Source of the DNA: Thraustochytrium sp. TN22
Taxonomy: Eukaryota > Sar > Bigyra > Thraustochytrida > Thraustochytriidae
Direction: 5' to 3'
Assembly (NCBI GenBank): GCA_013306675.1
Contig: JABLUY010000118.1
Span: 1 to 64,000, forward strand
Length of the DNA stretch: 64,000 nucleotides
Below are positions 1 to 64,000 of this stretch, one piece after another. The notes beneath the pieces were generated by a model. It was not told the origin of the DNA. It made no database searches and saw nothing but the letters and a program-made list of their open reading frames with translations. How positions within the stretch are numbered: the first letter of the stretch is position 1; the number at the start of each line of letters is the position of its first letter. The position numbers and the translations under genes were made by a program.

Positions 1-45
<45 letters not shown>

Positions 46-602
46 GCGCCGCCGCGCTGCTGCTCTGCCTGCGCCTCAGCCGCGACGCGGAGCGCGAGCG
101 CGAGGGACTCGGAGAGAGACGAGGGAGACGGGGAGAGAGAGAGAGAGAGAGGGAGAAGATGAGAGGGCCGGCGGGACCCCGGGCGGGTCCCGACCGAGTC
201 CCCCGTCCCGTCAGCCGCCGAGTCCGAGGCAGCCTTGCAGCAGGACCACGGCGGCGGCGCGGGAAGCCTCGCGGCCGCGACGTCTCCTCAGGCTCGGGTC
301 CTCTGCACTGCCGCCAGTGTGCCTCGCGAGCGCGGCGAGGCTCCGGGACTCGCGGGGCTGACAGTGACTCTGACAGTGAGTGAGCGGCCGGAGGGAGGGA
401 GAACCAGAAGTCAAAAGTGATCCCACTGACTCCTGAGCGGCCTGAGCGGGCGCCCGGCCGGCGAATCCGAGTCCTACTTAGGTTCTCACAGACGAGCATG
501 CCATGCCGGCTGACAAGCAGTGAGAGGGCCGTCCGCCGTGAGGTGATGATGCATCAGGAGCACATGTATTTGCGTTTTTTACTGTTGTGACTGCGTGAGG
601 AA
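1..602. other. GC-rich non-coding left edge with (CGC)n and (GA)n tracts
   Basis: The first ~44 bases are a pure CGC trinucleotide run, and a GA dinucleotide run lies at about 131-151. The rest is GC-rich with several short CAGTG/TCACTG motifs (for example around 360-385 and 515-525). No open frame here looks like a gene. It lies 3' of the EF-hand gene that ends at 603 and may include the flank of a gene outside the window. Confidence 0.5.
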
Positions 603-3600
603 CTATGCGCCGAGTTGCTTGAGGAAGTCGAGGTCCGCGTCGCCATCATCGCCGCGATGCCCGAGCTTTTCGTTGGCCTCGACATTGTCGTCGTCGTCGT
701 TGTCGTAGTTGACGTCATCGGACGACGAAGAGCTGCTGCTGCTGTCGTCGTCATTGTCGTCGTCGTCGTCGTTGGCAGAGTAGTTGTTGTCGCGGTGGTC
801 ACGATCGTGCTTCGCCACGAAACCTTCAGCGGCAATCCCCATGAGGTGCGCGGAGGCTGACGCCGAGGCAATGAGACGAGCGAGCTCGCACCTGCGACGC
901 CGCGTCCGTGCAAGTGCTCTAGCGCGACGCAGGTTCACAAGGGCCTCTGGGGCGCGCTGCGCCTTGAGCAACAGATTGGCGTGCTTCTCCAAGGCATTTA
1001 CGCGCGCGTCGCCGCTGTCTTTCGAGGGGAGGAGCTCGAGCACGCGTGAGGACGCCAGAAGTCGGTCGTCGGCGCAGTCATGGACGTGGTCCAGCGCGTC
1101 GAGCGCCTGCTGCCAGCGGCGCAGCGCCACAGTAGGTTCCTTCGCGCTGTCCGTGAGCGAGGCAGCGCGCGAATAGAGCTGGCCAGCGTCACGGTGATCG
1201 CCGTTCTCGGAGCGGAGCGCAGCGAGACGCGTGGCCAGCTCGGCTAGCACGGGGTTCACGCTGAGGTTGCTGCCATCCTCGAGAGCGGTCATGATCCAAG
1301 AGATGGGTTCGGCCGCCTTGGCGCGGCGTTTGGCGTCCGCGGCGCCCAGGAAAAAGGAGGCGATATGCGCGAGCGCAGCGCAGGCCTCCATGCTGGCGTG
1401 GCCAAAGACCACCTCGAGCGCCACCTCGGCGCCCTTGAGGTACGCGTGTGCCTCCTTGTGCAGCGAGCGCAGCGCCGTGGTGGCAGCGCCCTTGCGCAGT
1501 TCGGCCTCGCGTCGCTTGCGCAGCATCGCGTGCGCAGCGAGCTCGAGGCCAGCCGCGGAGGCTGGCCTCGAGGCGCGGCCCGTGGCCGTGGCAGCGGTGC
1601 CGTAATCGGCTCGCATTTGCGCTACGACGGCCTGCACGTCGGCTTGGCCGGCTCGTGAGCACAAATACCGGTCGATAGAGCCCTTGATTCGCGCCTCGAG
1701 CGCCGCGCCCTCGAAGCGCGCCTCGGCGTGGCGCAGCTGGCCCATGAGCTGCTGCACGTACGCGAGACTGGCGTGCGCCTCGTCAAAGTCGGCCGCCTCG
1801 AGCCGCTGATGCAAGAGCTCCTCAATTCTGGGGCTGAGCTCTGCCACGCGCGACGCGCCCGTGACGCGCCGCGCAGCGCGCTGCAGCTCGACGCCCAGGT
1901 CCACCTCGTTGGCCCACAAGAATAGCTCCTGCGCCGAGAGGTCTGAGGCAAACTCCGCCATGGTCGCCAAAAACTCCTCCCAGGAGTGGACGCTATGCAC
2001 GCTGAGCTTCTCCTGCGCCGCCTCGATGTGGCGCCCGCGCACAAAGTGCTGCACGTGCTTGTCCAGATGCAGCGCGTTCACGAGGCTCGCGTGGCTGCCC
2101 ATGCGCTCCACGCCGGCCCAGACCACGGCGTCCCGCGCGGACGTGGGCGCCTCGCCCCTCGCACTGGCGCGCACAAAGATGCTGCGCAAGGTCAGCAGCT
2201 CGGCTGGCGAGAATGCGAGCTGAAGCTGCACGACATAGTCCTCGTACGCAGGCTCGCACCGAAAGAGCGCCAGTAGCGCGGGCCACGAGACGGTCTCCGA
2301 CGCGGAGGCGAGCTTGAGGCCATGGACGAGAAAGGCAGCGAGTCGCTGCGCTATGCGGCCAGTGCCCGCCCCTTCCTCACTATCCTCAGCCTCCAGCAAG
2401 GCCGCGAATTTGCCCAGAGGTACCTCGTCACCCCCGGCGCACTGGTCTGCGAAGGCCTGTGCAAGCTCGTCTGCGCGCTTGGCGCCCGGTGCCGTCCCGC
2501 AGTTGTCGAAGATGGCGCGCATGGTACGTACGTCAAATGTGGGTACGGGCCGTGCCGCGGGCGCTAGGTCGCGCTTTTTCTTGAGGTCAGTGGGTAGAAG
2601 CCTCTTGCGCACGCCGTCCAGGAACGCCTGCGCACCCTGGTCGTCGCCGACGCGGGCCGCCGCGTGCGCCGCGTGTAACGTGGGCTGCACGAGGTACGCG
2701 AAGGACGCCAGAGGCCCGCGACGGGCCTCCGCGTCAGCCTGTGCGTTCGTTTCTAGTGCGTGTGACCACCTCTGCGCCAGACGACGCCGAGCGTCCTTGC
2801 GGCTCTCGCCGGCCGGGTCCGCAACGAGCTCCTCCACAAGTTCGAGCTGCGCGGCCGTGGTGGCACGTACCGCATCGCCCAGCGCCTGCGCGAGCCGCGC
2901 CGGGCAATCCGTGGGAAGAAGCTGGACACCTCCTTCCTGACCGTCACCGCCAGGGGGCTTGGGGCCGGGCTTGGGGTTTGGCTTCGCCGTCGCCTGGAAG
3001 TTGCGCACGAGGATGGAGTTGCTGACCTGCTTATTGGCGCCATTATTGCGCCGCTTCACCCCGTGGTAGTCCACGCGCGGGTAGTCGTTGCACACGTGTG
3101 CTGCATAGCCGAGGTACTTGACGACCGCGTTGGGCTTGGTCGCCTCGCTCAGCAGGCGATCGCTCGCGGTTGGCGGCGCGTGCTTCTTGCTGCGCCGCGT
3201 GGCGTCCCGAGCCAGGACGCCGTCATAGGTCTGTGACTGGCGTCTGCGGTGCGGCTGCGGCGGCCCCGCAGAGGTCCGCGCGTGTCGCACCACACGGTGA
3301 CGCTCGACGGTCTTGCCGCGTCGCGCCCCGGCCTTGTTGTGATCCGGGACGATCACTTGCCGCACGTAGCCCGCGGACGTGTAAGAGTGCCGCACGAAGG
3401 TGCCCTCCTCGCGCTTGGCCTCCTCGTCCCGCTGCTCGCGTCGCCGCCGCCGCTGGCCCGCGCTGCGCGCCTCGGAAATACCGGCCACGAACGGGCCCTT
3501 GGTGGCGACGTCGTGAAAGACCACGTGGTCGCGCGGCGACTCGTCCTCCTCGCGCCGCAGCGCCGCTGCAGGCGCCAAGATGCCTAGCTCCGCGTCGACG

Positions 3601-4565
3601 TCGCTGTGCAAGAAGCGCAGAAATTGCCCGTAGTCCACGGTGTCCTCGTCCGCGACGCCAAAGGCGCTGAGGATGCGATCCGTCGCCGCGCGGTCACTGG
3701 AGACGTCGAGCCCGAGCGCCTCAAGCCCCTTGCGGAAATCTGCGGCGCTTAGTGCGCCGGTACCGGCCCTGTCGAAATGCTCAAAGCTCTCGCGCGTATT
3801 AACGCCACTCGCTTGGGCACGAAGCACTTTCTCGCGAAGGTGCTCGAGGACGCGCAGCAAATCCCCGCCAAAGACGGAGCCAGCAGACCCCGACCCAGTC
3901 GAGGACAGCGGCGTGGCCGTGCCAGGCGATGGCGTCTGCGTCGGGTCCACGACCGCCAGCAACACCAAATAATTCACGCGCCTCGCGTCTGCCGGGGCCT
4001 GGAAGAGGCTAGCCACGAGATCGCGCTGCTCGGCGTCTAGGTCGAGGCCGAGCTGGTCCAGGCAGAAGAAGAAATCCTCTCTTGCAACCGTGCCGTCTAG
4101 CTCCGCGTCTTGCTCCTCCAAATGCTCACGCAGCTCCGCGTAGTCCTCCTCTCCTGCGACGCGGTCCTGCAGCACCCGCAGGAGGTGAATCTCGTGCTGG
4201 CTGCGGCGGAAGTAGCCTACGACACGTGCAAAGGCATCGTCGCCGCCGCCGCCAGATCTGCAGCGCTGGAAGAGCACCGCGAGCTCCGTCGCAATGGCCC
4301 TGCGCGCGTCCTTGTCACCGACGCCGAGGTCCTTGAGCGCCAACGCCACGTTGCGCTCGTTCGCCTTGGTGCCCGCGCGCCTGCGCAGCGCCTCAACGCA
4401 GGCCGTGGGCCGCTCCCAGCAAACCTCGCGCAGCGCCTCCATGGCCGCGCTGCGAACGGTCGTTTGCAGCGCGCGGGCCGCGCGGCCACCGCCCTGTGCG
4501 CCTGTGCGCGCCTGTGCAATTTGGCTTAGGTTCGCTTTTCTCGGTGCACACATTGCTCCAGTCAA
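603..4565 (-). CDS. Large degenerate EF-hand / helical-repeat protein, 1320 aa
   Basis: This uninterrupted frame encodes an unnamed protein. Residues ~150-330 hold two or three EF-hand-like units. The clearest loop (about residues 258-290, DRAGTGALSAAD) has D at position 1 and D at 12 but lacks the acidic residue usual at position 3, so calcium binding is doubtful. A basic Arg/Lys-rich segment follows (~360-540, with a Pro/Lys stretch). Then comes a long Ala/Leu-rich helical region with TPR-like pairs near residues 1100-1240 (for example GDHRDAGQLYSRAASL). The tail is an extreme low-complexity acidic/Ser tract (poly-D, poly-S, Asn) ending in DFLKQLGA. The general layout recalls multi-EF-hand scaffold or ciliary proteins, but I cannot assign a family. 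The start could be M1 or M5; both are supported only by frame. It diverges from the MYND protein at 4780 across ~214 bp. Confidence 0.75.
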   Translation of the reverse strand: MTGAMCAPRKANLSQIAQARTGAQGGGRAARALQTTVRSAAMEALREVCWERPTACVEALRRRAGTKANERNVALALKDLGVGDKDARRAIATELAVLFQRCRSGGGGDDAFARVVGYFRRSQHEIHLLRVLQDRVAGEEDYAELREHLEEQDAELDGTVAREDFFFCLDQLGLDLDAEQRDLVASLFQAPADARRVNYLVLLAVVDPTQTPSPGTATPLSSTGSGSAGSVFGGDLLRVLEHLREKVLRAQASGVNTRESFEHFDRAGTGALSAADFRKGLEALGLDVSSDRAATDRILSAFGVADEDTVDYGQFLRFLHSDVDAELGILAPAAALRREEDESPRDHVVFHDVATKGPFVAGISEARSAGQRRRRREQRDEEAKREEGTFVRHSYTSAGYVRQVIVPDHNKAGARRGKTVERHRVVRHARTSAGPPQPHRRRQSQTYDGVLARDATRRSKKHAPPTASDRLLSEATKPNAVVKYLGYAAHVCNDYPRVDYHGVKRRNNGANKQVSNSILVRNFQATAKPNPKPGPKPPGGDGQEGGVQLLPTDCPARLAQALGDAVRATTAAQLELVEELVADPAGESRKDARRRLAQRWSHALETNAQADAEARRGPLASFAYLVQPTLHAAHAAARVGDDQGAQAFLDGVRKRLLPTDLKKKRDLAPAARPVPTFDVRTMRAIFDNCGTAPGAKRADELAQAFADQCAGGDEVPLGKFAALLEAEDSEEGAGTGRIAQRLAAFLVHGLKLASASETVSWPALLALFRCEPAYEDYVVQLQLAFSPAELLTLRSIFVRASARGEAPTSARDAVVWAGVERMGSHASLVNALHLDKHVQHFVRGRHIEAAQEKLSVHSVHSWEEFLATMAEFASDLSAQELFLWANEVDLGVELQRAARRVTGASRVAELSPRIEELLHQRLEAADFDEAHASLAYVQQLMGQLRHAEARFEGAALEARIKGSIDRYLCSRAGQADVQAVVAQMRADYGTAATATGRASRPASAAGLELAAHAMLRKRREAELRKGAATTALRSLHKEAHAYLKGAEVALEVVFGHASMEACAALAHIASFFLGAADAKRRAKAAEPISWIMTALEDGSNLSVNPVLAELATRLAALRSENGDHRDAGQLYSRAASLTDSAKEPTVALRRWQQALDALDHVHDCADDRLLASSRVLELLPSKDSGDARVNALEKHANLLLKAQRAPEALVNLRRARALARTRRRRCELARLIASASASAHLMGIAAEGFVAKHDRDHRDNNYSANDDDDDNDDDSSSSSSSSDDVNYDNDDDDNVEANEKLGHRGDDGDADLDFLKQLGA

Positions 4566-4779
4566 CGGACTCAGGCTGCAGGCTGCAGTGCAGTACTAGT
4601 AGTAGTGCCAGTGCACTGCTGGCAGTGTCGCGCAGTGTCATGGCACTGCGCGCCTCGGGCGTGCTTGGCCGTGCGCGAGAGGGACGCGATCAAATGAACT
4701 TGTAGAGAAACAAGATAAAAGCAGGACAGGCTGAGAGGGCGAGCCGGCGATTGGCGCGAGCGTCCAACTTGCGGTCCAC
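4566..4779. promoter_or_regulatory. Short divergent intergenic region with dense CAGTG/CACTG motifs
   Basis: This ~214 bp gap separates two divergent start codons, so it should hold both promoters. Positions ~4580-4650 contain a run of CAGTG and CACTG words. The same word clusters upstream of the desaturase (21240-21440). A regulatory role is inferred from position only. Confidence 0.3.
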
Positions 4780-5346
4780 ATGCAGGATGGGGTCGAGTGC
4801 GAGGCGCGCCTCAAATGCCCATGCGGGCTCCGTGGCACCGCGTGCTGCGCGGCGTGCAAGGCCATCTTCTACTGCACGCCGGAGCACCTCAAGGAGGACT
4901 GGGACACGCACAAGCGCGCGTGCAAGCCCATCAAGAAGATTAAGGCCGACCGCAAGAGGGGCGGGCCTTTGTGGGCCTTCATCTCGCGCAATGGCATCGA
5001 CGTCTCGGACAAAGACGAGGCCAAGAAGTCCAAGCGCGAGCGCAAGAAGACCCCAGCGGGCGCTGCGGCGGCAGGAGAAAAGCCAAATCAGCGCACGCGG
5101 CCGACGAAGATGCAGATCCACTACCGCGCCCTCTTCATGAACCGCCGCCCCATGGACGACTCCGGCGAGAAATATGGAGCGCCGCCCCTCGCCATTCGCG
5201 TAGGCGCTGGCGCCCTTATGCCAGCATTGGAGCAGGCCGTGCCACAGCTTGCGGCTGGCGAAGCTGCCGAGCTCATCGTTTTGCCTGAGGCTTGTCTGCC
5301 TGGCAGCACGCATCACATGATCCTGCACGTTCATCGTGTCGAGTGA
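4780..5346 (+). CDS. MYND-type zinc finger protein with FKBP-like C-terminus, 188 aa
   Basis: The N-terminus has the spacing of a MYND finger: C13-x-C15, C23-x2-C26, C32-x3-H36, H44-x3-C48. The first pair is tighter than the usual C-x2-C. MYND fingers bind proline-rich peptides and are common in chromatin and stress proteins. A basic linker (residues ~50-105) follows. Residues ~110-188 then resemble the second half of an FKBP-type prolyl isomerase: an ALEQAVPQLAAGEAAEL segment, an LPE step and a C-terminal beta strand HMILHVHRVE. The FKBP-like part is only ~75 residues, shorter than the ~108-residue family norm, so enzymatic activity is doubtful. A second in-frame Met at residue 113 would leave only the FKBP-like half. 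The pairing of the two modules is unusual. Confidence 0.7.
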   Translation: MQDGVECEARLKCPCGLRGTACCAACKAIFYCTPEHLKEDWDTHKRACKPIKKIKADRKRGGPLWAFISRNGIDVSDKDEAKKSKRERKKTPAGAAAAGEKPNQRTRPTKMQIHYRALFMNRRPMDDSGEKYGAPPLAIRVGAGALMPALEQAVPQLAAGEAAELIVLPEACLPGSTHHMILHVHRVE

Positions 5347-5893
5347 ATGATTTTGATTTTACGTTACGTTCGGACACGAGCTGTCGAGGCAGCAACCTCA
5401 GGCTGGGCTGCGCGCAGCAAGATCAAGTGACTTGGAGGTTCACCAGCGGCGGCATCCTGCGTGACGAGGTCGGAAAGAATGTTTGCGGTTCGACGCTCAG
5501 GCTGATCCAGTGCACGGCGCCACCTGCCCAGGCGCGAGCCCAAGCGCAAGCCAGCGTTCGGCCGCTGGAGGCTGCGGCCAAGAGCGTCCGTGCACTGGCC
5601 GCGGGCGCAGCTCGCGCATCGGACGGCAGTCCGAATGGTGTCTCTGCCACTGCAAGGCCTGCCAGCGCGGAGCGCTCACTGTTAGTGAGTGCCAGTGGGT
5701 CTGCACAGTGCAGTGCGGTTCCCATGCCATTGCGGTACCAGGACGTGCCTCCCGGACAGGCAGGCAGGCCCCAGCGGGTACCCCTCTGTTGGCCGGAGGA
5801 TCGTCCAGCTGGATCCGGTAGGATCGGATGGGCTCGGACAAAAAGCAACAAGTACAGACATCTGACAGGGCTCGGACAAGAAAATTTCAACCT

Positions 5894-5961
5894 CTCACTG
5901 GCAGGCTGCGCGGCCAGCCGCCGGCCGCTCACTGGCAGGCTGCGCGGCCAGCCGCCGGCCG
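5894..5961. repeat. 34-bp perfect tandem duplication
   Basis: Two back-to-back copies of a 34-base unit beginning CTCACTGGCAGGCTGCGCGG (starts at 5894 and 5928). Confidence 0.85.
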
Positions 5962-5975
5962 CCGACTTCCCCTTT

Positions 5976-6790
5976 GCGGTTCCCGGTACCTATGGATGCC
6001 AAAAGCCACTCAGCAGGGAGTTGCCAGTGAGACGCTGGCAGCCTGACTGCGAGCTGACAGTGAGTGCGCTGCTCTGACGACTCGGACGCGGTCGCCCTCT
6101 GTCTCTCAGGCTGGTCAGTGGACCGCAGAGAGAGAGTAAATGCAGGGACGCTGACAGCATCACACGACGTGTGCAGAGCGGTCGTCAGAGGGGCTACGAA
6201 TCCCTGACTGCACTGGCAACGCACCCAGTCCAGGCACTGCCAATGGCAGGCTGTGCGGCCGTGATAGGCGCCGCCGGCTGGATTTGCCCCAGGCTTTGCG
6301 GTTCCCGGTGCGTACGGGAACCAAAAGCCACTCAGCAGAGGTGCGGCCACCCTCTGTCTCTCAGGCTGGTCAGAGGACTGCAGAGAGAGAGTAATTGCAG
6401 TGACGTTGACAGCATCAATGGCATACCACCCACGTGTGCAGAGCGGCCGTCACTGTAGAGAGGGGCTACGCATCGCAATCAGTCTGTGCGGCCGTGAGAA
6501 GCGCCGCCGGCTGGATCTCCCCCCAGGACTTGCGGTTCCCGATGGTTAGGGCCTAGCTTTCACGAGCACCCAGATCTTACATCCGGGCCGAATGTCAACA
6601 ATCAGCAGTCGGAAACCCGACTTGCGCTGAGGGGAGGTTCAACTTCACGGGAGCCAAATGCCACTCAGCAGAGATGCAGTGAGTTGAGACGTGCGCTGCA
6701 ATAGTCACGGTCAGTGGACTGCAGAGAGAGTCGATGCAGTGACGTTGACAGCATCGCACCACGTTGTGCAGAGCGGCCCGATCATCCTCC
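5976..6790. repeat. Three degenerate tandem copies of a ~180-250 bp non-coding repeat
   Basis: Copies begin near 5976, 6297 and 6533 with GCGGTTCCCG. Each then contains, in order, CCACTCAGCAG, GGTCAGTGGAC or GGTCAGAGGAC, GCAGAGAGAGAG (or GCAGAGAGAG), GCTGACAGCATC or GTTGACAGCATC, and GTGCAGAGCGG. Copies one and two also share CCCTCTGTCTCTCAGGCTGG and a GAGGGGCTACG end. Identity is clearly below 90%, so the duplication is old. No coding frame is preserved across copies. Confidence 0.75.
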
Positions 6791-7541
6791 AGGTCTGCGT
6801 TTTGAAGCACTGTACGTCGAGAGGGGTCACGAAGCCTGGCTGCGTCGGGATCGGCCCGGCCCTGGCAGCCGGCACGCTTTTCAAGGCGACACGCAGAGGT
6901 ACCAACGTAGTATCCCTCTTTTGGGTAGGCCGAGGCGGCGAGGCCTAAGAGTAATGGACGGCAGGCTGAGCGGAGGTACTACAGCCCGTAAATAGACGCG
7001 GCCGCGTGCGGCGGCTGAGCGCCGCGCGTTCAAGCTCTCAAAGGTGCACGGTGAACCGCATGGCGGCCAGAGGCAGGAGGTACAGCTCGTAGCTAACTAC
7101 AGGAGAAGCCCCGCGCACCGGCAGCCCCGTGCTCAAACTAGCTCTTTGCAGGCAGTCTACTCGTCGCGAACGCTGCTAGGCCGAGGCCGAGATGAACGCC
7201 GCAGCCTCTGGCGCGTGCTCCGCACAAATCGTAGCGCTCAAGGCGAACCGCAAGTGGTGGCTGTCCTGCAAGACTTGCGGGTGCCAAGGTTTCGTGCTGG
7301 CCGCGTGCTGACTGTATGCAGCGTCCGGCCGAACGCAAGTGGGTGTCGCCTACGAGACGCGGAATGCTTGCTGCACATGCGGTGCTTTCGAACGGGGTGC
7401 AGCAGGATCGCATGATGCGAACCGCAAACGGCCGGTCTGCGGTGCACGAGCCCGAGAAGCGTTCCTGAGGAGGCGTCCCGCATGGCAAACCCCGAACTTG
7501 AAAGCCCTTTGAAACTCTATAGCTAGAGCCACAGCTTTCAA

Positions 7542-7973
7542 ATGATGATGATGGTCAAGGTGCTGTCCGCAATTTTGCTGGCCTGCATGCTTGTCTCCAC
7601 CAAGGCTACCGAGTTCTCCGCCCTGGCCAAGGACTGGGAGCAGTGCAACGGCACTGCCCTGAACGAGGCCTGCGCTGCTCAAGTGAACGCCTGCCTTCAG
7701 AACGCGGACTGCCTGGCGCTGGTGAGTGCCTCCGAAGACTCGAACCCCGATACCCTGGCAGCCACCCTAGCGAACGACCTCGCGAACGCTTACTACTGCT
7801 GCTACTGGTCGTACTCGGACGACTGCCAGGACTACGTCGAGCTCCAGATCACCGGCTCGTCCAATGACGCCGACGCCTCGATTGCTGTCGTGGAGGGCGA
7901 GTGCCCGGCAGGCACCGTCCAGGTGGCTACCTTTCTGGCCATGCTTGGTCTCGTTGCCAACGCCCTCTTTTGA
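7542..7973 (+). CDS. Small secreted Cys-rich protein, probably GPI-anchored, 143 aa
   Basis: The N-terminus (MMMMVKVLSAILLACMLVSTKA) is a clear signal peptide with predicted cleavage after residue ~22. The mature part is acidic and has eight cysteines (C35, C44, C51, C57, C86, C87, C95, C121), an even number consistent with four disulfides. The last ~18 residues (VQVATFLAMLGLVANALF) are hydrophobic and end the protein, the pattern of a GPI-anchor signal; the omega site may lie in GECPAGT. No family is recognised. It ends 84 bp from the convergent gene at 8058. Any of the four initial Met codons could be the start. Confidence 0.75.
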   Translation: MMMMVKVLSAILLACMLVSTKATEFSALAKDWEQCNGTALNEACAAQVNACLQNADCLALVSASEDSNPDTLAATLANDLANAYYCCYWSYSDDCQDYVELQITGSSNDADASIAVVEGECPAGTVQVATFLAMLGLVANALF

Positions 7974-8057
7974 GAGCACTGGGCCAGCCTATAAGCAAAG
8001 AAGCTCATGACGAGCAAGAGCAATCATCTCCAATGTCTTTTTCAATTACTGTGTGCT

Positions 8058-9674
8058 TCATGACGACTCCTCCTCCTCCGCGGTCTCGTCAACCTCGGCA
8101 TTGAGCTCCAGACGCTGCACGGGCTGTTCCTGCTTGCGAGGCTGCCGATACTTGGCGCGCACCGCATCACGCCGCATTGCGCTCTCCACACGCTTGGAGA
8201 AGCTCTGCTCCTGTACGTTAATTGGTGCGTCCGGGTCGTGCAATCTCCGAAAGCGCGGGTCACGTGGCGTCACGCCAAAGCCAAGCGGCTTCTTTGCTGT
8301 CGCAGTCTGCATCGGCGTCTCGCTCTGGAGATTGGTCGCATCCTGCAAAGGCGTCGCCTGTGCCTGGTGCAGAGACGTGCACGCTTGTGGGGTCTGCTGC
8401 TGCTGCTGCTGCAGGTGCGGCAAAGGCGGCGACGGGGTCTGAGCTGGCGTCTGTTTCGGAGTTTGGGCTTGCGCCTGCACCTGCGCCTGCGGCGTCAGAG
8501 TCATTGCGGGCGACGGGGGCATCTTCGGGGCCGGCTTGGGCGTAGGGGCCTCGTCCACGAGCGGCGAGGCCGCGGTCGCGCTCGGCGTTTGCATCGGCGT
8601 GGCAAGCTGCTGAGCTCCGCGAGCCGGGCGGCTTGGAGTGGGCGCGGGTGTCAGGAGCTGCTGCTCCTCCTCTTGTGCCGGCGAAGGCATGCCATTTCTG
8701 GACGCACGCAGTCGCTGCGGAGTCGGAGCGGGTGATGGATCTTCTGGAACCAGCGCATCCTCCATCGTCTCAATGACCTGCTGCTCCAGCGCATCCTCCA
8801 TCGTCTCAATGACCTGCTGCTCCAGGGCTTGGTCACCGTTTGTGGTCTGCTGCTCGTCCGCTTGCGCCTCTTTCGACGTCTGCTGTTGAACGACCTCGTG
8901 GGCCTCCTCTGCAGCTTCCTGTGAGCTCTGCTCTTGCACATCCGTGGTCTTCTCCTGCGAGCGTTGCTCTTGCGCATCCGTGGTCTTCTCCTGCGAGCCT
9001 TGTTCTTGCGCATCCGTGGTCTTGTCCTGCTCCTGCGAGATCTGCTCTTGCACATTCGGGGTCTGCTCTAGCGAGCGTTGTTCTTGCGCATCCGTGGTAT
9101 CCTCCAGCGGGGTCTGCTCCTGCATATCCGTTGTCCCGTCCTGCAAGCTCTGCTTCTGCGAGATCTGTTCTCGAACATTTCCCTGGGACTTGTGATCGCG
9201 CAACTCCGCAGCTGGCACCCCTGGCTCCTGCTCACAGCGAACGTCGGCCTGCAGCTCCAGCTGCTTTTCGCTGCTCACAGCGGCCTCGTCAACCTCAACC
9301 CGCCCATCGTCGCGTTGTTGCTCGTCGCGCTTGAGCTTGGGCTCGCTGGTGGCAACAACGTCGTCGGCCTTGACCTCACAAGGCACGTGCTCCTCTTTGA
9401 CTGTCTCGTGAGTGTTTCTTGCGTCGACCGCAGAGACGGTCTGCTTCTGGCCAGAACTCTGCGGCTTGTCCTTTTCGTCGATGAGTTCCAGGAGGCCAGA
9501 TGATGCGCGGCGCGGCTGGTTCGTCTCATTGGTGATCTGCGCAGGCCTGACGTGCCCAAAGTCGACCTCGTCGAGCTGCACGATGGGCGGCGCGTTGGCC
9601 GTGTAGCGCGGCTGCGGCTCCGGCTCGTTGCTGGGCGAGCAGAAGCCAATCCACCGCGAGAGGAAGCGGAGCAT
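8058..9674 (-). CDS. Low-complexity Gln/Glu/Pro-rich protein with imperfect repeats, 538 aa
   Basis: No family is recognised. The N-terminal ~60 residues (MLRFLSRWIGFC, then a PPIVQLDEVDFGHV segment) are the least biased part. Residues ~170-280 carry repeats of the form TTDAQEQRSQEK with variants, then two copies of ALEQQVIETMED. Residues ~310-450 are rich in PAPTP, TPxQTP and poly-Q, suggesting a disordered phospho-acceptor region. A more ordered basic end (RDPRFRRLHDPDAPINV, then SKRVESAMRRDAVRAKYRQP) precedes an acidic tail EEEESS. It diverges from the KNL2-like gene across ~414 bp. Confidence 0.65.
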   Translation of the reverse strand: MLRFLSRWIGFCSPSNEPEPQPRYTANAPPIVQLDEVDFGHVRPAQITNETNQPRRASSGLLELIDEKDKPQSSGQKQTVSAVDARNTHETVKEEHVPCEVKADDVVATSEPKLKRDEQQRDDGRVEVDEAAVSSEKQLELQADVRCEQEPGVPAAELRDHKSQGNVREQISQKQSLQDGTTDMQEQTPLEDTTDAQEQRSLEQTPNVQEQISQEQDKTTDAQEQGSQEKTTDAQEQRSQEKTTDVQEQSSQEAAEEAHEVVQQQTSKEAQADEQQTTNGDQALEQQVIETMEDALEQQVIETMEDALVPEDPSPAPTPQRLRASRNGMPSPAQEEEQQLLTPAPTPSRPARGAQQLATPMQTPSATAASPLVDEAPTPKPAPKMPPSPAMTLTPQAQVQAQAQTPKQTPAQTPSPPLPHLQQQQQQTPQACTSLHQAQATPLQDATNLQSETPMQTATAKKPLGFGVTPRDPRFRRLHDPDAPINVQEQSFSKRVESAMRRDAVRAKYRQPRKQEQPVQRLELNAEVDETAEEEESS

Positions 9675-9811
9675 CCTGCCTGCAGTGCAGCTCAGGCTGG
9701 GTCCCGCGCGGCGGTCCGTCCCTCCTGAGCTGCTGCGAGGTCGCTTCGCGCTGCCGCGCCGCGCCGTGCCGCGCTAGGCGGGCCCGGTCGGCGCAGCGGG
9801 GCGAAGGCGGT

Positions 9812-9846
<35 letters not shown>

Positions 9847-10088
9847 CCAGCTGCGGCGCTGGGGCAGCCGCCCTCGCGAGCTGCCTTTGCTCGGCCGGGC
9901 TCGCAGCGCGGCGCGGCGCAGCGAGGCCACGCAAAGCGCAGCGCGTGCAACGGCTGCGCGGCCGGGCCCGCCCGGGGCCGCTCCAGCCTGAGGTGGGCGA
10001 GAGAGAGGCCCGGCGCTCCGACTCGAGCGCGGCGGCGGCGCGCAGAGCGGCGGCGCGGCGCGCAGAGCGAGCGGGCGAGCGCGGCGCG
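9675..10088. promoter_or_regulatory. Divergent promoter region containing a (CTGC)n microsatellite
   Basis: This gap lies between the low-complexity gene (-) and the KNL2-like gene (+). Positions 9812-9848 are a (CTGC)n tract, which reads GGCA on the sense strand of the minus-strand gene, 138 bp before its ATG. The rest is GC-rich. Regulation is inferred only from position. Confidence 0.4.
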
Positions 10089-10094
10089 ATGGGC

Positions 10095-10147
<53 letters not shown>

Positions 10148-11939
10148 GCCGGCGCTGATGGGCGTGTCGGCGGCGCGGCGCAGGCCGGCGGGGCGCGCGG
10201 CGGCGGCGGCGGCGACGCGCGTGGCGGGCTGGGCGGTGCGCAGGGCCTACGCGGGGCGCGCGGACGTCTTCGTGACGGGCCTGTGCCTGAGGCCGGGCGC
10301 CGAGGAGCGCGTGCGGTGGCACTCGTCGGTCATCCGGCGCCGCGAGGACGCGCGCACGCTCTGCACCAAGTCAGGGTCCGTCTACGTGCTGGAGGGCGCG
10401 CCGGCCGACGACGCGCAGTGGGAGCTGCCGGCCGGCGTCGATGCGGACGCCTTCCGGGACGGCTTCCCGAGCGAGTGGCGCGAGATCTTCGCGCCCTGGG
10501 CTGCGGCCCGCGGCGCGAGCACGAAGAGCGCCGACGAAGCAAAGAGCCAGGGCCGTCGCAAGTCCGGTGAGGCCAAGCCGGTCAAGGAGACCCAGGCCGC
10601 CAAGCCGGCCAAGCAGAAGAGGGCTCAGGTCGCCAAGCCGGTCAAGAAGTCTACGAAGCCTGCCAGGGCCGCCGCCAGGCGGACCAGGACTGCCGCCAGG
10701 CAGACCAAGGCACTTGGCGGGGCCAACACCAAGGAGGCGGCAAGCTCCGCGTTGGACGCGGAAGACTACCTGGACGCGTTGGACGAGGCGGAGCTGAGCA
10801 AGCCGGTCGAGCCGCAGACGCAGACGCAGACGCAGAGCCGCAAGAGACCAAGCCCCGAGGCTGCGGATGGCGTGCGGCGCAGCCGCCGGCTTCGAGTCAT
10901 GGGCTCTGTGAACTACCGCGAGGAGGCAAGCCCAAGAGCGCGGCGCCTCGTTGGTCAGGGGGAGGATGACGTGGACGACGATGACGATGACGATGACGAT
11001 GACGAGAGCTCGACGAGCCTGTCGGGAGACTCCACGTACGGCGGCGCTGCGGAACGCGCGGCGGCGGTGGACCGCGCGCGTGAAAAGGTGCGCGGGCCGC
11101 GAAATGGCGAGTGGACCCCGGATGAGAAGCGGCGGCTGCGCGAGGGCCACGCCCGCGCGGACCCGACGCACAAGAACTTCTGGACGCACGTCGCGTCGTA
11201 TGTCCCCGGGCGCAGCGCCCAGGCTTGCTACAATCAGTGGTTTCTGAGCGCGGGACAAAACCGGCTCAACCTGGAGCTGAAGCGCGGAGGCGCCAAGGAG
11301 GACGAGCCCGGCGGCGCCAACAAGGCCAAGGCGGGCCCACGCAAGCTGGCGGGGAAGAATACAGCCAAATTCCGCGAGCAGGTGCGCGAGGTGTTTCGCG
11401 CCTCGGAGCGTGAGCACAAGGACGACCTCTTCACGGCGACGCCTTTCCGAAAGAAGCTTGCCCGCCGCGACCCGACTGCGACCAGCTCCGACGAGGACGA
11501 GGACGAGGACCAAGCAGCTGAGGTCGGCGACACCTCCTTCGCGTTTGACACCAGCATCGCCACGCCTGGGCCCAAGGCAGGCCGTGACAAGGATGAGTTG
11601 GGCGACATTGGTGGCGACGACGAGGACGACGAGGACGACGAGGAGCTCCTGGAGTCCGTTGACCGCAAAAAGGCGGACCGCTACATCGCTGGCATGGCGC
11701 GTCGCCGCAAGGCAGCGGGCCGCCTTGCTACGGGTGGCGAGGACAAGGGTCCCGCCCAGCAGACGACCGCCGCTGCGGCTGGCCGTGTCAACACGACCGC
11801 CGTGGAGGATAGCGGTGTGCGCGGCAGCTTCACGCCGGGCGGGTCCGTGCGCATCCGCATTCAGCCCGAGCGCTTCCTCTACGAGTTCACTGATGACGAG
11901 GACGAGGGCTTCTCCGACGACGAGGATGAGCTTGACTAG
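10089..11939 (+). CDS. KNL2: KNL2/Mis18BP1-type centromere protein: SANTA domain + SANT/Myb domain, 616 aa
   Basis: Residues ~43-138 match the SANTA (SANT-associated) domain: a GWAVRRAYAGRADVFVTG strand, then WHSSVIRRRED, the LCTKSGSVYVLEG core, and the closing DGFPSEWREIF. SANTA domains are characteristic of KNL2/M18BP1, which licenses centromeres for CENP-A (CENH3) deposition. Residues ~340-385 are a SANT/Myb domain (GEWTPDEKRRLREGHA, FWTHVASYVPGRSAQACYNQWF) of the M18BP1 type. Between them are a Lys/Ala-rich histone H1-like stretch, an acidic poly-D tract, and an RRSRR motif (263-267) that may be a degenerate CENPC-like motif. The C-terminus has more acidic runs and RKKADRYIAGMARRRK. The start at 10089 was chosen because upstream sequence is GC-biased filler; 10158 is an alternative. 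The GAGAGAG run after M1 comes from a (GGCGCG)n tract. Confidence 0.8.
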
Positions 11940-12396
11940 TGATTGAGCACTCTGACTGACGCCTGGACCTTGTGCATGTTTCTCTATCAACCACGGAAAA
12001 GCCTGACAAGCATTTTCTTGCACTTTCTTGCTCTTGCCCTCGACGCGCGCCTTGCTTTCCCCGGTCCTCTCCTCCTCGGGCAGCTCGCCTGGCGCCTCTT
12101 GCATTGAGGGACAATACTGTGGCGTCCATCATGTCATGCACGACATGAGATCACGAAGGGGCGGCGGCGGGCGCGGAAATGGTGGACACCTCAACCTCGT
12201 CCACAGAGTCCACATCGCTCTGCGCGCCCCACGGGCCGGCCCTCGACGATGGCCACCACGCCCTTCTTCCTGCCCGCACGCAATCAGCAACGAGTGCGAA
12301 GCACCGGCGGCTGATGGTTGGTTGGAGGTCGATGAGCCCGCCCTCATTTGCGACTACAGCCACCCAATTGGCCAGCGCAGTCGAAGCGCCCAAAAT

Positions 12397-12495
12397 GTCC
12401 TCGTAGCACAGTTGGCAGTTGCGAGCGTCTCATAGAAAGGTATTTGAACCAAATACGATAGCGCTAGGTCGCCGGATCGAGACCGGCCGGGGGCA
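12397..12495 (+). tRNA. tRNA-Met (CAT) with a 25-nt intron, copy A
   Basis: The acceptor stem GTCCTCG (12397-12403) pairs with CGGGGGC using G-U pairs. The A box reads TAGCACAGTTGG. The D stem is short (GCA/TGC). The anticodon stem AGCGT/GCGCT encloses CTCATA, with anticodon CAT at 12431-12433. The intron 12435-12459 sits after position 37, the canonical eukaryotic site, and can itself fold (GTATTT/AAATAC). The variable loop is AGGTC, the T arm is GCCGG-ATCGAGA-CCGGC, and the discriminator is A (12495). A T7 Pol III terminator follows at about 12504-12510. It is probably the elongator type, because introns in tRNA-Met are known from plant elongator tRNA-Met. The T loop ATCGAGA departs from the usual TTCRANN. 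Confidence 0.85.
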
Positions 12496-13019
12496 TTGGG
12501 TCCTTTTTTTGTCCTTTTTGCTTTGGTTGACGAGAACGAGGGCTTTCCGGCAGCAAGACCCTGACTGATGACTCCTGGCCAACGACTGCTGAGCCCTGAC
12601 TGACGGCTGTACCTTGAGCATGCTTCCCTTTCATCACACGCATAGACGTGATGCCCTCGCTTCGCGCGCGCCTTGCCCAGTCACACCCCCGCCCCCGCCC
12701 CCTTGGGCTCCTGTGTGTTTTCTTTACCTCGATCTTGTCTCTGGGGGACAATACTGCAGCGTCCATCATGTGATGCTCGATGCGAGATCACGAAGGGGCG
12801 GGCGGGGATATGGTGAGCACGCAGACCTCCACACAGCGCCGCGCGCCCCGCGCGCCGCCCCTCGACGATGGCCACCACGCCCTTCTTCCAGCCCGCCCGC
12901 ACCCAGCAGCGGCTGCAGAGCGCTGGTCGGCCACTGGTGGCTGATGGGTGGTTGGGAGGAGGAGGCCTCATGTGTGACCGCAGCCGCCCAATCGGTCAGC
13001 GCAGTCAAAGCGCAAAAAT

Positions 13020-13118
13020 GTCCTCGTAGCACAGTTGGCAGTTGCGAGCGTCTCATAGAAAGGTATTTGAACCAAATACGATAGCGCTAGGTCGCCGGAT
13101 CGAGACCGGCCGGGGGCA
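13020..13118 (+). tRNA. tRNA-Met (CAT) with a 25-nt intron, copy B
   Basis: Base-for-base identical to copy A over its 99 nt, including the intron (13058-13082), with anticodon CAT at 13054-13056. A T6 run follows within ~20 bases as the likely Pol III stop. It is the downstream member of the tandem segmental duplication. Confidence 0.85.
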
Positions 13119-15547
13119 TTAGGTCCAATTTTTTGTTTCTGGTCTATTGGCCTCTTTTTTGCCACTGCGACTTTCACGGTTTCACACAGTGAGTGTCTGA
13201 TTGGTGACTGACTCCCTCACTGCGAGGTTGTCAGTCCTTGTCAGGGTGCTGGGTGAAGTTCTTTTGCCAGTGAGCGCGTGTGACGACGCCTGGGCACGAG
13301 CCCGTGGCGCGAGCCCGTCGCGCAGGCCGTTGGCACAAGTTCTTGGCCTGACTGTGAGAGCCTTGTCATAGGGTACGCTTCGGGCAAGCCTTAGCCTAGT
13401 CACTAGCGAGCGAGTGAGCGTTGTCACAGGGAAGCAACCTGAGCCGAGACTTCGATCCTCGTCACTGGGAGCTGCACAGAATAAAGACGAGCGCACTTGC
13501 TGCGTGCTGCTGACGCTGTGATCCATTGATTCACTGTCAAACAGGATGTCAACTTTCTTTGCTCGCGCCGCAAGCCATCTTTGGAACAGCCGTTGCCTCT
13601 CAGGCATGACACCGTCTTGTGCTAAGGCTATGTCGGATGGACACTGTCTGGGATAGTCGACGTCAGCATCAGCGAATTGTAGCACAGCCCGCATGTTGCA
13701 CTGGGTAAGCATTGTGACCTGCGGTAGCTGTGGTGGTTCCCGAACCGGCTGGGGCTCTGGTTGCGGCTCTCGCAGCCACACGAGCTTGGCGCCGCGCCGC
13801 GCAAGCCCTGGCCCTAGAACACCTGCAAGACCTGGCATTCAATCCAGGCATGCATAAGCTTGTCCTCCTTGGATTAGAGCTGGAGAGCGCAGACACTCGC
13901 TCCGCTCGGCGCGCCCTAGCTGCAGGCCGGCCCCTTAGCGTGGCCGACCGCGAGCGCTTGCGTATTGCCATCAAACGCTACAAAATCTTCACGTCTCGCG
14001 CTGCGATTTCAATCATTCAAGATGGCCAAGGCACTGACTGACTCGCGGCTCGCTGCGAATGCATTGTGCGATGCCGAATCGCTCGGTGTCTGTCAGAGGG
14101 CAGCAAGAGATCGGGAAAGATGGCAGCTTGTTGATGGTGGGTGTGTTGTTGACTTTGATGAGCTGCGGCGAGAGCAATTCCAGCTTCGTTCGCATACAGG
14201 CCCCTGCAGTTACCCTGGCTTGCAATTTTTTTTGTCTCAACAAACCGAGCTCTCAAAATCCAGACTTGGCACCATCGCTAGAGCTAAGTAGCCAGAGGTA
14301 TCAAGTGCTTTACAGCTAGAAAAGAAGAAGCTGATCTGGTGCTGGATTGATATGGAATGATGGCTGCCTGACGCTGGTTGCTGGTTGTCTCTTGACCCTG
14401 GAGTTCCCTGGCTCTCCTTTGCGCACAGCATACTGGGCTGCTTTTCATGTTGCCTACCATCTGTACCCGCCCGTCACCAAGGCCAGTGTGCACGCCAGGT
14501 CTTGGCAAGATCGTTTGGCTCAGCTCCTCGGAGCGCACGGTCGACCCAATCTAAGGCAAGGAGCGTGATAATGGTGCTTGTCCCGCGGCCATGATCCACT
14601 CTTCGTAGATCTTGACGTCATTCGATTGCTGCTTGCCATCACTTCGCTGCAGCTGCCGTCGATCCGAGGCCGAGGGCCAGGGCAAAGGCTAGGCCAAGAG
14701 TCAATGAGTTTTACGATCTGCGTGAGTGTTGAGCCTTCTTTCTCAGCACACAGGAATACTTAGCTTGGACACCTAGTTGAGAGATTGATTGCAATTTGCA
14801 ATCGATCTGCGGCATGGCCCTTAGAGCCAGATGCGAGAGCGGCGCCACAGCTTGCGCGCAGACAAATGAGAGAAGAACCCACAGGTGGCGCACAGAGAAG
14901 CAGAAAGGCGGCGGTTTGGCTGGTCGAAATCGTCGTCGAGGCGAAGTCGCTCATCTGTGAGAGAGGCTGGACACGCCGGTGAGGCGTTGTGTACGGCGAC
15001 ATGGCGCAGGCTACGTCGCGGGCGAGAGATGCCTCCTTCTTGTGGGGCGCAGAATATTCTTAGCCTCTGCCACTCTTTGTCACATGAGCTGATGACATGA
15101 CCAAACCTTCGAGGCACCCTACCCTAAATTGCGGAATTCCCCCAGTTGCTCTGCGCACCCAGCTGCTCGAGAGGAGCGGGCCGAAAAAGGTGTTGTCCTG
15201 CTTGCTGCTGTGGCTCGAGGCGGCCGTCTGCGCGAGCGCTGAAGGGGTGCTCCGAAGAGGTGGTATTGGTGCCGCTGACCTGTCGACAGATGCGCCGCAT
15301 CGTGCAATTGTGCTGGCAGCGGGTTTCCTTGCCTCGGGCTCCACGATGCTGCCGCCGGCGGACCTCTAAAATTTTAGAAGCGCGCGGCTCAGCCGGCTGG
15401 TCCACGGCTCGACTCCACTCTGCGCTTAATTGGCGGGCAAAGTTGGCGAGGAGGTTCTCACGCTGGTGAAGTTAGTGAACAGGAATCGGGCATGTCGGCC
15501 TGGGCGGCGGGCCAAGGCCAAAAGCAAAGCTATTGCCGTAGTTGGAG
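13119..15547. other. Gene-poor region of 2.4 kb with only weak coding signals
   Basis: Most frames here are fragments. Two overlapping frames on opposite strands look mildly protein-like. One is minus 13182-13838, with a segment VDYPRQCPSDIALAQDG and then RQRLFQRWLAARAKKVDILF. The other is plus 13730-14041, with LALEHLQDLAFNPGMHKLVLL and then LSVADRERLRIAIKRYKIF. They overlap on complementary strands, so at most one is real; neither matches a family I know. No tRNA or rRNA signal was seen in the remainder. Confidence 0.4.
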
Positions 15548-16310
15548 CTGGTGACTGCCAGCAAGTCCCGGTGCTCAAGATCAAGTACGGTGGCAAGGAT
15601 GGCATCGAGCACGACACCACCGGCGAGGTGCTCACCAGCTACTACAGCACCGCGACCTAGCCCAGGCTGCAGAGCAAGCAAAGGACAGACTATGACCGCC
15701 TCACCGTACGTACGATACACATGGTCGACCCCACCGGGAAGGCAACGACGTCAGCGGCTCCAGAGTCCGTCCGACGCCTTGACCAGCGCGGCAGGTCAGG
15801 GCAGGGCAGCCGGCAGGCCAAGATTGATTGATTATCTCAATCGTCGTCTCTTTCTCTCGTGCTAGTCACTAGCTTGCCGTGCAGGTGGCGCGGGGTGGGG
15901 CCGTCGTGGGCGAGCCCGTGACAGCCTGCTGTGCAAGTCCTCGGCAATCAAGGTCAAGTACGGCGGCAAGGACGGCATCGTGCACAACACCACCGGCGAG
16001 GTGCTCACTAGCTACCGTGTGACACCACAGCACCGCGACCTGGCCGAGGCTGCAGGGCTTGCCAAGGGACACACACGACCGGCCCTATGACCGCCTGACC
16101 GTACGTACACACGGCCGTACCCGGCCAGGCAGGCGACGTCATCACCGGCTGCCGATTCCGACTCCTTGACCAGCGCCGCAAGCCAGGCCAGCGAGCAGAC
16201 CAAGAAAATAGCTCAACCCTCTTCCCTCTCTCGCGCTAGTACTTGCCGAACAGGTCACCTGGAGCGGGGTAGGGCCGCCCTGGGCGAGCCCGAGCCCGCC
16301 GAGCATGCAG
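15548..16310 (+). repeat. 373-bp tandem duplication with exon/intron-like remnants
   Basis: Two copies (about 15548-15915 and 15916-16310; the landmark AAGTACGG lies at 15583 and 15956). Each reads GTGACxGCC, a piece translating as IKYGGKDGIEHDTTGEVL or VKYGGKDGIVHNTTGEVL, then TATGACCGCCT, a GTACGTAC donor-like site, about 150 bases ending in TTTCTCTCGTGCTAG or CCTCTCTCGCGCTAG (acceptor-like), and GGGCGAGCCCG. The amino-acid-level conservation and splice-like ends suggest a duplicated exon of a decayed host gene. The family is unknown and the frames are not kept throughout. Confidence 0.55.
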
Positions 16311-16319
16311 TCTGACAGC

Positions 16320-16810
16320 TTGGAGGCCGCCGGAGGATTCCAAACGCGGTAAAATCGATGAATAGAGGGGCTGGAAAGTTCTTTCAGCCTAGACGCGCGA
16401 TGTTCGCGGCGTGCGAGCTTTCAGAGCTACTGAAAGACCAACTTGAAGTTTGAGTCTTTATAGATTCATGGGAATGAATCAACTATTAGGTTCGAGAACA
16501 ACTTTTTAATCAACAATTTAGACAAAATAGTTGAAATTTAATTATCTGGGAGTTTTCTTTAACAAATTTTACAAAAATTGATTTTAAAAATTCGAAAAAG
16601 CAGCGAAACGATTGCATTTGTTCATTTATATATTATATTTTCAATTTTAGTAAGCATCTAATATGGACATTCAGAAGCATGAAGTAAAATTCCCCTAACT
16701 GACTGCCAAGAGCTTCATTATTCATCAAAGCATACTGAGAAGCTTAACGAGGAGGCTCTCCTTCTATATAACATGCTTCAGATCTTCAGAACATCCAATT
16801 CAACTCGAAC
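16320..16810. other. AT-rich island in GC-rich DNA
   Basis: From about 16435 to 16800 the base composition flips to strongly AT-rich (for example TTTAATCAACAATTTAGAC and TTTATATATTATATTTTC), unlike anything else in the window. No frame longer than a few dozen codons is open. A strong hairpin (GGCTGGAAAGTTCTTTCAGCC) sits just before it at about 16370. Possible origins are an organellar DNA insertion, a foreign insertion, or an AT-rich chromosomal element; the sequence does not decide. Confidence 0.6.
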
Positions 16811-18044
16811 CCGAGTCGCGGCAGGAGACCAAGCGCTGGGCTCTAAGAGTTCTTGATCGCGCTTGCTTCTTCCGTCCACGGACTGTCATGACAGCCAGGA
16901 GCTCCCACCAAAGAAGCCCACCATGCACAGTAGTATCTCGCACGGCAAGCAGTGGTCAGACCATGTGCAAGCTAGCAGCAGCCAGCTTGTGGCAGTCTAC
17001 GAGGATTCTGGACAAGGCAGGCCAGATAGAGTCCAGAAGCGAGTCCGATGGTCACCGGTGTGCACAGGGAGGACCAGGCGTTCTTCTGAAGAACGTCCTC
17101 ATCCTTGGCCCGAGCAATGATTACACTCAGCCGTGACGCAGCAACGGAGGGAGCCGAGACTACTGTCGCAAAATCTGAGCACTCTTCTTCTTCATCTCGT
17201 CACGAGCTCGTGCCTGGTACTCGTAGCAGGTAGTGGAACGCCACTCAAGCAACGCTAAGCCTTGATCACCCATGCAGCCTCTGACGCGGAGACTCTGGCC
17301 TCCAGGGGACTCGGTTGGACTCGCCGAAGGCGCGTCGCAAGACGCCCTTGCTCAATTATCTTATCGTATGGATGCAAGAGAAAAGAATGAGAGAGAGAGA
17401 GGAAGAAAGAGAAGAGAGACAGAAGAGAGGCTTGGACTCACTCTCCTCTACCAAGACGAGGGGGGGCATTCATGGGCTCTTGCCTTTGATCAACGAACGA
17501 GTCGCAGCGTGTTCACGTGAATTATTGCCGCTGAGGGGGCACAAGGGCTGTTTCGTGTGCCTGTACCGTTGTGAGACGACATGGCTGGCCAGTTGCTTGC
17601 TCTGCCAGGGGTTAAGAGCCAAGGTTTATGGCACACAGTGACTCATTCGGATGTGTGAGTACTAGACAGGTTGATGGGCTGATAGAGCGCGGTAGTAGCT
17701 AGCTGGCGCCGGCCGAGGCAAGTTTACGCCTTTCCTGCGCCTTGACTTGGACCAGAGAGAGAGAGAGCTCAGGGCGGCCAAGAAGACATGATTCATAGGG
17801 CCGGGCAAGCTCGTGCACAGGATGCTGGCCGAGTACGGGAACCGACGCTGGGGGTCGAGGGCAGTGAGATTTGCAGGAAATTGGCAAGGACCGGGACCCG
17901 GGGGATGGGGGAGCTGGACACGGGCGACGGGGACGACGGGCTGGACGCGGCTAGAGACGACGACGCCTTGGGCGCCGCCAACCAACGCGGAGCAAGCGAT
18001 CAAGACCGCGAGCGCCAAAGGCGTTTTCACAATCACGGCCGCGG
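16811..18044. other. Non-coding or unrecognised 1.2 kb with a GA-rich tract
   Basis: Contains a purine-rich GAGAGAGAGAGGAAGAAAGAG tract near 17390-17420. No open frame of more than ~110 codons has protein-like composition, and no family is recognised. Confidence 0.4.
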
Positions 18045-18700
18045 GAAGACCATCGTTGACACCCCTTGCCTGAGCTCTGGGTCGACCTTGCACTCCGAGG
18101 AACTGAGTGTGGTCGCGGCGTGCGCAAGCGCGCGCCGGTGCTTGGCAGTGCAGAAGTTGCATCCGCTAAGATCTCGGCCTGAAGTTCATTTGCGCTGACC
18201 CTCGCGGCAGTCTCATGTGCGCACTCGCTTGCGAGACCAGAGCGCCTTTTAGCGCTAGCCCTGCCAGCGCCACGGGCGTTGAAGGCAGCTGCCAGCTACC
18301 GGCGCCTGCCCTGGCCTGCCTTGTCACGGCGATCGTGCGGTGCAATTTGAAAGGATGGTGGGACGTCAATGAAGACGACAAGGGCTTATTAAAAGTCCAT
18401 GGTCGAGATGACTCAAAGCCCTCGTCGTCAGCGAACGTAGCGACGCCCGAGAGCGAAACTCCAGGTAATGGTAGGGCAGGGCTGCCGCCGTAAGACGCTC
18501 TGGTCTCGCAAGCGAGTGCGCACGTGAGATTGCTCCGAGGGGCAGCGCAATTTGACGCCAGCCCGAGGTTTTAGCGAGGGCAGCTTCCGCACGGCCCAAG
18601 CTGGTGGGCACCAACCAACGGCGCGCGCTCGCCAACGCCACGATGACGCTCAGCTCAAAGGTCGACCCAGAGCTCATGCAAGCATTACGACGAAGATGGT
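18045..18700. repeat. Imperfect ~200-bp inverted repeat with ~250-bp loop
   Basis: The left arm (~18060-18243) ends CGAGACCAGAGCG and the right arm (18493-~18680) begins CGCTCTGGTCTCG. Further matched blocks are GCAAGCGAGTGCGCAC, GGCAGCGCAA against its partner, GGCGCGCGCTxGC, and AAGGTCGACCCAGAGCTCA with its complement GAGCTCTGGGTCGACCTT. Identity is moderate, with several indels. The arms are non-coding. It could be a foldback element or the remnant of an inverted duplication. No target-site duplication or transposase frame was seen. Confidence 0.7.
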
Positions 18701-19198
18701 TCCGATCGCCTTTTTGTGGGTGCACAAACCGCCCGGGTGTGGAAAGGAAATCTCTGCTCGCCAGCTTCAACATTCGCTGCGTCCACGTGGTCGCATCACT
18801 GCAAACGCTTGCACCGGTGCGCCTCAACGCAAATCTCATGGTGTTGAACAAAATCCGGTTTGCGCTCTCATGTTTGGGTCATTCTTCGTCATGGTGTTGA
18901 TTGGTAGGTTGATTCATCTTCTTGCACTGGTTGCTGCGGTCGTTCTTCTCGTCATCTTTCACAAACGGGGAGGGCTGGCCAGAGCTCGGGCTAGGAGCGC
19001 CGGCTGGCCGACTCGGCTCGATTAGGCCCGGCCCGACCCGACACACAGGGCGAGAGCGAGCGCGGGCCCGGGAAGTGAGTGAGTGAGTGGGGCGTGCGAG
19101 CGGTTCCACGCGTGCGGCTGCGCGCACGCGGCGGCTGCGTGCATGCGGCAGTCGCGCTACCCGCGTGCACAGTGCGTACGCGCGCGCGAAAGGGAAAC
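18701..19198. other. 3' flank of the Rho/Rac gene, no gene seen
   Basis: About 500 bases between the inverted repeat and the stop codon of the minus-strand GTPase. Nothing recognisable as a gene; short frames only. Confidence 0.4.
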
Positions 19199-20036
19199 TT
19201 AGAGGATGGCGCAGCCGCCGCCGCCGCCGCCCCCGGTAGATTTGCCGCCGACAGACTTGACGGCGCCGCGCTTGGACTTGCCGGATGCGGTCCCGTCGGT
19301 GATGGCGGCGGCCGGGTGGACCTTGGCGCGGGTGGCCGCGCGCACGGCCTCCTTGAAGAGGTCGTCAAGGCCGGTCATCCGGAGAGCGGAGCACTCCATG
19401 TAGGTGTGCGCGCCGAGGCGCTTGGCTTCGGAGGCGTAGAACTCGAAAGACTTGAGCGGCTTGCCCTTGGCCTGCAAGCTCTCGACGACCTTGGCGTCCT
19501 GGCGGATGTCGGACTTGGTGCCGACGATGATAAAGGGCACGCCTGGAGAATGGTGCTGGATTTCTGGCTTCCACTTGGTCTCGACGTGCTTGAAGGACAC
19601 GGGCGAGTTAATGGCAAAGCACACCAGGAAGATTTGCGTCTGCGGGTACGACAGCGGTCTTAGCCGCGTGTACTCCTCCTGGCCGGCGGTGTCCCAGAGG
19701 CTGTACTCGCGGTGGCTCTCCGTCAGTCAGTCCGTGGGTCCCTCGCTGTGGTCTGCGTGCGCACGTTCCCTTGGCAGGCCGGCGTGGTGCTGTCATCCTT
19801 GACGCTGAAGCAGCCAGCCAGCCAGCCAGCCAGCCGGCCAGCCAAGTCGCTCTGAGTCAACCTCAGCAAACGTACCCGAGATAGGTCTCTTTGTTGTCGA
19901 CGGTGAGGTTGGTCTCGTAGTTGTCGAAGACCGTCGGCACGTAGTCCGTCGGGAAGCGGCCCTCCGTGTACGCGATGAGCATGGACGTCTTGCCGACGGC
20001 GCCATCGCCGACGACCACGCACTTGATATTGTTCAT
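19199..20036 (-). CDS. Rho/Rac-family small GTPase, two exons, 220 aa, CAIL prenylation box
   Basis: Exon 1 is 20036-19876 and exon 2 is 19700-19199, separated by a 175-bp intron (donor GTACGT, acceptor TACAG). Splicing gives [26 protein letters not shown] across the junction, an exact Rac-type switch II. Motifs: P-loop GDGAVGKT (residues 10-17), switch [18 protein letters not shown] (base recognition), ECSAL, a Rho-type insert region, and a C-terminal CAIL box, whose last Leu predicts geranylgeranylation and membrane attachment. A poly-Gly run precedes the box. It should act as a switch for actin, polarity or oxidase signalling, as Rho/Rac proteins do. The intron contains a (GGCT)n run. It diverges from the desaturase gene across 1.7 kb. 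Confidence 0.9.
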
Positions 20037-21758
20037 GCTGCCCTGCCTCCTCTCCCTCCCCGCGCGCGCCTCGGCGAGCTCCGCGCGCGCGCCTGCGCCC
20101 TGGCCTGCTGCGCCGCCCGCGCGCCTCCCTGGCCTGGCCTAGCCTGGCCTGGCCTGGGCTGCCCCGCCTGTCCGCTCGCCCGGCCCGCCGGGGCTGCCGC
20201 GCTCGCTGCTCGCGGCCGGCGGCGTGCCGCTCTGGCCGGGGCGGCGCGAGGCTCGTCTGCCGCGCCGCGCCGCGCCGCCGCGCCGCGCCGCGCCCTGCGC
20301 GCCTCCCTCCCTCTCCCGCTCCCGCTCTCTTCCTCCTTCCCAGCCTTGCCGACTCGGGCTCAGCGTCTGCTCACTTGCGCGGGCGACCTGCCCACTTGGC
20401 GCCCCGCGGAGCCGCACTGCCGCGCGCGAGAGCCGCACTTGCGCCGCGCCGCGCAAGTCGCCCACTCGCGCGCGGAGCTGTGCACGCGCCGCGGGGCTCG
20501 CCGGCCGCCTTTCCGCGCCCTTGCGGCCCTTGCGCGCCAACTTGCGCCGCGCCGCGCCCGACTTGCGCGCGCCCGCTTCGCGCACTTGCGGCGCTGCGCC
20601 AAGCGCGGCCGGCGATACCTTCCCGGGCGCGTGTGCCGCGGGGATCCGCCGCCACTGGGCTGGTGCCCGGGGGAGTGCGGGGCGCCGAGGGCGCGTGCCG
20701 CGACCGAGGAGGCGCCGCAGCGGGGGGTCTTGAGCGGGGGTGCGGGGGGGGTGGAGGATTTGCCGTCACTGGGGCTGTGGGATACATCCGAGGCGCCTTA
20801 TACTAGACCAGGCGGAGCAGGCGTGGCTGCCTTCGCGAGCCTTCGCGTAAGGGGGGTACGAAGATGCAAGTATGAGGTTGCTGTAAGTACCGCTGTGGTT
20901 TCCTGGCACGAGGCACGGCGAGCAGGAGCTCGGAGGGCCGGAAGCGCCGCCGTGCTGCCCGTAATGAACTTAACGTTAGTTGCATCAGTCTGATTCGGAC
21001 TCGGACTTGGCCGGGACTCACCGTCAGCCAGTCAGACTCGGACTCGGACCCGAACTCGAACTCGGAGCCACCACCTTTTTTTTTTGCCACAGTTTGCGGT
21101 GCCGCTAAACTTCGCCACGCTTCGCCAGTGGCAGCTTTAGCAATCTTTACTGGGCTCGCTTCGCTTGGAGGCTGTGGCCGCCGGCCCGCCCCAGGGCCGC
21201 TCAGCACTGCACACAGCCTGCGCTGCGGCGCTGGCGTCGAAGCGTCCCGGCGCCAGTTGGACACAGTGGCACTGCTGCGGCGCCGCACTGGCAGCAGTGA
21301 CAGCACTGCTGTGGCCGGTAAGTTTTTGGAGCGCTAGCTGGCAGCGGCCAAGTACAGGCTGGCACAACTTGTTCACAGTCAGAAGTTGAGGTGGAGCGGC
21401 ACTGTAGCCACTGCAGTGCCAGGCAGTGTCAGTGAGCGGCCGCGGCGGCGGCCGCCGCCGCGCGCCGCGCGCGGTCAGACAGAACCCCAGCCTGGCTCCG
21501 GCGGCTGGCCACGGGCGGTGCACGAGGGCGGCGCGGGAGGGCAGGCGGAGCGCCCGGGCCGGCGCAGCGTGGCGCAGTCGAGCGGCAGCAGCGGCGGCAG
21601 CAGCGAGTCGAGTCGAGTCGAGTCGAGGCGGTGGCGGGTAGGAGGTGGCGGGCGGGTGGGGGCCTGCGGCCGCCGTCGTCATCCGTAGCGGCTTGCAGGC
21701 GCACCGCACCTCACCGCACAGCACCTCGCCGCACCGCGCGCGCGCGCGAGCGAGCGAG
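20037..21758. promoter_or_regulatory. 1.7 kb GC-rich divergent region (Rho/Rac and desaturase 5' flanks)
   Basis: Extremely GC-rich, with repeats of GCCTGG near 20130-20160 and CGCCGCGC runs. Near 20990-21070 are repeated GACTCGGACT words, and at 21240-21440 a cluster of CAGTG/CACTG words upstream of the desaturase. (GTCGA)n occurs at ~21606-21628. No gene is seen; long open frames here are composition artefacts. Confidence 0.4.
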
Positions 21759-23357
21759 ATGAACGCGACGGAGGCCGGCGCCGAGGCGCTGGTGGCGGGC
21801 ATGACGCTGCAGCAGGGCGTCCCGCTGGCTGTCATGCTGACGGTCTGCTTCGCGTCCCTGCTGGGCCAGATGTTTGTGTTTAGGCAGGCCGACGTGGGCG
21901 AGTACAAGACGCGCGAGCCCAAGTCGCCGGGAGAGGGCATGGTGTGGCGCGAGGAGCTGGGCAAGGCCGTGGCGCGGCCGGCTGAGGCGCCCGTGTACGC
22001 CAAGAAGCGCGAGCAGCTGGGCGGCAAGACGTACTCGTGGGAGGAGATCAAGAAGCACGGCGCGCGTGACGACCTGTGGATCGTGGTGGAGGGCAAGGTG
22101 TTCGACGTGACGCCCTTCGTGGAGCGCCACCCGGGCGGCTGGCGGCCCGTGGTGCACACGAGTGGCAAGGACGGCACGGACGCCTTCAACGCCTTCCACC
22201 CCGCCGCCGTGCTGGAGCGGTGGATGCCGCAGTACTACATTGGCGATGTGGAAAAGTACGAGGTCTCGGACTTGGTGCGCGACTTTCGCGCCATCCACCA
22301 GGACCTACTGGCGCGCGGCTATTTTGAGAACACGAGCACGTACTACTTCTTCAAGTACATTTGGTTCGCCTCGCTCTTCGCGCCGGCGCTCTACCTGGTG
22401 CTGGCCTTTGAGAGCCCCGTGGCGCACTTTTTCTCGGCGTGCTTCATGGCGCTCTTTTGGCAGCAGATCGCCTTCTTGGGCCACGACGCCGGCCACAACG
22501 CCGTGACGCACTACCGCGAGCGCGACCTCTTCTGGGCCGGCTTCATCGGCGACGCCATCGGCGGCGTAGGCCTCAGCTGGTGGAAGCTTTCGCACAACAC
22601 GCACCACTGCGTGTGCAACAGCGTGGAGAACGACCCGGACATTCAGCACCTGCCTTTTCTGGCCATCACCAGTAAGCTCTTCAAGCGCTTCTACAGCACT
22701 TTCCACGACAAGTTCTTCGAGGCCGACATGATCTCGCGCTTCTTCGTCAGCTACCAGCACTACCTCTACTACCCGGTCATGATGCTGGCGCGCTTCAATC
22801 TGATTCTGCAGTCGTGGCTCACGCTGCTGTCCAAGGAGCGCATCGACTTCCGCTACTCGGAGATGCTCGCGCTCGCGCTCTTTTGGATTTGGTTTGGCGT
22901 CTTCGTCTCCACGCTGCCCTCGCACGAGCGCATCCCCTACGTCATGCTCTCCTACGCGCTTGCCGGAATTCTCCACGTGCAGATTTGCATCTCCCACTTT
23001 ATGATGGAGACCTTCCACGGCAAGAACACCGAGGAGTGGATCCGCCACCAGCTGCGAACCAGCCAGGACGTCACCTGCCCGCTCTACATGGACTGGTTTC
23101 ATGGCGGTTTGCAGTTCCAGATCGAGCACCACCTCTGGCCGCGCCTGCCGCGCCCCAACCTGCGCGTCGCGCGCGCGCGCCTCATCGAGCTCTGCGCCAA
23201 GTACGACCTCAACTACGTCGAGATGGACTTTATCGAGTCCAACAAACACCTCATCCGGACGCTGCGCAAGACTGCGCTCGAGGCGCGCAAGTACAAGTCG
23301 GGCGACGCTGGCTTCTTTCACTCGCCCATGTGGGAAAGCCTTCATTTGCGCGGCTAA
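21759..23357 (+). CDS. Cytochrome b5-fused front-end desaturase (sphingolipid delta-8 / acyl delta-6 type), 532 aa
   Basis: A short N-terminal hydrophobic segment is followed by a cytochrome b5 domain with the haem motif HPGG (residues ~127-130). Three His boxes follow: HDAGHN, HNTHH and QIEHH, where the Q for the first His of box three is the hallmark of front-end desaturases. The region after box two (NSVENDPDIQHLPF, SYQHYLYYPVMMLARFNLILQ) resembles plant and diatom sphingolipid delta-8 desaturases more than the delta-5/delta-4 acyl group. Substrate and regiospecificity cannot be fixed from sequence, but the protein should sit in the ER and take electrons through its own b5 domain. The start at 21759 was chosen because the upstream extension is GC-biased. 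A 37-bp tandem array follows the stop by ~15 bp. Confidence 0.88.
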   Translation: MNATEAGAEALVAGMTLQQGVPLAVMLTVCFASLLGQMFVFRQADVGEYKTREPKSPGEGMVWREELGKAVARPAEAPVYAKKREQLGGKTYSWEEIKKHGARDDLWIVVEGKVFDVTPFVERHPGGWRPVVHTSGKDGTDAFNAFHPAAVLERWMPQYYIGDVEKYEVSDLVRDFRAIHQDLLARGYFENTSTYYFFKYIWFASLFAPALYLVLAFESPVAHFFSACFMALFWQQIAFLGHDAGHNAVTHYRERDLFWAGFIGDAIGGVGLSWWKLSHNTHHCVCNSVENDPDIQHLPFLAITSKLFKRFYSTFHDKFFEADMISRFFVSYQHYLYYPVMMLARFNLILQSWLTLLSKERIDFRYSEMLALALFWIWFGVFVSTLPSHERIPYVMLSYALAGILHVQICISHFMMETFHGKNTEEWIRHQLRTSQDVTCPLYMDWFHGGLQFQIEHHLWPRLPRPNLRVARARLIELCAKYDLNYVEMDFIESNKHLIRTLRKTALEARKYKSGDAGFFHSPMWESLHLRG

Positions 23358-23373
23358 AAGATGTTGAGCAAGC

Positions 23374-23570
23374 GGAGCCGGGCGTGCGCGCACAAGGCTG
23401 AGCACGTTTTGGAGCCGGGCGTGCGCGCACAAGGCTGAGCACGTTTTGGAGCCGGGCGTGCGCACACAAGGCTGAGCACGTTTTGGAGCCGGGCGTGCGC
23501 GCACAAGGCTGAACACGTTTTGGAGCCGGGCGTGTGCGCACAAGGCTGAACACGTTTTGGAGCCGCGTGC
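23374..23570 (+). repeat. 37-bp tandem array (about 5.3 copies) in the desaturase 3' flank
   Basis: Units start at 23374, 23411, 23448, 23485, 23522 and a partial at 23559. Each begins GGAGCCGGGCGTGCGCGCAC and ends GAGCACGTTTT or GAACACGTTTT. Only one to three substitutions separate units, so the array is young. It starts 17 bases after the stop codon and is likely in the 3' UTR. Confidence 0.9.
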
Positions 23571-23619
23571 ATCCCGAGCGCGCCTGGCATGGCAAGGCAT
23601 GGGCTCTCATTGCCGACTC

Positions 23620-24390
23620 TAGCAAGCATGCAAGCAAGCAAGCAAGCTACTTAGCTAGCTAGGCTGGAGCAGCAAGCCAAGCTAGCTCCAGCTAGCTAGC
23701 TTGCTTGCTTGCCTGTGGTTTACTATGTGCACCAGGTTGCACCTCATGTGGCGCAAATGGGATAGCAGCGGGAGAAGAGACATTTAGAGCGAGAATCTGA
23801 CTATCTTACGCATGATGATGCGCAAGAGGCGAGTCAAAGAAAACCATTTGTGTGTATTTGCAAGGTTTGACTGCACTTGCACGCTTGCAAGGTTGCACGC
23901 TTGCAAGGCTGCACACTTGCAAGGTTGCACGCTTGCACGCAAGCGCAAGCAATGCGAAGGATACATGCATGCACATCTGAAGGCCTCTTGCAATGCGCAG
24001 CATCACGGAGATACCAAGTCCTCGCTTCTGATGGTGCGCAGCATCACGGAGAAGCCAAGTCTTTTCTTCTGACGGTTCAAGAGTCCATTAAGTCAAGCCA
24101 GCCCAATCATTGATGTACCACGGCATTGTCACACGAGCGAAGCGGGGTTGCGCGCATGCCGCAGATGCTTTGTCGCCCACAAGCCTTGACGGGCGGTGCC
24201 TTGTGGGGTCTACGGAGGTCCACCGCGGAATTCCTTTTCGTCGATCCTGTCTTGCGGCACAAGCGCACGGTGTGCGTTGACTCAAAAAAAAAGAAAAAGA
24301 ATTGGTTGTCGAATTGGGCGTAGCGAGTTGGGCGTGGCGAATTCGATGTGCAGGTTGCTTTGCTGCGTGTGGCTGCAATCGGGACTTCAC
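23620..24390. other. Intergenic stretch with hairpin and minisatellites
   Basis: About 23630-23712 is a GCAAGC/GCTAGC-rich imperfect palindrome: (GCAA)n and TAGCTAGCTAG on the left, GCTAGCTAGCTTGCTTGC on the right. About 23873-23942 holds four copies of a ~17-bp unit like GCACGCTTGCAAGGTT. About 23994-24076 is a ~41-bp direct duplication starting GCGCAGCATCACGGAGA. No gene is seen. Confidence 0.6.
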
Positions 24391-25065
24391 TTACTTGGCA
24401 GCCTTGAAGCGCTCCTCGACCTTGGACCAGTTGTAGATGTTCCAGGAGTTCTCAATGTACTCGGGGCGGCGGTTCTGCACGTCCCACCAGTAGGCGTGCT
24501 CCCAGACGTCAAGGCCGAGGAGAGGCTTGCAGCCGGTGGTGGAGCAGGGGTCCTGGTTGGCGGTGGTGACGATGCGCACAGCCTTCTCAGTGGGGTCCCA
24601 GGCGAGCCAGCACCAGCCGGAGCCCTGAACGCCGACGGCCTTGGCGGCGAACTCCTTCTTGAAGGCGTCAAAGCCGCCCCACTTGGACTGGATGGCGTTG
24701 CCGATCTCGCCCGAGGGCTCGCCGCCGCCGCCGCTGCTGGCCGGGGCGAGGTTCTCCCAGAAGAGGCAGTGGTTGACGTGGCCGCCGCCGTTGAACTTGA
24801 GCGGCGTCTGCAGCGCGATCATGGTGGCCATGTCGCCCTTCTCCTCGGCCTCGGCGTACTTCTCCAGGGTCGCGTTCAGGTTGGTCACGTACGCCTGGTG
24901 GTGCTTGGTGTGATGCACCTCCATGATCTTGGCGCTCACGTGCGGCTCGAGCGCGCCGTAGTCGTAGTCCAGGTCCGGCAGCTTGAAGCTGCCAGCCAGC
25001 GACGCGGCCGACAGCTGCCGCACGCCCGCGCGCGCCACCAGCATCTTGGACCCCCGGGCCAGCAT
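24391..25065 (-). CDS. SOD2: Mitochondrial manganese superoxide dismutase, 224 aa
   Basis: Converts superoxide to hydrogen peroxide and oxygen in the mitochondrial matrix. Metal ligands are all present: H51 (in HHTKHH), H99 (GGGHVNHCLFW), D186 and H190 (DVWEHAYW). Q147 in VQGSGW is the manganese-type outer-sphere residue; iron enzymes usually place Gln elsewhere. The first ~25 residues (MLARGSKMLVARAGVRQLSA) are basic and hydroxylated, as in a mitochondrial presequence, ahead of the conserved KLPDLDYDYGALEP. An in-frame Met at 25221 would add 52 residues with an EQEQEQ run. I prefer 25065 because the presequence starts there and the EQ run comes from a (TCTTGC)n tract in the leader. Length fits the family. 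Confidence 0.93.
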   Translation of the reverse strand: MLARGSKMLVARAGVRQLSAASLAGSFKLPDLDYDYGALEPHVSAKIMEVHHTKHHQAYVTNLNATLEKYAEAEEKGDMATMIALQTPLKFNGGGHVNHCLFWENLAPASSGGGGEPSGEIGNAIQSKWGGFDAFKKEFAAKAVGVQGSGWCWLAWDPTEKAVRIVTTANQDPCSTTGCKPLLGLDVWEHAYWWDVQNRRPEYIENSWNIYNWSKVEERFKAAK

Positions 25066-25221
25066 CTTGCCTTCTTTGCTCTCGCTCGCGCGCTCCGCTC
25101 CGCTCTGCTGCTGCTGCTCTTGCTCTTGCTCTTGCTCTTGCGCGTTCGGGCTCTGCCGCCGCACCGCCGCTGCAGCTGCGCCGCGCGGCCGCCTTGATTG
25201 AGTCAGCGGGCGAGGATCCAA

Positions 25222-26241
25222 CGCGGCGAAGCGCAGGCTGCCAGGAGGCCTAGGCCGGCGTAGGCCAGTCCTAGAGCTATGCTGCGCCAGCGCCTGTTAG
25301 ACCGCGGCCTATCCGGTCTGGCTGGGCCCGGGCTTTCCCGGTTTCGCCTGCCACGCCGAGCGGGGCGACCGAGAGCGCGGAAACGCGAGCATGGACGGCC
25401 ATGCCATGGGCATGAGCAGCACAGCGCCGCGACGCCTGGCGAGGTTTCGCTGGTGGCGTCGTGCACTTCCGCCAAGCAGGCAGCCGCGGCCGCGCCTTCG
25501 ATCGTTCTTCTGGGTGCGGTGTTGCGTTGGCAGGGGCCAAGCGGCGCAGCCGGCAGCCAACTTCAGTGTGAGTTCGCTGCGTGGCGTCTGCTCACGTGCC
25601 TGCTACAGAGGACTGGGAGTCCCGCAGGACGAATCACAGGGGGGTGCACACGGAAAATCCAGCAAGTTCGCGCTCGAAGTCCGCTGCAGCAGGCGCAGCG
25701 AGCTCGCGACGAACGACAGAGGCGACCGAGAGAGGCCTGTGAGAAGCGTTGTCGTGAGGCACAAGAGCACGCCGCGCCGGCCGCGAGCGAGCGCAGCGCA
25801 GCGCCGCGCAGCGCAGCGCAGCACAGCACAGCACAGCACAGCACAGCACAGCAGCGCGCACGCAGAAAATGCTTACTGACGAAGTGACTACAACGGCCGC
25901 GCGGCCGCGTGACGAGTCTGTTCGTCGCAAGCAGACCGTGTCCCAGTGACCACGGCGCTCAGCGCGCTGAGTCGCTGGCAGCCTGGCACCAGGCAGCGCC
26001 GGACTTGGAGCGTCGCGTCGCGTTCACAGCCAGCGAATTCGCCCTGCATTCGCAGTTCTCACAGCTGGCAGCCGGCAGCAGTTCGCACTCGCCACAATTC
26101 GCGTGCGCAGCTCGCAAACTCGCAACGCCTTGCACCGCCTTGCATTGCGTGGTAGTGCCTTGCACTGGTCTTTTTGCATCTGGAATTCGATCTTTGGGTT
26201 TTCTTTCTGACTGTCGGTGACTGAGAGGACAGGAAGCAAAG
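25222..26241. other. Intergenic ~1 kb with a CAGCA microsatellite
   Basis: Lies between MnSOD and the SAP30/SGF29 gene, both on the minus strand. About 25794-25856 is a GCGCAGC / CAGCA pentanucleotide run. No protein-like frame was found; the long plus-strand frames are composition artefacts. Confidence 0.45.
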
Positions 26242-27060
26242 TCAGGCGTTGACCTCGCTGAGGAGGACAACCTCCTCCGGGGAGACCTTGAGCACGCGAA
26301 TGTCACCCGAGTCATCACGGTCGTCGCCGTCGAAGCGCAGGCCGTACTCGACGACGCGCTTCTGACGCTCGACCTTGCGCGCGACGGTGGCCTCATAAAA
26401 GGAGGATGTCTTGGGATAGCGGGCGAGGACGCGCGTGCCCTTGTGGAAGGGGCGGCGCTGGTCCAGGTCCTCGTCGTTGGGGAGTAGGATGATGTCGTCA
26501 TGCGAGACCTCGAAGATCTCCTTCTCCTTGACCATCTCGTCGGCGTCCTCGACCTTGTAGAGACGCTTGCGCTTGACGAACTTGACGATGCGCGTGAGCA
26601 TCCAGTTGTCCTGCAGGCGGGCGGCCACGAGTCTGCCCTCGGGAAGGACTGCCGGCTTCTTGCGCTTGTTGGCGGGTGCGTCGAGCCCGACGTCTGAGGA
26701 CGTGCGCTTGAAGGGCCGCTGCGCGACCGAGGACGCCGTGGAGGTCGTGCGACTCGGCAAACCAGATGGTGGGAAGGATGCAGTGCCAGCGCCGGTGCTA
26801 GTGCTGGCGCCTGCGGCGCCGCTGGGGCCCGTCGCTCGCCGCACGCTCGCGTTCGGGTTCTGACAATAGTTCACAAAGGACCGCAGCACCTCGCCCTCGT
26901 TGATCTCATAGTGGCACAGGAAGTGCTGCGCGCACTTGGCCGCCAGCTCCGCGCGAGAGCTCGGCCGCGCGTCCACCTGGTAGAACCACGCGTACCGCTT
27001 CAGTGTCTGCGCGCGTAGTTTGCTCAGGTCGATGTGCAGGTCGCGCGGGTAGTCGTTCAT
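26242..27060 (-). CDS. SAP30-like N-terminus fused to SGF29-type tandem Tudor domain, 272 aa
   Basis: Residues ~8-68 (DLHIDLSKLRAQTLKRYAWF, QVDARPSSRAELAAKCAQHF) match the Sin3-binding domain of SAP30: DLSKL, a TLxRY core, an RP turn and an xELxxxxxxHF helix. A Ser/Thr/Pro linker with a basic NKRKK patch (possible NLS) follows. Residues ~140-268 match the SGF29 tandem Tudor (SGF29_C) domain: GRLVAARLQDNWMLTRIV, YKVEDADE, then FHKGTRVLARYPKTSSFYEA and YGLRFDGDDRDD. The aromatic positions that read H3K4me3 in SGF29 (the YPxTxxFY motif and the later Phe) are present. SAP30 belongs to Sin3/HDAC co-repressors and SGF29 to SAGA/ATAC. The fusion may recruit one of these to H3K4me3 chromatin. No stop or splice site separates the halves. 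Confidence 0.8.
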   Translation of the reverse strand: MNDYPRDLHIDLSKLRAQTLKRYAWFYQVDARPSSRAELAAKCAQHFLCHYEINEGEVLRSFVNYCQNPNASVRRATGPSGAAGASTSTGAGTASFPPSGLPSRTTSTASSVAQRPFKRTSSDVGLDAPANKRKKPAVLPEGRLVAARLQDNWMLTRIVKFVKRKRLYKVEDADEMVKEKEIFEVSHDDIILLPNDEDLDQRRPFHKGTRVLARYPKTSSFYEATVARKVERQKRVVEYGLRFDGDDRDDSGDIRVLKVSPEEVVLLSEVNA

Positions 27061-27682
27061 GGTGCCTGCCTACCTTGGTGCGCGAGCTCACGACCACAGC
27101 CACGGGGCTTGCCCTCCTCGCTTGGCCTTGGCTTGGCTTGGCGCGTGCCTCGCCTCGCCTCGCCTCACCACTCGCCGTCTGCCCGCCCGCCCGCTCGCTC
27201 GCCCGCTCGCTCGCCCGCCCACGCGCACGCGCGCACGCACGCTCGCTCGCTCGCTCGCTAGCCCTCGCCCTAGCAAAAAAAAGCAGCGGCCTGGGACTCC
27301 ACGGCGCAAGGTTCGTCCGCGGTCAGCGGCGCAGGCAGGCAGCCAGGCCTCCGCTGCGCGCGCGGCGCGCTGGTGCGCGCCGGGCGTGCCAGCGGGCAGG
27401 CGGGCCCTCGACCTCGTCCGGCCAGGCCCCGCTCGCGCCCGACCGCCCTCGCGCTCGCGCTCGCGCTCGCGCTCGCGCTCGGCCTCGCGCGCCGGCAGGC
27501 ACGCGATGCCCCGCCGCCGCCGCCTCCGCCCTCGCCGCCCGCCCCGCCACGTGCCAGCCAGCCGGCCGGCCGGCCCGCCGGGCCCGCGCCCTGGCCCGCG
27601 CGCCTGCCCGCCGCCGCGTCGCTGGCCCGCGCCCGCTCGCTCTCCCGCTCGGCGTCCGCTGCTCTTCTGCTGCCGCTGCCCG

Positions 27683-27730
<48 letters not shown>

Positions 27731-28308
27731 CCGCTGTCGCGGCGCCTCGCTCCTGGCGCCTCGCGCGTGCCTGCTGCCATCAACTCGAGGGCCCGCCAAG
27801 AAGGGCATGGACAGAGGGAGCAGGGCGTCCGGCGCCTTGTATGGAGCAGCCTACTCGTGGTAACGGCGGCGGGGCGGCCTGCGCGCGCCTGCGCCACTAG
27901 GCAGCGAGCGGCCTGCCTCTTCGACCAGCTGCCCTGCCTGCGTGCCTGCCAGTGCAGCCCGCCGTGGCGCGCAGGCGAGGCGGCCTCTGCAGCGCTTTCA
28001 AATTTGGCCTTGGCGCTTGGTGCGGGTTTACGATTTGGTCGTTGATGGACGAAGCGAATTTGAATTCCAAGTTCGACCCAAGTTCTGGTTCATAGTTGAA
28101 CGACACGGCCAAGACTGCTGTCGGCCACTGACTGGGATTGCAGACTTCAAGTTGGAGCGCCGCCGCGAAGCGAGTGACCGTCCGAGTCCGTCGTCCACAT
28201 CCATGACCAACTGCAGTGGCTTCTTGAGAGAAATGATCTGCCTGCCTGCCACTATCCTGCAGCTGCTGCAGGGCGGGCCGCTGCTGGGTTCTTGCGCTCT
28301 CGCTCTGC

Positions 28309-28350
<42 letters not shown>

Positions 28351-29076
28351 TCGTAGCGCCCGAGGCTCGCGAAGATCATCAGCCTGCACTGGCACTGCGC
28401 AGCCGTGGCCAACGCGGCTCGGCGTTGACCGTGAAGGCCCGTGAAGTAGTAGAAGTACTAAACCTTCCAGTGCCAAGGCGCGGCTGGCGCGGACCCCCAG
28501 TTGAGCGCCGCGGCGCGTTGGCGCGGTTGGCGGGAGGATAGCGCGTGTTAGTTTCGAATTTGGCGCTGTGGCCGCTGGCTAACTTCCTCGTTGAGTAACT
28601 AACCAACGAACTGGGGCTTGGAGCCAGGCGGCCTGAGCAGGCAGGCAGGCGCAAGCGGCGGCGTGACTCGGACTCGAACTCCGAGTCGGAGACGGCGGCG
28701 AGGGCGGGCCGGCGCACGCAAACGCCGAGGCCGGGTGCGCAGGCGGAGGAGCAGCGCGCGGCGCCGGCGGCAGGCGCAGCGGCGCAGCGGGCGAGCGCGC
28801 TGGCGAGCGAGCACTGCGAGCGGGCGAGCGAACGAGCGAGCGGCGGGCGAGCGAGCCGGCCTCGCTTGATCCGCGGCGCAGCCTACTCGCTAGCTAGCTC
28901 TTAGCTCTAGCTCGCTCGTAGCAGGCCTGCGAGCGAAGGGGGGCCCGACGCGAGGGGCAGCGAGCCGCGGGGCGCGAGCCGAGCGAAGTCAGCGCCCGCC
29001 AACCGGCTGGACGCCACTGCAAGCCACGCCACGCCACGCAACGCAGCAGCAGCAGCAGCAGCAGACCAGGACGAGG
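27061..29076. other. 2 kb GC-rich spacer with tetranucleotide repeats
   Basis: Holds the 5' flank of the minus-strand SAP30/SGF29 gene and of the plus-strand kinase. Repeats: (GCTC)n around 27190-27260, (CCTG)n at 27682-27732, (GCCA)n at 28311-28350, and GCTAGCTAGCTC near 28888. The long frames on both strands are mirror images of composition and are not called. Confidence 0.5.
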
Positions 29077-29710
29077 ATGGGCTGCACGAGCAGCAAGGAG
29101 GCCCCACCCGGCACCGCTGCGCACAACGTGACCAAGTTCAAGCACGAGGAGCAGGCGGCGTCGGCAGCTCCCAAGCAAAAGGCCGAGGCGGCTGCCAAGG
29201 CCACGGCCGCGGCGGACAGCACCGCCAAGGCGCACCTGGCGCCGACCGGGAGCGAGGCCGCGCCGCAGGTGGCGCTCAAGGCGCTCGAGGCCGCCAAGAT
29301 GAAGATGGAGGATCTCGTCGACAAGGAGCCCTTCCACAACGTGTACGACCTGGGCGAAGCGCTAGGCCGCGGCAACTACTCGGTGGTCCGCAAGGGCACG
29401 CGCAAGGGTGACCCCAGCGGCACCGTGTACGCGGTCAAGTGCATCAAGGAGAGCAAGCTCAACCACGAGGACCGCGAGGCGCTCAAGATCGAGACCGCCA
29501 TCCTCAGGGACATGGACAGCCCGCACATTGTCAAGCTCTTTGGCTTCTTCTACGAGAAGAGCGAGGGCCTCTTCTATATCGTCATGGAGTTCGTCGGAGG
29601 CGGCGAGCTCTTCGACCGCATCATTGCCAAGGAGTACTACTCCGAGGCCGATGCCCAGAAGCTCGTGCTCACCATCGCGCAGGCCATCAAGTACTGCCAC
29701 GACCGCGGCG

Positions 29711-29741
<31 letters not shown>

Positions 29742-30438
29742 TCTGCTCCTGTCCAAGGACGACGACGAGTCCATCAAGATCGCCGACTTCGGCTTCGCCA
29801 AGCAGTACGACACCTCCTCCGACGAGGCGCTCTCCACCTCCTGCGGCACCCCGGGCTACGTTGCGCCCGAGATCCTCAACGGCAACAAGTACGGCAAGGA
29901 GGTCGACATGTGGAGCTTCGGCGTCATCATCTACATCCTCCTCTGCGGCTACCCCCCCTTTCACCACGAAAACCAGCGCGAGCTCTTCAAGCAGATCCGC
30001 GCCGCCAACTTCAAGTTCGACGAGGAGTACTGGAGCGAGGTCTCCGACTCCGCCAAGGAGCTCGTCTCCAAGCTCCTCGTTGTCGACCGCGCCTCGCGCC
30101 TCGACATTGACCAGCTCCTCGCCCATCCCTGGCTCAACTCCCAGGCCAAGGACACCAACCTCACCGACACCCAGAACAAGATCAAGGAGACCATGGCCAA
30201 GCGCAAGCTCAAGGCCGCCGCCCACGCCATCATCCTCCAGCAGCGCCTCACGCGCATCACTGGCGCCTCCGCCTCCAACGACTCCAATGGCACGAGCGGC
30301 ACCCTCAGCGCCCCGCCCGCCGCCGACGATGCGCCGCCCCCTGCCGCGCCGCTCCCCTCTGCCAACGACGACAGCACCCCGCCGCCTGCCGTGCCCCTCT
30401 CTCCCTCCCAAGACGACGAAAAGGTCACCACCAACTAA
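29077..30438 (+). CDS. CaMK-family Ser/Thr protein kinase with N-myristoylation motif, 453 aa
   Basis: Starts MGCTSSKE, a textbook N-myristoylation signal (G2, S6) with a palmitoylatable C3, so it is probably membrane-anchored. The kinase domain spans ~90-350: GRGNYSVV (from 97), K121 in YAVKC, HRD with D216, DFG with D237, activation loop CGTPGYVAPE, and DMWSFGVIIYILLCGYPPF. This is the CaMK/CDPK branch. No EF-hands follow, so it is not a CDPK; the helix after the domain (ETMAKRKLKAAAHAIILQQRL) resembles a CaMK autoinhibitory/calmodulin-binding segment. The C-terminal ~70 residues are Pro/Ala/Ser-rich and disordered. The N-terminal 85 residues are Ala/Lys-rich. Intronless, and convergent with uS15m. 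Confidence 0.9.
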
Positions 30439-31207
30439 GCTAGTAAGCTAGGCCACCACAAGTCCTAGCCGACTGACCTGCTTGCCGCTCACCCTTCACG
30501 ACTAGCTACGTTTGAGCTCTCAGCGGGCTCGACGACCACGATGACAACGACCAGGAGACGAGACTGTGACATGTCGCGGCGTGCAAGCGGCTGCGAGCGT
30601 GAGCTTCTTCAGTGTCAACTAGCGCACTTCGCGCGCGTGGCTCCTGCTCCTATCGCTCCTGCTTTTGCCTGGCCTCGTAAAACAATCCCACAGCAATCAA
30701 GTATAGCACCTTCATGTTCGCGATCGCCGAAGGCTTCATGCCCAAGATGAGGTTGCGCTTCCCTTGCTCCGATCTGGCCTCGTCAGACAATCCTCGGCAT
30801 CTTCATGTACTCGACCACCCTCTAAAGGCTAGTCAGCAAGTTGAAGTTTGCGCTTCTCTGATTTTAAAAAGCAGCGCACTTCGCAGGCGTGGCTCCTGCT
30901 CCAATCCCAATCACTCTTGCTTTTGTCTGGCCTCGTAAAACAATCAATCGAGGCCAAGTCTTCTCAAGGACAGGACAGTCCAACAAGTTGGGGTCGCGAA
31001 AAGAAAGCCTCTCTCGACCATTCCCCAGAAGAAACAACACCAACAAGTGGAGGTTGCGCATCTTCCGGTTTCTTGTCTCATTCTCTCCTTGCTCCTTGCT
31101 CACGTGTCCAAGCGCGTCCAAGCCAGAGCAGGCAAGCAGGCTTCCTCCTTTTTTTATTTTCTCGGTCTTTTCATTTGTCTTTTTGTGTGCGCGTGTGTGT
31201 GTGTGTC
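30439..31207. repeat. Convergent 3' spacer with dispersed direct repeats
   Basis: Two copies of a ~75-bp element at about 30620-30690 and 30872-30945 (shared words GCGCACTTCGC, GTGGCTCCTGCTCC, TGGCCTCGTAAAACAATC), and a weaker third copy near 30750-30790 (CTGGCCTCGTCAGACAATCC). A TG-rich run lies at ~31188-31205. No gene is seen. Confidence 0.6.
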
Positions 31208-32031
31208 TTACACAAACTTGCCGCGCATCTTCTTGCGCTTCTTCTTGGGCGCACCCGAGCCAGGGGGCATCGTGTCGATCGTGTCCGGCATCGAGATGCG
31301 CAGCATCTTGACAACCTCTGCGAACCGGGCCTCGTCCTGCCGCTTCAGGTACGTGAGCACCTTGAAGCGCTTCTGAATCAGGTGGTCCAGGCCGCGCTTC
31401 GTGCCGAGGTCCTTCGGGTGCTTCTCCAAGTGCTCCTGCAGGTGCTTGATACGGCCCGTCATGTGCGCCGCTGCGTCGTCCGTCCCCAGTCAGTCAGCCT
31501 CCATCTCCCTCCATCCTGCCCCCTCGCGCAGCGCCGCTGCGAGCCGTCCTTGCTCCTCTCTACACCACAACCTACTCTGCACCTCAGGCGAACCCGAGTC
31601 AAGCTCATGGCGCTTCAGCTCCGGCCGTGCCTCGAGAACCTGTTTGGTCATTGCGTCGTCCTCGTCATGTTAGCCCATTGCAATACACAGTGCAGCAAGT
31701 GCAACCTGCTGCTCTGCTGCTGCTGCTGCTGCTCCTGCTGCTGTCCACCACGTACCTGCGCCTTGATCTGCCGCCGCCGCCGCGTCGGGTTGTCGTCGAA
31801 GCTGCCGTTCATGATGTCGAGCGCACGCTGCGCGAGCTCAAAGTCGCGCGGCGTCGGCTCGCGTGGGCCGGCGCGGCGGCCGTCCAGGGCCGCCGCCTCC
31901 TCGCCCTGCTGCGAGGCCGCCGCCCCGGCCGCATCGCTCAGCCAGCGCGCCGCCGGCCATGCGCGCGCCGCCGGCCGCGTCGCCGCCGTGCGCGCCCACG
32001 CCTGTGCGCCCGTCACCGCCGCGCGCCGCAT
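31208..32031 (-). CDS. MRPS15: Mitochondrial small-subunit ribosomal protein uS15m, three exons
   Basis: Exons 32031-31756, about 31639-31576 and 31470-31208. Intron 1 has donor GTACGT; intron 2 has donor GTAGGT and acceptor CGCAG. Splicing exon 2 to 3 gives DSGSPEVQTAHMTGRIKHLQEHL, the uS15 core (DTGSPEVQxAxLTxRIxxL), and exon 3 continues KDLGTKRGLDHLIQKRF, VLTYLKRQD and a basic end KKKRKKMRGKFV. Exon 1 begins MRRAAVTGAQAWARTAATRP, a strong mitochondrial presequence. The 5' edge of exon 2 is uncertain: 31639 (acceptor CAG, 200 aa total) or 31660 (207 aa) both keep frame. It binds 16S-like rRNA in the mitoribosome small subunit. A (GGCA)n tract ends 5 bases before the ATG on the sense strand. 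Confidence 0.85.
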
Positions 32032-33165
32032 CCTGCCCGCCTGCCTGCCTGCCGCCCGCGCGCGCTCCGCGCTCCGCTCTGCTCCCGCCAAGCCACCGCG
32101 CGCAGGCAGGCAGCCTGAGGCGGGCAGGCACTGGCAGGCAGGCAGGCAGGCAGGCACTAGGGTAAGAACTCCGATTTGGACCGGGTTTCGTAATGGAGAA
32201 AACCTTGCTTCAGCAATTTCGCGCGCGAGACCCGGAACTTGCCGATGGGCAAGCCATCGCCAAGGCAGAGTGCAGAAAACCTGAGGTGAGAAAATTTTTG
32301 AAGGTGCGGACACGATAGGTTTGATTGAAGTCTGTAAAAAAAAGGGCCCGGAGAGGCCCTTGACATTTAAAATGGACCGACAATCACAAACCTTATTCTT
32401 GTATATAGCACCCCCTTATATAATATGGTGAACTAGTGGATTGCTGAAACAAGACTCCAACTTCCGAAGGTCTGAGTCTGTGGCGAGCGCCGTGCTTGTC
32501 GAGTTGCGCTACGAGTTTGGCGTCAGAACTTTCGGAGCACCTGAAGTGACTCGTGACGAGCTTCATGAGCGTCGCTAACCTACCACCGCACCGGCGGCAT
32601 CCAACCGCGGTCGGTCCAATTCAAGTTTTTATGCAACGTCATTCACCAGCAACTCCTAGCAAGGCCTATGTGATTACTAGGCCACGGACAGCTCCGGCAT
32701 TTCGGTTCATTTTATCGGTGGTCCGTAATAAGTGTCCTACCATAGCGGCAGGCGCAAGCCACTGTGTCTGGGTGTTTCGATGATTCAGCGAGGGGTTAGT
32801 CTTCGGAGTTCTCGCGTGACGTTCGTTCGTTCTGTTCCCACTGCCACTCCTTGCAGGCCGAGTCACGGTGGACCCGGGACCGGGCCCGGGGCTCGGGGCC
32901 GGGCCTGCCAGTGGCCGGTACGTGACCATGACCGTAACCGTAACTCCGACAGTGAAGTCCGAGTCCGAGTCCGAGTCGCTGCCACTCTCGGCGACCCTTC
33001 CTTTTACTCCGCGACCGCGCCGGGCCTACTCACCTTAGACTATAGAAATGAGGGTCTGCCCCAAGTGGTGGCCGGTCAGGTTGGCTGTCGGGGCGCTTGT
33101 GAGAGCATGCATGCCGCGCGTGGTGAGACGACGATATGGCGGTCCAGGCCAGCGGTACGACGTCG
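32032..33165. other. Intergenic ~1.1 kb, partly AT-richer, no gene recognised
   Basis: Holds opposed tetranucleotide tracts: GCCTGCC at 32037-32053 and AGGCAGG at ~32103-32156, which could pair. A hairpin AGGGCCCGGAGAGGCCCTT lies near 32343-32361, and a TATATAATATGG tract near 32416. Repeated CCGAGT words occur around 32960. I looked for snRNA and tRNA signatures here and found none. Confidence 0.4.
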
Positions 33166-34329
33166 TTGATGAGCTGAACCACGAGTGTGCGCTCGAACGA
33201 TGCGGCGATCCGGGCAGGATCGGGAGTTCGAGTGCTGAGGTTGGTGTTTGTAAATGGCAGATGAAGCGTGGATGCGGTTGATGAGCTGAAGCGTGCCTGC
33301 GCGCTCGAACAAGACAGCGATCCGGGCAGGATCGGGAGTTCGAGTGCTGAGGTTGGTGTTGTAAATGGCAGATGAAGCGTGCATGCGGTTGATGAGCTGA
33401 AGCGTGCCTGCGCGCTCGAACAAGACAGCGATCCGGGCAGGATCGGGAGTTCGAGTGCTGAGGTTGGTGTTGTAAATGGCAGATGAAGCGTGCATGCGGT
33501 TGATGAGCTGAAGCGTGCCTGCGCGCTCGAACAAGACAGCGATCCGGGCAGGATCGGGAGTTCGAGTGCTGAGGTTGGTGTTGTAAATGGCAGATGAAGC
33601 GTGCATGCGGTTGATGAGCTGAAGCGTGCCTGCGCGCTCGAACAAGACAGCGATCCGGGCAGGATCGGGAGTTCGAGTGCTGAGGTTGGTGTTGTAAATG
33701 GCAGATGAAGCGTGGATGCGGTTGATGAGCTGAAGCGTGCCTGCGCGCTCGAACAAGGCAGCGATCCGGGCAGGATCGGGAGTTCGAGTGCTGAGGTTGG
33801 TGTTGTAAATGGCAGATGAAGCGTGGATGCGGTTGATGAGCTGAAGCGTGCCTGCGCGCTCGAACAAGACAGCGATCCGGGCAGGATCGGGAGTTCGTGT
33901 GCTGAAGACCTGCTCGAAGGACGCCTGGCTGAGCCCGCTGTGCGAGAGCGAGTCCAGGTCGTCCTCGTCGTCCATCTCCGTCGTGTCGTCGTACTCCGTG
34001 GTCTCGTCCTCGGACGCCTCCCCGGCGTTCGTGCGCCACCCCTTGCCGGACAGCCGCTTGAGCGAGGCGCGCAGGCCGCGCGCGTCGCTCCTGGTCGACG
34101 AGCGGCCCTTGCCTTCTTGGCCGCCGCGGCGTGCCCTGCGTGCGCGGCTTGACGCTGCGCCGCGCGCCGCCACTGCGCGGCGCGGCGACGAAGCGCTTTG
34201 CCGCCGACTTGTCGCACTGGCAGCCGCCGGGCGCGGCGCGGCGACGAAGCGCTTTGCCGCCGACTTGTCGCACTGGCAGCCGCCGGGCGCGGCGCGGCGA
34301 CGAAGCGCTTTGCCGCCGACTTGTCGCAC
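33076..34329 (-). CDS. Possible hypothetical protein spanning two tandem arrays (uncertain)
   Basis: In this frame a non-repetitive acidic segment (34120-33910: GWRTNAGEASEDETTEYDD, TEMDDEDDLDSLSHSGLSQ, SFEQVF) looks like real protein. It is followed by repeats of a 37-residue unit starting RIHASSAIYNTNLSTRTPDP, encoded by the 111-bp array. Upstream, the 56-bp array is not a multiple of three, so the frame cycles through different peptides. All three minus frames are open across much of the region, which weakens the coding call. Alternative frames would start at 34385 or 34531. No family is recognised. Confidence 0.3.
   Translation of the reverse strand: MRQVGGKALRRRAAPGGCQCDKSAAKRFVAAPRPAAASATSRRQSASSPRRAVAARGAASSRARRARRGGQEGKGRSSTRSDARGLRASLKRLSGKGWRTNAGEASEDETTEYDDTTEMDDEDDLDSLSHSGLSQASFEQVFSTRTPDPARIAVLFERAGTLQLINRIHASSAIYNTNLSTRTPDPARIAALFERAGTLQLINRIHASSAIYNTNLSTRTPDPARIAVLFERAGTLQLINRMHASSAIYNTNLSTRTPDPARIAVLFERAGTLQLINRMHASSAIYNTNLSTRTPDPARIAVLFERAGTLQLINRMHASSAIYNTNLSTRTPDPARIAVLFERAGTLQLINRIHASSAIYKHQPQHSNSRSCPDRRIVRAHTRGSAHQRRRTAGLDRHIVVSPRAACMLSQAPRQPT
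33166..33906. repeat. 111-bp tandem array, about 6.7 copies
   Basis: The landmark GATGAAGCGTG occurs at 33260, 33371, 33482, 33593, 33704 and 33815, exactly 111 bp apart. Copies differ by only a few bases (GCATGCGG versus GGATGCGG, AAGACAGCG versus AAGGCAGCG). The leftmost copy is more diverged. 111 is 37 codons, so a reading frame would be kept through the array. Confidence 0.95.
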
Positions 34330-34500
34330 TGGCAGCCGCCGGGCGCGGCGCGGCGACGAAGCGCTTTGCCGCCGACTTGTCGCACTGGCAGCCGCCGGGC
34401 GCGGCGCGGCGACGAAGCGCTTTGCCGCCGACTTGTCGCACTGGCAGCCGCCGGGCGCGGCGCGGCGACGAAGCGCTTTGCCGCCGACTTGTCGCCTCTG
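34170..34500. repeat. 56-bp tandem array, about six copies
   Basis: The landmark GACGAAGCGCTTTGCCG occurs at 34187, 34243, 34299, 34355, 34411 and 34467, exactly 56 bp apart. Units are nearly identical. 56 is not a multiple of three, yet no stop occurs in several frames because the unit is GC-rich. Confidence 0.95.
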
Positions 34501-34531
34501 CCTGATCAGACTGTCCTCGGCCGCGAGACAA

Positions 34532-35206
34532 CGGCCACCCGGCCCTCCTCAGTCGGACAGCCAGCTGGCAGGCCGAGGCCGACTCCGAGTCACAGGCAAG
34601 AGACGAATAGTGTTGCGCTTCGCAGACTCAGGCCAGCCCTAAGCCGGTTTTCTCACTGGTAATCTTCGCCTAGGCGGCCTAACCCGTAACTTCGTCCGCC
34701 GCCGCGGCCGGGGGCCGGGGCCCGGCGCGTTTCGCTCGGTCAAAGTACGTTCCAAACACCGTAACCTTGTAACATAGCCCGCAGTGCAGAGACCCAAACC
34801 CTCTGACGTGGCGGCGTTCGAAACTCGCGTCCTGATTCGTACTATACTCTCGCGGTGTCGTGGTCGTAAGGTGGGCGCTCGGCAAGCAAGCGGGGCGCCG
34901 GTGCGCGCGAAAGAAAATCCTTTCGCGTCGGAGCTCGTGTAGGTTATCTGATTCTCTCAAGCTGCGAAAGTGCTCTTTCGATCGGCCGGCCCTACTCGTG
35001 CTTGCTCGCTACTTGCAAAAGGCGCTCGCCAAGCACGCGCCAGAGGCGAGCGAGATCTCCAGTCCAAGTCTTTGACCCGAAGGACTCAGACTGCCTGGCC
35101 TCGCAGCCAGGCGCAAACTGCAGCAGCGATGCGGTGCGATTCGGTGGCGTGCGGGTAAAGCTACCCATCATGAGCATGACTGCGGCGTTACGTACTGTTG
35201 AGCTAG
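34532..35206. other. Intergenic stretch between the arrays and the ABC transporter 3' end
   Basis: No protein-like frame longer than ~95 codons. GGGGCCGGGGCCCGG lies near 34710. I checked a GGCGTTCGAAACTC word near 34812 as a T arm; the rest of a tRNA is missing. Confidence 0.4.
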
Positions 35207-37043
35207 TTAGTAGTGAATGATGCCGCCGTTGTTGGCGAGCGAGGTGTTGATGCTGCCCTTGGGAGCGATATCGAGGCGCACGGAGGCGAGCTGGGCCTCG
35301 CGGTAGCGGTCAAGGAGGTTGCGGCGCGAGACGCCGCGCATGGGCGCTGCGTTGGCTTCGGAGCCTGCAGACAGTTGGGATGCGCCGTCGCGGCCCATTT
35401 GGGAGGCGCGCATCTCGGTGAGGCGCTTCTTGCCGTCGGCGATGAAGGACTCGTCATCGAAAACCTGGTCCGCGTTCGGATCCTCCACGCAGAGCGCCGC
35501 CGAGTCGGTGGCCGAGGTGCGGTTACCAAGCCAGGTCGCGACAAAGGCGATGAGCTGGAAGGCAACCGCAAAGATGATGACGACGAGCGCGTAAAGCCAG
35601 GCGCGCCCGCGCACGTTGTCCGCGTTCTGCGGAAGCTGCTGGCCCGAGACCGCGCCCTCGAAAGCGTAGCGGAAAAAGTTCAGGTAGTAGATCCAGATGA
35701 ACCACGGCGGAATAAAGGCCTGCACGAGCCAGTACCCGCAGAGATTCTGCGCAAGCACGTTGAGAAGTACAAAGACGGAGGACGCGATCTGAAGCCCAGG
35801 AAAGATGCTGGCGCACAGCACAGCCATGCTCGACCCACACGCGCTCATGCCGCCAAAGAAGACGGCAAACAGAAAGTACGGCTCCGCGCGCGGCTCGAGC
35901 TGCGCCGCAAAGTACCCAAGCGGCGTGAAGCACAGACCCTTGCAAAACGCCGCAAAAAAAGTGCGAATGTACCACGCGAAGTGGTAGGCGCCCGAGCTGT
36001 AGGCGCGTGCCGCGTGCTCGCGGTAGAAGATACGCTTGTCCAGGAACACCTGCGCCACATACGGACCCTCGGAAAAGTACGCGGCTGCCAAGAACTGGTA
36101 GATGAGCGAGGCGCGCACAAAGGCCAGCTGCTGGTCCTCGGCGATCTCCCCACCGCAGGCCGCCAGCGAGGGCGACGTCCCGTTGATGGTCACGCTTGGG
36201 TCAAAGAGAGCCAGGCTCGGGTCGTCCAGAACGCATGCCTGCATCGCCTCAAGATTGTTGTTGATGGCCGTGCTGTTGGAGCTCAGCGGCGTCTCCACGT
36301 TGCTGTACAGCGCGCCATAGAACAGCATCATGATGGGCCCGATCACCCAGTTGCCGAAAATGTACGCCGAGTTGCGCATGTCGTTCACGATGGCACGCCG
36401 CGCCAGCGACCGCACCTGCTTCCAGAACCCGGTTGCGTACTTGGCCTGCTGCCCGTCCTCATCGCCGCTGGACCCGAAGAACTCCTCCAGCGGCGGCGGC
36501 AGGTCCGCATACGTGCCCTGCCGGATCATGTAGATCGTGCGCAGGTTCGACTTGCGGACCTGCGACGTTTGGTACGCCTCGCATACCTTGTCCAGGTCCA
36601 CCACCATGGGCCCGCGCACCGAAGGCTGCTTCTCGACCGGCTCCACCTTGAACATCTCGCTGTCGCTCGTCACGGCGGTCGAGGCGGCGGCAGCAGCCCC
36701 CGCTGCGCCGCTCGCGCCGGCTCGCGCCGGCACGCCCGAGGACGACGACGAGGACGCCGACCGCATCATGGATAGGTTCTCGATCGGCACGCCCACCGGC
36801 GGCCGCGCCGGCGCCTCGCTCGGACCGCCCAGCTGCTGCGAAGATGCCATCGCATCGCGCAGGGCGCCAGACGACTCCTCTGTAATGCGCCCCAGGCCCG
36901 CGCCGGGCGCTGGGGCTCCTGACGCCAGCTCCGCGTCGCGCGCCGCGCTCAAACCCGTGCCGTTGTCCGGCAGCGCCTCCGGCAGCGCCTCCGGCGCCGT
37001 GGTGGTGCCGCCGTGCGCCGGCGGCCGCCGTGGTCGCTCGTTT

Positions 37044-37090
<47 letters not shown>

Positions 37091-38263
37091 AGGGAGCTCC
37101 TCCTCCTCCTCCTCCTCCTCCTCCTTCTCCTCCGCAACGGCGCCCGCCTGGTTACCCTGGCGCGCCTGCTGGCGCGCCTGCTGGCGCGCCTGCTCCGCCT
37201 GCACCACCTTGCGCCGCTCGCGCGCCAGCGCAATGCGTCGCAGCACACGATCCTCCTCCTCAGTCTCCTCCGGCGACTTCTCCTTGGTCAGGTCTACAAT
37301 AAAGTCCGCCGGGTTCACGCTATAATCCACCTCGATGCCCAGCGATTCAAAGTACGGGAAGATGCCGTCGATGGAGCCAAAGTACATGACAATGCCCAGC
37401 TTCATCAGCAGCAGCCGGTCGAACAGCCGGAAGATGTCGGCGCGCGGCTGATGGATGGTGCACGCGATCGTGCGACCGTCGTCCGCCAGCGCGCGCAGCA
37501 CCTTGACCAGCCGCAGCGACCCGAAGGCGTCCAGCCCAGATGTCGGCTCGTCCAGCATAATGAGCCCCGGCCCGGTCACCAGCTCGATTGCCACCGTCAC
37601 GCGCCGCTTCTGCCCGCCCGACAGGCCACCGCCGCCGTCGCCCATGCCGATGCGCGTGTCCGCCACGTGCACCAGGTCCAGGTCCTCCAGCGTCTTCTCC
37701 ACGCGCCGGTACTTTTCCTCCGCCGACACCGTCTCGCCCAGGCGCAGCTCTGTCACGAAGAAGAGCGTCTCGCGCGGCGTCAGTTCCGGGTACAGCACGT
37801 CGAACTGCATCACGTACGCCGACGCGCGCCGGAACACCGCACTGCGCAGCTTCCCGTTCGTGCGAATGTCGCCCGAAATCGTGCCGTACTCCTTCTGGTC
37901 CGCCAGCACGTCCAGGAGCGTCGATTTGCCGCATCCGCTCGGCCCCATCACCGCTGTCATTGTGCCTGGCGCAAAGTACGCGTTCACGCCGCGCAGAATC
38001 TGCTTCTCCTCATTCTTGCCCACCGGCACCGAGTACCGCACGTCTCTGAACGACAGCAGCACGCGTGGCGGCGGCCGGATGCTCGGGCCCGCCGTCTCGC
38101 TCGTCTTGGTGAATTCCTCATGCTGCGCCGCGAAGAAGTGCCGCAGCTGCTGGTCGCAGCACAGCCGCCGCGTCAGCCACGTGAACAGGCTCAGCGGGAC
38201 CAGCATCGTCACCGCCAGCACCACGATCGTCCCGATCGTGTACCCATCGAAGTCGCCCGCCAT
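35207..38263 (-). CDS. ABCG-type half ABC transporter (NBD-TMD), 1018 aa
   Basis: The start MAGDFDGYTIGTIVVLAVTM gives an N-terminal membrane anchor (residues ~8-28). The nucleotide-binding domain follows: Walker A GPSGCGKST (107-115), Q-loop MQFD, signature LSGGQ (214-218), Walker B GLIMLDEPTSGLD and switch IHQPR. The order NBD then TMD, and the ABC2-type membrane half with about six helices (from WVIGPIMMLFYGALY to WLYALVVIIFAVAFQ), define the ABCG/WHITE group, which exports lipids, sterols or xenobiotics as dimers. A very long linker (~310-620) holds RQQARQQAR repeats, poly-Glu and poly-Gln (~391-405). The frame stays open upstream of M1 for ~270 codons but is GC-biased filler overlapping the divergent USP gene, so I exclude it. 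Substrate unknown. Confidence 0.9.
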
Positions 38264-38754
38264 CTCGCCGCGCTGCCGTCTTCGTCCTTGGCCGCCGCAA
38301 GCGCCCACGACACGAGCGACCGCGGCCGCCGCGCTGCGGCCAGAGCAGCCGTCGCTGCAGCTGCCACTCCTGCTTCTCCTGCTGCAACCGCGCGCGCTGC
38401 TGCTGCCGCCGCCGCCGCCGCGCGCGCCGCCGCCGCGCGCGCCGCCGCCGCCGCCGCTGCCGCCGCCGCGCGCGCCGCCGCGCCGTCGCGCCGCCGCGCG
38501 CCCGCGCAGCGCGACTTGGGTTTGCTCAGTTTTGCCAGTGCCGGCCTCCTCTCCTCCGAGTCCTTTCTCACTGGCGGCACCGGCGGCACCGGCGGCGCAG
38601 CTCAGCTCAGCGCCGCGTGCAGCGCAGCGCTGCGAGCCGCGGGCCGCGCAGAGCCCAAGCGCGCCGCGCAGCCGCCAAGCGCGCCGCGCAGCCGCGCCGC
38701 GCGCATGCGCGCCGCGCCGCGCTGTGCGGCCGCGCTGCCCTCGGCACGGGCCCG
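38264..38754. promoter_or_regulatory. Divergent promoter region of the ABCG and USP genes
   Basis: About 490 bp of extreme GC content with (GCC)n around 38400-38480 and GGCACCGGC repeats near 38572-38595, between two divergent start codons. Confidence 0.4.
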
Positions 38755-40353
38755 ATGTGGCGCCAGGAGCCAGGCCGCGGCGTCGGCGAGCACGGCGAGC
38801 ACGGCGAGCTCGGGCACGACGCCGCGGCGGCCGCCGGGAGCGACGCGGCGGCGGCGGCGGCCAGGCCGCCTGGGCTCGTGGCACGCTTCGTGGGCGACGC
38901 CATGAAGGCTTTCCGCTGGTGGACACATGGCGACGAGAGCACCGAGCCGCAGCAGCAGGGCCAAGACGCAGCGCAGGAGAGCACGAACAAGGTCCAGGCG
39001 CGAGACTTGACCGGTCTCGCCATCGACGGCGGCCGCAAGCGCCCGTGGGTCCTGCCGCTCCAAGCAGACCCAAATCACAAACGCATCAAGCTTGGTGCGC
39101 CGCGCACCTCACTCTTGAGCGACACGTCTTCCTCCTCGCAGGAGCACTCCTCGCACGAGCGCTCGACGCAGCACATGCCACCACGCGTCCTTCCGCGGCC
39201 GACGCCATGGGCAGGGTTGCCAGCAACGCCGACAATACAATCCAAGGCGCCACCGCAGCCTCAGGACGAGCAGCAGCGTCTACGCGCACCGAGACAGACC
39301 CCCGTTCATTCGGGTTGGATTGACCTCGACCACGAACAAGGAGACCAACAACAAGGAGACCAACAACAACAACAACAAGACGAAGAAGAAGTCACGGTTG
39401 TGAACGAGAGACGCTCGCCGGCAAGCTTCAGGTATTGCGGAGTGCAAGAGGTCCTGACGCCGCGAGGACTGCAGAATCCTTGCAACCTGTGCTTCATGAA
39501 CACGGTGCTGCAGGCTCTGCTGCACTGCCCGAGCTTCCGAGCCACGATTCGCGAGGACCTGTCGGCGACGCCAGAGGGCCACTGGGAGATTTGCAAGTGG
39601 AGCAACTGCGCGCTGTGCGCAACCGCGAGCCTCTTGGGTAGCCTGGAGACCTCTGAGACGCCCTTGCTTGCGCCTCTGAGACTGCTCCGCTGCATGGCCA
39701 TGCCTCTGTACAGCGACGGGCTGCCACGGCAGCAGCAAGACGCGCACGAGTTCCTGCGCCGCTACGTGGAGGCGCTCCTGGCTGCGTCACAGCGACATGA
39801 GGGCAAGCGGCGCCTGCGCTCGCTCTTCGCAGTGGATGCCAAGACGTCAATCGAGTGCCAGCGCTGCCAGCACCGCTCCGAGCCGCTAGACTGCGTGCTG
39901 GATGTGAGCCTGCCCGTGGCGCCTGGAGCCACGCCTGTTGCCCTCACGGATCTGCTGAACGAGCTGGCGTCGACGGAGTTGCTGGAGGGCGAGAACGCTT
40001 ACGCGTGCCCTTCCTGCGCCACCAAGGTGCCGGCCGTGCGTTCGACGCCGATTGTGCGTCTGGCCAAGGTCTTCGTGGTGCACCTGAAGCGGTTCGCAAA
40101 TTCGGGCGCCAAGGTCGCTGCGAATGTTTCTTTTCAGGATGACTTGACCTTCTCGGACGACCAGCGCCTCATCCTGCGCGCCATCATCGTGCATCTGGGA
40201 AACTCGTGCCAGACGGGCCACTACGTAGCCTACGTGCGGCCCTTGGCTGACCAGGACCGCTGGGTTCTCCTGGACGATAGCCGCGTCGAGCCGTGTGCTT
40301 GGGCCCAGGTGGTGGCTCAAGAGCCCTACATTCTTTTCTATGATGCTGTGTAA
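38755..40353 (+). CDS. Ubiquitin-specific protease (USP, peptidase family C19), 532 aa
   Basis: Removes ubiquitin from proteins. The Cys box GLQNPCNLCFMNTVLQALL holds the nucleophile C246, the His box TGHYVAYVR holds H489, and D508 in LLDDSRV is the third residue. QQQDAHEFLRRYVEALL is the usual QDAHEF motif. Two pairs, CQRC and CPSC, form the structural zinc site of the fingers. The first Gly-Asn-Thr of the usual NLGNTCF is changed to NPCNLCF. The N-terminal ~220 residues are disordered with poly-Q near 200-215. The start at 38755 is chosen over longer GC-biased extensions; 38902 (MKAFRWWTHG) is another option. Confidence 0.9.
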   Translation: MWRQEPGRGVGEHGEHGELGHDAAAAAGSDAAAAAARPPGLVARFVGDAMKAFRWWTHGDESTEPQQQGQDAAQESTNKVQARDLTGLAIDGGRKRPWVLPLQADPNHKRIKLGAPRTSLLSDTSSSSQEHSSHERSTQHMPPRVLPRPTPWAGLPATPTIQSKAPPQPQDEQQRLRAPRQTPVHSGWIDLDHEQGDQQQGDQQQQQQDEEEVTVVNERRSPASFRYCGVQEVLTPRGLQNPCNLCFMNTVLQALLHCPSFRATIREDLSATPEGHWEICKWSNCALCATASLLGSLETSETPLLAPLRLLRCMAMPLYSDGLPRQQQDAHEFLRRYVEALLAASQRHEGKRRLRSLFAVDAKTSIECQRCQHRSEPLDCVLDVSLPVAPGATPVALTDLLNELASTELLEGENAYACPSCATKVPAVRSTPIVRLAKVFVVHLKRFANSGAKVAANVSFQDDLTFSDDQRLILRAIIVHLGNSCQTGHYVAYVRPLADQDRWVLLDDSRVEPCAWAQVVAQEPYILFYDAV

Positions 40354-41363
40354 TAAGAAAGAAAGGAAGTCAAACCATTAACAAGAAAGACCAGCGGACG
40401 ACGTGTCAGGCTCTCTCTTTCTCTCTCTCTTTCTCTGTAACTAACTATGAGGAGGAAAGGAACCCCGGCGACCCACCGAGTCGCGAGGCCCGCGAGCTCC
40501 GTCCAGGCTTCAAGTTGACTGTGCACAATGCGAGGCGCGCATTGGGTGCGGCGGCGTCAGGCCCTCCTTTTGCCCCGGAGCCCGGTCCGTGCGGCACCTC
40601 GCTGTCCTCCGCGTCTTCCTCCTCCTCACCATCTCTCACACCGCACGAGTTGCGGTGGCGCCGAGCGACGTGGCCCCCCTGCAGGCGGTCAGCTGCGCAG
40701 CGGTCAGCTGCGCAGCGGCAGTCTGAGCAGGCTGTGGAAACGGCTGTTGCCTGCCATGATCAGAGGACTCGGGACGAACGGCCGCATTCACTGGCAGTAA
40801 GTTAGCCTAGCCTAGTGCAGCGTAGTGCAGTGCGTGCCCCGGAAAGCGAGCTCAGCAGGCGGAGCAGAGCAGGGCGGCGCGCAACCGCGGCGCGGAGCGA
40901 GCGCCGGCGGCCAGAGCGCCGGGGAGAGGGGAGAGAGAGAGGAGGCGAGAGAGCCGCCGCCCGCCGCGCCCCGGCTCCGCCCCACCCTCCCGCCGGCGGG
41001 CTGCCTCGGGCCGGCCGGCCGGCGCGCCGCGGGTGCGCCAGGCAGAGCGACGCCGCGGCGAGGCGAGGCGAGGGACTCGTGATTGCGTGGGACGCACGCG
41101 ACCCTCGCGTGCTTCGCTCGCTCGCTCGCTCGCTCGCTCGCGCGCGCGCGCGCGCGCTCGCTTGGGCGGGCGCGCAGAGACCGGACGGGCGCACGCGAAC
41201 GGGCCGCGCCGAGAGACGCCCTGTGGACGCGGGAGCAGTCCCGGACTCGAGCGGGCGGCAGAGCGAGGGCACGGGAAGCGCAGCGCAGCGCTCGCACGGG
41301 CTAGCGGCAAGCCAGCAGGCTGGTGCAGGAGCTGGCCGCAGCGTCAGGCTCTGCCGCAAGGCC
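40354..41363. other. Spacer and 5' leader of the Pumilio gene
   Basis: CT-rich at 40409-40437, then GC-rich. A (GCTC)n-(GC)n run lies at 41116-41158. The frame of the Pumilio gene is open back to 40815 but has no conserved content, so this is treated as leader. A duplicated GCGGTCAGCTGCGCA occurs at ~40685-40715. Confidence 0.45.
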
Positions 41364-44276
41364 ATGGAGAACTGCAGCGCGACGGCGAATCTGCTGCAGC
41401 CGCAGCTGCAGCTGCAGCATGACCCGGACCTGCTACGGCTGAAGCGCTGCAAGTCACTTACGTGGGACGCGCAGTGCAAGTGGAGCGACGACTTCATCGC
41501 CAGCATGTCCAACGAACCGCAACAGGGGCTGGCCACCTCGACGCTCCTGGACTTCCTCACCACACCGCGCGTCCCGAAGCGCACCGATAGCTTCTTCGAG
41601 GGCGAGGAGGCCGCGACCGCAGCCTCGCCCTCCGGCAAGGTGCCGCCCGTGCACGACTACGCCGCCAACGGCGCGGGCCTGGACCCAGCCACCGAGGCAC
41701 AGAACCGCAAGACGCTCATGCGCCGCGCTACCTTCGCCAACTTCCCCAACAACCTCTCCGGCGACACCCTGCGCGGCGGCGCCGACCACTTGCGCCTGCG
41801 CCGCGAGGCCGGTGTCTACGAGCACCCGCCCGAGTGGACCACGCTGCCCACAACCATTGAGCTGGTTGATGACGAGGAGGAGGACGACGACGAGGGCGAG
41901 GACGACGAGGGAGACATGCGCGCCGCCTCGTCGGCCGCCAACGGCCTCTCCCCAGGCTGCGCGAACCCGGCCTCCAGCGCCTCGCCTGACCCGGCTGCAC
42001 CGCGCCGCAAGATGCGTCTGCGCAGGGTCAACTCCGCCGAGCTCGTGCGCCGCGCCTTCCCGGAGATGCTCTTTGATCGCACGTCTCCGGAGCCGAACCC
42101 GGCGGCCTCCTCGCTCCACGACATCCCGGCCGACGTCCTGCTTTCGGACGAAGACGGCGACAACGCCAAGCACACAGACGATGACGACGATGACAACGAC
42201 GGCGCCCTGCCAGCAGCGCCTTGCTTCCGCCCGGCGCCCACCGGCGGCCTGCGCCAGCGCAGCTCGTCCTTCATGTCGTCCGACGGTGGGGACGCGTCCA
42301 CGGCCTCCATCTCCGTCTCGCCCGGCTCCACGGCCTCGCCTGGACCAAGCTCCTCGCCCGCACCGCCGGGCTTCGAGCCCATGCCGTACGCGCCGCCGGA
42401 CCAGGCCATGTACACTGAGGCTGCAATGGCGGGCCTCGGCTCGCCCGTGCCGGGCTTCGCCTCCTCGCCCATGCAGCAGCCGCAGCAGCCGCCCATGCTG
42501 CAGCATGGGCAGCTGCAGCAGCAAGCCATGGGCATGCCGCCCTTTGGCATGCCGTCTGTGGCGGGCGCCGGTCTCGACCCCGAGATGCAGGCGGCCATGC
42601 AGGCCGCCATGCAGCAGCAGTTCGTCATGTACATGCAGCACATGATGCTTGCTCAGCAGCAGGCCGCCGCCAACATGAACCTCGGCATGAGCATGGGCGT
42701 CGGCATGGGCATGGGCATGAACATGGGCATGGGCATGGGATCACCCGGGTCACCGCTCATGATGGGCTATCCTGGCGCCGCCGCCTTCATGCAGGCGCAG
42801 GCCGCCACCTCGCCGGTGCCCTCCGCCTCGTCGCCGCAGCAGTCGCATCAGCGCCAGGCCTCGCCCTCGCCGCAGCGGCACCGCGGCACCTCTGCACAGC
42901 ACCAGCAGCAACAGCAGCAGCAACAGCAGCAGCACGGCGACTCGAGCCGCAGCGCCGGATCGGCCGCCCTCGCCAGCCTCAAGCAGCGCGGCGGTCGGCC
43001 GACGGCCGCCGAGCTGCGCGGCCACGTGCTTGAGTTCGCACGCGACTCCATGGGCTCGCGGTACCTGCAGCAGGTCATGCCGCGTGCGGCGCGCGAGGAC
43101 CAAAAGGCGCTCATGGAGGAGCTTATGCAGGACGTCATCGGCGTGACCAAGGACCTCTTCGGAAATTACGTCATCCAGGTTTTCCTGCAGCACGCGTCCA
43201 GCGAGCTGCGCAACGCCGTGGCGCGTGCCATGCAGCCCGAGATCCTCAGCCTGAGCAAACACCCGCACGGATGCCGCGTCGTGCAGCGCATCCTGGAGCT
43301 GGCCGGCCCCGAGGAGCGCATTGACCTCATGGAGGAGCTCCTTCTCAACCCGGACGTGATCTGGGAGGCCGCGGTTGATTCACACGCCTCGCACGTGCTG
43401 CAAAAGGCGCTGCTCGTCCTGCAGCACGACCTCAGCCCCGAGCTCACGCTGCGCCCCGGCCGCGGCCTCAAACACGTCACGCTGGCGCGCGGCGCCATCG
43501 CGGGCAGCGGCGGTGGCGGCGGCGGCGGCGGCCAGCGCGGCGGTGGTCGCGGCGCCTCCTCGGCTGGCCTCGGCTCGCTCGGCGGCGCCTCGTGCATGTC
43601 GTCCGGCGGCTCCGGCTCGGGCGGCGGCAGCGGCGGCAGCAGCAATAACCACGGCCAGATTCTCTCGGCCATGGTCCGGTCCGAGTCGCCGACGCTGCGT
43701 GCGCGCTGCCAGACGCTCATTGACACGGTGGAGGAGCTGGTGGCCGGCCAGGTGATGGCCATGGCCGTGAACCCGAACGCGTGCCGCCTTGTGCAGCGCG
43801 CGCTCGCGGACTGCGACCGCAGCCGGTCGGCGCGCGTTGCTGCCATCATCGACGAGGTGGAGAGCGACTACTCGCGCCTGGCGCTCGACCAGCACGGCAA
43901 CTTCATCTTACAACACATCTTGCAGTTTGGCCAGCAGGACCAGGCTGACCGCATCCAGGCCTTTGTCGCGGCGCGCTGCGTCGACCTGGCGCAGCACAAG
44001 TTCGGCTCGCACCTCGTGGAACAGTGTCTGGTGACCGGCACGCCGGAGCAGGCCGGCGAAATTGTCACGCGCGTGCTGGACTCGCCTGACTGGCTGCTGC
44101 TCAACTTGATGAAGGACCCGTACGCGAACTTCGTCCTGCAGCGCGCCTATGATATCTCCGACAAGGCTCGCCGCCACCGCATCGCTGCCGAGGTTGACGC
44201 ACGCAGCGAGATTCTCGCGCAGTACACGCACGGCCGCCACATTCTCTCTTTCCTCGCCAAACGCCGCGCCAAGTGA
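41364..44276 (+). CDS. Pumilio/PUF-family RNA-binding protein, 970 aa
   Basis: The C-terminal PUF domain (~545-970) shows eight repeats with readable tripartite codes: R1 S-R-Q (MGSRYLQQ), R2 N-Y-Q (FGNYVIQV), R3 C-R-Q (HGCRVVQR), R4 S-H-Q (HASHVLQK), R5 C-R-Q (NACRLVQR), R6 N-F-Q (HGNFILQH), R7 S-H-E (FGSHLVEQ), R8 N-F-Q (YANFVLQR). By the known PUF code this predicts binding to UGUANAUA in 3' UTRs, leading to repression or decay. A Gly/Ser-rich insertion of ~80-90 residues (from RGAIAGSGGGG to SGGSSNNHG) sits between R4 and R5. The N-terminal ~540 residues are disordered: acidic DDEEEDDDEGEDDEG, Met/Gln-rich MGMGMGMNMGMGMG, poly-Q. The start ATG at 41364 has a good GCCATGG context. Confidence 0.92.
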   Translation: MENCSATANLLQPQLQLQHDPDLLRLKRCKSLTWDAQCKWSDDFIASMSNEPQQGLATSTLLDFLTTPRVPKRTDSFFEGEEAATAASPSGKVPPVHDYAANGAGLDPATEAQNRKTLMRRATFANFPNNLSGDTLRGGADHLRLRREAGVYEHPPEWTTLPTTIELVDDEEEDDDEGEDDEGDMRAASSAANGLSPGCANPASSASPDPAAPRRKMRLRRVNSAELVRRAFPEMLFDRTSPEPNPAASSLHDIPADVLLSDEDGDNAKHTDDDDDDNDGALPAAPCFRPAPTGGLRQRSSSFMSSDGGDASTASISVSPGSTASPGPSSSPAPPGFEPMPYAPPDQAMYTEAAMAGLGSPVPGFASSPMQQPQQPPMLQHGQLQQQAMGMPPFGMPSVAGAGLDPEMQAAMQAAMQQQFVMYMQHMMLAQQQAAANMNLGMSMGVGMGMGMNMGMGMGSPGSPLMMGYPGAAAFMQAQAATSPVPSASSPQQSHQRQASPSPQRHRGTSAQHQQQQQQQQQQHGDSSRSAGSAALASLKQRGGRPTAAELRGHVLEFARDSMGSRYLQQVMPRAAREDQKALMEELMQDVIGVTKDLFGNYVIQVFLQHASSELRNAVARAMQPEILSLSKHPHGCRVVQRILELAGPEERIDLMEELLLNPDVIWEAAVDSHASHVLQKALLVLQHDLSPELTLRPGRGLKHVTLARGAIAGSGGGGGGGGQRGGGRGASSAGLGSLGGASCMSSGGSGSGGGSGGSSNNHGQILSAMVRSESPTLRARCQTLIDTVEELVAGQVMAMAVNPNACRLVQRALADCDRSRSARVAAIIDEVESDYSRLALDQHGNFILQHILQFGQQDQADRIQAFVAARCVDLAQHKFGSHLVEQCLVTGTPEQAGEIVTRVLDSPDWLLLNLMKDPYANFVLQRAYDISDKARRHRIAAEVDARSEILAQYTHGRHILSFLAKRRAK

Positions 44277-45030
44277 GTGTGTGAGTGCTTGAATGATTAT
44301 CCTCTGAAGATAGAGCAGCGGCGCCCGCAGCGGCGCAGCGCCGGCGGGGAGAGGATCAAGCCGACCAGCAGCGCCGACCGACAGCGCCGGCCCGCAGCGC
44401 TGGCAACATGGGGACCTTTATGAAACAGACCCATGACGTAGCGACAGCCCCTGAGCTGACATGGCGAAATGCAAAAGCCGAAAACAAACTAGCAGAAGAT
44501 TCGCACGCACTCTGCAGGCCGCCGACCCCGACTGATACTGAGATACACATGTCCGCGGCGCAGACTCGTGTGGTAAATAAGTAACTCAAAGAACACAAGA
44601 TCTTCGTGCGCGTCGCGCATTAAGCCGTTTCGCTAGCCCAGCCCGTAGACCAAGGTGCGCGTGGCCCGGGAGAACTTGAGCATGCCTCAACACTCGGAGA
44701 CTACGTCAAAATGGGCCAGGTCGCCACGCATGCCGGCGTCCACATGGGAGGGCGGCACCGCCGCACCTTGAGCAGCGGCGCACTTTCCTGCACTGCACAT
44801 GGAGGCGCTTTGGAAAGGCGCCTGTACTTGCAGGCTAGCTAGCTAGCTAGAGAGAGAAAGAGGAGACCAAAATGATCAGAGGAAGCGAAAAAAATTGAAG
44901 CAGTCGTCATCTTCATCCCCACCGCCATTAGTATTATCGTCACCATCGTCGTCAGATGACATTACACACGAGGTTGCTCCCAGCAACACCATGTGCCATG
45001 CATACAACACAAAAAGCAAGGAGACAAAAA
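44277..45030. other. Convergent 3' spacer, no gene
   Basis: Between the stops of the PUF and TFIIS-N genes. Contains (GCTA)n at ~44831-44850 followed by GAGAGAGAAAGAGGAG, and TCATCATCGTC-like tracts near 44905-44960. Nothing else recognised. Confidence 0.45.
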
Positions 45031-46449
45031 TCAGCCCGAGCGCGCAGCACGCATCTTCTTGCGCGCGCGCTCGCGTTCGCGCTCGCGACGTTCCTCGAGC
45101 TCCGCCTGGCGGTCCTCCTCCTCGCCGATCCGCGCGCTGTACTCCTCCTCGAGGTCCGTGAGCTCTCGCGCCTGCTGCAGCTTGCGCTGTCTGGCCTTCA
45201 TGAATGCCTCAAAGTCCATGGGCGGCGCGCCATCGCTCAAACTGCCAGAGTCCTCGTCCGAGTCGTCGTCGCGATCTCGCGACCGCTGCTTGTCCTTCTT
45301 GTCCTTCTTGTCTTTCTTGCTCTTCTTGCTCTTCTTTTCCTTGCGGTCCGCCTTCTCGGCGGCCTTGCTCCCGTTGCGGTCGGCGCTGGCGCTGCTAGCT
45401 CCGGCGCGCGGCTTTTCCCGTTCTCTGTCCTTGTCTCTGCGCAGGGACGGGTCGTCCGGGTGCAGGACACGCGTCCGGTTGGCGCTCTTTGCTTCGGCCG
45501 TCTCGCGCCTGCGCTTCTCGGCGCGCGCGACCGACTCCGGCAGGCGCTTCTCGGCCTGGTCCTTGGTGATCTTGGCCGCCTCTGCGCGCTGGTTTTCGCG
45601 CTTGGCGTCCGCGAGCCTCTCCTTGAGGACCTTGGTCGTCGTGATGGCCACCTTTCGCACTGCCTCGTCCGGGCAGTTCTTCACGAGCGACCCGATTCTG
45701 CCGCCGGCGCCCGTGCGTTTCATGTCCTCCATCGTGATGCGCCTGATGTTGCGAATACGTTCCAGCAGCACAATTACATTCTTGTACTCCTTCGCGGCAG
45801 ACTCCTCTTTGAGCTTGCGCACGCAATCGTCCAGCGAGAGCATGCTCACGGCGAAGCCCGTCAGCTTGGGCCGCGGCCCTGTCGCGCTGGGCGCGGACAT
45901 GGACGCTGGCGACACTGATCGCGTGGATGCGTCCGACGCTGGCGCTGCGCCTGCCGAAGCAGGAGCAGGAGCAGCAGGAGCAGCAGGAGCAGCAGGAGCA
46001 GCAGGAGCAGCAGGAGCAGCAGGAGCAGCAGGGGCAGGGACAGGAGCGGCAATAGGGGCAGCAGCAGGAGCAGCAGCAGTAGAGACTACAGAGGGGGGGT
46101 CCGGCCTAGCGGCGCCGTTCAGAGACGAGGACGAAGACCCAGAAGCAGCAGAGGGAGTCGCGCGGCGGGCCCGGTCCAGCGCCGCCTGCGCGCGTTCACA
46201 CTCGCCGCGCAGGTCTTCACGAAGGCTGGCCGCGCCCAGGGTGTCAGCTTTGAGGCCGGCCAGGAGGTCCGCGAGCGGCTGCGCGTGCGCAGCCGCCTCG
46301 GCAGCGGCGGTCCGCCCTCCCTCCCGCGGCCGCTCCAGCGCCTCGCGCAGCTCACGCAGCGCGCGCACCAGGTCCCTGCCGGCGCGTTCCTCCGCGTCCA
46401 CCGCGCGCAGGAGCGCTTCCTTGCGCGCCAGCACCTCATCCTCGCCCAT
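45031..46449 (-). CDS. TFIIS N-terminal (TND) domain protein, 472 aa
   Basis: Residues ~195-285 form a TFIIS-N/Med26-type helical bundle: LSLDDCVRKLKEESA, NVIVLLERIRNIRRI, MEDMKRTGAGGRIGSLVKNC, then EAVRKVAITTTKVLKERL. This matches the family pattern of two helices, a T-G-x-G-x-x-V/I turn and a capping helix that docks onto elongation-factor peptides. There is no TFIIS central domain or zinc ribbon, so it is not TFIIS itself. The N-terminus is coiled coil; a PAAPAAPAAP tract precedes the domain. The C-terminus has KKSKKSKKDKKDKKDK, a KARQRKLQQA helix and an RERERERARKK end, typical of nuclear proteins. The start at 46449 (MGEDEVLARK) is preferred; the frame runs back to 46959. Confidence 0.75.
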   Translation of the reverse strand: MGEDEVLARKEALLRAVDAEERAGRDLVRALRELREALERPREGGRTAAAEAAAHAQPLADLLAGLKADTLGAASLREDLRGECERAQAALDRARRATPSAASGSSSSSLNGAARPDPPSVVSTAAAPAAAPIAAPVPAPAAPAAPAAPAAPAAPAAPAAPAPASAGAAPASDASTRSVSPASMSAPSATGPRPKLTGFAVSMLSLDDCVRKLKEESAAKEYKNVIVLLERIRNIRRITMEDMKRTGAGGRIGSLVKNCPDEAVRKVAITTTKVLKERLADAKRENQRAEAAKITKDQAEKRLPESVARAEKRRRETAEAKSANRTRVLHPDDPSLRRDKDREREKPRAGASSASADRNGSKAAEKADRKEKKSKKSKKDKKDKKDKQRSRDRDDDSDEDSGSLSDGAPPMDFEAFMKARQRKLQQARELTDLEEEYSARIGEEEDRQAELEERRERERERARKKMRAARSG

Positions 46450-47440
46450 GCCGGCGCGCTCGCGCTCGCCCTTTCCGCTGCGGCGCGCTCGCCCGCGCGC
46501 GTGCCCGCGCGCGCGCTCGAGGCGGGCGCCGCTCCGCTCGCGCCGCCGCGGCCGCGCGCGCGCCGGCCCGCCGCGTTCTGCCGCCGCGCTTCGCGCGCCG
46601 CGCTTCGCCCTGCCCGGCCTGGCCTGGCCTTGCCTGGCCTGGCCTCTGGCCTGGCCTCCCTCGCTGCGCCGCCGCGCGTTGCGCAGGTTACCGCGCGCCG
46701 GCGTTCTTCCGGTGCCTGGGTTCCCGCGGTGCCGGCGGTGCCTAGAGTTCCGGAGGTTCCGGGGGTGCCAGCCCGCCTCGGTAATGCGGCCTCGCCGCGC
46801 GCGGACTCGCGCGCCGCCCCCCTCCGCGCGCGGCGGCGGCGGCGTCAAGCGGCGCGGCCGGGCGCGGCGCGGGGGCGGATAGGGACTCTCCGCCCTGCAA
46901 GGCGCGGCGCAGGGTTTCCCTCTGCCTGGCAGGTGCCGCTCGCGGCGCGCGGCGCGCATCGCATTGCGCGGCGCGGCATCAGCGCCGCCTGCGCCGGCCG
47001 GCCCTCGCGTCGCGCCGGCGGCGGCGGCGCCGGGTCTGCGAGGTGCTGCCGCGAGTCGGGCCGGGCCGGGCGGGCCGAGCGAGCCGAGCGTGCCAGCGCG
47101 CAGTGTCCCGTCCCACTCTGATCATGATACGCGGCGGCAGTGCGGCACGGCGCGGAGTATGTATGTTACAGGCCAGACAGAGGCAGACCGTCTGACCGTG
47201 ACGGGCGCCGAGACTCCAAGTCGAGGCCAGGCTTCCGCAGCTTACAGGCAGGCAGGAAGTTGCATTGCAGGCTTGGCAAGCTCGCGCCGCCGGCGTGTCA
47301 GCCAGCCCTGAAACGTGCAGGACTTGGGGCTTGAAAGAGGCGAGAGGAGCGGACTCCGCGGCAGCGCCGAGCTGGCCGGGTGCAGCACAGCAGCGGCAGC
47401 AAACCCGAAACAGCCGCCGAGGAGCGAAGCAAGAGGCAAA

Positions 47441-47491
<51 letters not shown>

Positions 47492-47502
47492 CAGCTGGCA
47501 GG
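46450..47502. promoter_or_regulatory. Divergent GC-rich region ending in a (GGCA)n tract before the thiolase ATG
   Basis: Holds (GGCCT)n near 46616-46650 and (GGTTCC) words near 46740. The (AGGC)n run at 47442-47492 ends 10 bases before the thiolase start codon, so it must lie in the leader or core promoter. No gene is seen. Confidence 0.5.
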
Positions 47503-48705
47503 ATGAGCGCGGTGACCAAGGACATCTTCGTGGTGGCGGCCAAGCGCACGGCCTTCGGCACGTTCGGCGGCAGCCTCAAGCATCTGTCGGCCGTGCAGCT
47601 GGGCGCCGAGGCGGCCAAGGGCGCCCTGGCGGAGCTGCCGAGCGCGGACATTGTGGACGCCGTGCACGTGGGTAATGTGCAGCAGACCACGACGGATGTC
47701 GCGTACCTGGCGCGCCACGTGGCGCTCAAGGCCGGCGTCAAGCTTGAGGCGCCGGCGTTGACGGTGAACCGTCTCTGCGGCTCGGGCTTCCAGTCCATCG
47801 TGAGCGGCGTGCAGGACATTCTGCTGGGCGACGCCAACGTCGTGCTCACCGGCGGTGCCGAGAGCATGTCCCAGGCGCCGTACCAGACGCACCTGCGCTT
47901 CGGCTCGCCGCTCGGCGTCAACCCGCCCCTGGTGGACACGCTCTGGGAGGGCCTGCAGGACAAGCACGTTGGCTGCCCCATGGCCATCACGGCCGAGAAC
48001 CTCGCGGAGAAGTACGGCATCACCAAGGACGAGGCCGATGCCTTCGCGCTGCGCTCGCAGCAGAAGTGGGCCGCGGCCAACGAGGCCGGCCTCTTCAAGG
48101 ACGAGATCGTGCCCATCAAGCTCAAGGACAAGAAGAAGGGCGAGTACGACTTCGACACCGACGAGCACCCGCGCCCCAAGACCACGCTCGAGTCGCTCAC
48201 CAAGCTCAAGCCGCTCTTCAAGAAGGACGGCACCGTTTCGGCCGGCAACGCCTCGGGCATCTCCGACGGTGCCGGCGCCGTCGTGCTGGCGAGCGCCGAG
48301 GCTGTCAAGCAGCACGGCCTCAAGCCCATGGCCCGCGTCGTCGCCTACGCCGTCGCCGGTGTGCCGCCCGAGATCATGGGCATCGGCCCCGTCCCGGCCA
48401 TCCAGGAGGCTCTCCGCCGTGCCGACCTCACCATCCAGGACATGGACTTCATCGACATCAACGAGGCCTTCGCTTCCCAGTTCCTCGCCTGCCAGAAGGA
48501 CCTCGGCTTTGACCTCGACAAGGAGGGCGTGCAGTCCAAGGGCGGCGCCATCGCGCAGGGCCACCCCACCGGCGCCTCCGGCTCGCGCATCATGGGCACC
48601 CTCGCCCATGAGCTCGTCCGCAACCCGTCCAAGCGCTACGCCATTGGCAGCGCTTGCATTGGCGGTGGTCAGGGCATTGCCATCATTCTCGAGAACGTCG
48701 CGTAA
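47503..48705 (+). CDS. ACAA2: 3-ketoacyl-CoA thiolase (acetyl-CoA acyltransferase, ACAA2-like), 400 aa
   Basis: Catalyses the last step of fatty-acid beta-oxidation, cleaving 3-ketoacyl-CoA to acetyl-CoA and a shortened acyl-CoA. Catalytic residues: nucleophile C92 in LCGSGFQS, H354 in GHPTGASGSR and C385 in CIGGGQG; NEAFA is also present. The N-terminus DIFVVAAKRTAFGTFGGSLK resembles the mitochondrial ACAA2 type, which uses an uncleaved targeting segment. No C-terminal SKL/AKL is present (it ends LENVA), arguing against a PTS1 peroxisomal form. Length and motif order are normal for a tetrameric degradative thiolase; an acetoacetyl-CoA thiolase is the main alternative. Intronless. Confidence 0.93.
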   Translation: MSAVTKDIFVVAAKRTAFGTFGGSLKHLSAVQLGAEAAKGALAELPSADIVDAVHVGNVQQTTTDVAYLARHVALKAGVKLEAPALTVNRLCGSGFQSIVSGVQDILLGDANVVLTGGAESMSQAPYQTHLRFGSPLGVNPPLVDTLWEGLQDKHVGCPMAITAENLAEKYGITKDEADAFALRSQQKWAAANEAGLFKDEIVPIKLKDKKKGEYDFDTDEHPRPKTTLESLTKLKPLFKKDGTVSAGNASGISDGAGAVVLASAEAVKQHGLKPMARVVAYAVAGVPPEIMGIGPVPAIQEALRRADLTIQDMDFIDINEAFASQFLACQKDLGFDLDKEGVQSKGGAIAQGHPTGASGSRIMGTLAHELVRNPSKRYAIGSACIGGGQGIAIILENVA

Positions 48706-49313
48706 ACAAACAGAGAGCCGAGCCTGATTATAACTTTAGAAACAGAGAAAGAGTCCTTGCTGTGCTGTGCTGTGCTCTGTGCTGTGCTCTGTGCTGTGCT
48801 CTGTGCTGTGCTGTGCTCTGTGCTGTGCTGTGCTCTGTGCTGTGCTGTGCTCTGTGCTGTGCTGTGCTGTGCTCTGTGCTGTGCTGTGCCGTGGAAGCAG
48901 CATCATCTATCTCTTCGAAAGCGAGCAATTGACGATGAGAATGGCTTGAACCAGACCGAAACGCGTCTTGCGGCGCGCATTTCGCGCGCGCTCTGCGGCG
49001 AGGACATCTCGAGCGGAAAGGAGGCTCAGCCGCTCGTTGCCTTCGCATGCATGCAATTGTCGTTCGCACTCTCTCCGGCGTCACAATCACTTCACACGGA
49101 AAGGAGACTCAGCCGCTCGTTGCCTTCGCATGCATGCATTTGTCGTTCGCACTCTCTCCGGCGTCACACAGTCACTCCACACAGAAAGGAGGCTCAGCCG
49201 CTCGTTGCCTTTGCATGCATGCATTTGTCGTTCGCACTCTCTCCGGCGTCACATAGTCACTCCACACTTCACAGGTCCCCACGTCTGCAATGCAATGCTT
49301 TTTCATCTTAGAG
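48706..49313. repeat. Convergent spacer with a CTGTG microsatellite and an 84-bp tandem triplet
   Basis: About 48756-48892 is a (GTGCT)n / CTGTGCTGTG run. At 49015-49267 three units of ~84 bp (starts 49015, 49098, 49183) each contain CTCAGCCGCTCGTTGCC, GCATGCATGCA and TCGTTCGCACTCTCTCCGGC. No coding gene. Confidence 0.85.
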
Positions 49314-51023
49314 CTACTCTACCTGGGCAACGATCTCGTACTGCTTGGTCTGGAGCTGGCGGTAGAGGCCAAACTTGGCAGGCTCGCCAGACTCAATCTG
49401 CGACACCTGCTTGACGTGGACCGGGCAGATGGTATCAGTGGACTCGAAGGAGACCTCGACGGGGAAAAAGTCCTCTTCGCTCTTGGACGCCACGGCGAAC
49501 TCGAGCTGTGCGGATGCATTGTCCTTGTCGATGAGGTGGAGCTCCCAGTCAAGATGGTGCTGGCGCGCGTTGTGCTTGGTGGAGCCGCCCTCGATGGCGA
49601 TAATCTCGGGCTCGTCGGAAGTGTTGAGCGGAATCTTGACAACAACGTTGCTGAGAGAGATGTGCTCGTTGAGGAGCTCGAGCTCCATGTTGACATTGGT
49701 GGTGCCGTCATCGTTGACGTCGGGCCAGCAGGTGACCTTGAGCGGGAGCTGCGACTCGTCCTCCTCGGCGGCGTAGCGCCACTTGAGGATGCTGAGCTGC
49801 TTCTCCTTGGGCCAGGCCTTGTCGGCGTTCTTGAGCTGCAGCACCTTGGAGTCAGCAAAGTCCTGCTTGGACAGGTTTGGGTGGGGCTGAAAAGTGAACA
49901 TGGAGGTGTCGCCGTAGTCCTCCAGCTCCAGGCGCACCTTGGTGTCGGCCTCGTGGCACAGAAGCTGAATGGACCCAACCACAGTGATCTTGTGCAGCGC
50001 GCCGTCCTTGTCAAAGCGCACAGTGAGCGCCTCCTCGAGGCGCACCTCGATCGGGTCGGTGCGCACCACGGCGCCCGGGGCGGCCGCCTGGGTCTTGGAC
50101 GTCTCCTGTGCCATGAAGGCCTTGACGGAGGTGCCCTCCTCCTTGGCCATTTGCTCCAGACGGCCCATGTTGCTCTTGCCCTTGGAGCTGCTGATCTTAA
50201 GGCCACCGCCCAGCTTCGACCCACTCTTGCTCTTGGTGTCCGAGGAGGAGCTGCTCGACATGCCGTACGTGGGCTGGTCCACGTCGCCGCTGCCCATGCC
50301 GCCCATGCCACCGCCCATGCCGCTACCCATGCCGCCGCCCATGCCGCCGCCCATGCCGCCGCCCATGCCACCGCCCATGCCGCCGCCCATGCCGCCGCCC
50401 ATGCCGCCGCCCATGCCCCCCATGCCTGGGGCACCTTCACCACCGCGGCCGAAGTTGTTGCCGAGGTTGGACATGGCCATCTGAGCCCGCTTCGTGTACA
50501 GCTCCTTGGCCTTCCTGGACGCCTCGGACTGGGCCTCCTTGATCTTGCCCTCCTCCACCATCATAGCCAGCTTCTCGCTGTGACTGTCCATCTCCAGGTT
50601 GGTGCGGATGCCGTCCAGGGTCACGTTCTCCTTGTACCCGAGCGTGATGACCTCGTCGAACGCAAACACAAGGTCAAACACGTTCCGCGAGATGTCCTCC
50701 TCCGTCACGTGCGTCGCATACTCTGGCACCACCTTGCTCAGCAGGCGCAGCGTGTCCAGGTCCAGCACGATGTTGCTGCCGCGAGTCGTCACCAGCACCA
50801 GGTACAGGCTCTCGATCACCTGGTACACATACCTTATGCTGCCCGTCTCCACGTACGTGTGCTGCTTGCCGCTCGACGACGAATAGGTCTCCGGGCCCGG
50901 GTCCACGAGCTTGGGGAAGGCCGCCAAAATGCCCTCGATCCGGATACGGGACATGTCCACATACTGCCTGGCCACCAGCACCTTGCCCGTCTTGGACAGC
51001 ACCGCCACCGAGAGTACCACCAT
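49314..51023 (-). CDS. ARCN1: Coatomer subunit delta (delta-COP), 569 aa
   Basis: A COPI coat subunit for Golgi-to-ER retrograde vesicles. Residues 1-~140 are a longin-like adaptin small-chain domain (MVVLSVAVLSKTGKVLVARQ, YVYQVIESLYLVLVTTRGSN, VFAFDEVITLGYKENV). A helical linker (EKLAMMVEEGKIKEAQSEAS) follows. Residues ~205-245 are an unusual MGGG-repeat tract (GGMGGGMGGGMGGG), encoded by an imperfect 12-bp repeat. The mu-homology domain covers ~310-569 (DPIEVRLEEALTVRFDKDG, LHKITVVGSIQLL, LKWRYAAEEDESQLPLKVTC WP). Length is slightly above the family norm because of the Gly/Met tract. A (GGCA)n tract lies on the sense strand about 98 bp upstream. Confidence 0.95.
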   Translation of the reverse strand: MVVLSVAVLSKTGKVLVARQYVDMSRIRIEGILAAFPKLVDPGPETYSSSSGKQHTYVETGSIRYVYQVIESLYLVLVTTRGSNIVLDLDTLRLLSKVVPEYATHVTEEDISRNVFDLVFAFDEVITLGYKENVTLDGIRTNLEMDSHSEKLAMMVEEGKIKEAQSEASRKAKELYTKRAQMAMSNLGNNFGRGGEGAPGMGGMGGGMGGGMGGGMGGGMGGGMGGGMGGGMGSGMGGGMGGMGSGDVDQPTYGMSSSSSSDTKSKSGSKLGGGLKISSSKGKSNMGRLEQMAKEEGTSVKAFMAQETSKTQAAAPGAVVRTDPIEVRLEEALTVRFDKDGALHKITVVGSIQLLCHEADTKVRLELEDYGDTSMFTFQPHPNLSKQDFADSKVLQLKNADKAWPKEKQLSILKWRYAAEEDESQLPLKVTCWPDVNDDGTTNVNMELELLNEHISLSNVVVKIPLNTSDEPEIIAIEGGSTKHNARQHHLDWELHLIDKDNASAQLEFAVASKSEEDFFPVEVSFESTDTICPVHVKQVSQIESGEPAKFGLYRQLQTKQYEIVAQVE

Positions 51024-52619
51024 CCTGCCGCTTCGCCGCTTGCCGCTTCGCCGCTACGCCGCTACGCACGCCTCCTGCGCGCCGCCGCTGCGCCGCGCCG
51101 CGCTGACGTGGCTTGCCGCTAGCCTGCCTGCCTGCCTGCCTGCCCTGAGGCCCGCCGGCTGCGCCGTCAACCGCCGCCACGCCCGCCGCGCCGCCGCGCC
51201 GCCGCGCTTGCCGCGCCGCGCTGCGCCGCTCGCCGCGGCCGCCGCTCGCCCGCCCGCTTGCCGCCGCTCGCCGCCAGGCCGCTGCCGCTCTGCCGCGCGC
51301 CGCCGCCGCGCGAGCGAGGCCGCCCGAGCAACGAGGTCAGATGACTCGGACCGCGCCTCTTGTCACGGTCGGCTACTTCACAGTGAGTCAGTCAGTGAAC
51401 GAACTTCGACTTCAAGTTGACTTGGAGCTCCAGGCGCCAACGGCGAGGATCAGCTGCTTCTCCGGGGCGCCGCACAAGCGCAGACGGCCGTCGCCACGGA
51501 GTTGTGCTCGTCGCCCTGGTTGTAAAGCTTAGCTCTTAGCTAGCTAAAAGGTAGAGTGAAGCGGGACCGAAGTCGGGCCTGGTTTACGCGAGCGATGAGT
51601 GCCGATTCCAGGCGAGCCAAGATTGCGAGCGACGAAATCAGCTGCGAGCAAAACAAGCGAACTTCGTCGAGCTGCAAGCTAAGCTCGCTAGCTCTCTAGC
51701 TAGCTAGCTGGCCTAGTAGTTTGCAGCCACATTGCTACGCACCAGCAACATTGCTGACGATTCTGAGGTGAAGATCGTGCCGGCCACTGCGGCCAAACTT
51801 TGCTCTCCTCATGCTTCTCAGATTGACCGTGTACAGGCAGGTCCATGGAGCGATGCGGTAGCGATGACATCGCTTAAAGTCCATCGTGCTATCATTGTAC
51901 GAGTGGTACCAGACCTTTCTTGCTCACTGTCAAGGCAAGGCAGATGGCTATAAAATGTTCACGCTTGCATAAGATCACGCTTGCGCAAGAACAAGGAGTG
52001 CAAGGCCATCTCGCCTTTCTCTCGTCCATCACGTTTTTACGGTAACACATACCACGAACCTTTCTTGCTCAAGGCGAGGAGGCAACTGGAGCAAGTAAGT
52101 AAATCTTTGCGCTTCCCTGACGATGAGAACAAGAGCGCCCCGTCCCCATCATCCCGTCCACGCCTCCCAGCCATTGTGGCACTCCATCCGACCCTCCTGT
52201 TTTCAAGATCATGCATTCTCTCCAAGCTCGCCGAGGTCGCACTGCAGTCGATCTCCTCGGGGTCGGCGACGGCCCGGCCCGGGTCGCCGCGCTGCTGTGT
52301 CAGCTACTACCATTAGTTACATCCCCCACTAAGTTTGGCACCTTGGCCCACTGGCCCGCAGCTTCCCCTCAAGGTCCAAGCGGTGCCCTCAGCCTCCACT
52401 CCGTCCACTGCAGCAAAACCGTGGCCGCCCCACGCAGCCTCGCCCAGTGCAGCCCCCCTCCTGCGGCTCGGGCTGCGGGCAGTGGCGCGCCCCCCGGGGC
52501 GCCTCTGGGCCGGAGGCGGCCTGGGCGCCGGTCGAGCTCCCTTTCACGATCATGATCGAGCGAAGCGGCCGCCGCGCCACGCACGCAGAGCGCGAGAGAT
52601 CGGCGGCGCGCGCGGCGGC

Positions 52620-52650
<31 letters not shown>

Positions 52651-52745
52651 GCGGCGTCGGCGGAGGGCGGCGGCAGGCGGCAGGCGGCGGCGGCGCGCGC
52701 GGCGCGGCAGCAGGCGGCGGCCCCTCGGTCTCCCTTTCGAGCATC
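51024..52745. other. 1.7 kb spacer between delta-COP and V-ATPase c starts
   Basis: A divergent pair. (CCTG)n at 51122-51144, GCCGCTTGCCGC repeats near 51030-51070 and 51200-51290, GCTAGCTAGC words near 51530 and 51690-51712, and (GGC)n at ~52613-52660. The middle part (51720-52330) is closer to neutral composition, but no frame resembles a known protein. Confidence 0.45.
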
Positions 52746-53243
52746 ATGTCGGAGGACCTGGACGTGGGCACGGCGATGCCGGTCTTCTTCGGCATGGCCG
52801 GCGCGAGCCTGGCGCTCGTGCTGGCCAACTGCGGCGCGGCTTACGGCACGGCCAAGGCCGGCGTCGGCATCGCGGCAATGGGTGTCATGAACCCGGAGGC
52901 CGTGCTCAAGAACGTGATTCCCGTCGTCATGGCGGGTGTCATTGGCATCTACGGCCTCATCGTGTCCGTGCTGCTCGCCTCGGGCATCGACCAGCCCGTG
53001 CTGCGCAACCAGTTCTATACCAACATCTACGGCTGGGATACCGGCTTCAAGCACTTCGCTGGCGGCCTCGCCGTCGGTGCTAGCGGTCTTGGCGCTGGCT
53101 ATGCCATTGGCGAGGTCGGCGACCTTGGCGTCAAGATGGTCGGCATTGAGCCCCGCCTCTTCGTCGGCCTTATCCTCATTCTCATTTTCGCTGAGGCGCT
53201 CGCTCTCTTCGGCCTCATTGTTGCCCTCATTCTCTCCACCTAA
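52746..53243 (+). CDS. ATP6V0C: V-type H+-ATPase proteolipid subunit c (16 kDa), 165 aa
   Basis: Forms the rotor ring of the Vo sector that carries protons into vacuoles and endosomes. Four membrane helices are visible: from [60 protein letters not shown], and [26 protein letters not shown]150 in helix 4 ([10 protein letters not shown]) is the essential proton-carrying carboxylate. The [14 protein letters not shown] and [14 protein letters not shown] loops are typical. Start at 52746; the open frame upstream is GC filler. Length is normal. Confidence 0.96.
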
Positions 53244-53800
53244 TTATGATCATGTGATGACGCCCTTCGTTGAGGATCCTGTGCCTCCTCGGCGGCCGAG
53301 CTGCTCTCTCGCAGAACCTCCATCGTCCTTGTTCGCATGGGGTTGGCCGCACGCGATGTGATGTGCTGAATGACGCAGCAAAGCCTTTACTTGCAACCTT
53401 GCGATTCGGCCGCGAGGGGCGAGCGAGCGCCCACTGCAGGAAAGCATCCAGACTGTCGCTCCATCGGAGCTGAAGCAGCCTGAGGCCGCTCAGGCTGGCG
53501 TGCCACTCATGGTTGCCTCGAACCACCAGCACGCGGCTCCCGGGCCTGCCGACGCCGGAAAGCGCACCGCCGCACCGACGTCCGTGCTGTGCTTATTAGC
53601 GTCTCAGAGTCTGAGCGTCGCGAGCCTTTTTCAAGCAACTCGCGCCTCGATCAAAACCCTGTCTGGTCTCAGGCGCGCGAGCGGCGCGCGGCGGCGGCGG
53701 CGGCGCGGCGCGGCGCGGCGCGGTCCGCGGGCGAAAGTCCGGCGGCGCAGGCCGGCGGAGCGCGCGCGCTGCGCGGCGAGCTGGCCGACACCTGGGCGCC
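53244..53800. other. Intergenic ~560 bp, 5' flank of the PQ-loop gene
   Basis: No gene recognised. The 3' end is a (GCGGC)n stretch at ~53684-53725. Confidence 0.4.
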
Positions 53801-55414
53801 ATGAACGCAGCAGACTGCACGTGCTACCCGGCGGTGAAGGACGGGGATCACTTCAATGAGTTCATCGCGTACCACCTTGGAGAGTGCGTGTGGAGCCTGC
53901 GCGAGGTGTCCTCGGTGGTGATCGGGTTCTCGTCGATCGGGTTCTGGATTGCGTGCCAGATGCCGCAGATCATCAAGAACGTGCAGAAGCGCAGCGCCAG
54001 CGCGCTGTCCAAGTGGTTCCTGCTGGAGTGGTTTCTTGGAGACGCGCTCAACCTGTGCGGCGCGCTGCTTACCAAGCAGCTGCCCACGCAGCTTGCGACC
54101 GCCATCCTCTTCATCTGCAACGACACGATCATGATCAGCCAGCTCACCTATTACTCGCTCTACGGCGTGCGCGAGCCGCCCATCGAGGTGGACGACTCCG
54201 AGCTGGAGGAGGCGCTCCTGCACCGCCACAACCAGAACTACGGCACGGGCGCTGGCGGGGCTTCCGGCAGTGGCACCGGCGGCGGCGCGCGCTACTCCAC
54301 GCTCATGGAGGGCGGCGAGAGCGAGGAGGGCGGCGACGACGAGGGCGACGACATGCTGACCTTCGCGCAGCATGGCCAGGGCTACGGCGCCACAGACAAC
54401 GGCAACGGCAGCGGTAGCGGGGCCGGCCGCAGCCTGCGCTCGGAATCTGACACCCAGGCAGGCCAGGACGGCGGCGCCAAGGAGGGCGGCTCGCGAATCT
54501 CGCGCATGCTGGGCCTCGCGGCTGTCGTCGTGCCCCTCTACAGCGCCGCCATCCTGCAGCAGACGCACATGCAAACCACAAGCAAGCTAGCTGGCGCCGT
54601 GACCACGGACTTCTCGGCCGCCGCAACGCCCGCCTCGCTCCTGGCGCACGTTCTTGGCGATGACGGCCCGCTGCCTGACTGCGGCGCGCAGTCCGGCGAG
54701 GTCAGCAAGCTCGCCAACCAGATTGGCACGGCCATCGGCTGGGTTTCCGCGATCGTCTACCTCAACAGCCGTCTGCCGCAGATCGTCAAGAACTGGCGCC
54801 GCAAGTCCGTCGAGGGTCTCTCCTTCCTCATGTTCTTTTGCGCCGTCATGGGCAACACCACCTACGGCCTAGGCGTGCTGCTGCGCGACGCCTCCTGGCC
54901 CGCCATCTACAAGGCCTTGCCCTGGCTCGTGGGCAGCTTGGGCACGCTCGCGCTCGACTTCTTCATCCTCATCCAGTTTTGGTGCTACAGCGACTACGTC
55001 GACGACGATGACGAGGCCGTCGCCGAGCTCGAGGAGGCCGATACCATGTACGTCGCGGCCGTCGATGCTGCCGAGGCCGGCGCGCCTTCCGCCGACTCCT
55101 TTGCGGCCGCCGCGCGTGAGCGCCGCCGCCACGCGCTCGAGGCACTCCAGCGCAGCCCGCAGCGCGGCATCTTCGGCATGAAGTCATGGACCACCTCGCC
55201 GCTCTTCAAGCCGCAGAAGCCGCGCCAACCTGGCCGTCCTGGCCACTCGCGCCACTCCTCCATGCCGCCGCCGCTCAACCTGCGCGACACCGAGTCGCTT
55301 GGCGTCCTCCCCTCCGAGGCTGGCAATCCGTCCAACATGAACCGCGCACGGCCCACCTCCAACTCCTTCACGGCCTCCACCTCGCACGAGCTCTACCGCA
55401 ACGACTCGAACTGA
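53801..55414 (+). CDS. PQ-loop repeat transporter, YPQ1/PQLC2-like, 537 aa
   Basis: Seven-helix PQ-loop protein of the lysosomal/vacuolar cationic amino-acid exporter group. PQ motif 1 is at P55-Q56 (QMPQIIKNVQKRSASALS) and motif 2 at P326-Q327 (RLPQIVKNWRRKSVEGLS); the duplicated three-helix units are clear. Helix FLGDALNLCGALLT and the later MFFCAVMGNTTYG match the family. A long cytosolic loop (residues ~130-240) is Gly/Ser- and Glu/Asp-rich and unique. The C-terminal ~130 residues are disordered with many Ser/Pro. Animal PQLC2 and yeast Ypq proteins are shorter. No acidic dileucine targeting motif is obvious beyond EALLHR. Convergent with the NEL gene. Confidence 0.85.
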   Translation: MNAADCTCYPAVKDGDHFNEFIAYHLGECVWSLREVSSVVIGFSSIGFWIACQMPQIIKNVQKRSASALSKWFLLEWFLGDALNLCGALLTKQLPTQLATAILFICNDTIMISQLTYYSLYGVREPPIEVDDSELEEALLHRHNQNYGTGAGGASGSGTGGGARYSTLMEGGESEEGGDDEGDDMLTFAQHGQGYGATDNGNGSGSGAGRSLRSESDTQAGQDGGAKEGGSRISRMLGLAAVVVPLYSAAILQQTHMQTTSKLAGAVTTDFSAAATPASLLAHVLGDDGPLPDCGAQSGEVSKLANQIGTAIGWVSAIVYLNSRLPQIVKNWRRKSVEGLSFLMFFCAVMGNTTYGLGVLLRDASWPAIYKALPWLVGSLGTLALDFFILIQFWCYSDYVDDDDEAVAELEEADTMYVAAVDAAEAGAPSADSFAAAARERRRHALEALQRSPQRGIFGMKSWTTSPLFKPQKPRQPGRPGHSRHSSMPPPLNLRDTESLGVLPSEAGNPSNMNRARPTSNSFTASTSHELYRNDSN

Positions 55415-55900
55415 CGGTAAGGGCCATCCAAGGTGGGGGGAAGGGGGGGAGAAGGTCTGAGTGAGCACCTGCTGATCATAGTCGTTCGTTAGCTACTAGC
55501 TCTAAAGGCCAACCATGGTAACCCTTGTCCCACTACAGCTTGGTCAGAGAAGAAGAAGAAGTAGTAACTTAGTAGCAGAAGGAGGAGGAGGAGGAGGCGG
55601 AGGGAAACAAGCCGCAAAAGCAGCGTCCGAAGCATTGCGCGACCACTCCCGGGAGGCACCTTACCTTGTCAGCCGTGAGCGAGACATGCCAGCCCACGAT
55701 GCAGATCTGAGCGTCCGAATTTCCAGGTAGAGGTGTCCGCAGGCACACTACACCGCCCGTACGTGCCAACGAGGACTGACAGCGAATCCGACGGATTGAA
55801 CGTAAGCAAGCATCGATTTACTACTAGTCAGCAGAACCAAGAGGCGAGTGCGAGGCGCCCTGGTCCTTCTCTTCAGGCACCTGACGTCGCGACGGCCTCT
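55415..55900. other. Convergent 3' spacer, no gene
   Basis: Contains an AGAAGAAGAAG/GGAGGAGGAGG tract near 55546-55600. No gene or RNA recognised. Confidence 0.4.
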
Positions 55901-58900
55901 TCAAGCGCTTCCCCGTGAGGAGCTCGATCTCGAACTGGAGCGCAGGCGGGAGGCTCGCGCCAGTGCGCGACGGAGCCTGGGCGGCAGCTCGTCAGGCCCG
56001 AGCGGCACGTTGGTAAAGTCGAGCCCGGTCACGATCCAGCGGTCGAGCAACTCTCTGAGGTCCCACGGACCGCGCTTGTCAACAAGGACTGGCTGGTCCA
56101 TGGGCTCGCCGCTGAAGGCGCGCCAGCTTGTGCGGCGCGACACCGTCTCGGCCGGAAGCCCATCGTAGTCAATGGCGGCGGCCGTCTCGGCGCGCAGCTG
56201 GCGCTCCCACTCGGGCCAGGTGGCGAGCCATTCCTCAAACTGGGCGTCCGAGATGCCGAGCGCAGCGTCGCGAGCGGCGGCGATCTGGTCCGCAGTGACC
56301 GGCACGAAGGTGCGGTACAGCATGGCGCTCGAGGAGACCGGCAGGTCAAGCGCCTCCCGCAGCGAGATCTCGAACCGGAGGTAGACGCAGACGTCGTCGC
56401 GTATCGCGCCCGGGTGCGCAGCCGCGTGCTCGCGGACGATTTGCAGGCGCATGACGCGGCGCCCGAGCTCGCGCAGCGCCGCGCGGTCGCCACGCGCGCG
56501 GATGATGAGCGTCATCAGGTACATATCGTTGAGCGCCCAGATGGGCTTGTCGGAGCACGAGTCGATCGAGTCCGCAATGCGCGAAAGGAGCTCCTCGCGC
56601 ACGCCCTCCGGGTCCTGCTCAATGATCTCGAGCAGCTCCACGACGCGCTGCGCCAGACCCTCGCGCAGGTCCGGCCGCCGGAACTCGGCACTGCGCTTGA
56701 GCAGCAATAAGAATCCGAGGATCGTCGAGTGGTGGAAGACGTCCACCGCCTCGTGCAAGGCGAGCGACGGCTCGCGCCCCGCGCGCGCCTCCCAAAACGC
56801 CACAGCCTCCTCCAGCGTCGTAAAGTCCGGAGTGCGCGAGACCGCGTCGTCTATCGCATGAGCCAGGCTCAGGCCCGTCTGAAAGGCAGCGCAGCGCGCC
56901 TCGAGGAATTCGAAGCTCAGGTCGCGGCCGATCGGCGACGCCTCATCCACCACGATGCTTGCGACGTTGCGGATCACCGCGTCCGGGAGCTCGTGCAGCG
57001 AGCTGCAGTTGCTCACCTCGATAAGACGCGACACGCGAGTCGACTCCGGCACCTCGGCGAGCTCCAGGTTGTCGCGCAGCGCCAAGAAGCCCGCGCGAAG
57101 GCGCTCTGAAAGCGTGGTGAGGCCGGCGCAGTCCGAGATCTCTGCCGTCTCGCGCACGCGCACGTGCTCCGGTAGCCTGCGCAGCGACGGCAGCTTGCGC
57201 AGAACCAGGTTGCCGCGCAGGTTGATCTGCTCGCACAGCGCGTCCAGGCTTGGGCAGGAGTCCACGGTGATGGAGTTGCGACACTGCAGCTGCTCTGGCA
57301 GCTCCACGAGGTTCAGGCACTGCACGATGCAGACGTCGTTGGCGTGCAGCACGCGCGGCAACTGCAGCGTGCCGCAGCGGTCGATGCGCAGCTCACGCTT
57401 CACGCGCAGAGACCCGGTCAGCTCCAGCTGCGGGCATTGCGAGATCTGGCACGAGCCGAGATCCATGCTCGTGGGCAGCGAAGCCACGCCCGCGTCCCGA
57501 ATGTACAAGTCCGGGTGGTGCCCGCTCGCCGTGAAGCGCTGTGGCAGTGCCTGCAGCTCGGCGCAGGCCACCACTACGGCCTTTTCGCGCGCGCACGCGC
57601 CGTCCTGCACCGTGTGCAGGGCCGGCAAGGCAACCAAGTAGAAGATGTCGACACGCACGCCGCGCGGCACCATCTGCACCGCGCAGTTCTTCATCTTGAA
57701 GAGCTCGCCCACCTGAAGGTCCTCGGGCAGCTCCTGCAGCGCCTCGCAGTCAGAGAGCACGAGCTCTTCGAGCCGGAGCTGCGCCGGCAGCGTCGTCACG
57801 GCGCTGTCCCGCACGCACAGCCGGCCCGTCACGTGCGCATCGTGCAGGTGCTCAAGTCGCGGGCACGACTCGAGAATGAGCGTCTCCACGTGCAAGTCGG
57901 ATGCGAAGCCGGCCAGCACGTGGCACCGTGAGAGAATCAGCGTCTCTTGCACCTGCACGTTCGCCACGCTCTCCAGCGCCTGGCACGCGCGTACCTCGAG
58001 ATGCGACACTTGCACACCGTCGGGCAGCCGCCGCAGCCGCGGGAGGTCCTGTAGCACCAGCATGACGTGCACGCGCAGGTCTGCTGGCAGCGCCCGCACC
58101 TTGGGGCAGTTCGTCAGCACGAGCGTAGCAACTTCCAGCCCACTTGGCAGCGCCTCCAGCTCTGCGCAGTCCACCAGGTGCAGCCCGAGCATCTGCCACG
58201 GCTGCACAACGGGCGCGGCGAAGTCGAGCGGGCCGGCCCACGTGCGAACGCTGAGCTGGCCGCGCCACGTCACGCCACAATCGCGGAGGCGCAGACCTCG
58301 GCCGCCAGCGTGCTGACCAAGGTGTGACCCGTCGATCGTCACCGTGTTGAGCACCTCGAGCGCGCCCTGGCTGCGCCCGAGTGCATCGTGGTTCACCCAC
58401 TGCAGCAGTGCGCCGAGCACCGGCAGGTCCTGAGCGATCATCTTCATGCCGGCTGCCGTCAGGGAAAAGGCGTCCAGGTCCGTCGCGGTCCCGTGTAGGA
58501 GCGCCTCGCGGGCCCGCTCCACGCGGGCCTCAAGGGCGGCGCCCAGGATGAAGTTCACCACGCTCTCCGTGACGTGCGAGACATCGTTCCCGCGCTCGAT
58601 CTGGATGCCCCGGAGCCCCGCGTTCTTCTGCAACAGGCCCACCACCGGCACGAGGTCCTCGCTGGACAGGCCGCAGTCGACGAGGCGCAGGTGCTGTAAG
58701 GTCCTGTGCGACGTGAGCGCGTCCAGCACGTTGGCGAGCACGGGCGCCATGGCCGGCGCGTACTCGACATAAAGTTTTAGCAGCGCGGCGCGGCGCATGG
58801 CATCGACAAAGTCGATACGCGACGCAAAGGCCGCGGATTGCGGCGCGAGGTCCACCGGGCGGCCCGCGCTGGCGTCGAGGGCGACGCCGCCCTCGACGAC

Positions 58901-61492
58901 GAGCACTTCGAGGCCGGGCATACGCGCACCCGCAGCGAGACCGGCCCACGGGAGCGCATTGGCCTCAATGGTACGAACGTGCAGCCTGCGCAGCGAGTCG
59001 GTGCCGGCCGCCGCGGGGAGGGCGAGGTCGAGCACGTCCGCGGCGCCGCTCAGCTCGAGGCTCTCGAGCGCACAGGCGCCACGCTCTAGCGCGGTGGCCA
59101 GGTGCTGCGCCTGCGCGCGCGAGCATAGAAAGAGGTCGAGGCGCAGCGGCTGCGTGGCGACGAGCGCCTGCACGAGCCTCTTTGAAGCTTCGGCGCGCTC
59201 CGCGGCCGCCAGTTTCTCCTGGCGCGCGCCTTGGCCGAGTCCGAGCCGGCGCAGCGACGCGTGCGAGGCGAGCACCTCGATGGCGTCCTGCGCCGCCTCC
59301 TCGGAGATGCCATTGTTGCCCAGATCCAGCGTGTGCAGGGTGCGGTTGGCGTCCAGTCCAGCGCGCAGCGCAGACCAGCCCGTGTCCAGCGAGGTGCCCA
59401 CTAGGCTAAGGTGCTGCAGGCGTTTGTTGTGCTCGAACATGCGTTGCAGAGGGACGGCGAGGCGCGACGAGAGGTTGCTTCGGGCCAGGTTGAGCGCGCG
59501 CAGGCTGGTGTTGGCCTGCAGCTTCTCCAGGAGGCGCTCGGCGATGGGCGCGGCAAGAGCGTTTAGCGCAAGGTTCAGGATGACCACCTTGGAGTCGGCG
59601 CCGGCCAGGTCGGTCCAGGCGAAGTCCACGTCCGGGTCGCCGGGCGAGGTCACGTGCAGGTTGATGCCCAGGACGTTGTCGCGCAGGTCGAGGAAGCGGA
59701 CGGCAGGCCTACCGCGTAGAACCTGTGCGAGCTCGTTGGCGCCGAAGCCGGTGAGACAGTTCTCCGCCAGATTGAGCGCCGTGAGCGAGGGCAGCTCGTT
59801 GGCCGCCAGCTCGGCGCAAAGCACGTGGCAGCCGGTGTCGCCGAGCTGACTCTGCGAGATGTCCAGGTAGCGTACGGCCTGGAAAGCGCGGCACAGGTAC
59901 GAGAGCACGTGCGGGCGCTGCACGTTTCGAAGGCAGGTGAGCTGCGCGAGCACGAGCGAGCGCAAGACACGATTGGGCGCACGGCGCTCCACGAGGCGGC
60001 GCAGCGCGGTGCGCAGCAGGTTGTCCTTTTGGCTGGTGAGCCAGCTGCTGATGGGCCGCGACGGCCGATACGGCGCGAAGGCAAAGTTGGGCCCCAGATT
60101 GACCACGACCGACGACACGCAGTGGCGCGCCGAGGCGACGGTGAGCGCCGGGACGATGCCCTTCCACAGGTTCATGTCCCGAAACGCAACGCCGAAGGGG
60201 GCCGCATAGGACCCGTTGAGGCTGAAGCGGATCGATTTGCGGTCCAGGTCGACGTAGCAGCCGATCACGTCGCCGGTGCGGCAGCGGCGGCCAAAGTCCT
60301 CGGAGCGGTTGTCCGCCACGGCGCGGCCCTGCGCCGGGTCAAAGCCCCAGCTGTACAGGCTATCGCCGACGCCCACTCCGGCGCCCTTGCCCTCCTCGTA
60401 CGAGGTGGCCACCCACCAGGTGTCGGTCCAGCCGATGCGGGCGGCCGCCCAGGACGTGTCGCTCCGCCAGCCCGTAAGCTCTACCTCGTAGTAAAAGGAC
60501 TGGCTGCCGGTGCGCAGCGTGGCCATCTCCTTGAGCGCCACGGTGGTGTAGGAGCCGTGGAAGTCAATCTGCGTGCGGCCAGGCCCGCGGGGTGACATCT
60601 CGGCGCGGCCCGAGAGCGCGCGGAAGGGCGCGGTCCCAGACGCCTCGTAGGCGCCTGCCAGGTTGAGCCCGTCCAAGTGGCCACCGCGGTGCGCGTCCGA
60701 AAGCAGGTCGGCGAAGGCGCCGACGCCCTCCAGGCGCGCGCCTTCCAGACTCAGGACGTGCGGTCCGCGGCCGGCGCGCAGCGTACGGGACAGCTGGGCA
60801 GCCAGCTTTACGGGCACGGTGCAGCGCGTCAGGTCGAGCGCCTCCAGCGACCGGTTCCTGCGCACCGCCGCCCACACGTCGCGGTCGCTCAGCACACGCG
60901 CCAGCAGGTCATCAGGGCCGAGGATGCTGCCGCCGTCGTCATTCAGTAGCGTCTCCAGGACATCCAGCCTCACGGTCGCGTCCTCCTCGCCCTCGTACTC
61001 TTCCGACGTGCGGCTCGCGCGCGTGCCCTGCAGCGCGCGGTCGCCCAGCAGGCGCGCCATGCCCGCCAGCAGGCCATTCCCGGCCAGTGTCCTCCGCCGC
61101 ACGCTCGCCACGCGGCTGCGCTGCCGCGACGCCTCGCCGCTCATGCTCTCCGAGAGCGCCCGCGCTCGCGCCCGCGCCGCTGCTCCTGGCTCGACGGGCT
61201 CGTTGCTAGGGTACTGGTACCGCCCCAGGCGCTGGTCCTGCACGCGCTGCGCCTGCGCAGCGACGAGCGAGCTCGCGTCGAGCTGCAAGACCTCTTGAGT
61301 CGAGCGAGCGAGCAAGCGAGCGAGCGAACGCGAAAGCGCCACGAGGCGGGGGTTGCCGCCGCGCAGCCGCGCACGCAGCCGTCCCACCGCCACGCGCCAC
61401 CACGCGGCTACGGGTCTGCCGGGTGGCCACGCGCCACTCGCGTGCTCGACAGAGCAACTCGCGGGGCGCGAGGGCGAGCCTGGGGCACTCAC
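55901..61492 (-). CDS. SPRY + LRR + NEL-type (IpaH/SspH-like) E3 ubiquitin ligase, 1863 aa
   Basis: One unbroken frame. Residues ~305-473 are a SPRY/B30.2-type domain (SFYYEVELTGWRSDTSWAAA, IGCYVDLDRKSIRFSLNGSY). Residues ~475-1090 are RI-type LRRs (LRALNLARSNL, LHTLDLGNNGISEEAAQDAI). Residues ~1095-1530 are ~20-residue repeats of the form LxVxxLxLxxCPxLxxLPxx, as in bacterial effector LRRs. Residues ~1540-1810 match the NEL domain: DSCSDKPIWALNDMYLM with the CxD motif at C1646-D1648, then LGRRVMRLQIVREHAA, VCVYLRFEISLREALDLPV, and VTADQIAAARDAAL, FEEWLATWPEWERQLRAETA. NEL enzymes are known mainly from bacterial effectors (IpaH, SspH, SlrP), where the Cys carries ubiquitin and the LRR picks the substrate. 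The start may be downstream, for example near residue 116. A Ser/Arg tail ends the protein. Confidence 0.8.
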   Translation of the reverse strand: MSAPGSPSRPASCSVEHASGAWPPGRPVAAWWRVAVGRLRARLRGGNPRLVALSRSLARLLARSTQEVLQLDASSLVAAQAQRVQDQRLGRYQYPSNEPVEPGAAARARARALSESMSGEASRQRSRVASVRRRTLAGNGLLAGMARLLGDRALQGTRASRTSEEYEGEEDATVRLDVLETLLNDDGGSILGPDDLLARVLSDRDVWAAVRRNRSLEALDLTRCTVPVKLAAQLSRTLRAGRGPHVLSLEGARLEGVGAFADLLSDAHRGGHLDGLNLAGAYEASGTAPFRALSGRAEMSPRGPGRTQIDFHGSYTTVALKEMATLRTGSQSFYYEVELTGWRSDTSWAAARIGWTDTWWVATSYEEGKGAGVGVGDSLYSWGFDPAQGRAVADNRSEDFGRRCRTGDVIGCYVDLDRKSIRFSLNGSYAAPFGVAFRDMNLWKGIVPALTVASARHCVSSVVVNLGPNFAFAPYRPSRPISSWLTSQKDNLLRTALRRLVERRAPNRVLRSLVLAQLTCLRNVQRPHVLSYLCRAFQAVRYLDISQSQLGDTGCHVLCAELAANELPSLTALNLAENCLTGFGANELAQVLRGRPAVRFLDLRDNVLGINLHVTSPGDPDVDFAWTDLAGADSKVVILNLALNALAAPIAERLLEKLQANTSLRALNLARSNLSSRLAVPLQRMFEHNKRLQHLSLVGTSLDTGWSALRAGLDANRTLHTLDLGNNGISEEAAQDAIEVLASHASLRRLGLGQGARQEKLAAAERAEASKRLVQALVATQPLRLDLFLCSRAQAQHLATALERGACALESLELSGAADVLDLALPAAAGTDSLRRLHVRTIEANALPWAGLAAGARMPGLEVLVVEGGVALDASAGRPVDLAPQSAAFASRIDFVDAMRRAALLKLYVEYAPAMAPVLANVLDALTSHRTLQHLRLVDCGLSSEDLVPVVGLLQKNAGLRGIQIERGNDVSHVTESVVNFILGAALEARVERAREALLHGTATDLDAFSLTAAGMKMIAQDLPVLGALLQWVNHDALGRSQGALEVLNTVTIDGSHLGQHAGGRGLRLRDCGVTWRGQLSVRTWAGPLDFAAPVVQPWQMLGLHLVDCAELEALPSGLEVATLVLTNCPKVRALPADLRVHVMLVLQDLPRLRRLPDGVQVSHLEVRACQALESVANVQVQETLILSRCHVLAGFASDLHVETLILESCPRLEHLHDAHVTGRLCVRDSAVTTLPAQLRLEELVLSDCEALQELPEDLQVGELFKMKNCAVQMVPRGVRVDIFYLVALPALHTVQDGACAREKAVVVACAELQALPQRFTASGHHPDLYIRDAGVASLPTSMDLGSCQISQCPQLELTGSLRVKRELRIDRCGTLQLPRVLHANDVCIVQCLNLVELPEQLQCRNSITVDSCPSLDALCEQINLRGNLVLRKLPSLRRLPEHVRVRETAEISDCAGLTTLSERLRAGFLALRDNLELAEVPESTRVSRLIEVSNCSSLHELPDAVIRNVASIVVDEASPIGRDLSFEFLEARCAAFQTGLSLAHAIDDAVSRTPDFTTLEEAVAFWEARAGREPSLALHEAVDVFHHSTILGFLLLLKRSAEFRRPDLREGLAQRVVELLEIIEQDPEGVREELLSRIADSIDSCSDKPIWALNDMYLMTLIIRARGDRAALRELGRRVMRLQIVREHAAAHPGAIRDDVCVYLRFEISLREALDLPVSSSAMLYRTFVPVTADQIAAARDAALGISDAQFEEWLATWPEWERQLRAETAAAIDYDGLPAETVSRRTSWRAFSGEPMDQPVLVDKRGPWDLRELLDRWIVTGLDFTNVPLGPDELPPRLRRALARASRLRSSSRSSSSRGSA

Positions 61493-61651
61493 TCTCTGTC
61501 AGCATTGGCAAAACTCGATGGACCAAGCAAGTGGCACACAGAACGTCCAAGGACTCGAAAGCAGGTTCGGAGCTCGCCGTAGGGCCGGCCGATGTTAATT
61601 AAAAACAAATCCTGTCAGAGAACCCGAGGCCGCGGGCTCGGCGGGATCGTG

Positions 61652-62824
61652 CTACGATGCTTGGTCGTGTCGCCGCTGCAGGATGAGCATGTGCTTGACG
61701 GCATCGTTGCGCTGCTGGCGGAGCTCCACGTTGTCGGCACTGAGCCTCTCATTGTCGGCCCGGAGCGCCTCGTTGTCGGTCTCGAGCTTGCGCATGCGCA
61801 CTTTCATCTTGGCGACCTCCTTCTCGAGAGTGCGAAGCTGGCCGCGCGCAAGAGACACCGCCTGCTTTGCATCGGTCTGGATGAAAGAGCGGCGCGTCAT
61901 TGCAGTTTCGAGGTCACGGAGGTCACGTGACTTGCGTCGAAGGTCCTCCTCCGCAGCAGCAGCCTTTTGGAGCGCGAGAGCCACTTCCGCCTTCCTCTTC
62001 CGGCTCTCCATCTCCCGGGCGTGCTCTTGATCGCTTTTCGCAGCCCGAGCGGCGGAGAGCGGGCGCGCCCCGCTCGACTGGTGAACCGGCGAGGCAATCC
62101 CGCTCATGAGCCTTCGCTCCGCACGTGAAGTCGGCATAGCGCTCTCTGCGTGCAGAACCCATCTGCTCGACTTCCACTCGGCTTGCTCCCCAGGCGGCGG
62201 CGGCGTCATCATGTGGAGCGACGCCTTCACCTCTGTGATGGAGCTCTTCAGGACCCAGTCGCCTTTCTTCGTGTCGAAAGAAAAGGACTCCGGTCGAAAG
62301 TGGTGCCACCGGAACCTGCATTTCGAGTTGAGCGACAGCTCGGCATTCGGGCGCAGCCGCGTGAAGATCTGGTCCCGCGCTTTCTGCCGGAGCTCGTCCG
62401 CCTTGCCGGTTTCCGAGAACTTCCTACGATAACGGTTGCCTCTCAACACCATGCTAGTGCGAAAGGGTCCATCCTTCTCCTGACACCACGCCATCTCGCA
62501 CGAGCACTTGGAGGCATCCGTCGACGGCGTCTTGGCAGATACTTGCTGCTTCTTGTTCTTGTTCTTGTTCTTGCTCTTGTTCTTGCTCTCGCTCTTCAAG
62601 TTCTCCTCCAACTCCGCAGACCCGGACTCGGACGCTGAGGCCATCGCCATCGCCTGCGCCTCGTCCTCCGGGTTGACCATGGGCGGGACCTCCAGGTCAA
62701 CGACAATTGGCGGGACCTCCAGGTCAACGACAATGGGCGGGACCTCCTGCTCAATAATGGGCGGGACCTCCTGCTCGACCATGGCCTCGAGATCCTCCAC
62801 GAAGCTGCTCGCCGCGCCCGCCAT
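61652..62824 (-). CDS. Coiled-coil protein with a possible THAP-like zinc finger, 390 aa
   Basis: Residues 18-50 are four tandem VPPI-type repeats (QEVPPIIEQEVPPIVVDLEV), from a GGGCGGGACCTCC repeat. A Lys/Asn-rich stretch (~78-92) follows. Residues ~107-180 contain C107, C109 and C114, then NSKCRFRWHHFRPESF. The last part resembles the C-x-H-F-x-P-x-x-F end of THAP fingers, although its C-to-H spacing is longer than the usual C-x2-H. Residues ~265-385 are a long coiled coil (ARGQLRTLEKEVAKMKVRMR, LETDNEALRADNERL), again common after THAP domains. I cannot confirm the domain. It sits 160 bp upstream of the NEL gene ORF in the same orientation, but no evidence links them. Confidence 0.6.
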   Translation of the reverse strand: MAGAASSFVEDLEAMVEQEVPPIIEQEVPPIVVDLEVPPIVVDLEVPPMVNPEDEAQAMAMASASESGSAELEENLKSESKNKSKNKNKNKKQQVSAKTPSTDASKCSCEMAWCQEKDGPFRTSMVLRGNRYRRKFSETGKADELRQKARDQIFTRLRPNAELSLNSKCRFRWHHFRPESFSFDTKKGDWVLKSSITEVKASLHMMTPPPPGEQAEWKSSRWVLHAESAMPTSRAERRLMSGIASPVHQSSGARPLSAARAAKSDQEHAREMESRKRKAEVALALQKAAAAEEDLRRKSRDLRDLETAMTRRSFIQTDAKQAVSLARGQLRTLEKEVAKMKVRMRKLETDNEALRADNERLSADNVELRQQRNDAVKHMLILQRRHDQAS

Positions 62825-63190
62825 CTCGAGCGCGGCGCGAGGGCAACCTAACGACCACGCTTATCCTGCGCCAGCCTCGCTCGCACCCGAGGCTGGCTGG
62901 CCGGAGCGCGCTCGCGGACTGCGAGGCCTTTGCCGCGGCTCGCCAGGCGGGCCTGGCGCCGCGAGGCCGGCACGCGCAGCTCGTACGCGCCGGGGTCCTG
63001 GAGGATTGACAGCTTGTTGACTGGGAGTGATGCTCTGCGGTACTCTGGTCGGGCCCAGGCCGAGCTAGCGGCGGCGGCCTATCGTTGCGGTTGGGCCCTT
63101 TCGGTGCACGGCCGGTGATCATCGGCCAGCAGACCAAGCGCGAGGGCCTTCCGAGTCCTTCTCCGCGCGCGGGGCGGCGGCGGCGCCAGC
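62825..63190. promoter_or_regulatory. Divergent 5' region
   Basis: About 366 bp between the coiled-coil gene (-) and the terminal membrane-protein gene (+). GC-rich, no motif recognised. Confidence 0.35.
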
Positions 63191-64000
63191 ATGGCCGGCC
63201 AGGGGCAGGTTCCCACGTCCCTGCGCGAGATGTCGGACGCCCTGTCCTCCGTGTCCATCCAGGACAAGTGGACCGCGGTCAAGGTACGTCGGGACGCTGA
63301 GACGATCGAGGCAGAGGGAGGACCGCAGTCGCAGCGGCGGCGGCGACGGCGGCCCCCTGCTGACGGCAGCGCGACGCGGGGAGCCCAGGTCGCTGGCCTC
63401 GTCGTCCCCTCGCTTGCCTGCTCGCTGCCTCGCTTGATGGACGGCTTGCGGGGCGACTCGAGGGATTGGCGTTGCGGCTCAAGGACGACAGCAAGATCGG
63501 GGACTAACAGACAGGGTGGTCGGTGACTCTCCGCCACGCGTGCGGTGCGTAGCTGGTGCTGCTCTTCAACGCGGTCATCGGCTTCGGCTTCTTCGTGGGC
63601 TCTTTGTTTGTAGACTCCAAATGGGGCGGCGGCGCATCGTTCCAAGCTGTCTTCACTGCCGTGGTGCACGAAGTATACACGCTCTACGTGCTGGGTATGG
63701 TCAACAAGCAGGACGTGCGCCATGCAGACTTCCTGGGCGGCATCAACGTGATGATGAACGTGCTGCTGCTCGAGACGGCCTCGCTCTGGGGCGATTTGGC
63801 CGGCGGTATCAAGCTCGACTACGGGCCCATCTGCATTGTGGATGCCTCTTCGTCGGAGCGCTTCATCGCGGTGCTCTCCACCCTGCTCTTTGTCGTCCAC
63901 ATCCTCCTCTCGGCGCTCGTCGTCTTTTGGAGAGACGACCTGCTGCAGCTCCAGCACAACTACGCCTATTCGCAGCAGAGCCATCCCACGGACTACTCGC
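63191..64000 (+). CDS. Multi-pass membrane protein, two exons, truncated at the window edge
   Basis: Exon 1 is 63191-63283 (MAGQGQVPTSLREMSDALSS to KWTAVK). The intron 63284-63552 has donor GTACGT and acceptor GCGTAG. Exon 2 starts at 63553 and runs in frame past the window end. Joined in frame, the junction reads TAVK-LVLLFNAVIGFGFFVG. Four membrane segments are visible: LVLLFNAVIGFGFFVGSLFV, FQAVFTAVVHEVYTLYVLGM, GGINVMMNVLLLETASLWG and FIAVLSTLLFVVHILLSALV. The cytosolic part after the last segment (DDLLQLQHNYAYSQQSH) continues off the edge. No family is recognised; the gene is real because the splice junction keeps a single hydrophobic frame. Confidence 0.75.

Follow-up and report, generated by a model that had tools for sequence, protein, structure and literature searches.

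The closest described counterparts of the gene analysed here are the IpaH/SspH/SlrP type III effectors of Salmonella and Shigella, which are bacterial and injected. According to a review, Asp339 and Asp397 matter in IpaH9.8 (PMC9320238), and another report describes in SspH1 a helical E2-ubiquitin-binding thumb at residues 623–697 (PMC12506513). In eukaryotes, NEL is mentioned in PMC7145615 among the bacteria-like domains of green algal NLR genes, and the ODAL domain is called homologous to NEL there. Among the literature matches listed, which mostly do not cover subscription papers, we found no report of thraustochytrid NEL ligases or of a U-box-tailed NEL. Individual database entries are already NEL-labelled, since UniProt calls one Hondaea entry, P0024, NEL domain-containing.

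Here we studied a NEL gene of Thraustochytrium sp. TN22 in a stretch of 64,000 nucleotides, which we refer to as the window. The encoded protein shares with the effectors the CxD motif, a preceding LRR domain and the NEL fold, the latter as predicted here. It differs from them in that its gene lies on a eukaryotic contig with host-like flanks and codon usage, and in that its model lacks a thumb like that of SspH1. We consider it likely that an LRR-NEL gene was acquired in an ancestor, probably from a bacterium, and was domesticated and expanded, with a U-box-like tail that would relay ubiquitin to Cys1646.

Domains of the window gene

The gene corresponds to a minus-strand frame at 55901–61492 that is open throughout its 1863 codons. 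Its features are the following:

55901..61492, minus strand: NEL gene, a 1863-codon open frame of which codons 1–116 are doubtful
61487..61505, minus strand: end of a possible short first exon, with an ATG and a splice-donor-like GTGAGT at the GTG 'start' (from the sequence only)
60119..60496, minus strand: SPRY domain, residues 333–458 (Pfam PF00622, E=1.4e-13)
59183..59905, minus strand: ribonuclease-inhibitor-like LRRs, residues ~530–770 (Pfam LRR_6 and PDB sequence matches)
56948..58183, minus strand: second LRR block, residues ~1104–1515, repeats of ~21 residues (loose-pattern repeat scan)
56180..56827, minus strand: NEL catalytic domain, residues 1556–1771 (profile and predicted fold)
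56555..56557, minus strand: predicted catalytic Cys1646 (row conservation)
56549..56551, minus strand: Asp1648 of the CxD motif (row conservation)
56396..56398, minus strand: Asp1699, putative equivalent of IpaH9.8 Asp397 (position by row conservation)
55931..56134, minus strand: U-box-like C-terminal domain, residues 1787–1854 (AF2 model and weak profile match)

The original prediction described an intact gene of 1863 residues. The frame is indeed free of stops, but its GTG start is doubtful. GTG starts are a bacterial usage, and the GTG at 61492 sits within GTGAGT, a splice-donor-like hexamer, 13 bases past an ATG (61503–61505). As an in-frame ATG first occurs at codon 117 (61142–61144), residues 1–116 are unreliable. 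Acceptor-like AGs are present in phase downstream of the GTGAGT. The named domains of the protein are independent of these residues.

The Pfam NEL profile (PF14496) matched residues 1589–1771 over profile positions 27–221 of 223, with E=1.6e-27 and a score of 96.7 bits against a curated cut-off of 24, and C1646 and D1648 were found where they had been predicted. The structure prediction, proposed earlier as a check together with this profile search, gave a helical NEL catalytic fold. IpaH9.8 was the best PDB sequence match of the protein (residues 1366–1768, E=4.6e-13), indicating that the similarity extends into the LRRs ahead of the NEL domain; these LRRs are directly N-terminal of it, as in canonical IpaH/SspH effectors. 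The NCBIfam model IpaH_Shig matched residues 1612–1768 (1.6e-9) with 37.6 bits, far under the cut-off of 550 for a true IpaH.

The SPRY domain, also predicted before, was recovered by Pfam. The LRRs had been called eukaryotic. They form two blocks, of which the first is ribonuclease-inhibitor-like (LRR_6, E=3.1e-8; PDB matches to ribonuclease inhibitor over residues 530–609) and the second resembles that of LRR-NEL proteins.

A NEL family in the host genome

That the window gene has paralogs had been missed. We searched its own genome with the NEL profile and found 25 places, all above the family cut-off and none with internal stops, so the gene is one member of a family of 25. The same search returned no place in 14 control genomes, and the CxD motif is retained in 25/25 copies; these matches are thus not due to chance. 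The loci are spread over 18 contigs, five of which exceed 180 kb, and some are clustered: four on C335 (including L021 and L022), four on C453 (L010, L013, L015 and L026) and three on C158 (including L018 and L019).

Since NEL is known mainly from bacteria, we considered whether the contig is a contaminant or mis-joined. Ten neighbouring ORFs were scanned. PQ-loop, Pumilio, ABCG-type transporter and protein kinase domains were found in four of them, one more gave an EF-hand match under the cut-off, and the other five were without any Pfam match. The four domain-bearing neighbours bear out the expectation of ordinary host genes as flanks, and the gene is GC-matched to them as stated earlier, with a GC3 of 0.873 (0.835–0.927 in the four) and an RSCU correlation of 0.977. 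These host-like flanks and codons, together with the number of loci and large contigs, the fusions to SPRY, SAM and Arm, and the existence of Hondaea relatives, led us to reject contamination or mis-joining, which we regard as barely conceivable.

Pfam found NEL in all other 24 frames. In single frames it is accompanied by SPRY and LRR (N01), by SAM (N08) or by an Arm match (N05); in the remaining frames NEL stands by itself or beside a weak LRR match. N01 aligns with residues 207–491 of the window protein at 30%, so that the SPRY architecture is common to two paralogs. The combination of Arm and NEL recurs by Pfam in L027 (N05), P0007, P0009 and P0010, and P0011, which is named importin alpha, groups with these proteins; Arm may serve as recognition part in place of LRR. 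Cys-rich hydrophobic N-terminal stretches, membrane-segment-like by eye, were seen in N13, N18, N19, N22, N24 and N25. The loci of this subgroup are L013, L018, L019, L021 and L022.

We calculated dN/dS (Nei-Gojobori) for nine paralog pairs, which are not independent and do not include the window gene. Values were 0.07–0.39 for NEL, 0.22–0.64 for the tail and 0.32–0.84 for the upstream stretch of at most 220 residues (only 61 codons for N22/N23). Purifying selection therefore acts on the paralogs. In 9/9 pairs the upstream LRR stretch was above NEL, and no LRR value in the nine pairs exceeded 1 as a sign of positive selection. For N18/N21, dS was 0.039 in NEL and 0.721 in the LRR stretch, a contrast that suggests gene conversion or LRR exchange.

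The large family and its tandem, LRR-variable copies would also suit secreted effectors, delivered by the protist into other cells such as prey or hosts, in place of internal E3 ligases, and some labyrinthulomycetes are parasites. The subgroup N13, N15 and N18–N25, however, has N-termini that are Cys-rich, hydrophobic and, in the printed members, membrane-segment-like by eye. We regard secretion as very improbable.

Relatives of the family and the direction of transfer

Protein searches scored the 8000 candidates sharing most words, and the match counts are therefore lower bounds. With residues 500–835 of N14 we obtained at least 24 matches, all NEL. Those listed comprise six of Hondaea fermentalgiana (best identity 76%), a thraustochytrid and labyrinthulomycete, one of Durusdinium trenchii, one from MMETSP transcripts and otherwise nameless proteins. 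N02 gave at least nine matches, P0025 among them, and P0030 at least 24 including itself. The metagenomic proteins P0026–P0049 lack informative names; some apparently occur several per contig, on contigs of up to 181 kb. Two side observations concern individual entries. P0007, labelled Durusdinium trenchii (a dinoflagellate), falls inside the thraustochytrid clade and reflects either contamination or a second eukaryotic host, and P0017 of Hondaea is a predicted protein with both NEL and tubulin domains, probably because annotation fused two genes.

A tree, which the original prediction had proposed, was built from 77 NEL domains: our 25 copies, P0001–P0025, P0026–P0050, and one domain each of Bradyrhizobium and Serratia symbiotica. 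The window gene fell within a single eukaryotic clade of 50 rows (100/100), outside any small starred group. For the nameless relatives, 'eukaryotic' denotes membership of this clade with its named Hondaea members. Own copies and relatives are intermixed (10 and 11 label changes), so the paralogs predate the species. P0026–P0048 formed a metagenomic clade of 23 (100/96), and P0049 and P0050 lie on long branches. Caveats on these placements are the program's warnings that long branches meet and that the bootstrap had not settled (correlation 0.987), and the fact that just two rows come from named bacteria. Best scores with the own-NEL profile were 178–265 bits for the relatives, 95–152 for P0026–P0049, 80 for Serratia, 53 for Bradyrhizobium and 47 for P0050.

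The metagenomic LRR-NEL proteins are collinear in LRR and NEL and have a similar tail pattern, as in the thraustochytrid family; they differ by the absence of SPRY, SAM and Arm in the seven members scanned with Pfam and by weak tail homology. N13 and P0045 are collinear through LRR and NEL (538 columns, 32%), and the second LRR block of the window protein matches the LRRs of P0046 (BLASTP E 4e-27, 30% identity, repeats inflating such values). LRR and NEL thus most likely moved as one unit. By itself the second block is no pointer to bacteria, since its only PDB match, with a plant resistance protein, was weak (E 0.034).

In the search for the host of P0026–P0049, two pattern scans of GTDB genome contigs gave 185 and 41 stretches, none of which was confirmed. 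PADLOC, run on two proteins, returned no match. Viral carriage was examined as well and not retained: scans of viral contigs with alignments A1 and A6 yielded 28 and 42 stretches and no confirmed one, an absence that weighs little given such specific patterns, and Foldseek found no match at E<=0.001 among viral models. Three phage records match P0030 within its LRR part only.

The scenario of acquisition from bacteria and domestication is partly supported, by the NEL domain in a eukaryotic gene, the host-like flanks and codon usage, the single clade and the purifying selection on the paralogs. The direction from bacterium to protist is no more than probable, given that the nearest non-eukaryotic-looking relatives are metagenomic proteins and that only two rows in the tree are of named bacteria. 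The opposite course, in which bacteria took NEL ligases from protists, their place of origin, and turned them into effectors, appears improbable. It is in line with the fact that NEL acts on ubiquitin, which is present in protists and absent from bacteria, with a diverse protist family joined to several domain types, and with a root that hangs on two long bacterial branches. However, the named eukaryotic members among the matches listed are Hondaea and one Durusdinium entry, the first branch within the eukaryotic clade (N02, P0024 and P0025) is short, resembling effectors in size, and the review cited above reports more than 900 species predicted to have a NEL domain, in a bacterial context (PMC9320238). 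According to the favoured bacterium-to-protist scenario, a thraustochytrid ancestor would have acquired an LRR-NEL ubiquitin ligase gene that became a host gene, multiplied to at least 25 copies and was fused to eukaryotic recognition modules. In the window copy, SPRY and ribonuclease-inhibitor-like LRRs would have been added at the N-terminal end.

Cys1646 and Asp1648 are kept in 50/50 eukaryotic rows, 24/24 metagenomic rows (P0026–P0049), P0050 and both bacterial outgroups. Asp1699, which would correspond to Asp397 of IpaH9.8, is kept in 48/50 eukaryotic rows, 23/24 metagenomic rows, P0050 and both outgroups. The residue after CxD is a clade-specific Lys in 47/50 eukaryotic rows and Arg in the metagenomic and bacterial ones. 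This Lys, and a tail that appears altered in the model, would fit host genes whose ligase activity was lost or changed, for example to that of a scaffold, a thioester hydrolase or a ligase for another ubiquitin-like modifier. Such a change is unlikely given the conservation of CxD and Asp1699 in the eukaryotic rows and the stronger constraint on the NEL domain than on the LRR stretch, seen in all nine pairs.

The C-terminal tail and a candidate relay

The NEL domain had been placed at the end of the gene, and a conserved U-box-like tail beyond it, present in 25/25 own-genome copies, had been overlooked. Past residue 1773 the model consists of short strands and two helices of 11 and 4 residues, and no long antiparallel helix pair, as in the helical E2-ubiquitin-binding thumb, follows this residue. 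Residues 243–310 of the AF2 model resemble the U-boxes of Prp19, Ufd2, CHIP, E4B and LubX. A search of PDB sequences with the tail profile returned the UBE4B U-box, weakly (best E 0.14). The Pfam U-box profile (PF04564) matched 0/19 own tails at E<=5, with HMMER filters dropping most matches above 0.1. Compared with the U-box ligases UBE4B/Ufd2, Prp19 and CHIP, the tail appears alike in predicted fold and core-motif register and differs in that the window family is unmatched by Pfam U-box. U-box ligases are also not known to have a catalytic cysteine. The model and the weak profile match together favour a U-box-like tail in place of the NEL thumb, with less support than the NEL fold has.

In the metagenomic relatives, the model of P0030 has a strand-strand-helix end like the eukaryotic tail, at high confidence, and the two tail profiles compared with P about 0.0009 in a single comparison. 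Other results speak against a common origin of the tails. The eukaryotic tail profile gave metagenomic proteins no more than 7.5 bits, where reversed sequences reached 1.1. In the other direction, the metagenomic profile reached at most 2.5 bits with own frames, and its PDB matches were headed by urease beta (E 0.015) and included no U-box. Pfam U-box was absent from 14 metagenomic tails, and two of the 14 (P0026–P0049 family) matched NleG, a U-box-like effector family, at a best E of 0.061, which is not significant. LRR proteins filled the listed structural matches of the P0030 model, which therefore bear on its LRRs and not on its tail. A common ancestry of the eukaryotic and metagenomic tails is possible from these sequence comparisons.

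Judging from its position and predicted fold, the tail may hold the charged E2 in place of the thumb. For the window protein acting as an E3 ligase, the SPRY domain and LRRs would bind the target, and the U-box-like tail, at the position of the bacterial thumb, would bind ubiquitin-charged E2. Ubiquitin would then pass to Cys1646 of NEL, with Asp1648 and Asp1699 assisting, and on to the target. The proposed logic alone is shared with RBR (RING-between-RING) ligases, in which one module binds the charged E2 and another bears the catalytic cysteine; no relation in sequence or fold is claimed, and no such family occurs in the Pfam table of the window protein. Tentatively, and with less than even confidence, we picture a hybrid eukaryotic E3 in which a U-box replaces the thumb of a bacterial-type NEL and passes ubiquitin on to its cysteine. 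Such an RBR-like relay would have arisen independently, within a fast-evolving thraustochytrid LRR/SPRY family for variable targets, similar to immune receptors. By analogy, variable LRRs and tandem copies resemble recognition families such as these receptors; the role in sensing or immunity raised by the original prediction is a conjecture.

With natural NEL variants that carry another module for the E2-binding thumb, the role of the thumb could be tested directly. Some thraustochytrids are cultivated as oil producers and are transformable, so gene removal should be practicable. A large, constrained and domain-shuffled family in a eukaryote would make NELs part of the eukaryotic ubiquitin system, and the thraustochytrid family would be an example of an effector-type fold that is native to a host.
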